From the NCBI GenBank assembly GCA_014377675.1, contig JACMPD010000177.1, forward strand, positions 1-37,052: 37,052 nucleotides of DNA. Direction: 5' to 3'. The DNA is from Taibaiella sp. Lineage in GTDB: Bacteria; Bacteroidota; Bacteroidia; Chitinophagales; Chitinophagaceae. Position 1 is the stretch's first letter; the number at the start of each line of letters is the position of its first letter. The notes beneath the pieces were generated by a model that was not told where the DNA came from, searched no databases, and saw nothing but the letters and a program-made list of their open reading frames with translations. Below, one piece after another: positions 1 through 37,052 of this stretch. The position numbers and the translations under genes are program-made.

Positions 1-2807
1 ACCCCCCGCTGCCAGTAAGTGGTGTTGTTAGACATGTCTGGGTCGGTTATCCTGGTAGCAGTAACAGACACCGTATTTCTAACCGTATCGCTTGCAGTGG
101 CTGTAGTATGCACCATGCCTTTTACAACAGCGTTAAATTCAAACAGGGAAGCCACATTAGCAAAGTGCCAGGTAATTACATTACCCGAAACGCTTGTAGG
201 AGCAGGACCAGAAGATATGCCTGCATAGTTAAGTATTGTATCGAGCGTAAGGGTTACTGTGGCGCTAAGGGTATCGCACATATAGCCGTAAGGGTTACTG
301 GCAGTAATGGCCAATAAAGCCGTATCGCCCGGCCTGAAACGGTCACCGGTACCGGAAGTATACATATCAACTGTGGAAGGCGAGGTGCAGGTAAAGCCCA
401 TGTTTTGCACATAACTGCCTCCTGAAGCCGTAAAGGAGAAAGTACCCGTAGAAGGGCAGGACGCGGCAAGTGTAGTAGCAGTTGAAGTGCCCGTAAAGTA
501 CGCGGCCGGGTCAGCAATAATAGTATAGGAATAGCCGTCAACTACATTAGCGGAGAAATACCCGGTATCATTGCACCAGCCATAAACCGTATCAGAAAGG
601 GCAGGATTAATGATAGCGTAAGGCCAGTAGCCCAGCTTACTTTCCATTGGCTGGTGGGTGCAATCAGCATTGGTATCTATGTAAAAAATACCGGTAACGG
701 GTGAGCAGCTGGAACCCAGGATAAACGTGCCAACACTCATGGAGCTGGTATAACTTAGTGCAGTTACCGTAACAGTGGGTGTAAAACTGCCTGACATAGT
801 GTAGGTATGCAAAAGAGTACCCGCATTAAAAGTAAAGCTGCCCCCACTTGTATGGATAACAGGCAGCGTAAATGTAGATATGGTACCATCGCCATAATTA
901 ACAGTTACCGAAACGGTTGTGGCCAGCACGGCAGAATCATAAAGCGAGCCTGAAAGTGAGAACCTGTCAGTAAAGGGCAGATGGCAGTACATAGGGGCAG
1001 AAGCGGTATCAGAGAAATATACTGATATTGAACCGCCGCTACAGCTGTTAGGCATCTCGGGCGCATAAGTTTCCCGTGAAAACAACCCGCTTGAAGTAAC
1101 CGCACGGACATACTGGCGGTAGACGCCATAAGGGTAAAGGTGAGAGATAGTATCGTGAAAATAATAGGTGGAGCCGGACAAGGTATAGGGCACTTTATGC
1201 ATTTCATAAGGTAAACCTGCGTGATCATTATTAAGCACTATGTATACCGAATCTCCTGCCGATGGCGTGCCGGTAACCCTGCCCCAGATTGTATGTGTTA
1301 TCCTCGCCGGGTTAGAGCAATAGCCGCTTGTAATGTCATATTGCACGGAGTCTGTAGTAAGCGCTGTAATGCCACTACCGCAAATATTTCCAATAGTTAC
1401 AGTGGGCGCGTTAATCACATCAGTATATCCGCCAAGTGTAGCCACTGTGATTGTTGGGGTGTATACGCCCGGCACGTGGTAGGTGTAGCTGCCGAGGTTG
1501 CTGATGGTATCACCAAAGCCATAAGTGCTGCCGCTATAGGTATAAGGCAGCGTATAAGTAGTAACAGGGTTTGGCGTAAATTCACCCCAGTTAACCGTTA
1601 GGTGTACAGAATCAGTTGAGGAAGGAGTACCATTCACCGTGCCATGTATACCAATATTTACTGTTGCAGGCAACGTGCACGTGGCTGTGGCCAAGCTATC
1701 GGTAGCAGAAAGCCTATTGATTACTGAAAATGGATGAAGTATTATACTGGTCCAACCACCAAGATAGGTGTAATAGATATTGCCGGCAGGGTCACTATAG
1801 ATACATTCAGCATCAATGGACATACTGTCTGCATTCGTGGTTGACCAGCTCCCACTTGAGTACATACCGGCCACTTTATTGATAATGCCGGTGGACGCAT
1901 CTATTTTCCTAATCACATAATTATAATCGTGGACATAAATATTACCACTTGGATCAATTCCCATTCCTTTAGGCATATATAATTGTGCAACCGTAGCGGG
2001 TCCGCCATCACCGCTGTTGCCCATTGTGCCATTTCCTGCTATCGTTGTAATGACGCCTGATGCACTTATCTTCCTTACCCTGTTATTGCCGTTGTCAGTG
2101 CAATAGATATTCCCGCTGTTATCTACTACTATGGCGCGGATACCATCCAGCCGAGCTGCCGTTGCCGGGCCGCCATCTCCTGCGAAGCCTGGTGAAGTAC
2201 TTCCTGCTACGGCACTGATGATACCAGTTGATGCGGTAACTTTTCGTATTTTATACGAACCGCTAATAAATATGTTTCCGTTGGTATCTACATATACAGA
2301 GGTAGGCTGACCAAGTCCGGCGCTTGTGGCCGCTCCGCCATCCCCTGAAATTGTGGATGAACCGTTTCCGGCCACCGTTGAAATAATGCCGGAAGAAATA
2401 TCAATTTTTCTTATCCTTTTAGAGTCGTCTGTCAAATATATATTGCCGGCCCTGTCAGTGCACAGTGTGCTTCGGCTCCCGGAGCTGACGATACCCGCAG
2501 CAGTGGCAGGCCCACCGTCTCCTGAATAAGTTGACGAACCATTACCGGCTATTGTGGTCAATATCCCGGTGCTGTGGTCTACACGGCGTACACGGTTGTT
2601 GTTCTTGTCAAAAATGTACAAGTTACCCGCGGTATCCATAGTAACACCTGTTGGCGTGTTAAAACGCGCCGCAGTGGCTGTTGCCGCACCGCCATCACCG
2701 CCAAAGCCGCCGTAGGTCCCGCCACCTGCCACTACACTTACAATACCGTGCTGGGCACTAACAATAAAGGGAAATAAGAGAATAAAGAATAGTAATGTTT
2801 TTTTCAT
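1..2807 (-). CDS. Secreted NHL beta-propeller / PKD-like repeat protein (5' part, runs off window)
   Basis: This gene is absent from the ORF track because its stop lies outside the window. I read it from the ATG at 2807-2805; the same frame is in register at about 1500 and at base 3, giving at least 935 residues. It opens with a signal peptide (MKKTLLFFILLFPFIVSAQ). Residues about 20-330 hold roughly six NHL blades, each with a Gly-Asp-Gly-Gly-rich turn (SGDGGPATAA and variants) and a GNIY-type strand, which predicts a six-bladed beta-propeller. Two PKD/Ig-like Thr/Ser-rich repeats follow, then an SdrD_B-like segment (IFYIDTNADC) and a DUF11-like module near the window edge. Proteins of this layout are usually exported by T9SS and sit on the cell surface; the expected C-terminal sorting tail is outside the window. 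The ligand is unknown. The domain class is well supported; the function is not. Confidence 0.88.
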   Translation of the reverse strand, partial: MKKTLLFFILLFPFIVSAQHGIVSVVAGGGTYGGFGGDGGAATATAARFNTPTGVTMDTAGNLYIFDKNNNRVRRVDHSTGILTTIAGNGSSTYSGDGGPATAAGIVSSGSRSTLCTDRAGNIYLTDDSKRIRKIDISSGIISTVAGNGSSTISGDGGAATSAGLGQPTSVYVDTNGNIFISGSYKIRKVTASTGIISAVAGSTSPGFAGDGGPATAARLDGIRAIVVDNSGNIYCTDNGNNRVRKISASGVITTIAGNGTMGNSGDGGPATVAQLYMPKGMGIDPSGNIYVHDYNYVIRKIDASTGIINKVAGMYSSGSWSTTNADSMSIDAECIYSDPAGNIYYTYLGGWTSIILHPFSVINRLSATDSLATATCTLPATVNIGIHGTVNGTPSSTDSVHLTVNWGEFTPNPVTTYTLPYTYSGSTYGFGDTISNLGSYTYHVPGVYTPTITVATLGGYTDVINAPTVTIGNICGSGITALTTDSVQYDITSGYCSNPARITHTIWGRVTGTPSAGDSVYIVLNNDHAGLPYEMHKVPYTLSGSTYYFHDTISHLYPYGVYRQYVRAVTSSGLFSRETYAPEMPNSCSGGSISVYFSDTASAPMYCHLPFTDRFSLSGSLYDSAVLATTVSVTVNYGDGTISTFTLPVIHTSGGSFTFNAGTLLHTYTMSGSFTPTVTVTALSYTSSMSVGTFILGSSCSPVTGIFYIDTNADCTHQPMESKLGYWPYAIINPALSDTVYGWCNDTGYFSANVVDGYSYTIIADPAAYFTGTSTATTLAASCPSTGTFSFTASGGSYVQNMGFTCTSPSTVDMYTSGTGDRFRPGDTALLAITASNPYGYMCDTLSATVTLTLDTILNYAGISSGPAPTSVSGNVITWHFANVASLFEFNAVVKGMVHTTATASDTVRNTVSVTATRITDPDMSNNTTYWQRG

Positions 2808-2884
2808 AAAATGGTAGTTTGGTTTGGGTGTTTTTAAAAATTTGGCGCATCAAAAATCAAGATCCGCAAAAATGCATATAAGTT

Positions 2885-2914
2885 CAAAGTTAAAAGCAAT
2901 AATTTGAATTACAA
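2885..2914 (-). promoter_or_regulatory. Bacteroidota-type promoter of the NHL protein gene
   Basis: On the minus strand there is a -7 box TAACTTTG (2892-2885) matching TAnnTTTG, and a TTG (2914-2912) at the -33 position with a 19-base spacer. This predicts a leader of roughly 70 bases before the ATG at 2807. The match is by consensus only. Confidence 0.5.
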
Positions 2915-2997
2915 TAAACTATTGTGGGATTTTTTTTATTCTGTTGATATTACCGTTCTCTACCGATGCCATGAATAGCAGATTGATCAATGGCCGC

Positions 2998-3163
2998 CAG
3001 CGGGAGGCTTGCAACCAGTGGAGTTGAACAAGATGAATTTTTTTCGCAGCATCATGAAGAGATTAGCTCAATGCCTACAATTATTCAACTAATTCTCTGT
3101 CTCGGAAGCGGACGCTTCCTCATATTAGGACGAAGGGAGACCCTTCGACCAGATGGGGGTTGC
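2998..3163. repeat. Diverged copies of the intergenic palindromic repeat
   Basis: The gap 2808-3198 holds the promoter above and two degenerate units related to the repeat cluster at 3992-4144. Unit 2998-3020 reads cagcgggaggcttgcaacca, close to cagcgggacgcttgcgacca. Unit 3104-3163 aligns with 4095-4150 (gaagcg-gacgctt...catatt...cgaccag-tggggg) and contains a perfect hairpin CGAAGGG-aga-CCCTTCG (3131-3147). No gene is visible in this gap. Confidence 0.55.
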
Positions 3164-3198
3164 CACTACATAGTTTCATTTATTTATCTGTTTGAATT

Positions 3199-3909
3199 TT
3201 ACTTACTTAGCGGCGGCAGCACACCATTGTAACAGGCCACCGCCCTGCGCCGGTTTTGTTTTGCGTGTCCTTTAGTTATAGCGCCGTAAACCATGCCACC
3301 CAGCCCTACCAACTCAACGAGTCCGCCGGCGGCCATCCGCTTTCCATCTACACCCTGCGCGCTAAAACCGCTTCCAATAATAACAAAACCACCCAATACA
3401 CACGCCAGGCCGGCTATTATTTTCGCATTACCGAGGCGGTCATTTTGCCGGGATAGCTTGAGGTAGTCAAATGCCGGAGTGCCAGGGGCAATAATTTTGG
3501 AAAGGGGTTTGTAATACATTTTGATTAATGAGTCATTCCCATTTGTAACGTATTCAAACTTATTCCCGCTACTACTTGTAGTACCATTAGAATACGAAGT
3601 TGTTGTAATAGTTTCCAGGGTATACACGTTAAGTTTGCCGGTATATATAAGCGGGATAAAAAAACTGCTGCTGGTCGGAAGGTATTGGTACTTTCCATCG
3701 CAGTATGCTGTTATATTAGTTCTGTTGTAAGATTTATTGTCTGCAATTATGTTAAAGGCAGTTTTTTTCACAGTTTCGGGGTGCAACACCGTCCCGTTCC
3801 TCAGCTTTATATACGGCTTTGGGTTGGGGTCAGGGTCTTCACCCATCTTTATAGTAGCGCACGACGACACGAGTACAAACAGCAGCAAAAGAAGATTTAG
3901 GTTTTTCAT
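3199..3909 (-). CDS. Hypothetical lipoprotein with two C-terminal hydrophobic segments
   Basis: The protein has 236 residues. I chose the ATG at 3909 rather than the track start at 3951 because it places a clean lipoprotein signal at the N-terminus (MKNLNLLLLLFVLVSSC, lipobox VSSC). The mature part begins with an Asp/Pro-rich stretch, continues with Tyr/Thr/Ser-rich beta-like sequence, and ends with two glycine-rich hydrophobic segments (IIAGLACVLGGFVIIGSG and LVELVGLGGMVYGAI) that could be membrane helices or a glycine-zipper-like hairpin. It stands alone between two repeat-rich gaps. I do not recognise a family. Placement in the cell envelope is inferred from the lipobox only. Confidence 0.75.
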   Translation of the reverse strand: MKNLNLLLLLFVLVSSCATIKMGEDPDPNPKPYIKLRNGTVLHPETVKKTAFNIIADNKSYNRTNITAYCDGKYQYLPTSSSFFIPLIYTGKLNVYTLETITTTSYSNGTTSSSGNKFEYVTNGNDSLIKMYYKPLSKIIAPGTPAFDYLKLSRQNDRLGNAKIIAGLACVLGGFVIIGSGFSAQGVDGKRMAAGGLVELVGLGGMVYGAITKGHAKQNRRRAVACYNGVLPPLSK

Positions 3910-3991
3910 ATTTTTTTCGCCGCAAGGTAGTGTTAACGAAATGAATTTCAAAGCTTGTTGGCGGTTATAGCCACTGGATGTGTCCTATATC

Positions 3992-4144
3992 CATATTGTG
4001 GGTCGCAGCGGGACGCTTGCGACCAGGCAAATTGTAATCCCTGGTCGCCAGCGTCCGCTGCGACCCCAGTTTTGCAAGCGTCCCGCTGGCTGTGGAAGCG
4101 AGACGCTTACATATTGTGGGGCGCAGCGGGACGCTTGCGACCAG
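3992..4144. repeat. Cluster of inverted and direct repeats
   Basis: A 35-base unit occurs twice in direct orientation, 3992-4026 and 4110-4144, with one mismatch (catattgtgggtcgcagcgg / catattgtggggcgcagcgg). The first copy faces an inverted copy: 4001-4027 pairs with 4040-4065 across a loop of about 12 bases. A further 15-base exact inverted copy (gcaagcgtcccgctg) lies at 4074-4088. The arrangement resembles REP/BIME-type clusters. The short ORFs here are products of the palindromes. Confidence 0.8.
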
Positions 4145-4151
4145 TGGGGGC

Positions 4152-4275
4152 TGGAAGCGTGGGGTTTCCGAAATTAAAAAACATTTACTGCTCAGCGAAT
4201 ATAGTAGCAAAAATGGAGCAAACTTATTTTAATTTTATGTTAGGGAAGCAGGTAGTTTCAGTTCAATACACAAAT
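4152..4275. repeat. Dispersed intergenic repeat, copy A
   Basis: The core (aaaaacatttactgctcagc ... ggagcaaacttattttaatt) recurs at 7873-8025 and 9042-9200. All three copies lie between genes in the same orientation. See the separate finding. Confidence 0.7.
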
Positions 4276-4286
4276 CTAATACCTCC

Positions 4287-4317
4287 TTTACGCAATAAAT
4301 AACCAATTTTACGTTTG
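4287..4317 (+). promoter_or_regulatory. Candidate promoter for the TonB receptor gene
   Basis: A -7 box TACGTTTG (4310-4317) matches TAnnTTTG. TTTA at 4287-4290 stands at the -33 position with a 19-base spacer, one base off TTTG. The start codon follows 16 bases downstream. Confidence 0.45.
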
Positions 4318-4333
4318 TTTATCTGCTAACACT

Positions 4334-6637
4334 ATGCACATGGTTTCCATAAGAAGTTTATTCATTGTTTTTTTACTGGGTGCCTTTAATATGGCGGCCT
4401 ATGCACAGCATATAACCATAAGCGGCTACGTAAGCGAACAAAAGAGCGGGGAGCGGCTCACCGGTGCTATTGTGTATATCCCCAGCCTTAATATTGGTGC
4501 GGCGAGCAATACTTTTGGGTTTTACTCCATCACTTTGCCTACAGGTACTTCTGCCGTAGCGTTGAGGGCTTCTTTTATTGGCTTTGAAACTTTTGATACT
4601 TCTGTGGCTACAAATGCCAATATTGAACTGAATATACAACTCAAGGAAGCCAAAGAGTTGAAGGAAGTTGTGGTAAAGGTAAGGAAGGAAGCAGCCATAC
4701 AGGAGAGAACCCAGATGAGCAGTATCAACCTCTCTATCCAGACTATAAAATCATTACCCGCGTTCCTGGGTGAGCCTGATATAATGAAGGCGATACAACT
4801 GCTGCCGGGCATACAGGGCGGCAACGAGGGTACATCAGGCCTGTATGTAAGAGGTGGCAGCCCCGACCAGAACCTTATTTTGCTTGATGGTGTACCGGTA
4901 TATAATGCAAGCCACCTGTTTGGTTTTTTCTCTGTTTTTAATACTGATGCTATCAGGAGTGTTGAGGTAATAAAGGGCGGCTTCCCCGCCCGGTATGGCG
5001 GCAGGCTGTCATCAGTAATAGATATTAATATGAAGGAAGGCGACAAGAATAAAATACATGGCGAAGGCGGCCTGGGGCTTATAGCATCGCGCCTTACCCT
5101 TGAAGGCCCGATACAAAAAGGAAAATCTTCCTTCATGGTCTCTGGCAGAAGAACGTATGTTGACGTGCTTGCCAAACCATTTATGAAAGGTGATAACAAG
5201 GGTGGCTATTACTTCTACGACCTGAATGGCAAGGTAAACTTTACGCTGGGCAAAAAAGACCATCTGTATGCCAGCGGCTATTTCGGTAATGATAAATTTT
5301 ATTTCAGCAATGTGAATAATGACGCCACTTCGCCATCTTCATTCAGCGGAGGGCTGCAGTGGGGCAATATCACAGGTGTAGGCCGTTGGAACCACGAGTT
5401 CAGCCCTAAATTATTTGGCAATCTTACATCTTATTACAGCAGGTATAAGTTCGTTATTTCTGCTAACAGCAGCAGTACAGATAATGGTGTGAAGGATGAA
5501 TTCCAGTTGAAGTACACATCAGGCATCTCTGACGTTGCCGCCAAGTACGACCTTGACTTCTTTCCCTCGCCCAATCACTTTATAAAGGCGGGGATTGGTG
5601 TTATTTCCCATACTTACACACCGGGTGTGCAACAGACAAAAATATCTTCGGGTGGCCTAAATCAGGATACATCGGTTGGGCCGGAGCCGATACTGGGTAA
5701 TGAAATGGAAGCCTACATAGAAGATGATATACACATAAGCTCACGGATAAAGGTAAATGTAGGCATACATGCCGCAAGGTTTGATGTAAGGAATAAAAAC
5801 TATAACTCATTGCAGCCGAGAGTCTCTGCCCGCTATCTTATTAACGAAAAGCTAAGCGCGAAGGCATCTTATGTGCAAATGACGCAGTTCATCAACCTGC
5901 TCACCAATAGTTCGGTGGGCCTGCCGACAGACCTTTGGGTGCCCTCAACTGACAGAATACCGCCACAACAGTCGCAACAGGCGGCTGTGGGACTGGCTTA
6001 CACCCACAAAGCGGGTATAGAAGTAAGCCTGGAGGGTTACTACAAAACCATGGACAACCTGGTAGAATATAAGGAAGGCACCAGCTTTTTTAACAGCAGC
6101 ACCAATTGGGAAGATAAGGTGGAGGTAGGTAAGGGCTCCAGCTACGGAGCTGAGGTATTTCTGCAAAAGAAGAAGGGCAAATTTACCGGGATGCTGGGCT
6201 ATACGCTCTCCTGGACCAACCGCACTTTTGCCAATCTGAATAACGGGCAGACCTACCCTTACAAGTATGACCGGCGTAATGACTTTAAGGTAGCCGGCAT
6301 CTATACCCTAAGCGATAAAGTAGAATTCAGCGCCGAGTGGGTATACGGCACAGGCAATGCTATAACCCTGCCTATCGGTTATTACCAGGGAGTTAACGGG
6401 GAATCAATAAAAGTATATGGCAGCCGCAATGGCTTCAGAATGCCTTCTTATAACCGGGGCGATGTAGCGGTGCGTTTTACAAAGAAAAAAGCAAGATGGG
6501 AGCGGGCCTGGATAGTGAGCGTGTACAATGTGTATAACCGACAAAATCCGTTTTTCATTTATGAAGACAATGGGGAATTTAAGCAGGTGAGCCTGTTCCC
6601 TGTAATACCTGCCGTTACTTATCAGTTCAAATTCTAA
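4334..6637 (+). CDS. TonB-dependent receptor with carboxypeptidase-regulatory-like N-domain
   Basis: This is a 767-residue outer-membrane receptor that would import an unidentified ligand using TonB/ExbBD energy. Residues 1-24 are a signal peptide ending AYAQ. Residues about 27-110 form a CarboxypepD_reg-like beta-sandwich (ISGYVSEQKSGERLTGAIVY). The plug follows at about 130-235 (YVRGGSPDQNLILLDGVPVY, then VEVIKGGFPARYGGRLSSV), and a beta-barrel runs to a C-terminal aromatic strand (YQFKF). At under 800 residues it is far shorter than SusC (about 1000) and it lacks a SusD partner. Instead it is followed by a DUF4249 lipoprotein, a pairing that is common in Bacteroidota. A second ATG lies two codons inside; either start keeps the signal peptide. 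The family is clear; the substrate cannot be read from the sequence. Confidence 0.93.
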   Translation: MHMVSIRSLFIVFLLGAFNMAAYAQHITISGYVSEQKSGERLTGAIVYIPSLNIGAASNTFGFYSITLPTGTSAVALRASFIGFETFDTSVATNANIELNIQLKEAKELKEVVVKVRKEAAIQERTQMSSINLSIQTIKSLPAFLGEPDIMKAIQLLPGIQGGNEGTSGLYVRGGSPDQNLILLDGVPVYNASHLFGFFSVFNTDAIRSVEVIKGGFPARYGGRLSSVIDINMKEGDKNKIHGEGGLGLIASRLTLEGPIQKGKSSFMVSGRRTYVDVLAKPFMKGDNKGGYYFYDLNGKVNFTLGKKDHLYASGYFGNDKFYFSNVNNDATSPSSFSGGLQWGNITGVGRWNHEFSPKLFGNLTSYYSRYKFVISANSSSTDNGVKDEFQLKYTSGISDVAAKYDLDFFPSPNHFIKAGIGVISHTYTPGVQQTKISSGGLNQDTSVGPEPILGNEMEAYIEDDIHISSRIKVNVGIHAARFDVRNKNYNSLQPRVSARYLINEKLSAKASYVQMTQFINLLTNSSVGLPTDLWVPSTDRIPPQQSQQAAVGLAYTHKAGIEVSLEGYYKTMDNLVEYKEGTSFFNSSTNWEDKVEVGKGSSYGAEVFLQKKKGKFTGMLGYTLSWTNRTFANLNNGQTYPYKYDRRNDFKVAGIYTLSDKVEFSAEWVYGTGNAITLPIGYYQGVNGESIKVYGSRNGFRMPSYNRGDVAVRFTKKKARWERAWIVSVYNVYNRQNPFFIYEDNGEFKQVSLFPVIPAVTYQFKF

Positions 6638-6670
6638 TAAGATGCAAACCAAATTGCCACATCTTACACC

Positions 6671-6716
6671 GCCCTCAACCCCAGCCCTTCTCCCAAACGG
6701 GCGAAGGGAGAGCCAA
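6671..6716. repeat. Short GC-rich palindromic repeat between receptor and DUF4249 genes
   Basis: The 158-base gap contains a hairpin with arms cccttc (6685-6690) and gaaggg (6703-6708) inside caaccccagcccttctccca. This resembles a widespread short intergenic palindrome of bacterial genomes. It has no T-tract, so it is not obviously a terminator, and it may act on mRNA between the two cistrons. Confidence 0.4.
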
Positions 6717-6795
6717 TGTCTGCGCATTCGCGCAGGTGCCATCTGTAAACTTTTTATGCTACAATTTGATTTGCATTCTTTTAATCTGCCTCATT

Positions 6796-7722
6796 ATGTG
6801 TTTCAATAAAGTATTTTATACAATTGCCGCTACAGCACTACTCCTTTTTACAGCTTGCGAAAAAACAGTTAAGCTGAACGTGCCACCCCACACTCCCCTG
6901 CTGGTGTTGAATGCAACCATAAATGTGGGAGATACTCTTTTTGCAGCTATAAGCCGCACTGAGAGCATAACCGGCGGTGTCAACAGCGGACAGATATTTC
7001 CTGTAACCGGTGCCACAGTTGACTTATACACCAATGGCGTGCTAACTGAAACTATGACATACCGCGAGAGCGCCGGTGTGTATGCATCGCATGTGGTTGC
7101 TGAAGTTGGCAAAGAGTATACAATCAAGGCGGCTGCAAGCGGCTATACCAGCATATCAGCAACAACTAAAGCAGTATCAACTGTGGCTGTTACAGCCACA
7201 TCGCTTACCAGGAACGCAAGGAAAGACCAGGATGGTAATTTTCAGGATATGGTTACTATCAGCTTTACTGAGCCGGCAACTGAAGGAGACTTTTATGTGC
7301 TCAAAATTGCGCGTGCGCAAACCTTCCTGAATACCCAGGGCCAGAGTTACGAGCGGTTTTGCGTGAACACAAATGACGGCAGCATAGAAACAGTGAACAA
7401 CGACTATGTAGATGTGAATACCTGTGTAGACAATGATGGCATCTACCTGCGCGATTTGCTCTTTAACGGCCAGAAAAAGGAAATGAAGCTTTACGTTCCA
7501 TCGCACTTCTCAGAGCCGGTTGTAGTGGGCAGTGATACCTTCTACTATTTCATTCAGCTCAATCACGTAACAGAAGCAGGCTTCAGATATGAAAAGTCCT
7601 TACGGGCAGCGAGCAATTCCAATGGCGACCCTTTTGCCGAGCCCGCCAATGTATATACTAACGTAACCAATGGCTATGGCATATTTGCTATTTCCAGCTA
7701 TAGTGTGGAGGGGGTGAAGTGA
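6796..7722 (+). CDS. DUF4249 family lipoprotein
   Basis: I use the ATG at 6796 (308 residues) instead of the track start at 6736, because it gives a direct lipoprotein signal peptide (MCFNKVFYTIAATALLLFTAC, lipobox FTAC). The mature protein starts with a beta-sandwich of the DUF4249 type (LVLNATINVGDTLFAAISRT, then PVTGATVDLY). This family is typically encoded directly downstream of TonB receptors of the kind seen here and is presumed to be a surface-exposed or periplasmic partner that helps capture the ligand. The biochemical role is unknown. The 158-base gap to the receptor is long for a tight operon but there is no obvious terminator. Confidence 0.85.
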   Translation: MCFNKVFYTIAATALLLFTACEKTVKLNVPPHTPLLVLNATINVGDTLFAAISRTESITGGVNSGQIFPVTGATVDLYTNGVLTETMTYRESAGVYASHVVAEVGKEYTIKAAASGYTSISATTKAVSTVAVTATSLTRNARKDQDGNFQDMVTISFTEPATEGDFYVLKIARAQTFLNTQGQSYERFCVNTNDGSIETVNNDYVDVNTCVDNDGIYLRDLLFNGQKKEMKLYVPSHFSEPVVVGSDTFYYFIQLNHVTEAGFRYEKSLRAASNSNGDPFAEPANVYTNVTNGYGIFAISSYSVEGVK

Positions 7723-7872
7723 TAATATCACTACTTATGGTTGCGGGGAGGGCGTTAAAGGGAAAGTTTGATGAATTGTGCCAACAAATTGTGGACGCTG
7801 GAGGCTTAGGTGTTCTTGTTTTTCTTTTCTTCCCCAGGGGTAGAAGCGAAGGACGCCTTTTCCAAAGATTGG

Positions 7873-8025
7873 GAAGCTGGACGTTTTAGACCGTAAAAAA
7901 CATTTACCCCTTAGCAAGTAGAGCAGCAAAACGGAGCAACATATTTTAATTTTATGTTGCGGATGGGGGAGGTTTCAGTGTGGGGGACGAATAGGGAGGC
8001 TTTGGGGTGGGGTTCGCAGTGTAAA
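7873..8025. repeat. Dispersed intergenic repeat, copy B
   Basis: It shares tttagaccgta and the downstream gatggggga...gtgtggggg blocks with copy C, and the aaaaaacattta...ttttaattttatgttg core with copy A. The rest of the gap 7723-8060 shows no gene. Confidence 0.65.
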
Positions 8026-8061
8026 ACAAAATGCCGGCTAAATTATACTACAGGGAAATAG

Positions 8062-8340
8062 CATATATTTGAATTGAATTGTGGTAAATTTGTCACTGCC
8101 TATATGAGGAAGCCACCAAAGTCCGAATTAGCAAAACTATTGGGCGTAAGTGAGGAGATTTTCCATAGAGAAATAAAACCATTGATAAAAAGATAATTTA
8201 AAGAAGAGCTATTGAATATTATGGATAAAACGGACAACCCGGATATTTGGCTTGATGATGACGACAATATAATTTTGGTAAACCCAAAGGATATTGGCAA
8301 AAGTTATGAAACAGGCCTCTCTATATTTTCATATAAATAA
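8062..8340 (+). pseudogene. Remnant of a polymorphic-toxin C-terminal domain (in-frame stop)
   Basis: One frame reads through 8062-8340 with a single TAA at 8194-8196. The first piece (ATG 8104) encodes MRKPPKSELAKLLGVSEEIF... up to IKR; after the stop the frame continues FKEELLNIMDKTDNPDIWLD and ends at 8338-8340. Joined, this is about 90 residues, with a helix-turn-helix-like LAKLLGVSEEIFHREIK segment and an NPDI...DDNIILVNP tail. From memory, such sequences end secreted Rhs/CdiA-type toxins of Bacteroidota; I cannot confirm that by search. No upstream toxin body is present, since a stop occurs at 8059. The stretch is AT-rich compared with neighbours. It ends 12 bases before a 207-aa gene, the usual position of an immunity gene. 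The downstream piece alone could also be a 39-aa ORF from ATG 8221. Confidence 0.5.
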
Positions 8341-8352
8341 ACAGGCAGGCAT

Positions 8353-8976
8353 ATGAACAGCTTTAGTATAGATGTACGGCTTGAAGGCAACAAATTCTAT
8401 CCTTCAAAACTACAGTCAAATGTTGCGGTACCGTTGACCATCTTATCAGAATACGGTAAAATTGCAAATAAAGGGAGGTATGCCGGGAAAGAGTCTCCAT
8501 TCGGTATGGCAGTTTTTCAATACCCTGTTTCAGGAAAAGATATCAACGAATCCCTTTACGATTGTTATGTAAAACTACTTAGCTGGAAAAAAATTCTGGA
8601 TGAATGTGGCGTTGAGGATGTTATTATTGACATTGGGAATGACGAAGACTATCCATTGGCTGTAACGTTTTCAAAAGAATTGATGAATGCTTTTAACTCA
8701 CTTAATGCAACAATTGAATTTCATACTGTAAGTAAGGAAAAGAATGCTGAAAAGATGAGGGATGGATACTTAATTGAGATATTGAAGAAAAACCCTTCCG
8801 TAACCAAAGAAAAATTACAAAAGTTAATAAACTTATCTCAAATGCATCCGTCCCTAAGTAAGGTAAATGCACTGTCATATTGGTTATTTCTTGGTTTAAA
8901 AAACAGTTCATTTGAACAGGATGCTGAAAATCACCTTAATGAATTTGATTTTTTTTGCGACAATCTTGTAGTGTAG
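8353..8976 (+). CDS. Hypothetical 207-aa protein, possible orphan immunity protein
   Basis: This intact gene encodes a soluble, acidic protein with no signal peptide or membrane segment. The N-terminal half looks like an alpha/beta fold (FSIDVRLEGNKFYPSKL, then GRYAGKESPFGMAVFQYP), with a weak resemblance to DUF4279-type proteins that I cannot confirm. The C-terminal half is helical. It starts 12 bases after the presumed toxin remnant. Its base composition is clearly AT-richer than the flanking genes, which suggests horizontal acquisition. Position and size fit a cytoplasmic immunity protein for a contact-dependent or Rhs-type toxin. That role is inferred from context only. Confidence 0.7.
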   Translation: MNSFSIDVRLEGNKFYPSKLQSNVAVPLTILSEYGKIANKGRYAGKESPFGMAVFQYPVSGKDINESLYDCYVKLLSWKKILDECGVEDVIIDIGNDEDYPLAVTFSKELMNAFNSLNATIEFHTVSKEKNAEKMRDGYLIEILKKNPSVTKEKLQKLINLSQMHPSLSKVNALSYWLFLGLKNSSFEQDAENHLNEFDFFCDNLVV

Positions 8977-9041
8977 CAAATGCAAATGATTCTTCAATAA
9001 ATTATTACCCCACTTCGAAGCCAGCTTCGTGCATAGTTAGG

Positions 9042-9200
9042 TAAGCGTCCTGCTTTAGACCGTAGAAGCGTTTGGCGTTCAGCGAATATAGCCGCAGATG
9101 GAGTACCTTATTTTAATTATATGTAGCTGATGGGGGATAGCTTCAATGTGGGGTGCGAAATGGGGAGGGTTTGGCTAGTGTGGGTGCAGAACAGACAGTG
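9042..9200. repeat. Dispersed intergenic repeat, copy C
   Basis: The unit holds tttagaccgta, ttcagcgaatatagccgcag and attttaattatatgtagctg, parallel to copies A and B. Just upstream, 9014-9042 (gaagccagcttcgtgcatag) resembles the palindrome at 3104-3130. It fills most of the gap between the 207-aa gene and darG; no gene is visible there. Confidence 0.65.
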
Positions 9201-9219
9201 TTCAACGGCGGTAGCTGGA

Positions 9220-10269
9220 TTATTTTACGAACATGTGACTGTTAGTTTGCAGGTGCTGATAGGCAATAGCGATATATTCGTCTTTAAAAAGCTTTTTCTT
9301 ACGACTACTCCACCGGGCGATGGCACCGGTTATTTCTTCTAAAGATATACCTGGTGTTTCCTGCATCAAGTAATCAACAGTTGCCAGTATTTCAAGCGGA
9401 AGGTCTGATACAAAGCCCTGCAAAAGCTTCATCAGTTTAGCAAGTCGCTCCCTATCGGAGGCAGGCAGTTCTTTTTCAACATACTGTTTTATCTCTGAGC
9501 ACTTCCCGTAATTAAGATAAAGCGGTTCGAACGGGCCTACTTGTCCCTGCTCTATGCCTCGTAAATAAACACCATTAAGTGCATATAGCACTTTTTCCAC
9601 CCCGATTGCGTATGGACCATAGTGATGTGGCTTAAACTGAAGTCTCATTGGTTGCCCCATTCGTTGCAGAAAATAGGCAAGCTTATTGGCCGCAAACACG
9701 CTACTATACTCACCAAGACTTTCATAGGCATAAAGAATATACATTAGCTGCACGCGTGCAGGCGTCAGTTTTACCTCTTTTTTTGTTTCCTGCTGCTGTA
9801 AAAGCTGCTTTATGTGCGTGTTAGGTTCATACACCTGCACATCAATGTCGAGGTCTCCAAGATGATGCGCTATCATTGGTCTTACTATAGCCCAATCCAA
9901 GCCGCCATTTCCGCATCCAAGTGGGGGTATGGCAATACTCCTGATATTTTTCTCCTGTATAAGTATACGCAATGCTTTAAGGCCATCTTCCACATATTCA
10001 TATTTTGACGGAGCCTTCCAATGTACTTTCGTTGGGAAATTAATAATCTCCTTCAATCCGAAGTGGATACTCTTATCGGTAACCATCAGCAGCTTGCCAG
10101 GGGCAAGCGACTTCAGTTTACATGCATCGATATATGCTTTGTTATTGGCAGGAAAGTTCTCCTTGAATTGCAAGGCAATACCCTTTCCCATCACGCCAAC
10201 GGTGTTCACAGTATTTACTAAGGCCTGCGCCTTAGATTGCAGTAAATCTCCTGTGATAAAATGTAGCAT
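9220..10269 (-). CDS. darG: DarG: macrodomain DNA ADP-ribosyl hydrolase antitoxin
   Basis: DarG removes ADP-ribose from DNA bases modified by DarT and also binds DarT directly. I use the ATG at 10269 (349 residues, MLHFITGDLL) because the track start at 10284 is a TTG. Residues 1 to about 150 form the macrodomain: FITGDLL, ALVNTVNTVGVMGKGIALQF at the ADP-ribose loop, FPTKVHW with a lysine at residue 80 where the family has its key lysine, and PPLGCGNGGLDW at the second ligand loop. Residues from about 165 to the end are the helical C-terminal domain seen in DarG (ANKLAYFLQRMGQPMRLQFK, HHYGPYAIGVEKVLYALNG), implicated in DarT binding. All expected macrodomain motifs are present, so it looks functional. 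It lies 11 bases after darT in the usual toxin-then-antitoxin order. Confidence 0.93.
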   Translation of the reverse strand: MLHFITGDLLQSKAQALVNTVNTVGVMGKGIALQFKENFPANNKAYIDACKLKSLAPGKLLMVTDKSIHFGLKEIINFPTKVHWKAPSKYEYVEDGLKALRILIQEKNIRSIAIPPLGCGNGGLDWAIVRPMIAHHLGDLDIDVQVYEPNTHIKQLLQQQETKKEVKLTPARVQLMYILYAYESLGEYSSVFAANKLAYFLQRMGQPMRLQFKPHHYGPYAIGVEKVLYALNGVYLRGIEQGQVGPFEPLYLNYGKCSEIKQYVEKELPASDRERLAKLMKLLQGFVSDLPLEILATVDYLMQETPGISLEEITGAIARWSSRKKKLFKDEYIAIAYQHLQTNSHMFVK

Positions 10270-10280
10270 ATAAATTATAG

Positions 10281-10931
10281 TCAAAAATACAGCTCAGGCT
10301 GTACATGAACTTTTAAGTTTTTATTGTCAGCCTCTTTCAGTTTTTCTTTGACAAAAGTAGCAGCTTTTTCGTTATGTACAAACAGGGCATTAATCGACTC
10401 CACGGGTACGTGATGATGGACAAGGAACTCCGCCTGGTAGCGTCGGGGTCTGTCAAAATCGCCGTCTGACTTGTGAAAGTGACCGTGTTGGATGTTGAGC
10501 CAATCAATTGCGCTGATATACTGAAGGTCGTTGTAATGAGTCGTTACCGCCGCATTCGCCTGTCCATCAGTAAAAAGGAACCGTTCAAGGCCAGCGAGAA
10601 CTTCAATACGACACTCAATAACCAATAAGTATTGGCGATTTAGTTTTGGCACTTCGGGCTCCCAATATCCAGTAACAATATTGTATTGCATAATAGAACG
10701 AGGCGTGAAATAAAAAGGCACATAGTCGCCGATATTCCCATAGTGGCTGATTTTAACACGCGTATCATCGCGAACACTTATTATGCCAGGATTACCAATT
10801 TGAATAAAGTCGGGGTCTGCATCAGGGTGGTGCTTGGTACATAGCCCGCATGCGAGTATGTGCGGTAAGTTCCGGACATGGCATATCCGGTAACAGTACT
10901 TTCGGCTTTTATTTATAAGCAACCCACTCAT
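10281..10931 (-). CDS. darT: DarT: NAD-dependent DNA ADP-ribosyltransferase toxin
   Basis: DarT transfers ADP-ribose from NAD+ to single-stranded DNA bases at short motifs, which blocks replication; DarTG systems act as toxin-antitoxin and anti-phage modules. The 216-residue length fits the family. Family motifs in order are the N-terminal YRICHVRNLPHILACGL (NAD-binding His at about 18), VPFYFTPRSIM (Arg at about 78, NAD binding) and YQAEFLVHHHVP containing the catalytic Glu (about 168). Nothing essential seems missing, so survival of the strain presumably depends on the adjacent darG. The start is an ATG at 10931, only 3 bases downstream of the stop of a truncated signal-peptide ORF (10935-11006), so translation could be coupled to that leader. 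Whether it is the DarT1 or DarT2 subtype, and which base it targets, cannot be settled here. Confidence 0.92.
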   Translation of the reverse strand: MSGLLINKSRKYCYRICHVRNLPHILACGLCTKHHPDADPDFIQIGNPGIISVRDDTRVKISHYGNIGDYVPFYFTPRSIMQYNIVTGYWEPEVPKLNRQYLLVIECRIEVLAGLERFLFTDGQANAAVTTHYNDLQYISAIDWLNIQHGHFHKSDGDFDRPRRYQAEFLVHHHVPVESINALFVHNEKAATFVKEKLKEADNKNLKVHVQPELYF

Positions 10932-10934
10932 TCT

Positions 10935-11006
10935 TTACAAATCTACACCAATCTTGCTTTGCCCGCCTAAGCCAGCGCAGAAGAGCAATAAAAATACTTT
11001 TTTCAT
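10935..11006 (-). pseudogene. Truncated signal-peptide ORF upstream of darT
   Basis: The 23-codon ORF MKKVFLLLFCAGLGGQSKIG... has a typical Bacteroidota signal peptide start, then ends in TAA after a few residues. It is too short for the ORF track. It looks like the beheaded start of an exported protein whose body was replaced by the darTG module. It could also be a short leader ORF feeding ribosomes to darT, which starts 3 bases later. Confidence 0.45.
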
Positions 11007-11029
11007 AAGCCTTTTTTTAAAAATTTAGT

Positions 11030-11262
11030 GATAAATGAAAACCATAATCTATAGGTTAAAACTGAAGTGAATGTCACTCACCTACCACTCGCACCTACCA
11101 CTTCTCCGCAGCAGCAGGTCAACCCCATCACCAACACCCCCTCCTCCAAAAAAAAAGTTTTCCCTTCATGCAACCCTTTCTCTTCCCGGCGCATTTAAGT
11201 AGTGGCGAAGCGTAAGTAAAAAGACTTTAATTTTAGCTGAGCAACCTAAACCCCGCGGCTGA
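11030..11262. other. Divergent intergenic region without genes
   Basis: The region between the darT leader and the sigma-factor gene contains a short tandem repeat (cacctaccact twice, about 11079-11101) and a C/A-rich stretch. TTAATTTTAG near 11227-11236 is a weak match to a -7 box for the sigma operon. I see no gene or RNA. Confidence 0.35.
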
Positions 11263-11832
11263 TTGAAACCTGAGCTATTAGATAACGCTGATGAAATGTA
11301 CCTGGTGCAGTGTTGCCGGGAGCATAACCCGGCGGCGCAGAGGGCGCTCTACAACAGGCATGTGGATAGTATGATGCTGCTGTGCCTGAGGTATATACCT
11401 AACCAGGAAGACGCAAAAGAGGCACTGATGGATGGTTTTCTGGGTTTCTTTAAGCACATAGGCGGTTTTACGTGGCAGGGGCAAGGCAGCGTAAGGGCAT
11501 GGTTGAGCAAAATAGTGGTGAACCAATGCCTGGCGCAGCTAAGGAAACGGCAGCCGTTTTTTGTACAGCGCAGAGAGGGGGAGCAGCCGGAGCCGGCTGA
11601 CCCGGATGATGATGTGCTGGGCCACCTGACCGCCAGGGAGATAATAGCTATGGTGCAGCGGTTGCCGGCGGGTTACAGGGCGGTTTTTAACTTGTATGTG
11701 TTTGAAGGGATGGCGCACCGGGAAATAGGCACGCTACTTGATATATCAGAAAGTACATCAAAGTCGCAGTTGCACAGGGCGCGGGCCATGCTGAAAGATC
11801 AATTACTAAAAGAAGCTAAAATAAAATACTGA
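11263..11832 (+). CDS. ECF-type RNA polymerase sigma-70 factor
   Basis: The 189-residue protein directs RNA polymerase to a specific regulon, normally under control of a cognate anti-sigma factor. Region 2 spans roughly residues 20-95 (AAQRALYNRHVDSMMLLCLR, then QEDAKEALMDGFLGFFKHI, ending RAWLSKIVVNQCLAQLRKR). Region 4 spans about 128-185 (RLPAGYRAVFNLYVFEGMAH followed by the helix-turn-helix LLDISESTSKSQLHRARAML). The first start in frame is TTG at 11263; an ATG at 11296 would give 178 residues and is a plausible alternative. The stop overlaps the next start by one base (TGATG), implying translational coupling to the membrane protein downstream. Confidence 0.92.
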   Translation: MKPELLDNADEMYLVQCCREHNPAAQRALYNRHVDSMMLLCLRYIPNQEDAKEALMDGFLGFFKHIGGFTWQGQGSVRAWLSKIVVNQCLAQLRKRQPFFVQRREGEQPEPADPDDDVLGHLTAREIIAMVQRLPAGYRAVFNLYVFEGMAHREIGTLLDISESTSKSQLHRARAMLKDQLLKEAKIKY

Positions 11833-12734
11833 TGATACCGGGTTTTGACAAATCACTGAAAGAGAAAATGGAGGGCGCGGTACTCGTAGAGCTGATGCCC
11901 GCTTTCAGCCGCGATGAGGAGTGGGCGAGGCTGGCCCGCAAACTGAACCCGGCGCCTGTACGCACTTACAAAAAAACATGGGCCATTGCGGCGGGTCTGC
12001 TGCTGGTGGCGCTGTGCGGCGGCGTATATATGTGGTCCGTTCAGCGGCCCGGTAATGAGCTGCTGGTGGCCACGGCCGCGCCGGTTAATGTAACAACTAC
12101 TACCGCCCCTGTAAATGCCCCGGCTCCTGTTCCGCCGGCCAGTAAAGCCAACATTGCCACCGCTCAGCCCGTAGAAAAAGCGGAAAGGGAAATAACGATA
12201 CCCGCAACACCCGCCAGCCACAGCGAGCCACAAAAGTATAAGGCGAAAAACGTGTACCTGGTGCAGCAGACCAGCAGAAAGCCACTGCCGCAGCAGCCTC
12301 ACTATAACAGGCAGCGCATGGACGGGCTGTTTGAATACTACCACACCAAGGAGTTTATCTGTAATGGTACCACCTGCCCGCTGCAGATATGTATTTTGCA
12401 AACCATAAAGTGCGCTAACGGGGCACCCTCAGCGGTGGCCACCTGCAGCACGCTGGAGCCTGACCAGGCGGGGCAGCTGAAGTATAAGATAAACAACACG
12501 CACGACTGCAACGCAAGCATTGATGAGATAAGAATAACCCGCGTGAACACCGGCGAATCGATAGTGCTGAACTCGGAATCTAAACCATCTACGGCGCAGG
12601 ATCTGTTTGACTATATAACCGGTGAAAAAGAAGGGGATTTGCTGACGGGTATTTTCGATACCGACTGTAACAAGACCACCGGCACTCAAAACCTGACCAT
12701 TGATAAGGGTTATGGCAATTTCATTATTAAGTAA
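11832..12734 (+). CDS. Single-pass membrane protein, probable anti-sigma factor
   Basis: The 300-residue protein is translationally coupled to the ECF sigma gene (TGATG overlap). Residues 1-47 would be cytoplasmic, residues about 48-69 are a transmembrane helix (WAIAAGLLLVALCGGVYMW), residues about 80-150 are a Pro/Ala/Thr-rich linker, and about 160-300 form a periplasmic domain with many cysteines (ICNGTTCPLQICILQTIKC and later C residues). I see no canonical zinc-binding anti-sigma motif (HxxxCxxC) in the short cytoplasmic part, so the assignment rests on gene order and topology. The periplasmic cysteines suggest disulfides or redox/metal sensing, which is inference. The C-terminal domain is not one I recognise. 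Confidence 0.75.
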   Translation: MIPGFDKSLKEKMEGAVLVELMPAFSRDEEWARLARKLNPAPVRTYKKTWAIAAGLLLVALCGGVYMWSVQRPGNELLVATAAPVNVTTTTAPVNAPAPVPPASKANIATAQPVEKAEREITIPATPASHSEPQKYKAKNVYLVQQTSRKPLPQQPHYNRQRMDGLFEYYHTKEFICNGTTCPLQICILQTIKCANGAPSAVATCSTLEPDQAGQLKYKINNTHDCNASIDEIRITRVNTGESIVLNSESKPSTAQDLFDYITGEKEGDLLTGIFDTDCNKTTGTQNLTIDKGYGNFIIK

Positions 12735-12781
12735 TTACCAAAGGGAAATTCAGTTTATACATTCATAAAAAAGCAAAAAAG

Positions 12782-13324
12782 ATGAGAAAAGTAGTCATGT
12801 CATTATTGTGCCTCGCTATAAGCGTTGCGGCCGCCACCGGCCAGACAAAGCGCAAGAACCCACCACCACCGCCGCCACCGCTGCAGGCCCCGCAGGCACC
12901 CCAGGCGCCCGGGGCACCACCGCTGCCACAGCCTGTGCCACTGCCGGTTCCGGTGCCTTTGCCTCTAGATAAAAACGCTGGAATCTTCAAGTTTAAAGAA
13001 GAAACGCACGACTACGGTACGGTGCCTGAAGGACCGGTAGCGGAGTGTGATTTCGAGTTTAAAAATGTGGGCAAAAAGCCTATAACGATAGCAAACGCCA
13101 AGGGCTCGTGCGGCTGCACAGTGCCACAATGGCCCCATGAGCCAATATTGCCGGGCAAATCAAGTATGATACACGTTACCTACAACACAACGGGCAGGGT
13201 GGGTAAAATAAACAAAACAATTACGCTTACCTCAGACGCGCAGCAGCAAACGATGACGCTGTTTATAGCGGGCGAGGTAACCCCCAAAGACGCTAACGCG
13301 GCTAACGCCCCACAGGCGCACTAA
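12782..13324 (+). CDS. DUF1573 domain protein with polyproline linker
   Basis: The 180-residue exported protein has a signal peptide (residues 1 to about 20), then a proline-rich linker of about 40 residues (NPPPPPPPLQAPQAPQAPG and PVPLPVPVPLPL), then a DUF1573 Ig-like beta-sandwich (KEETHDYGTVPEGPVAECDF, VGKKPITIANAKGSCGCTVP, then a GKINKTITLTSDA strand). DUF1573 proteins are common in Bacteroidota envelopes; their function is unknown. It lies 47 bases after the anti-sigma-like gene and before a terminator, so it is probably the third gene of the sigma operon. The proline spacer may let it reach across the periplasm or surface layer. Confidence 0.85.
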   Translation: MRKVVMSLLCLAISVAAATGQTKRKNPPPPPPPLQAPQAPQAPGAPPLPQPVPLPVPVPLPLDKNAGIFKFKEETHDYGTVPEGPVAECDFEFKNVGKKPITIANAKGSCGCTVPQWPHEPILPGKSSMIHVTYNTTGRVGKINKTITLTSDAQQQTMTLFIAGEVTPKDANAANAPQAH

Positions 13325-13352
13325 ACGCTGAAAGTATTAATGGTGTTCATTC

Positions 13353-13396
13353 CTGCCGCGCACATAGCCTTAAAGCTTTTGCGCGGCAGTTTTGTT
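13353..13396 (+). terminator. Rho-independent terminator after the sigma operon
   Basis: The arms ctgccgcgc (13353-13361) and gcgcggcag (13381-13389) pair perfectly and are followed by ttttgttt. It lies between convergent genes and may serve both. Confidence 0.75.
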
Positions 13397-13417
13397 TCAG
13401 GGGTGTTTGCGAAACGT

Positions 13418-15283
13418 TTATTCGCCGTTGAGCTGCACCACATCGGGCGCGGTTACATAGCTACTGTTGTAGCGGAAGCGGATGTTTGAGGTGGTTACTA
13501 TCTTAAAGCCCCTCATGTTGTCAGGCGCCACGGGGAAGAAATAGGCGCGCACTTCAATGGTCTCAAAAACAAGGTTGGGGTTACGGGCACGCACCCCGCC
13601 GCCCAGGCTGGTGTACAGGCTTGAATTGCCGAAAGGCTTATTTTCAGGAGTTATTACCGTAAAATCGGCATAGGTAAAAGGCGCGAAGCGGAAGCCCAGC
13701 AGCGGCCGCTCCAGGAAGAACTCTGTTTCCAGTTGCAGGCTTATTCGCTTGGTGCCGTAGGCGCTGTCAGACAGAAAACCCCTGATGCCAAAGTAATTGT
13801 CTATCCGTAGCTGCGGATAGGTAACCCGGTCAAACAACTGGGTGTAGCTCGCACGGGCGAAGTTGCGTATCTTCACTTTGTTCCAGAAGAGCACCCGGCT
13901 AAAGGCCGTTGCGCCAGCCAGGAAGCTGGCATCTTGTAGCTGGTTCTTGTGCCTGAAGCCTCCGGCCCTTAGAAACAACTGTATGTAGTCTTTAGCGGGT
14001 GTAACTATGTAGTCGGTAAGGCTGAAACCCGCGTAGGGCCGTTCCAGCCCTATTTGTTTGTGCCAGCCGCCGGTAATGGATATATTGTAGCCATAGGGTA
14101 TGTCTTCGGTTGTCCCGAAACCATATACGTACTGGGTTTTAATATAGTCCTGCCTGAAAAAGGTAAACTGCCCCAGTACTGACCTGGTGTCATTAAACAC
14201 GGGGTCAAACGCCAGCCCCACCTGGCCGGGCGTAGCCGTGAAATTCCTGTCAGTGAACCGGAAGGCGAGGAAGCGCCGGTCTCTTATGGTGTTATTGGTG
14301 GCGGTGAGTTGCTTTATACCTATACTGTAGCCCGCCCAGGCGTCAAACAGGTTGTACCTGTATTTGTAGAAGAAAGCGTCGGGTACCCGGTACACATTGT
14401 AGGCTTCGTTCTGGCTTACGGTCAATGCTCCTGCCACCCTTGAGTAGGGCGAGACCAGCCTGCGGTTCAGGTTGATGAATGATGACGTTTCCTCTTCCCT
14501 GGTGAAAGGATTTCCGTTAATGGTGCTGTAGGCAATGGTAGCGTCAGTAAACGAGTGGGCGACATTGTTTTTGCGGTACAGGGCGCCATAGCCCCAGGCC
14601 GGGCCGCGGTTGTAGTCATAAAGGGTGTTTATTTCCAGCCGCTGCCCCATGCCCGCGAGGTTGGTTTCATAAAGGTTTGTAGTTACGTGGTTCAGCAGCT
14701 GCGAAGACGCGCCTCCCGCTATGCTGAACAGATCTTTGGTGTATACTATTATATCAACCGAATCATAGATATTATCAATGGTCAGCACTATTATCCTCGC
14801 ATCCTGCAGGTATTCCAGCGTGCGGAGGAAGCGCTCATTGTCGGCCAGTTTGTAGGCGTTCAGCGGGGTATTTTCTTTAATGAACAGGTTATCACGCACT
14901 ACGAAGGTGCGTGTTACCCGGTGAAAATGCATCGCAAATTTTGTGGCGAAACTTTTATCGCGGTAAGTAGTATCAGTAAACGAGCGGTTGAAGTTGAAGG
15001 TATTGATAAAAATGTGTCTTATAATTTTGCCCTGGTAGCGCATGTATGGTTCTTCACTCTTTGCTTCCAGGTAGCTTTCATCTTCTCCGGCATCCGGCGT
15101 TTTTTTTACCGAATTAATGGCCTGCCTGAAGATATTGTTGATGAATTTATTTTGGGTAAAGTGGAGTGAATCAAGTGTGCGCCTTTGCTTTCCGCCCATT
15201 TCGTCTTTGGTCATTTCCTGCCCCATTCCCTTGTTAGCGAACAGGGTTAAGCAAACCAACAGGGCAGGTATCCACCATTTCAT
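13418..15283 (-). CDS. Outer-membrane beta-barrel protein, Omp85/BamA-like
   Basis: I use the ATG at 15283 (621 residues; the track start at 15292 is TTG). A signal peptide is followed by a soluble N-terminal region with one or two POTRA-like modules (HIFINTFNFNRSF, then LRTLEYLQDARIIVLTIDNI ... SVDIIVYTKDLFSIAGG). The rest is a predicted beta-barrel of alternating aromatic strands (YRYNLFDAWAGYSIGIKQL, GFRFAPFTYADFTVITPEN). The architecture fits a lineage-specific Omp85/surface-antigen relative, but the family's RGF-type motif is seen only as IRGFLSD and the C-terminal strand is atypical. Its role could be membrane insertion or secretion of a partner. It is a single gene, convergent with the sigma operon. 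Confidence 0.7.
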   Translation of the reverse strand: MKWWIPALLVCLTLFANKGMGQEMTKDEMGGKQRRTLDSLHFTQNKFINNIFRQAINSVKKTPDAGEDESYLEAKSEEPYMRYQGKIIRHIFINTFNFNRSFTDTTYRDKSFATKFAMHFHRVTRTFVVRDNLFIKENTPLNAYKLADNERFLRTLEYLQDARIIVLTIDNIYDSVDIIVYTKDLFSIAGGASSQLLNHVTTNLYETNLAGMGQRLEINTLYDYNRGPAWGYGALYRKNNVAHSFTDATIAYSTINGNPFTREEETSSFINLNRRLVSPYSRVAGALTVSQNEAYNVYRVPDAFFYKYRYNLFDAWAGYSIGIKQLTATNNTIRDRRFLAFRFTDRNFTATPGQVGLAFDPVFNDTRSVLGQFTFFRQDYIKTQYVYGFGTTEDIPYGYNISITGGWHKQIGLERPYAGFSLTDYIVTPAKDYIQLFLRAGGFRHKNQLQDASFLAGATAFSRVLFWNKVKIRNFARASYTQLFDRVTYPQLRIDNYFGIRGFLSDSAYGTKRISLQLETEFFLERPLLGFRFAPFTYADFTVITPENKPFGNSSLYTSLGGGVRARNPNLVFETIEVRAYFFPVAPDNMRGFKIVTTSNIRFRYNSSYVTAPDVVQLNGE

Positions 15284-15350
15284 AAGCACCAAAAACTACT
15301 TCTTATCCAAGCCAACAAATATCGTGCTACTATAAGGTGTTGAAGCGGAG

Positions 15351-15419
15351 TTTGCTACAACGGCAGGCATATCTCAAATACAGCGCCCGATGGGCTGTTG
15401 TCTTTAATGGTTATTTTTC
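15351..15419. repeat. Duplicate of the histidine-kinase 3' end (left copy)
   Basis: The 69 bases match 16148-16216 with two differences, in direct orientation. On the minus strand they read KITIKDNSPSGAVFEICLPL and stop, the last residues of the histidine kinase gene at 16152-17117. Here they form an isolated fragment 86 bases past the 3' end of the oxygenase gene. Confidence 0.9.
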
Positions 15420-15505
15420 GGGTTCTCTTCATGGGCATTACCGCAGGCTGATTGACGTTTAATAATCTAAAAGTTAAGCGTAAATTACGGGTTAAAAGGG
15501 TGTAA

Positions 15506-16048
15506 CTATTTTAGTCGGAACATAATATCGGTTCTCAAAACATACTTTACGCCCTTTTTTACCGTGGAACCCGCATGTTCAAGGCTGTGTAGAAAGATGA
15601 GCGCAGAGCCCAGCGCCGGTTTAATTACCACGTCGTCAAATCTGGTATCGCCACCGGTGAAGTCGTCATTGAGGTATATCAGCAATGTGTAAAAGCTCGC
15701 TTCTTGTTCATTTCTTACAAAACTCTGATCCGTATGTTTTTTAAAGGACTGACCCGGCCCGTATTTATAAAACCGGAATAATTCATTGAGCCCCACAGGC
15801 TGGCGGGAGCCATGTGGCTGCACATAGGCTTTTATTTTTTCCCATAATTGCGCTGCAAGAAGTTCATCAGTAAATAGGAGGCGGCTGTTGTTTCTCACCA
15901 CCTTGCCTGCGTTTGCCCCACGCTCCGCTACAATACCTGCTTCGCTGTACCCTATTGTCTCGCTTCGCTCAATGAAAGCCGCGCATTCGCCCGGAGTATA
16001 AAAATCAGTAATTGACCAGATGTGGGGTGCATGGGTAATGGGTATCAT
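15506..16048 (-). CDS. 2OG-Fe(II) oxygenase, prolyl-4-hydroxylase-like
   Basis: The 180-residue cytoplasmic protein has the double-stranded beta-helix dioxygenase signature: iron ligands in FKKHTDQSF (His 105, Asp 107) and in LEHAGSTV (His 158), with a basic residue in the VKKGVKYVLRTDIMF segment positioned to hold 2-oxoglutarate. It would hydroxylate a peptide or other substrate using O2 and 2-oxoglutarate; the target is unknown. The length fits the small bacterial P4Hc group. The gene lies between the two copies of the histidine-kinase tail, on the same strand as that kinase. A -7-like box lies 27 bases upstream, so it probably has its own promoter. Confidence 0.88.
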   Translation of the reverse strand: MIPITHAPHIWSITDFYTPGECAAFIERSETIGYSEAGIVAERGANAGKVVRNNSRLLFTDELLAAQLWEKIKAYVQPHGSRQPVGLNELFRFYKYGPGQSFKKHTDQSFVRNEQEASFYTLLIYLNDDFTGGDTRFDDVVIKPALGSALIFLHSLEHAGSTVKKGVKYVLRTDIMFRLK

Positions 16049-16075
16049 AGGCTGCTATATCAAAACGTGAAAGTA

Positions 16076-16083
16076 CAAATATA
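16076..16083 (-). promoter_or_regulatory. Candidate -7 box of the oxygenase gene
   Basis: The minus strand reads TATATTTG, matching TAnnTTTG, 27 bases before the ATG. I see no good TTTG at -33. Confidence 0.35.
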
Positions 16084-16147
16084 TTCGTTATTACGCCCGT
16101 GGCCGCGCCCCTCTTTTTCTCAGCTGTACCGCAGCCATGTATCATCT

Positions 16148-16216
16148 TTTGCTACAACGGCAGGCATATCTCAAATACAGCTCCCGATGGGCTGTTGTCT
16201 TTAATGATTATTTTTC
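16148..16216. repeat. Histidine-kinase 3' end (right, parental copy)
   Basis: This is the copy inside the intact kinase gene and includes its stop codon. It matches 15351-15419 at 67 of 69 bases. Confidence 0.9.
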
Positions 16217-17117
16217 CTTTGTGGCGGGCTATTACTTTGGCGGTCAGGTATAGGCCAAGGCCGGTGCCCTGGGCGTCGCGGCTTTCTTCATTGCCTACCC
16301 TGTAAAACTTCCTGAAGATGTTTTTCTTTTCCTTATCCGGAATGCCTTTGCCGCGGTCCGCAACGCTGAGGATGGCACTGGTGGCGGTTTTAATCAATGA
16401 AACCGTTACGGGCTGGTCAGCCGGGGTGTACTTGATGGCGTTTTCAAGCAGGTTGTTGAGTGCTATGCGCAGCATTACCTTGTCGCCGGTTATGCGGCAG
16501 CTGGCGCTAATGTCTTCCTCAAAGCGCATAGGGTAGCGCGCGCCATATTCTACAAGGGCTTCCTCGGCCATTTCAGCGAGATCAAATTTTTCTATGGCCG
16601 CTTTGTACTGCCCGCCTTCAATGCTTGATGCGAACAATATGTTATTGCAAAGGTCGTTAAGCCTGTTAGACTCTTTAATGGAGCGGTCAAGCAGCATGGC
16701 TTTCTTGTCTTCATCCAGCTTATGCCGTTCCAGTGTCTGCAGGTTCAGTTTCATGGCAGCGATGGGGGACTTGAGCTCATGGGTTACCGAAAGCATGAAG
16801 TTATTTTGCTGGCGGGAAAGCGTGATGCGCCTGCGGAAAGAAGTGTACACCACAAAAGCACCAATAATAACCACTATCAGAAAGCTGCTGCCCTCCGCTA
16901 CGTACTGCATAGTGCGGCGGTGGAGGTTTTCTTCCAGCTCACTTACTTTGGTGTTGTATTCGGCGGGGTTGGCGGCACTGTCCACCTGGCTTTTTAGCGT
17001 TATTACTTCCTGTGAATATATTCTGCCGCTTTGTTTCTGCAGGCTCAGCTCCCAAAAAACGAGGAAGACCACGATGTAGGCGAGCAGCAGCAGGTGAATG
17101 GAAGTAAAGAACTTCAT
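16152..17117 (-). CDS. Sensor histidine kinase
   Basis: The 321-residue inner-membrane kinase would autophosphorylate on His 113 in response to an envelope signal and pass phosphate to a response regulator, which is not in this window. Transmembrane helix 1 is at about 6-24 (LLLLAYIVVFLVFW), a short periplasmic loop with coiled-coil character runs about 25-76, and helix 2 is at about 78-94. The H-box is SVTHELKSPIAAMKLNLQTL. The ATP-binding part shows the N-box NNLLENAIKYT, G1 VADRGKGIPDKEKKNIFRKF and G2 GTGLGLYL. All catalytic motifs are intact. It starts 19 bases after gldH and is probably co-transcribed with it. The last 21 codons are duplicated about 0.8 kb downstream. Confidence 0.93.
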   Translation of the reverse strand: MKFFTSIHLLLLAYIVVFLVFWELSLQKQSGRIYSQEVITLKSQVDSAANPAEYNTKVSELEENLHRRTMQYVAEGSSFLIVVIIGAFVVYTSFRRRITLSRQQNNFMLSVTHELKSPIAAMKLNLQTLERHKLDEDKKAMLLDRSIKESNRLNDLCNNILFASSIEGGQYKAAIEKFDLAEMAEEALVEYGARYPMRFEEDISASCRITGDKVMLRIALNNLLENAIKYTPADQPVTVSLIKTATSAILSVADRGKGIPDKEKKNIFRKFYRVGNEESRDAQGTGLGLYLTAKVIARHKGKIIIKDNSPSGAVFEICLPL

Positions 17118-17136
17118 AATAGATAAGAGTGAGGGG

Positions 17137-17622
17137 TTATCTGAGCGCGGCTTTCTCCAGCCTGAAACCGATATGCAATACTTCAGGCAGGGGATTCACG
17201 CGCATGTTTTGTTCCAGGGCTATTTCATAAAGTCCGTTCCGGTTAAACCTCACCGAGTCACCGAGGTCAACGGCCACACGCTCTTCATAAATGGCGCCCA
17301 GGCCCCTGCCGAGCCACTGTCCGTTGGGAGCAGCCAGTGTTATATTCACCCGTTCTTTTTTTATAATGCTGTCCCCCGGTGTTTTAATATATATCCACAT
17401 CCACAGATTGTTATAAGGGTATGCCTGGGTATGCTGTACTATAAAATAGGGTTGGTAGCGGGAGGCGCTGTCGGTGATCTCAAACTTAAACAGTGGCCTG
17501 AAATTGTAGTTCCAGGCGTTTTTGGGTATGGGTTCCTGCTTCTGGTAGTATGGCGCGGGGTAAGACAAGCAGCCGCTGAGTGCGGCGCAAATAATTAGGC
17601 ATAGAACGGCGATACGTAGCAT
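17137..17622 (-). CDS. gldH: Gliding motility lipoprotein GldH
   Basis: GldH is an envelope lipoprotein needed for gliding motility in Flavobacterium. I use the ATG at 17622 (161 residues), which gives a clean lipoprotein signal (lipobox LSGC). Family features are visible in order: KNAWNYNFRPLFKFEI, the central PYNNLWMWIYIKTPGD, the ERVNITLAAPNGQWLGRGLG motif, and the C-terminal EQNMRVNPLPEVLHIGFRLE. It is the first gene of a two-gene operon with the sensor kinase, behind a near-consensus promoter. GldH is also found in non-gliding Bacteroidota, so its presence alone does not prove motility. Confidence 0.9.
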   Translation of the reverse strand: MLRIAVLCLIICAALSGCLSYPAPYYQKQEPIPKNAWNYNFRPLFKFEITDSASRYQPYFIVQHTQAYPYNNLWMWIYIKTPGDSIIKKERVNITLAAPNGQWLGRGLGAIYEERVAVDLGDSVRFNRNGLYEIALEQNMRVNPLPEVLHIGFRLEKAALR

Positions 17623-17631
17623 CTGGTAACT

Positions 17632-17662
17632 CAAATATATAACCTGTAAACGATGGTGCAAA
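17632..17662 (-). promoter_or_regulatory. Near-consensus Bacteroidota promoter of gldH-kinase operon
   Basis: On the minus strand TTTG (17662-17659), a 19-base spacer and TATATTTG (17639-17632) match TTTG-N19-TAnnTTTG exactly. The -7 box ends only 9 bases before the gldH ATG, so the mRNA leader is very short or absent. Confidence 0.7.
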
Positions 17663-18005
17663 ATTACGGCAGATATACGTAACGGGGGTTCAGTATTTTT
17701 AGGCCCGCCGGGCGGGTGTAAGGGGCGGCTTTTCTTTACGTAAAAAAATTTTATTTTTTACATCGTTGTCATATCATGCAATAGACATTCATGCAATCTG
17801 TTGTATATGTTATCAGAAAAAAACAATAGTGGTATATACATTCATTGTCAGGTTACCGGTATTTTTGCCTGCGCATAATATACAAGGAGATTTGCCCCGG
17901 CCGCTAATGTGCGCGGAATAATTATTGTAATGTAAATTGGCGGCAGTGGCTCTTTTTTGATGATTATATAAGAAGTAATTTGTTTTCAAATCGCCTGCAC
18001 AGGAT
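17663..18005. other. Divergent intergenic region, gldH / efflux operon
   Basis: This stretch is AT-rich, with T and A runs near 17735-17760. It presumably holds the efflux-operon promoter; TAATTTG near 17976 is one base short of the -7 consensus. I see no ORF, RNA or clear operator palindrome. Confidence 0.4.
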
Positions 18006-19379
18006 ATGCGCTATACGTTTTTTATTTTTTTAGTATATATATTTTCCGGTATTCAGGCAGGTTTTTCGCAGGAAAGAACGGTGGTTGGCTCGGCAATAGC
18101 AAACGACACGGCCAATACCGGGGGTATGTCCCGGTTCACGCTGCGGCAGTGTATAGCTTATGCAGTACGCTATCAGCCCGCATTGCGGCAGGCTGGGGTT
18201 GATGAACGCATTGCGAAGGCTAATAAAGCGATAGCCGTTTCCAGCTGGCTGCCGCAGGTGAACGCATCCGCTAACTACCAACACTACCTGCAGCTGCCCA
18301 CAACTTTCTTTCCGGTTAATGGTACGCTTACGCCAATACAGACAGGGGTTATCAATACCTCCTCTCCCCAGGTAGCGGTTACACAGAGCATCTTCAGCAA
18401 TGAAACACTGCTGGCTAACCGTACTGCCTCGCTTTATATACAGGCATCAAAAGAAAACACCAACGCCGCCCTCATTAACCTGGTGGTGGCTGTGAGCAAG
18501 GCTTTTTATGATGTGCTGCTTTCTGCGGAGCGGGCCGGTGTGTACCGGGAAGATACCGCACGGCTGAGGAAAAACCAAAGCGACGCTTACCACAGGTTCG
18601 TGAGCGGTATAGCTGATAAGGTGGACTACAAGCAGGCTACGATAGCGCTAAATAACTCCATGTCGCAGTTGAAAACCGCGACTGAAGATGTGGCCGCTAA
18701 AACCGCTACCCTGAAGCTGCTGATGGGCAGCCCGCAGGAGCATAATTTTACAGTCAGTTATGGTACCGCGCAGATGATGCGCGATATAGTAGCTGATACC
18801 CTTGGGCCGCTACGGGTAGAACGGCGGGTGGAGTACCGGCAGCTGCAGCTGGTAAGGCGCATACAGCGGCAGAGCACCCGCTATTACAAGCTGGGTTTTT
18901 TGCCCACGCTTTCCGCTTTTTATACCTATAACTACCCTTTTCTAAACAATAACTACGCTGACCTGTATAGCAAGGGATACCCAAACTCCTTCTACGGGTT
19001 GTCTTTTAATATCCCGATATTCACTGGCTTTAGGCGCACAGCCAATGTGCGCAAGGCCGAACTGCAGGAAGAGCGCATGGACTGGGATGAGGTAAACCTG
19101 GAGCTGACCATATACGCGGAGTATAAGAAGGCACTGGCAGCTTATAAAAGCAACTACTACTACCTGGCGACCCAGGCTGAAAACGCCGCGCTGGCGAGGG
19201 AGGTTTACAATGTAGTAAAGCTGCAATATGCCGAAGGCGTAAAGGCATATCTTGATGTGATAATAGCCGAGGCAGACTTGCAGACATCAGAAATAAATTA
19301 CCAGAACTCCCTGTTCCAGACGCTGCAAAGCAAGACTGACCTGGACAAGGCCATAGGAAATGTAGACATAGATGAATAA
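18006..19379 (+). CDS. TolC-family outer-membrane efflux channel
   Basis: The 457-residue protein would form the trimeric exit duct of the RND pump encoded next to it. A signal peptide (residues 1-21, ending GFSQ) is followed by two related helical halves typical of the outer-membrane efflux protein fold: FTLRQCIAYAVRYQPALRQA near the start, a long coiled-coil, and a second repeat around 270-440 (LSFNIPIFTGFRRTANVRKA, then AREVYNVVKLQYAEGVKAYL). It is first in a tolC-adaptor-pump operon on the plus strand, 66 bases before the adaptor. Confidence 0.93.
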   Translation: MRYTFFIFLVYIFSGIQAGFSQERTVVGSAIANDTANTGGMSRFTLRQCIAYAVRYQPALRQAGVDERIAKANKAIAVSSWLPQVNASANYQHYLQLPTTFFPVNGTLTPIQTGVINTSSPQVAVTQSIFSNETLLANRTASLYIQASKENTNAALINLVVAVSKAFYDVLLSAERAGVYREDTARLRKNQSDAYHRFVSGIADKVDYKQATIALNNSMSQLKTATEDVAAKTATLKLLMGSPQEHNFTVSYGTAQMMRDIVADTLGPLRVERRVEYRQLQLVRRIQRQSTRYYKLGFLPTLSAFYTYNYPFLNNNYADLYSKGYPNSFYGLSFNIPIFTGFRRTANVRKAELQEERMDWDEVNLELTIYAEYKKALAAYKSNYYYLATQAENAALAREVYNVVKLQYAEGVKAYLDVIIAEADLQTSEINYQNSLFQTLQSKTDLDKAIGNVDIDE

Positions 19380-19445
19380 TGCCGCCCTGATAAAGCGGTG
19401 TAATAATAATAGGTATGCGGGCGTTGCCTGCGCAAAGCAAGTAAT

Positions 19446-20624
19446 ATGAACAATATAATTGCCAGGTTAACTGTAGTTACATTAAGCTCCTTTTTATCGG
19501 TGGGTTGCGGCGATAAAAAGCCCGTACCCCCTAACCCGGCCACCTTGCCGGTACCGGTAAACCTGTACACGGCCCAGCGGGAAGAGGCGCTTTACTATGA
19601 CCAGTACCCCGGCACACTGGTGGCCCTGCAGCAGGTGGAGCTTCGCCCGCAGGCGGAAGGATATATAACCGCTATGTTTTTTAAAGAAGGCGAAGCGGTG
19701 AAAAAGGGACAAAAGCTGTATGAAATAGACAGAACCCGCTACCAGGCCGGCCTGGGGCAGGCGGAAGCGGGTGTGCAGGTAGCGGCAGCCAACCTGGCAC
19801 AAGCACAGAAAGACGCTGACCGGTACATATACCTTAATGAGCATGAAGCAGTAGCGAAGCAGACCCTTGACCACGCCCTCACGACCCTTGAAAACGCCAA
19901 AAACCTGCTAAAAGCCGCCAAACAGGATATTGTAAAATCGCAGACAAGCCTCAACTATTCCATAGTGCGGGCGCCATTTGACGGTGTAACGGGTATATCT
20001 CAGGTGAAGGTGGGCACATCAGTAAGTACGGGGCAAACTATATTGAATACCATATCAACCATAGACCCTGTTGCGGTTGACTTTGTGATAAATGAGAAGC
20101 AGATACCGCGCTTCGCGGCGCTGAGGGAACAGAAAGCCGCTGCAGGTGACAGCCTGTTTACCCTATTGCTGCCTGATAACAGCGTGTACCCATACCCCGG
20201 GCGTATAACCCTTATAGACCGGAGCGTGAACGCGCAGACAGGCAGCATAACGGTAAGGCTGCAGTTCCCGAACCCCGGTAAAATGCTGTACCCCGGTATG
20301 AGCTGCAAAGTAAGGGTGCGCAACCAGCACGCAGGCCCGCAGCTGCTTGTGCCAGGCAAGGCGGTGGTGGAGCAGATGGGCGAATTTTTTGTATACATAG
20401 CCAAAGACACAGTTATTGATAACCCCGCTGACACCACGGCAAAGAACAAAGGAGTTTCTGCCATGCACGCTCTGCAGCGTAAAGTGGTATTAGGCGCTGT
20501 GGTGGCGGATAAGATAATTGTAAAAACCGGCATTGAAGCAGGTGACGCGGTGATAGCCGACGGCGTGCAGAAAATGCGCGACGGCGCCCTTATAAAAATA
20601 CAGGAAGCGCCGCCCGCTAAATAG
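19446..20624 (+). CDS. RND efflux periplasmic adaptor (MFP) lipoprotein
   Basis: The 392-residue lipoprotein (lipobox SVGC near residue 20) bridges the inner-membrane pump and the TolC-like channel. The first lipoyl half is at about 70-100 (VELRPQAEGYITAMFFKEGE), a helical hairpin rich in Ala/Gln/Lys spans about 105-165, the second lipoyl half is YSIVRAPFDGVTGISQVKVG, and the beta-barrel and membrane-proximal domains follow. Length and layout match the AcrA/MexA group. It lies 56 bases before the pump gene. Confidence 0.93.
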   Translation: MNNIIARLTVVTLSSFLSVGCGDKKPVPPNPATLPVPVNLYTAQREEALYYDQYPGTLVALQQVELRPQAEGYITAMFFKEGEAVKKGQKLYEIDRTRYQAGLGQAEAGVQVAAANLAQAQKDADRYIYLNEHEAVAKQTLDHALTTLENAKNLLKAAKQDIVKSQTSLNYSIVRAPFDGVTGISQVKVGTSVSTGQTILNTISTIDPVAVDFVINEKQIPRFAALREQKAAAGDSLFTLLLPDNSVYPYPGRITLIDRSVNAQTGSITVRLQFPNPGKMLYPGMSCKVRVRNQHAGPQLLVPGKAVVEQMGEFFVYIAKDTVIDNPADTTAKNKGVSAMHALQRKVVLGAVVADKIIVKTGIEAGDAVIADGVQKMRDGALIKIQEAPPAK

Positions 20625-20680
20625 TAAGCAAAAACAATGATGGGGGAAAGCCGCACTAACACCATACAAAACAAATTATT

Positions 20681-23600
20681 ATGATTGCAGATGTATTTAT
20701 AAAACGGCCCGTAACAGCTATAGTCATTTCCCTGGTGCTGCTGCTGGTGGGGGCTATTTGCATAAGGGTGCTGCCGGTGGGGCAATACCCTGAAATAACC
20801 CCGCCTACCGTGCAGGTAACAGGGCAGTTTACCGGCGCAGATGCCCTTACGGTAGAGCAGACCATGGTGACGCCTGTTGAGGCCCAGATAAACGGTACAC
20901 CCAATATGCAGTACCTGCAAAGCAACAGCACAGCCAACGGAGCCATGTCTATTAATGTGGTCTTTAACGTAGGCACCAATGTAGATGTGGCGGCAGTTGA
21001 TGTGCAGAACAGGGTGAGCATAGCCACTCCGCAGCTGCCTGATGTGGTAAAGCGGCTCGGCCTTACTGTGAAGAAGCGCAACCCGAGCATACTGATGCTG
21101 GTGGCCGTGTATGCCCCACAGGCCAGCCATGATGTGACTTTTGTAGATAACTACACCAATATATTTGTGCGGGACGCACTGCTGCGCGTGAAAGGGGTAG
21201 GGGACATAGTAACGCGGACTGATGACTTTAGTATGCGTGTATGGCTTAACCCCGATAAACTGGCGGCCTATGGCATAGCCGCCGGCGATGTTACCGCCGC
21301 GCTCAGCGAGCAGAACGTGCAGGTGGCTGCCGGTTCGGTAGGGGCACCGCCGCAGCAGAGCACCCAGGTATTTGAGTACAGCCTGCTGGTAAACGGGCGC
21401 ATTAATAAGGTAAGCGATTTTGAAAATATAATTATTAAAACACAGCCCGGCCAGGGGCAGGTGGTGTACCTAAAAGATGTGGCGCGCGTTGAGCTGGGTA
21501 AGTTTGCCTACGCCAGCAATTCGTTTGTTGACGGCAAGCGTGCCTCTTACCTGCTGGTGTACCAGGCGCCGGGCAGCAATGCACTTCAAACGGCGCAGGG
21601 TGTTTATGAAAAGATGGAAGAGCTGAGACCCTCCTTCCCGGCTGGGATAGCCTACAGTGTCCCTTTTGAATCGGTTACGGTAGTAAAGGTATCGCTGCAT
21701 GAGGTGCTGCTGACACTGCTGGAGGCTCTTGGCCTGGTAGCCATAGTGGTGTTCCTTTTCCTGCAAAACTGGCGGGCCACGCTTATCCCGCTCCTGGCTA
21801 TACCGGTTTCAATAGTAGGTACGTTTATCTTCTTTATCCCGCTTGGCTTCACCATCAATACTCTTACTATGTTCGGCTTTGTGCTGGCTATTGGTATAGT
21901 GGTTGATGACGCCATTGTGGTGGTAGAGGCGGTGCAACACTATATTGATGAAAAAGAAATGAGCGCCCGGGAGGCGACCATAGCCGCCATGAAGGATATT
22001 TCAGGCCCGGTGGTGGCGATAGCACTTATACTCGCGGCTGTGTTTGTACCTGTGGCCTTTATACCCGGTATAGTAGGTAGGCTCTACCAGCAGTTCGCGG
22101 TTACCATTGCTATCTCCGTGTTACTTTCGGCTTTTATCGCTTTGTCGCTTACACCGGCGCTCTGTACCCTGCTGCTGAGGAAAAGCGAGGTGAACGCGCA
22201 GGCGCGCGGCCTTAACAAGCTGTTTTATAAATTTAATAACTGGTTTGAAGGGTTCGCGCATAAGTATACCAATGGCGTGCAGCGGAGTATAAAGGCATCA
22301 AAACTGGTTTTGATCCTGTTGGTTTGTGTGGGTTTTGGTACCTTCCTGCTGTTTAAAAGTAAGCCTTCCGGCTTTATACCTACCGAAGATGAAGGGCGTA
22401 TATTCATTACCTATGAGCTGGCTGAGGCCGCTTCCACCACCCGTTCGCTTGAGGTATTGCATAAAGTTATGGATGTGGTACAAGGTACGCCCGGTGTTGG
22501 CCACTTCGCCGCCCTTGGCGGGCTTAATGTGGTTACCTTCTCCACCAAATCAAACAGCGGCAGCATCTTCTGCCAGCTGAAACCGTGGGATGAGCGCACA
22601 AAGGCGGCTGAGCAGGTCCCTGGGATATTAGATGAGCTGCGCCGCCGCATAGCCGAAGCCGGCATAAAGCAGGCCAATGTGGTGGTGATTTCGCCGCCGC
22701 CTATACCGGGTCTGGGCCAGACCGCCGGTTTCAGTATACAGATACAGCAAAGGCAGACGGCTGATGATGTGCGGGCTTTTGAAAAAGTAGTGAAGAACTT
22801 TGTAGCCGAAGTAAACAAAGACCCCGTGACCGGGAACGCATTCAGCTTTTATGGCGCGCATACTCCGGGCTACAATGTAACCGTGGACCGGGAGAAATGC
22901 AAGAAAATGGGTGTGGCCATATCTGATGTTTTTGGTGCTATACAAACGTTTATGGGTAGCTACTACGTGAACGATATAAGCCTGTACGGCCGCAACTTCC
23001 ACGTGGTGGTGCAGGCCGACACCAACTTCAGGACTATAATAACGGATATGGACAAGTACTATGTGCGCAACCAGGCCGGGCAAATGCTGCCGCTGAGCAC
23101 CCTGGTCACTTATTCGCCAACGGAGACTGCACCGCTTATATCTCATTTCAATATCTTCAGGTCAGCTGAGGTAAATGGTTCCCCAAAAACCGGCTACAGC
23201 AGCGGGCAGGCCATAGAGGCGCTGAAGGCTATAGCCGCACGTACACTGCCGCAGGGCTATGGCTATGAGTTTTCAGGGCTCAGCTATGAGGAGGAACATG
23301 CCGGTTCGGCTTCAACGTATATATTTATGTTGTCTATTGTTTTTGTATTCCTGTTCCTTGCGGCCCTTTACGAAAGCTGGTCTATACCCTTTTCTGTATT
23401 GCTCTCGGTGCCGCTGGGCGCGTTCGGGGCCATACTCACACTCACTATGGTGCCATCACTTACCAATAATATATACGCTCAGATCGGGTTGATAACCCTC
23501 ATAGGGCTCTGCGCCAAAAACGCCATACTTATAGTAGAGTTCGCGAAAGAGCGGGTGGATAGCGGGGAAGATATTGTGAAGGCCACACTGGAAGCGGTGC

Positions 23601-23821
23601 GGCTGCGGCTGAGACCTATTATTATGACTTCCCTTGCGTTTATACTCGGCGTGCTGCCGCTGGTGCTCGCTGAAGGCGCGGGTGCAGTGGCACGGCGCAC
23701 CATCGGGTTTACAGTGCTGGGCGGTATGGTGGCTGCCACTTCACTGGCTATTTTTGTCGTCCCGGTATTGTTTGTCGTTATTTCCAAAGTCGCATTCCGC
23801 CAAAGAGAGCGTGCGGTTTAG
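20681..23821 (+). CDS. RND multidrug efflux pump, HAE1 family (AcrB-like)
   Basis: The 1046-residue inner-membrane proton antiporter is the expected size for HAE1 pumps. It opens with the family's MIADVFIKRPVTAIVISLVL, has two large periplasmic loops, and twelve predicted transmembrane helices. The proton-relay aspartates are present in GIVVDDAIVVVEAV of TM4, and the second-half signature is GLCAKNAILIVEFAKER. Together with the channel and adaptor upstream it should form a complete tripartite exporter. No regulator gene is adjacent. The operon ends in a strong terminator. Confidence 0.95.
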   Translation: MIADVFIKRPVTAIVISLVLLLVGAICIRVLPVGQYPEITPPTVQVTGQFTGADALTVEQTMVTPVEAQINGTPNMQYLQSNSTANGAMSINVVFNVGTNVDVAAVDVQNRVSIATPQLPDVVKRLGLTVKKRNPSILMLVAVYAPQASHDVTFVDNYTNIFVRDALLRVKGVGDIVTRTDDFSMRVWLNPDKLAAYGIAAGDVTAALSEQNVQVAAGSVGAPPQQSTQVFEYSLLVNGRINKVSDFENIIIKTQPGQGQVVYLKDVARVELGKFAYASNSFVDGKRASYLLVYQAPGSNALQTAQGVYEKMEELRPSFPAGIAYSVPFESVTVVKVSLHEVLLTLLEALGLVAIVVFLFLQNWRATLIPLLAIPVSIVGTFIFFIPLGFTINTLTMFGFVLAIGIVVDDAIVVVEAVQHYIDEKEMSAREATIAAMKDISGPVVAIALILAAVFVPVAFIPGIVGRLYQQFAVTIAISVLLSAFIALSLTPALCTLLLRKSEVNAQARGLNKLFYKFNNWFEGFAHKYTNGVQRSIKASKLVLILLVCVGFGTFLLFKSKPSGFIPTEDEGRIFITYELAEAASTTRSLEVLHKVMDVVQGTPGVGHFAALGGLNVVTFSTKSNSGSIFCQLKPWDERTKAAEQVPGILDELRRRIAEAGIKQANVVVISPPPIPGLGQTAGFSIQIQQRQTADDVRAFEKVVKNFVAEVNKDPVTGNAFSFYGAHTPGYNVTVDREKCKKMGVAISDVFGAIQTFMGSYYVNDISLYGRNFHVVVQADTNFRTIITDMDKYYVRNQAGQMLPLSTLVTYSPTETAPLISHFNIFRSAEVNGSPKTGYSSGQAIEALKAIAARTLPQGYGYEFSGLSYEEEHAGSASTYIFMLSIVFVFLFLAALYESWSIPFSVLLSVPLGAFGAILTLTMVPSLTNNIYAQIGLITLIGLCAKNAILIVEFAKERVDSGEDIVKATLEAVRLRLRPIIMTSLAFILGVLPLVLAEGAGAVARRTIGFTVLGGMVAATSLAIFVVPVLFVVISKVAFRQRERAV

Positions 23822-23843
23822 CTCTTTATTGTTTGTGAAAGAT

Positions 23844-23876
23844 ACCCCCGGCCATAAGTGCCGGGGGTTTCTTTTA
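23844..23876 (+). terminator. Rho-independent terminator of the efflux operon
   Basis: acccccggc (23844-23852) and gccgggggt (23860-23868) form a perfect 9-bp stem with loop cataagt, followed by ttcttttat. Confidence 0.88.
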
Positions 23877-24307
23877 TGCCCCAATCCCCCCTTCCGCAGG
23901 CTTATTTCCCTTGTGTATTTTTTTCCCCAAAATTGTAAACCTAAAATAGGCTGATTTTAACTTATCAAGCGAAATTTTATCTGTAAGTCACACTTTGTAT
24001 ACTGGTTTCATTATTTTTTATAAATTTAATGGTGGCAGATTCGACTGGCATCATACTAAGTACATTAAAGTTGACTTTATACTTATTTACAACGTTCTTC
24101 AGTTATATTAGTCTGTAAACCAGTAAATATTTATTATATTTCAGCGTTTTTTATTTCGGTCTGAAATAGGATAATCGTGAGTTTAAAATAAATGTCCGGT
24201 TTTCGATTTGATAAAAAACCAACATTGCCTGCCCTGCGTATGTGATAATGTACCGGTAGGGCACAATTATTTAAAATGATCTGTTAACTATTAAAAAAAC
24301 CATTACC
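23877..24307. other. AT-rich leader region before the DUF4331 genes
   Basis: These 430 bases carry no ORF or recognisable RNA. They are strongly AT-rich and presumably hold the promoter. The best -7-like site is TCGATTTG near 24203, one base off TAnnTTTG. The length suggests a long 5' leader or regulatory region. Confidence 0.4.
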
Positions 24308-26065
24308 ATGCGAACAAAAAACTACTTATTGAGAAAAATGGGGATTTTGCCTGTTTTTCTTGGTGTTATGTCACTTGGGCTCACAGCCCGGGCGTCAAGC
24401 CACAGGGAAGCGCCGCTAATCTCCCGTGACCCACAGGCTGATAATACTGACCTGTATGTATTCAGGAGCCCTGATAACCCAAATACGGTTACCATTATTG
24501 CCAACTACATTCCTTTTGAGTCACCGGAAGGCGGCCCGAACTATTACAGTTTTGGTAAAAATGTGAGATATGAAATCCACATTAAAAACAAAACGACGAC
24601 AACAGGTGATGATATTACTTATCGCTTCACCTTCTCCCAGGTTAACCAGGACACGACAACGTTCTTTAACATCCGTTTGGGCCAGCAAAACCTGAAAACC
24701 ACCTACAAGTGCGAAAAGAGCACTGACGGCGGTGCTTCTTGGTCAACCGTTGTGAATACAGGTGTAGTACCACCCAACAACATTGGCCCGCGTTCTATCC
24801 AGAACACTACAGTCGGTCTGGGTGCATCGAGCTATATGAGCCTGATGACTTCAGCAATTCAGACACCTTCATCAGGTGAAAGTATTTTCTGCGGCCCTGT
24901 TGACGATCCTTTCTTTGCTGATCTTGCAGGCATTTTTGATCTGGGTAATGTCCGCCCGGGTGGCCTTAGTACAGCCAATGCGCCTAAAGATGCGTTAGCC
25001 CGTTTCAACTGCCACACTATAGCTATGAAAATACCTATAAGCATGTTGCAGAAAAGTGGTTTAAGCGTTTCTTCAGCTGTAAACATACTTGATCCTAATT
25101 TCGTAATTGGGGTTTGGGCATCAGCCAGCCGCCAGCAAATCAAAACTTTAGCCAGTGACTCCGCGGCATATTCAGGCAGTTGGATACAGGTATCCCGACT
25201 TGGTATGCCACTGACCAATGAAGTAATTATACCTATTGGTATGAAGGACAAGTGGAATTCTGCCAACCCTGCAAACGATGTTCAGTTCGCTAAGTATTTC
25301 AGCAATCCTGAACTCGCATTATATATGGATGCGTCCGCTTTCGGTGGTGCAGTGCCTGCTTTAAACGCTTTGAGGGTGCAATCAGCGTCTTTAGGTATGT
25401 TTGATTTCAGGAATACGCGCAAAGGGCTTTACGGCCTGAAAGGTACTGCCTTCGTTGCAGGAACAGCTTTAGCCGAATCAGCTTTTGGCGGTGTATTGTT
25501 ACCTGACTCCATGAGCCCTCGTGCTGTGGATATATTACCTATCTTCTATACAGGTGTACCTAACCTGGCTCCTTACCAGTTAGCGACCGGCAAACCCGCC
25601 AACTCACCGCTATCTGTAGGCAAACCATTCATTAATAACTTTCTGCCTACACTTGGTGATATGCTCCGCCTGAATATGGCAGTACCTACCACATCACGTA
25701 CTGACCCTAATTTCAGTTCTTTAGGTATAGTGAATGCAGCGGTTTTAGGTCTCACGGTTGCGCCTTACAATACTGATACAACAATGATGTTTATCCCGAA
25801 TATGGATGGCTTCCCTAATGGCCGCAGGCTTGAAGATGATGTAGTTACCATTGAGCTGCAGGCAGTAGGTGGCGTAGCCCTCGCTGCAATAGGATTGTGG
25901 TATAACGATTATCGTGGTACAGGATCACCTGTTACGCCTCAGTTATTAAATGTATTAACATTCAATGGCGGTATCACTAAAAACGATACAACGTTCCAGA
26001 ACGGATTCCCTTATGTGCAGCAGCCATGGAGAGGATACGATTATTCTTACCAGGCGAGGTTCTAA
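24308..26065 (+). CDS. DUF4331 family exported protein (paralogue 1, no T9SS tail)
   Basis: The 585-residue protein has a signal peptide (1 to about 28) and then the DUF4331 hallmark SSHREAPLI immediately after the cleavage site, followed by DNTDLYVFRSP and the family core (PFESPEGGPNYYSFGKNVRY, FCGPVDDPFFADLAGIFDLG, TNEVIIPIGMKD, FIPNMDGFPNGRRLEDDVVT). The domain's function is unknown; the Asp- and His-rich conserved strings could bind a metal. Unlike its neighbour it stops directly after the domain (PWRGYDYSYQARF), with no sorting tail, so it should remain periplasmic or be released by another route. It lies 44 bases before its paralogue, a tandem duplication. Confidence 0.9.
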   Translation: MRTKNYLLRKMGILPVFLGVMSLGLTARASSHREAPLISRDPQADNTDLYVFRSPDNPNTVTIIANYIPFESPEGGPNYYSFGKNVRYEIHIKNKTTTTGDDITYRFTFSQVNQDTTTFFNIRLGQQNLKTTYKCEKSTDGGASWSTVVNTGVVPPNNIGPRSIQNTTVGLGASSYMSLMTSAIQTPSSGESIFCGPVDDPFFADLAGIFDLGNVRPGGLSTANAPKDALARFNCHTIAMKIPISMLQKSGLSVSSAVNILDPNFVIGVWASASRQQIKTLASDSAAYSGSWIQVSRLGMPLTNEVIIPIGMKDKWNSANPANDVQFAKYFSNPELALYMDASAFGGAVPALNALRVQSASLGMFDFRNTRKGLYGLKGTAFVAGTALAESAFGGVLLPDSMSPRAVDILPIFYTGVPNLAPYQLATGKPANSPLSVGKPFINNFLPTLGDMLRLNMAVPTTSRTDPNFSSLGIVNAAVLGLTVAPYNTDTTMMFIPNMDGFPNGRRLEDDVVTIELQAVGGVALAAIGLWYNDYRGTGSPVTPQLLNVLTFNGGITKNDTTFQNGFPYVQQPWRGYDYSYQARF

Positions 26066-26109
26066 GCCGCATCCATTTTCAACAACAAACAATTCAAAAA
26101 AACTTAATC

Positions 26110-28137
26110 ATGAGAAATATTTTAAACAAACTGTGTACGGCGGCGCTGATAACGTTGCTCCCACAAATTCAGGCCGTTGCCTCGTCTCACAGGGAGGCGC
26201 CGCTAATAGCTTTCGACGGGCAGGCAGACAATACTGACCTTTATGTATTCAGAAGCCCATGCGACACCAATAAGGTGGTAATTATTGCCAATTACATACC
26301 TTTTGAACATCCTGCGGGCGGGCCAAACTGGTATTCTTTCGGGCAGAATATACGCTACGAAATACACATCAAAAACAAAACCACCACGACTGGTGATGAT
26401 ATTATTTATCGTTTTACCTTCACTCAAAGAAATGAAGATTCTTCAACTTTCTTCAATATAAGGTTGGGTAAGGAAAATCAAAAGACGGTATATATGTGTG
26501 AGCGCAGCGTTAATGGCGGCAGCAGCTTTACAGCAATTAAAACGGGCGGTACAGTACCCCCGGCTAACATAGGGCCACGCTCTATTGATGGTCCGGTTGG
26601 TTTGAACCACACAGCAGGTTATGATGACCTGATGATGTCAGCTGTTACAACGGCCACTACAGGTGAGAAATTATTCTGCGGCCCCGTTGATGATCCGTTC
26701 TTCGTTGACCTGGGTGGTGCTTTTGATGTTGGCGGTTTCCGCAGCGTTGGCCGTGATGCTCTGGCGAAATTCAATTGCCATACTATAGCTATCGAAGTAC
26801 CTATTTCTACTTTGCAGGCAACAGGTTTGTCTACTACTTCAGCCACCAGCATTCTTGACCCTAACTTTATTATAGGTGTTTGGGCATCAGCCAGCAGGCA
26901 CACAATAACTACCCTCAGCACCGTAGGCGCTGATCCATCTACATCCGGTTCATGGGTGCAAATCTCCCGCATAGGTATGCCGCTTACTAACGAGGTAATA
27001 ATACCTATAGGCGCTAAAGACAGGTGGAATGGCGCGAACCCTTACACTGATGACATCAACTACGCCAAGTACTTCAACAATCCTGAACTGGCTCTATACA
27101 TGGATGCTTCAGCATTCGGTGGCGCAGTACCAGGTCTTGCCCCACTACGTATACAGACGGCTTCTTTAGGTACTTACGATTTCCGTAACACGAAAAAAGG
27201 TTTGTATCCTTTGAAAGGTAGTGCAGCAGTTGCAGGTACCGCATTAGATGATGCACTATTTGGTACTTTATTGCTCCCAGATTCCATGAGCCCACGTTCG
27301 GTAGATCTTCTCCCTATCTTCCTTACCGGTGTGCCTAACCTGGCTCCTTATCAACTGGCTACAGGTAAGGGTGGTAACCCGCTTGCTAACGGCAAGCCGT
27401 TTATCAACAACTTTATGCCTACCAAAACAGATATGATCAGGTTAAACATGGCAGTTCCGCCTACGCCTCGTAACAGTGCCGCTTTCAGTTCACTTGGGTT
27501 GGTACAGGCAGCAGTGCTTGGTTTAACTGACACTAATTACAACAGAACCGCCGCGTTACAGTTTATTCCTAACATGGATGGCTTCCCTAACGGCCGCAGG
27601 CTTGAAGATGATGTAACTACCATTGAGTTGCAGGCAGTATCAGGTGTTGTGTTAGCTGCCATTGGTTTGTGGTATGATGACTACACGGGCTCAGGCAGCC
27701 CTGTAACGGCTAACCTGGTGAGCGTATTATCTTTCAATGCAGGTGTTACTAAGAATGACACTACGTTTAAAGGTTGCTTCCCCTATTTACAGGATCCGTG
27801 GAGAGGCTTTACAGGCGCACAATATACAGGCCCTACCCTGGGTGTAAACACGCAGCAGCTGCCATTAAATACTCCTATGGCTGTTATGTCAGTGTTCCCT
27901 AACCCGGTAGCTTCAGCGGTTAACTTCCGTTACAAACTAACAGTTAGCGCCAACATCAATATCCAGATTACGGATATGACGGGTGGTGTGGTAAAAATGA
28001 TCAATGAGGGCGGCAGAGGTGCCGGCGACTATACCGCTCAGTGGGATGCTTCAGCATTGCCAACGGGTAACTATATCGTGAACCTGATTGCTAACAATGA
28101 AATACAGCAGACTGCTAAAATAGTGGTTGCCCACTAA
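26110..28137 (+). CDS. DUF4331 family protein with T9SS type A sorting tail (paralogue 2)
   Basis: I use the ATG at 26110 (675 residues), which starts a proper signal peptide; the track start at 26026 lies inside the upstream gene. The DUF4331 domain again begins right after the signal peptide (SSHREAPLIAFDGQADNTDL) and parallels paralogue 1 throughout. It then adds a linker and an 80-residue type A T9SS C-terminal domain (SVFPNPVASAVNFRYKL, IQITDMTGGVVK, LPTGNYIVNL, ending AKIVVAH). The tail should direct secretion across the outer membrane and attachment to the cell surface. The pair suggests one periplasmic and one surface-bound version of the same activity. A terminator follows. Confidence 0.92.
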   Translation: MRNILNKLCTAALITLLPQIQAVASSHREAPLIAFDGQADNTDLYVFRSPCDTNKVVIIANYIPFEHPAGGPNWYSFGQNIRYEIHIKNKTTTTGDDIIYRFTFTQRNEDSSTFFNIRLGKENQKTVYMCERSVNGGSSFTAIKTGGTVPPANIGPRSIDGPVGLNHTAGYDDLMMSAVTTATTGEKLFCGPVDDPFFVDLGGAFDVGGFRSVGRDALAKFNCHTIAIEVPISTLQATGLSTTSATSILDPNFIIGVWASASRHTITTLSTVGADPSTSGSWVQISRIGMPLTNEVIIPIGAKDRWNGANPYTDDINYAKYFNNPELALYMDASAFGGAVPGLAPLRIQTASLGTYDFRNTKKGLYPLKGSAAVAGTALDDALFGTLLLPDSMSPRSVDLLPIFLTGVPNLAPYQLATGKGGNPLANGKPFINNFMPTKTDMIRLNMAVPPTPRNSAAFSSLGLVQAAVLGLTDTNYNRTAALQFIPNMDGFPNGRRLEDDVTTIELQAVSGVVLAAIGLWYDDYTGSGSPVTANLVSVLSFNAGVTKNDTTFKGCFPYLQDPWRGFTGAQYTGPTLGVNTQQLPLNTPMAVMSVFPNPVASAVNFRYKLTVSANINIQITDMTGGVVKMINEGGRGAGDYTAQWDASALPTGNYIVNLIANNEIQQTAKIVVAH

Positions 28138-28160
28138 TACGGTCACTGAGATATAATGCA

Positions 28161-28192
28161 ATAAGAGGCCGGATTTTTCCGGCCTCTTATAA
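28161..28192 (+). terminator. Terminator hairpin after the DUF4331 pair
   Basis: A perfect 13-bp inverted repeat, ataagaggccgga (28161-28173) and tccggcctcttat (28178-28190), has a 4-base T loop. There is only a weak T-tract outside. It is palindromic and could work in both directions or only attenuate read-through into the TPR gene. Confidence 0.65.
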
Positions 28193-28266
28193 TTGAAGCC
28201 CTACCTGCCAGTATTTTAAAAGGATTATCTTCAGGCCAGGCATTAACACACTGCTAAAAACAAGAC

Positions 28267-29616
28267 ATGAAAGCAAGATATTTACTTATTTTATTGATAG
28301 CCGTGGCTATCGGGTGCACTACGGGCCTTACATCCTGCAAACAGAAGGAAGAGGAATTTCCCGCATTGCTGGAGCGTAAAAAAGCGACAGGGACAAAAGA
28401 GGAAGAGACCAGTATAAAGGAGGCGTATAACAAGGCTATAGAGGGCCTGAAGAAAAATCCTGAAGACCTGCAGCAATACATTAACCTTTCATCAGTATAC
28501 ATAACTGAAGGACGCATTACCGGCGATAACAGCTACTACAGCAACGCCGCCTTAAAAATGCTGAGTAAAGTAACAGAAAGCAAAACAGCCAATAAAGACC
28601 TTGAATTTCAGGCACTGAGCGTAAAATCAGCAGTACTGCTTAACCTGCACCAGTTTAAACAGGCACTTGAAACCGCACAACAGGGAGTTGCTATCAATAA
28701 CTACAATGCGGCCATTTACGGTGCACTGGTAGATGCGAACGTAGAGATGGGCAACTATGATGAGGCGGTAAAGGACTGCGACAAAATGATGGCTATAAGG
28801 CCTGACCTGCGCTCTTACTCCCGCGCGTCTTATCTCCGCCAGATATACGGGCAAAACGACGGTGCTATTGAAGCCATGAAAATGGCCGTGGACGCGGGTG
28901 TACCCGGGTCTGAAAATACGGAATGGGCCCGCACAACACTCGGCGATCTGTACCTGGCTAAGGGTAACGTGGACAGCGCTTCAGTCATTTACCGTACCTC
29001 GCTCGTTTACCGCCCCTCTTATCCTTTTGCGGTGATAGGCATGGCCAGGGTGGAGAAAGCAAGGAAAAACTATGACGCCGCCATAACGCAAACCAGGAAT
29101 GCGATAACTATCCTGAGCGATGTGGCGTTCGTGGCCCTGCTTGCGGATCTTTATGAGCTGAAAGGCGATGTTGCAAAAGCTAAAGAAACAAGAGAAGAGG
29201 TAATACGCCTGCTGGAACAGGGACAAAAGAGCGAAGAGAATAATGCAAATGCAAAACATAACGCAAGCAGAGAAATGGCAACCGCATATATGAACGCCGG
29301 CAAGCTGGACGAGGCACTGAAATTTGCAAAGACTGACCTGGAGATGCGCCCCTCAAATATTGACGCCAATGAGCTGGCCGCCTGGATATATTATTTGAAG
29401 GGTGACTACGCCAATGCCCGCACACACGCTGATAAAATGCTGGCTACCAATACCGCCAACGCCAATACCCTGTACAAGGCAGGCGCAATATATACGGCCG
29501 CAGGAGTGCCTGATAAAGGCAGTGAACTGATGAACAAAGCACTCGCTGTAAACCCGCTTATAGACCAGCGATTGATAAGCCAGGTAAAGCCAGCTGTAGT
29601 GAACAATAAGTCTTAA
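28267..29616 (+). CDS. TPR-repeat lipoprotein
   Basis: The 449-residue envelope protein has an N-terminal lipoprotein-like signal with two possible cysteines (AIGC, or LTSC near residue 24, followed by KQKEEE). The rest is a solenoid of about ten TPR units; good examples are LNLHQFKQALETAQQGVAIN, VDANVEMGNYDEAVKDCDKM and TAYMNAGKLDEALKFAKTDL. TPR proteins act as scaffolds, so it may hold together the DUF4331 proteins and the TonB receptor of this cluster, which is inference from position. It lies 17 bases before the small His-rich protein gene. Confidence 0.87.
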   Translation: MKARYLLILLIAVAIGCTTGLTSCKQKEEEFPALLERKKATGTKEEETSIKEAYNKAIEGLKKNPEDLQQYINLSSVYITEGRITGDNSYYSNAALKMLSKVTESKTANKDLEFQALSVKSAVLLNLHQFKQALETAQQGVAINNYNAAIYGALVDANVEMGNYDEAVKDCDKMMAIRPDLRSYSRASYLRQIYGQNDGAIEAMKMAVDAGVPGSENTEWARTTLGDLYLAKGNVDSASVIYRTSLVYRPSYPFAVIGMARVEKARKNYDAAITQTRNAITILSDVAFVALLADLYELKGDVAKAKETREEVIRLLEQGQKSEENNANAKHNASREMATAYMNAGKLDEALKFAKTDLEMRPSNIDANELAAWIYYLKGDYANARTHADKMLATNTANANTLYKAGAIYTAAGVPDKGSELMNKALAVNPLIDQRLISQVKPAVVNNKS

Positions 29617-29633
29617 ATCACGTGTAGTATAAA

Positions 29634-30089
29634 ATGAGCCATCTTGCTTCAGCACCATATTGTAAAACCCCGGCCCCTTCTTTTAAGGAGTGTGCCGGTG
29701 GCTTTATGCGGGAGCTGAAAAGCGTAATGACGGTTAAGATAGCCTGGCTGCTGATACTGGCATATGCCTTGGTGCTGGTAAAGCCGGTGATGCCGGTGAT
29801 AGCCGATGCCGCAGCACATGCCATGTGGGAAAGCAGGCACATAGCCACCGTACATGAAGAGCACGGCAAGTTCCACCTACACTACGAGGTACTGCAAAGC
29901 AATGCAGGCAGTGAGAAAGAAAAGCACGCCCCCGTGTATAAAAGTATGATTGCTGATGACCTGTTCATCTTACCCGTGCAGGGTGTTCAGCTGCGCCTGT
30001 TTGCGCCTCGGCTTATTCACCATTCCGGCCGTTCGGCAATCGCAGCACTGTATGAACCTATAACCCGTTACCAACCTCCCAAAGTTTAA
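29634..30089 (+). CDS. Small His-rich exported protein upstream of TonB receptor
   Basis: The ORF has 151 codons; the true start may be the ATG at 29706 (MRELKSVMTVKIAW) or 29727, which brings the hydrophobic segment TVKIAWLLILAYALVLVKPV to the N-terminus as a signal or anchor. After it comes IADAAAHAMWESRHIATVHEEHGKFHLHY, rich in His and Glu, then a basic C-terminal part. Similar short proteins with this IADAAAH...H-rich pattern are found next to metal-linked TonB receptors and efflux genes in Bacteroidota; that is recollection, not a search result. A metal-binding role in the periplasm is plausible but unproven. Confidence 0.65.
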   Translation: MSHLASAPYCKTPAPSFKECAGGFMRELKSVMTVKIAWLLILAYALVLVKPVMPVIADAAAHAMWESRHIATVHEEHGKFHLHYEVLQSNAGSEKEKHAPVYKSMIADDLFILPVQGVQLRLFAPRLIHHSGRSAIAALYEPITRYQPPKV

Positions 30090-30120
30090 AATCTGAGTGC
30101 CTGCCCATTGAACAACCTCA

Positions 30121-30249
30121 ATGAGCAACCGGCTGCGCCACAAGCGTGGCAAGGCGTGCATGTGTATGCACAGCCCTGGCTTCATCTATCGTCTTCCCTT
30201 GGTGGAAGCGGATGAGAACGCCATGGTATTCCCTCAACTCATTTTTTAA
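30121..30249 (+). CDS. Possible 42-aa Cys/Met/His small ORF before TonB receptor
   Basis: The ORF is too short for the track. It starts MSNRLRHKRGKACMCMHS, contains a CMCMH cluster, ends in QLIF and stops 10 bases before the receptor ATG. Coding reality is uncertain. It might be a metal-responsive leader peptide or chance. The DNA here also folds into several short hairpins (for example gtgcatgtgtatgcac). Confidence 0.25.
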   Translation: MSNRLRHKRGKACMCMHSPGFIYRLPLVEADENAMVFPQLIF

Positions 30250-30259
30250 ACCTCCTCCA

Positions 30260-32551
30260 ATGAAACCAATTGTACAGAAGATAATTTTATATTTTATAGT
30301 GCTGGCGGTGCCGGCAACATTATACGCCCATAAAGGCAGCCTCCGGGCTGTTGTTTATGACGGCAACACCCGGAAACCCCTTGAAGGCGTGAGCATCTAC
30401 ATCAAATCAATTGATCAAAGCGCGGTGACAGACGCATTCGGCAAATTTTTCCTGAGGGGCATAGCGGCAGGCAACCATAAAATAGTACTCAGCCACCTGG
30501 GCTATGAGAATATTGAAGATGAGCTGAAGATAGAAGACGGCGTTACCACCGAAGCAAGCTGGTATATGAGCGGCGCGGCCATACAAATGGCCTCCGTTTC
30601 AGTAAATGCCGGCAAGGCGCTCAACCTCAGCAGCATTAGTGGCATTGACCTGAAATTGCGTCCTGTTAATAACACCCAGGATCTGCTGAGGCTGGTGCCG
30701 GGTTTGTTTATAGCGCAGCACCAGGGCGGTGGCAAGGCGGAGCAGATATTTTTGCGGGGCTTTGATTGTGACCATGGTACTGATATAAATATAACCGTGG
30801 ACAATATGCCGGTAAACATGGTATCGCACGCGCACGGGCAGGGTTTTGCCGATGCGCATTTTATTATTCCTGAAGCGGTGCAGGAGGTGGACTATGGCAA
30901 GGGGCCGTACCAAATAGACAAGGGCAACCTTTGCACCGCAGGCTATGTGGCGCTGAAAACTAAAAACGAACTGGATAACAACTTTATTAAAGGCGAGGCG
31001 GGCAGTTTCGGTTACTACCGAATGGCCGCCGGCCTGCAGTTGCTTACCCGCAACCAGGACAGCAATGCGCACCAGGACGCCTACATAATGGGGGAGTATG
31101 GCTACAACCGCAGCTACTTCGATGCGCCGCAGAATTTCAACCGGTTTAACCTGATGGGAAAGTACACCAATTATATATCAAATGATAAGATATTTTCGCT
31201 CACACTTTCCGGTTTCCGCTCCTCATGGGATGCCTCAGGGCAAATACCCACCCGCGCAGTGGAGCAGGGCCTTGTGGGCAGGTATGGAGGCATAGACCCT
31301 GAAAGCGGCCTCACCGGCAGGTACAACATGAACCTGCAATATTATCAGAGTATCAACAACAACAGCAGCGTTAAATCAAATCTGTACCTGGCATACTATC
31401 ACTTCAATCTTTATTCTGATTTTACCTATTTCGCACAAGATCCCGATCAGGGCGACCAGATCTTTCAGTCAGAGAAAAGAGTTGTGGCAGGCTATAACTC
31501 CGAATATGCGACAAACTACACGGCAGGCGGGCTTAAGATGAAGACCCAGGCGGGCGTTGGCATACGGTATGATAACATTACGGGCAATGAATTGTCGCAC
31601 ACCATAGGCAAAACCGTTTTGCTGAACAGGGTTCAATACGGCGATATCAATGAAACCAATGTATTTGGCTATGTAAATCAAACGATATACGTGCTGCCCC
31701 GCCTCGTTATTAACCTGGGTACACGCTTTGATCAATTTGTGCAGCAATACACCAACCGCATGCCTAACGAAAAAACCAGGAGCACAGCCACCACCGGCAA
31801 ACTGAGCCCCAAGGCTGGTGTTTATTATAACTTTAGTGACAATGCGCGGGTCTACTACAATTACGGAACCGGTTTTCATAGTAATGATACCCGGACTGTG
31901 GCGCTCGGCGGGGTGCCTGCCGGCAATACAGTACCTCAGGCGTTTTCTCATGACTTAGGCGTTGTTATTAAGCCCGTACGCAGGTTGCTGTTATCCGCGG
32001 CGGTATGGCACCTTAACCTGCAGCAGGAATTTGCGTATGCAGGTGATATGGCGGTTATTGACACCTCCGGCAGAACGCGCAGAATGGGCATTGATTTTTC
32101 AGCACGCTATGAAATATTTAAGTGGCTGTATGCTGATTTTGATATTAACTATGCTCATTGCAGGGCAATAGACCAGCCCGCCGGCAATGATTTCATCGCC
32201 CTCGCAGCACCCCTTACTTCCATAGGCGGCCTTACTTTTAAAGTAAACAAGAGCATCACCGCCAGCCTCCGCTACAGGCACATCGGCGACAGGCCGGCCA
32301 CTGATGACAACACACTTACCGCATTAGGCTATACGGTGTGTGACGCCGTTGTCAACTACTCGCGCAAAAAATACGAGTTCGGTGTGCAGGTGCAAAACCT
32401 CTTCAACACAGAGTGGAATGAGGCTCAGTTCGCGACTGAAACAAGGTTGAAATTGCCAGGTGGCAGCCTGGAGCAATCTTCAGCTACTGATGTATGCTTC
32501 ACCCCGGGTACACCATTTTTTATCAAGTTTAGCGCCACCTATAAATTTTAA
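30260..32551 (+). CDS. TonB-dependent receptor, metal-type plug
   Basis: I use the ATG at 30260 (763 residues), the first that gives a signal peptide (MKPIVQKIILYFIVLAVPAT ... YAH); the track start at 30146 is in the gap. Residues about 26-105 are a CarboxypepD_reg-like domain (RAVVYDGNTRKPLEGVSIYI). The plug at about 130-240 contains VPGLFIAQHQGGGKAEQIFL, FDCDHGTDINITVDNMPVN and SHAHGQGFADAHFIIPE. The His-rich HAHGQG string is, to my knowledge, typical of Bacteroidota receptors beside heavy-metal genes. The barrel ends SATYKF. With the His-rich protein upstream, metal or metal-complex import is the best guess. Asp/Cys in FDCDHG replaces the more usual FDADHG. Confidence 0.9.
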   Translation: MKPIVQKIILYFIVLAVPATLYAHKGSLRAVVYDGNTRKPLEGVSIYIKSIDQSAVTDAFGKFFLRGIAAGNHKIVLSHLGYENIEDELKIEDGVTTEASWYMSGAAIQMASVSVNAGKALNLSSISGIDLKLRPVNNTQDLLRLVPGLFIAQHQGGGKAEQIFLRGFDCDHGTDINITVDNMPVNMVSHAHGQGFADAHFIIPEAVQEVDYGKGPYQIDKGNLCTAGYVALKTKNELDNNFIKGEAGSFGYYRMAAGLQLLTRNQDSNAHQDAYIMGEYGYNRSYFDAPQNFNRFNLMGKYTNYISNDKIFSLTLSGFRSSWDASGQIPTRAVEQGLVGRYGGIDPESGLTGRYNMNLQYYQSINNNSSVKSNLYLAYYHFNLYSDFTYFAQDPDQGDQIFQSEKRVVAGYNSEYATNYTAGGLKMKTQAGVGIRYDNITGNELSHTIGKTVLLNRVQYGDINETNVFGYVNQTIYVLPRLVINLGTRFDQFVQQYTNRMPNEKTRSTATTGKLSPKAGVYYNFSDNARVYYNYGTGFHSNDTRTVALGGVPAGNTVPQAFSHDLGVVIKPVRRLLLSAAVWHLNLQQEFAYAGDMAVIDTSGRTRRMGIDFSARYEIFKWLYADFDINYAHCRAIDQPAGNDFIALAAPLTSIGGLTFKVNKSITASLRYRHIGDRPATDDNTLTALGYTVCDAVVNYSRKKYEFGVQVQNLFNTEWNEAQFATETRLKLPGGSLEQSSATDVCFTPGTPFFIKFSATYKF

Positions 32552-32566
32552 CAGGTGCAAATCTAT

Positions 32567-32620
32567 TCTTATGGCGGCACGCAGGCAATAGCCGCCTGCC
32601 GCCATAAGCGTTTTTTATTT
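32567..32620 (+). terminator. Rho-independent terminator after TonB receptor
   Basis: ttatggcggca (32569-32579) pairs with tgccgccataa (32597-32607), with a second short stem in the loop, followed by gcgttttttatttttttt. Confidence 0.85.
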
Positions 32621-32641
32621 TTTTTAACCCGCCAATTAATA

Positions 32642-33717
32642 CCATTACGTAATATATATTAGTCTGATAGTATTGAGATTAAAGCATTGGCGAGATAAAG
32701 AAACTACTGAAAGGCAGTGATCCCATGATAGCCAAAAGATTGCATGCCTTGCTCATTTTTCAACATGAAGGAACCGGCATTCCCAAACGTGAAGCAACTG
32801 AAAGTATAGGTGTTAATCACAACAGTATTCAAACATGGCGCAGTTTATATATTGCCGGGGGGGCTGGAAGGGTTAATGAGCCATCGTAAAACAGGCTATA
32901 AGCCGAGCATAATAACTGCTGAGCAGCAAGAGGCTATAAAAGAGCAAATGCACAAACCAGACAATGGCTTTGTTGGGTTCATTGAGCTGTTAGCATGGTT
33001 TAACGAAAAATTCAATACCGATGTGAACTACAAAACTTTTCATGGTTTTGTGGTAAGAAAATTTGATGCAAAAATAAGAACAGCCCGTAAACTACATGTA
33101 AAAAAAGACCCTGAGGCAGTAGCGGCTTTTAGAAAAACTTCAGTTGTGAATGTGAAAAAATATTTAAAGACAAAGGAGAAGGATACGAAAAAGTAAACCT
33201 GTATTGCCACGATGAAGCCAGATTTGTACTATTTACCCGGAATGGAAATGGGCTAACAGCCAAGGGCGTTAAACCGGTGAGCAAGTTTCAACAAGTATGT
33301 CAATCATTATATTTATTTGGGGCGTACTCGCCATTTACCGGTGATCATTTTGAACTGGAATTACCGCACTGCAATACAGATAGCTTTGGAGTTTTTCTTG
33401 AAGAATTTTCAAGAGAAACTCCAAATGAGTTTAAACTAATTTTGCTTGATAATGGCGCGTTTCATAAAGCAGCTGATCAGGCTATCCCCAATAGCCTTGC
33501 TATTCATTCCGCCTTATTCCCCGGAGTTAAATCCGGCCGAAAAAATGGTGGAGAATAACAAGAGCGTTTACAGGTAAACTACACAAATGACTTGACGCCG
33601 CAAGCCTTTTCATAAAGGAAGAAGTGATGAAACTCACTAATGACATCGTTACGAAAACTTGCAAATTAGACTATGCATTTTTATCTAAATTTTAGACTAA
33701 TTTATATTAGATATTGG
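32642..33717 (+). mobile_element. Decayed IS630-type insertion sequence with TIRs
   Basis: The element is about 1076 bases long. Its ends are imperfect inverted repeats: CCATTACGTAATATATATTA at 32642 and, reading inward from 33717 on the minus strand, CCAATATCTAATATAAATTA; about 20 of the first 24 bases agree. TA flanks both ends (32640-32641 and 33718-33719), as expected for IS630/Tc1-mariner insertion. Its transposase gene is broken by several frameshifts, so it cannot move on its own. It sits between the TonB receptor terminator and coaD without damaging either. Confidence 0.8.
32725..33695 (+). pseudogene. IS630 family transposase, multiply frameshifted
   Basis: Reading across frames gives one IS630-type transposase. 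The N-terminal helix-turn-helix begins at ATG 32725 (MIAKRLHALLIFQHEGTGIP). A run of seven G at 32857-32863 shifts the frame; it resumes as LEGLMSHRKTGYKPSI. A second shift is in the A run near 33155 (resuming YEKVNLYCHDEARFVL, first catalytic Asp), and a third lies near 33505 (resuming FIPPYSPELNPAEKM, the DDE-E motif). A lost base follows near 33541 (resuming WRITRAFTGKLHK), then an in-frame TGA. The gene ends DYAFLSKF with TAG at 33693-33695. Tracks 32810-33196 and 33277-33558 are its fragments. Confidence 0.85.
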
Positions 33718-33749
33718 TATTGCATCTTCTGTTATCCTTCCTTTATCAT

Positions 33750-34223
33750 TCAATCCGCTTTCAAACCGGCTACCACCTCAGGTGGTAAAAACATAGCTGC
33801 GTTGCCACCATTGCGGATCACATCGCGCACAAGGGTCGATGATATGGTGCTGTAGAGCGGGGAGCACGTAAGGAAGATCGTTTCAATATCCGGTGCCAGC
33901 ATACGGTTCATATCTGCAATGGCTTTTTCATACTCAAAATCGCTGATGTACCTGATACCGCGCAGTATATAAGCCGCCTTTATTTCCCTGCAGTACTCAA
34001 CCGTGAGGCCGCTGTACACGGCTACTTCTATCCTCGGGTCATGCCTGAAAATGTCTTTTATCCACCCGGTCCGCTGTTCTTCGGAATACATGGGTTGTTT
34101 TGATGAATTGGAACCTATCCCTATCACCAGCTTGTCAAACAAAGACACCGCCCGTTCTATCACATCAATATGCCCCTTGGTAATGGGGTCAAAGGTGCCC
34201 GGGAACAAACATATACGGCTCAT
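33750..34223 (-). CDS. coaD: Phosphopantetheine adenylyltransferase CoaD
   Basis: CoaD makes dephospho-CoA from 4'-phosphopantetheine and ATP, the penultimate step of coenzyme A synthesis. The 157-residue length is typical. The nucleotidyltransferase motifs are intact: FPGTFDPITKGHIDVI (contains TxGH), YILRGIRYISDFEYEKAIAD for substrate binding, and the C-terminal YSTISSTLVRDVI (ISSTxxR). It is third in a DUF3822-rsmD-coaD operon, 54 bases after rsmD, and its 3' end approaches the IS630 remnant. Confidence 0.96.
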   Translation of the reverse strand: MSRICLFPGTFDPITKGHIDVIERAVSLFDKLVIGIGSNSSKQPMYSEEQRTGWIKDIFRHDPRIEVAVYSGLTVEYCREIKAAYILRGIRYISDFEYEKAIADMNRMLAPDIETIFLTCSPLYSTISSTLVRDVIRNGGNAAMFLPPEVVAGLKAD

Positions 34224-34277
34224 AATATCAGGTATGTTGGTTATAATATTGAGTTTTTGTAGTATTTGCTTCTAAAG

Positions 34278-34832
34278 TTACTCCTTACCTTCCTCTTTCA
34301 GCTTGAAAAAAGTAAAGGCAGTGGTGCCGTAGTTTTTCATGCGCACAAAGGCCGGGTGCCGCTGGTAGTCGTTGCTCGTGGCGTGTTCCATTACAAACAG
34401 GCCGCCCGGCAGCAGCAGGTTGCGCTCAAAAACAATCATGGGTATAGAGTCAATCTCGGCCAGCGCATAAGGCGGGTCAGCAAAAATGAAGTCGAACTGC
34501 TCCGTACAATGCTTCATATATTTGAATACATCCCCCTTTACAAGCCGCGTTCTGTCCGTTATCCCCAGGTCGCCCACCGTCTTTTTTATAAAATCGAATG
34601 TAGTAGCGTCACGCTCCACTATGGTAAGCTCGGCAGCGCCCCTTGAGGCCAGTTCATAGCTTACGCTGCCCGTGCCGCCAAAAAGATCAAGGGTGCGGTT
34701 GCCCTCCAATTCAATCGAATTATGAAGCATATTAAACAGTCCTTCCCTTGCCAGCTCGGTAGTAGGCCGCGCAGGTATACCCGCCGGCGGGTTAAAACGA
34801 CGCCCCCCGAACGCGCCGCTTATTATGCGCAT
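34278..34832 (-). CDS. rsmD: 16S rRNA (guanine-N2)-methyltransferase RsmD
   Basis: RsmD methylates G966 of 16S rRNA (E. coli numbering) using S-adenosylmethionine. The 184 residues show MRIISGAFGGRRF at the start, the RPTTELAREGLFNML motif, the SAM-binding TLDLFGGTGSVSYELASRGA and the catalytic FADPPYAL. It overlaps the upstream DUF3822 gene by 10 bases, so translation is coupled. Confidence 0.95.
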   Translation of the reverse strand: MRIISGAFGGRRFNPPAGIPARPTTELAREGLFNMLHNSIELEGNRTLDLFGGTGSVSYELASRGAAELTIVERDATTFDFIKKTVGDLGITDRTRLVKGDVFKYMKHCTEQFDFIFADPPYALAEIDSIPMIVFERNLLLPGGLFVMEHATSNDYQRHPAFVRMKNYGTTAFTFFKLKEEGKE

Positions 34833-35653
34833 TGCTCCAGCTGTTTAATCAGTGAAAGCGTTGCGGACCAGTTCATGTTTACACTGTGCCCCGTGCCGGT
34901 AGTTACCTCGGCGAAATACGGCGCCAGCGCTTTTAAAATACCGGTTTCGGTGGCACTTATTGTATTGCAGTTAATGGTTACTTTTTCCGTGTTTATCTTA
35001 TGCTCTTCGCATACCAGCCTTACTTCGTAGGCTATATCCTCTGCCGCGGAGTAGTCGAAAACGCGGTGCCACAGCAGTGTACCATAGTGGAAAAGCGATA
35101 CGCACGCCTGGTCGCTGGTAAGCAGGCAATGCAGCCTTACCCCCCTGGTGTGGTTATTGGTAAACTGGCAGGCCGCAAGCGGTGCTGTAGCCGCGTTGAT
35201 ACAGTTTATTTTTACCAGCGCCTCAATATTTTTTGGCAGCGCGTACAGGTAGTTGAGTTTATCCTCTTTCAGGAAGTAGTGTTTTACGGCATCACTGCTG
35301 TCAGTGAAATGGATTTTGCTGAACCATTCATTGGCTGCGGCCATTTCGTAAAGGTCTTCAGGTACCACCATGCAAAGGGCGCTGCAAAAAAAGACCTTCG
35401 TTATTTTTTCCCGCTCCATAAGCAGTGGCTCCTGGGTAAACAGATGCTCAAAAAAATCGAGCTCCCACACCACCCGGTCAGTGCTGTAGCCCGAATAGTG
35501 AACAGAAAGCAGTTCGTTAGACGCGTTAAAGGCCGCCGCCAGCATGGCTCTGCGGGTTAGCACACAGGTTACATGATCAATACCGGCGAGGATTTTCACA
35601 TCCTCACTTGTATTATATACTTGCCGGTAAATATTTTTGGATTCCGAAGCCAT
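34823..35653 (-). CDS. DUF3822 family protein
   Basis: I use the ATG at 35653 (276 residues, MASESKNIYRQVYN). The protein looks like an actin/ASKHA-like fold of the DUF3822 family, a Bacteroidota-specific group usually encoded next to rsmD and coaD as here. Its biochemical function is unknown. Visible features are a beta-rich N-terminal half (VKILAGIDHVTCVLTRRAML) and a C-terminal part resembling a second lobe (ACVSLFHYGTLLWHRVFDYS). No membrane segment is present. It is the first gene of the operon, behind a good promoter. Confidence 0.85.
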   Translation of the reverse strand: MASESKNIYRQVYNTSEDVKILAGIDHVTCVLTRRAMLAAAFNASNELLSVHYSGYSTDRVVWELDFFEHLFTQEPLLMEREKITKVFFCSALCMVVPEDLYEMAAANEWFSKIHFTDSSDAVKHYFLKEDKLNYLYALPKNIEALVKINCINAATAPLAACQFTNNHTRGVRLHCLLTSDQACVSLFHYGTLLWHRVFDYSAAEDIAYEVRLVCEEHKINTEKVTINCNTISATETGILKALAPYFAEVTTGTGHSVNMNWSATLSLIKQLEQCA

Positions 35654-35683
35654 ATAAAAGCGTGCGATTATAAGGTAATTGCA

Positions 35684-35714
35684 CAAAAGTACTCATTACC
35701 CCGTGAAGTATCAA
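35684..35714 (-). promoter_or_regulatory. Promoter of DUF3822-rsmD-coaD operon
   Basis: On the minus strand TTG (35714-35712), a 20-base spacer and TACTTTTG (35691-35684) match the Bacteroidota consensus. The leader to the ATG is about 25 bases. Confidence 0.6.
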
Positions 35715-36128
35715 TTTAATGAAGGCGGGCGGTAAAATATAAAAGCGAAAGGCAGGCCCGCTGCAAACCACCACCATAGCAAAAACGAGTGTAGGATTTC
35801 TTCCGGGAGGTCTTACCTGCAGGCGCACCACCCCGCTCCGCGGCTATTTTTTGCCCCTGAAAAGCGAATTCAATAAAATAAAAACATCGCCAAATATTAA
35901 TTGGTTAATTAACTCAACTGCAATTGTTTAGCTTGAAACATATTTTTTAAATTATGCGTTAGACCCCCAATCCGGGTCATCATACCCCGTATACGGGTCA
36001 CCATGCACAACGGGTTTTGCGGGCTCGGGTAAAGAAACCATCTTTGCCATAAACCAGGTAGAAAAAAGAAATGCCGGGTGGCGTATTCAAATCGGGCTGT
36101 AACCAGCTCCACTTATATATCGCCACCA
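35715..36128. other. Intergenic region with no confident gene
   Basis: No RNA or repeat family is recognised. A 12-base palindrome (cccgtatacggg, 35986-35997) is flanked by two direct copies of cgggtca. On the minus strand a 32-codon ORF at 35952-36050 (MAKMVSLPEPAKPVV ... DDPDWGSNA) is conceivable but unsupported. Confidence 0.35.
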
Positions 36129-36156
36129 TTTGTTCACGCTAATTCAATTACTTTTG
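36129..36156 (+). promoter_or_regulatory. Promoter of gpmI
   Basis: TTTG (36129-36132), a 16-base spacer and TACTTTTG (36149-36156) match the Bacteroidota consensus with a slightly short spacer. The -7 box ends 4 bases before the ATG, so transcription would begin at or just inside the start codon: a leaderless mRNA is predicted. Confidence 0.5.
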
Positions 36157-36160
36157 CACT

Positions 36161-37052
36161 ATGTCTAAAAAAGTCATGCTCATCATTATGGATGGGTGGG
36201 GCCATGGTAAAATCCCCGCCACCGATGCTATAGCTAATGCCAATGTACCCTTTGTTCAGTCTCTCTATGCCAAATACCCGCACACAGAGCTCGTTACCTG
36301 CGGTGAAGCCGTGGGCCTGCCCGCCGGCCAGATGGGTAACTCAGAAGTGGGACACCTGAATATTGGAGCCGGCAGAATTGTGTACCAGGAACTGGAACGC
36401 ATTAATGTTGCTGTGAAAAACGGTGAGCTTGAACAGAGCTCCGTACTCATCGCCGCGTTTGAGCAGGCCAGGGCAGCCAATGTAACGCTGCATTTCATAG
36501 GGCTGGTGAGCGATGGCGGGGTGCATTCCCACATTAACCACATCAAAGCCCTGTGTGGCCTTGCCCGTAAAAGCAATGTGCCAAAAGTGGCCGTACATGC
36601 CTTCACTGATGGCCGCGACACGGACCCGAAAAGCGGGTATGACTTTATAAAAGACCTCAAGCAGTGTACTGATGACAATGGCTGCATGTTGGCGTCAGTT
36701 ACCGGCCGCTTCTACGCCATGGACCGCGACAAACGCTGGGAAAGGGTGAAAGTAGCCTACGATGCGCTCACAGAAGGTGTAGGGGTACACACGCAGGATA
36801 TCCCCGTTGCCATACACGCCTCTTACCATGAAGGCATTACAGATGAGTTTATAAAGCCTATAATAGGCTGCGATGCCGCCGGCAACCCCCTTGCCCTCAT
36901 AAAGGAAGGCGATGTGGTAGTGTGTTTCAACTTCCGCACTGACAGGTGCAGGGAAATAACCGCGGCCCTCACCCAGCAGCCTTTCCCGGAGCATAACATG
37001 CACCCGCTTCACCTGCACTATGTTACCATGACAGAGTATGACAAAAGCTACG
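36161..37052 (+). CDS. gpmI: 2,3-bisphosphoglycerate-independent phosphoglycerate mutase (5' part)
   Basis: GpmI interconverts 3- and 2-phosphoglycerate in glycolysis using two Mn2+ and a phospho-serine intermediate. The 297 residues in the window are the N-terminal half of a protein usually about 510 long. Visible motifs are MLIIMDGWGHG (metal-binding Asp), GQMGNSEVGHLNIGAGRIVY with the catalytic Ser, the substrate-binding VSDGGVHSHINH and TDGRDTDPKSG, and FNFRTDRCREIT. The gene is open to the window edge and is not in the ORF track for that reason. The start is the ATG at 36161, right behind a promoter. Confidence 0.96.
   Translation, partial: MSKKVMLIIMDGWGHGKIPATDAIANANVPFVQSLYAKYPHTELVTCGEAVGLPAGQMGNSEVGHLNIGAGRIVYQELERINVAVKNGELEQSSVLIAAFEQARAANVTLHFIGLVSDGGVHSHINHIKALCGLARKSNVPKVAVHAFTDGRDTDPKSGYDFIKDLKQCTDDNGCMLASVTGRFYAMDRDKRWERVKVAYDALTEGVGVHTQDIPVAIHASYHEGITDEFIKPIIGCDAAGNPLALIKEGDVVVCFNFRTDRCREITAALTQQPFPEHNMHPLHLHYVTMTEYDKSY

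Follow-up and report, generated by a model that had tools for sequence, protein, structure and literature searches.

The window analysed here is an entire contig (C87; 37,052 nucleotides) of a 3.2-Mb, 84.6%-complete MAG. Five genes span positions 24308-32551, all found on the forward strand where the sequence-only reading had placed them: two DUF4331 paralogues (D1 and D2), a TPR protein, a small His-rich protein and a TonB receptor (Table 1). Upstream of D1 lies an RND efflux trio, which ends at 23821 with a terminator-like hairpin behind it (23844-23868), so the unit probably starts with D1. An Rfam scan of the window gave no match, and hence no known riboswitch and none for cobalamin.

Table 1. 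Positions of the genes and sequence features of the DUF4331 locus
Feature	Position	Strand	Details
D1, DUF4331 protein, 585 aa	24308..26065	+	PF14224 440.6 bits; Sec signal; no T9SS tail
D2, DUF4331 paralogue, 675 aa	26110..28137	+	PF14224 406.9 bits; Por_Secre_tail 41.5 bits; TIGR04183
Strong hairpin (terminator or attenuator) between DUF4331 pair and TPR gene	28161..28192	+	-24.1 kcal/mol
TPR lipoprotein, 449 aa, second core gene	28267..29616	+	TPR families (Pfam)
Small membrane-anchored His-rich protein	29706..30089	+	Relatives at equivalent position in other loci
TonB-dependent receptor, 763 aa, with CarbopepD_reg domain	30260..32551	+	Pfam; TBDT fold
Receptor subfamily plug signature DHGTD...VNMVSHAHGQGFADAHF	30770..30862	+	HxHGQG in 55/56 aligned family members

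Both paralogues are full DUF4331 proteins, matching PF14224 over the complete profile (1-421/421) at scores to be compared with a cut-off of 27 bits, and they are 67% identical to each other. The T9SS C-terminal sorting domain (PF18962, TIGR04183) is found on D2 only, which bears out the earlier description of a DUF4331 pair with one T9SS-type member. DUF4331 genes on Rhodobacterales plasmids lie inside or beside a T2SS gene cluster at all five loci examined. The presence of two unrelated secretion systems at DUF4331 suggests an extracellular role for the protein.

The cluster also has a second form, again with TPR and receptor genes, in which DUF4331 is divided between an N-terminal protein and a C-terminal lipoprotein; one locus (L052) carries both the full-length and the split form. 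The predicted structure of DUF4331 is confident overall (pLDDT 82, pTM 0.88), with low confidence at the first four residues. Searches by sequence found no solved relative, and a fold search of the PDB with the model gave no match (best E 9.5e-3; query-normalised TM <=0.13 among the matches listed), so that the fold yields no function. Domain and fold searches recognized no catalytic or metal domain in DUF4331, and a literature search for DUF4331 and PF14224 found no paper in the library covered.

The Sec signal of the TPR protein includes a lipobox-like LTSC. The open reading frame of the small His-rich protein, which matches no Pfam family, opens at 29634, and a start at 29706 or 29727 is likelier. 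Small His-rich proteins also lie directly upstream of receptors that lack a DUF4331 partner (for example at L191, L198, L199 and L209).

DUF4331, TPR and permease genes across phyla

DUF4331 was found in 69 of the 249 same-family genomes, and 40 neighbourhoods were fetched. By our own count a same-strand TPR gene lies nearby in 36 of these, a HupE-like gene in 26 and a receptor in 20; the named loci contain 67 direct DUF4331-TPR adjacencies, with a median gap of 101 bp. Across 198 Bacteroidota genomes, and with p values that ignore shared ancestry, DUF4331 occurs together with the receptor in 17 genomes (4.1 expected, p = 3e-10) and with HupE_UreJ_2 in 17 (7.2 expected, p = 2e-5), while HupE_UreJ_2 and the receptor occur together in 25 (8.0 expected, p = 1.6e-12). 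On our own reading of the coordinates, DUF4331 and receptor lie within about 6 kb of each other in 12 of the 17 genomes that have both. The neighbourhood survey that the sequence-only reading had proposed thus confirms, far above chance, that DUF4331 is linked with TPR and TonB genes.

The DUF4331-TPR gene order recurs in Bacteroidota, Actinomycetota and Pseudomonadota. Plasmid-borne DUF4331 genes are followed by TPR and HupE/UreJ genes in Marinobacter, Pseudoalteromonas, a Comamonadaceae bacterium and Lichenicola; in Paraburkholderia hospita the TPR and HupE/UreJ genes lie before DUF4331. The third gene in Streptomycetaceae is NicO, of a nickel-transport family, in place of HupE, and NicO likewise fills the permease slot in an Ignavibacteria MAG. 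At one locus (L128) a DUF6702 gene stands between TPR and HupE. Given this gene order outside Bacteroidota, the core is DUF4331-TPR-permease (HupE/UreJ_2 or NicO), to which Bacteroidota have added the TonB receptor. The linkage claimed for the five-gene unit holds; the unit as first drawn, however, includes an add-on and misses the HupE permease, which is absent from the window.

Neither HupE nor HupE remnants were found in the window, although most relatives carry HupE at this place. The HupE orthologue of this genome lies on another contig (C260) and is 73-76% identical to the operon copies of the same genus. It matches PF13795 (148.3 bits), has a His directly after its signal peptide (LLASA|HVIQF) and is 218 aa long, with PF13795 beginning at residue 39 and no N-terminal beta-sandwich Ang domain. 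The NicO and HupE families both include members of uncertain transport direction.

Predicted N-termini and the receptor plug

In every phylum sampled, the predicted mature DUF4331 begins with S-S-H-R-E-A-P, a sequence of the X-X-His (ATCUN) type; this start falls at 24395 in D1 and at 26182 in D2. N-termini of this type are known to bind Cu(II) and Ni(II). SSHREAP or STHREAP is present in 170 of the 176 DUF4331 family proteins, preceded in these by Ala (147), Ser (18) or Gly (5), as is typical of signal peptidase sites. The signal peptides themselves vary while the motif stays, and among 24 DUF4331 proteins from several phyla every residue after position 1 (SHREAP; H3, R4, E5, A6, P7) is invariant. 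In the divergent split form the start reads ADH[ILV]D[SA]P, with ..YA or ..FA in front of it.

With cleavage sites predicted by a simple, crude rule of our own, X-X-His stands at the mature start of 116/144 DUF4331 proteins, compared with 3/193 other secreted proteins encoded in these loci. By the same rule a His at position +1 is found in 23/34 HupE proteins and 29/55 receptors, again against 3/193. Receptors with this His are commoner beside full-length DUF4331 (30/49) than elsewhere (2/21; p = 6e-5). The mature start of the receptor in the window may be the His encoded at position 30329; the crude rule cut four residues before it. A literature search joining N-terminal histidine with TonB receptors found nothing. 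In PMC12537917 the N-terminal-His domains of HupE/UreJ_2 bound Ni and Cu in vitro, the latter with a Kd of about 60-75 nM. As judged from its predicted N-termini, DUF4331 appears to start with a natural metal-binding tag in all phyla examined.

The receptor has CarbopepD_reg, Plug and barrel domains (Pfam), and a fold search assigned it to the TBDT fold (E 4.5e-37). The HAHGQG plug pointed out earlier is present, as SHAHGQG. Six His residues are nearly invariant, five in the plug and one in the barrel (154, 172, 190, 192, 200 and 540). The plug signature occurs, in full or closely, in nickel-linked receptors of Cupriavidus and Methylomagnum. In 6/7 loci inspected, plasmid relatives of the receptor adjoin HoxN, nikR, hyp, cobalamin or HupE genes: HoxN and [NiFe] hydrogenase in Cupriavidus H16 and Bradyrhizobium, nikR with hyp genes in Afipia, nikR in Methylomagnum, cobalamin biosynthesis in Methylorubrum and HupE in Hymenobacter. 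The remaining locus, in Sphingobium, has no metal gene nearby. A Bacteroidota urease operon (L199) carries the receptor and a small His-rich protein behind UreF, UreG, UreD and a urea transporter, and the receptor is present in 5/6 urease-bearing genomes of the sample (p = 3e-4).

By profile and by fold, the nearest solved structure to the receptor is PqqU/YncD. The signature residue of PqqU is Y99 (PMC12124388), and the corresponding position is His in 56/56 aligned receptors. An identity as PqqU was set aside on account of this replacement.

A metal-acquisition reading and its alternatives

The cluster is real, conserved and very probably metal-related; it is widespread among bacteria, and its probable role is the capture of a metal such as nickel or copper. 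We favour, as the fairly probable reading, that the locus is a Bacteroidota form of a DUF4331-TPR-permease module acquiring a transition metal (nickel, copper or cobalt). The proposal that the ligand is a metal or metal complex gains from the N-terminal His and X-X-His patterns, the nickel-gene neighbours and the HupE/NicO partners. A search of the 84.6%-complete MAG gave no match to urease or [NiFe] hydrogenase, so copper or cobalt stay candidates beside nickel, and across the 198 Bacteroidota genomes DUF4331 does not track [NiFe] hydrogenase. A search for Ni-superoxide dismutase gave no match in any genome and therefore does not count as evidence that this genome lacks it.

In the proposed mechanism D1 and D2 would be exported, with the T9SS attaching D2 to the surface or releasing it there, and their predicted free N-terminal Ser-Ser-His-Arg-Glu could chelate Cu(II) or Ni(II) in the ATCUN fashion. 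Uptake of the metal or of its chelate across the outer membrane would fall to the receptor, whose plug is lined with His and which often has an N-terminal His; the small His-rich protein and the TPR lipoprotein may hold or pass on the metal at the envelope; and the N-terminal-His HupE encoded elsewhere in the genome would carry it over the inner membrane. Capture, processing and import could in this way involve these five genes. Metal binding by DUF4331, the direction of transport, the order of hand-over and the identity of the metal are points that we infer.

A different account would make this an envelope-stress or adhesion module, in which DUF4331 and the often adjacent fasciclin are secreted structural proteins regulated by SigK/RskA and the metal partners are incidental. 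It would fit the ECF sigma factor and RskA-type anti-sigma factor encoded upstream of the cluster in Pseudoalteromonas, the fasciclin genes that adjoin DUF4331 at L052, L057, L066, L068, L069 and Streptomyces L165, and the lack of a recognized catalytic or metal domain in DUF4331. Incidental partners do not explain why two different metal-transport families fill the permease slot, nor why N-terminal His and X-X-His lie far over background, and we consider this account unlikely. A literature search joining SigK/RskA with fasciclin found nothing.

The metal might instead move outwards, with DUF4331 sequestering excess metal outside the cell and the permease exporting it. The HupE gene of this genome follows a CusA/CusB-type efflux set at a distance of 529 bp, and in the Streptomyces NicO there is a His-rich loop that we take to resemble that of the exporter RcnA. 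Efflux or detoxification is nevertheless rather improbable, because TonB receptors are importers, relatives of the receptor accompany urease, hydrogenase and nikR genes, and the HupE/UreJ members tested mediate nickel transport (PMC2667541).

Import of an organic or tetrapyrrole cofactor (PQQ, haem, B12 or a related chelate) by the receptor would be in keeping with the proximity to PqqU/YncD and with weak matches to TonB-hemin and B12 models. The invariant His at the Y99 position, the window's lack of a cobalamin riboswitch by Rfam and the nickel-gene neighbours of receptor relatives all argue against such a ligand, which we regard as distinctly improbable.

The hairpin behind D2 had been named earlier as a terminator that might separate two units. 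It is real, yet conserved along with the cluster: 76% of 63 equivalent DUF4331-TPR gaps hold a hairpin below -14 kcal/mol, compared with 7% of shuffles. As both hairpin and gene order are conserved, the hairpin does not speak against a single unit, and two unrelated transcription units divided at this point, for all the strength of the hairpin and its 130-bp gap, are very improbable. More likely it tunes expression rather than dividing two systems. With the gene order intact, it is most simply read as holding expression of the genes behind it below that of the secreted protein.

Within the metal-acquisition reading, a more specific proposal is made tentatively and may well be wrong: DUF4331 would be a new class of secreted protein metallophore, whose ATCUN N-terminus, made by signal peptidase, captures Cu(II)/Ni(II), whose export route (T9SS, T2SS or Sec) differs with the phylum, and which hands the metal over to an N-terminal-His receptor and permease. 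To our knowledge, little has been established about how Bacteroidota handle nickel and copper uptake outside the cell and at the outer membrane. The metal-acquisition reading offers a testable hypothesis of function for a widespread protein family without a solved relative, and it links the HupE/UreJ_2 permeases and a nickel-associated receptor subfamily to a secreted protein. It also suggests that metal-binding N-termini made by signal peptidase act at several steps of one route.

Comparison with known systems

The Anglerase permeases Ang-1 and Ang-2, as described in the passages covered of PMC12537917, resemble the HupE proteins considered here in having PF13795 and a predicted mature protein that starts with His. 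The long form (369 aa, HupE domain 181-335) is the one carried by proteobacterial DUF4331 loci, whereas the Bacteroidota HupE has no Ang domain of roughly 175 aa and the window itself has no HupE gene. Those same passages make no mention of DUF4331, TPR or an N-terminal-His TonB receptor. The N-terminal-His metal proteins DUF6702 and DUF4198, also treated there, are like DUF4331 in being secreted and in the idea of a metal-binding N-terminus; by Pfam they are not homologous to it, and their His is at position 1, whereas that of DUF4331 is at position 3. With the nickel/cobalt-associated (NikR- or HoxN-linked) TonB receptors, the receptor of this cluster shares the plug signature and the nickel-gene neighbourhoods. 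It is 28-33% identical to the proteobacterial plasmid relatives, from which the Bacteroidota form differs by an added CarbopepD domain and, often, an N-terminal His.

Variant DUF4331 loci

At several compared loci (L052 and L065-L071), DUF4331 is split over two separate genes, encoding an N half of ~220 aa and a C-half lipoprotein of ~175 aa, which occur together with the TPR and receptor genes; L052 carries both the full and the split form. At L089 and L091, the slot between TPR and receptor is occupied not by the His-rich protein but by an unassigned small protein with an HCxHCHH motif. On Rhodobacterales plasmids (L164, L173, L174, L176 and L178), DUF4331 lies inside or next to clusters of type II secretion genes; four of these five loci contain an A24 prepilin peptidase.

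Transport genes and the missing HupE

The DUF4331 cluster is directly preceded by an efflux trio that closes with a strong terminator-like hairpin. The HupE orthologue absent from the window is the last gene of a set on C260, another contig of the same genome. Loss of HupE from the window's operon might be linked to the transposase remnant directly behind the receptor gene.

Features of the window and of compared loci
Location	Feature
Window 4334-6637	Second TonB receptor, less related
Window 18006-23868	OEP-MFP-RND (AcrB-type)
Window 23844-23868	Hairpin
Window 32726-33558	HTH_32 + DDE_3, IS630-like
L073:2960-10470 (C260)	His-rich small protein, RND-OEP fusion (1446 aa), MFP, HupE
L089:13579-13974	HCxHCHH protein
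L091:13575-13997	HCxHCHH protein
L190:3139-12666	Hymenobacter plasmid stretch
L199:140-7870	Bacteroidota urease accessory operon

Receptor relatives without DUF4331

A urease accessory operon (L199) combines a urea transporter, a His-rich small protein and a receptor-family member. DUF4331 is absent from the Hymenobacter plasmid stretch (L190), where a receptor relative is accompanied by a long HupE/UreJ_2 protein and by three genes encoding DUF3500; here DUF3500 may fill the role of DUF4331.
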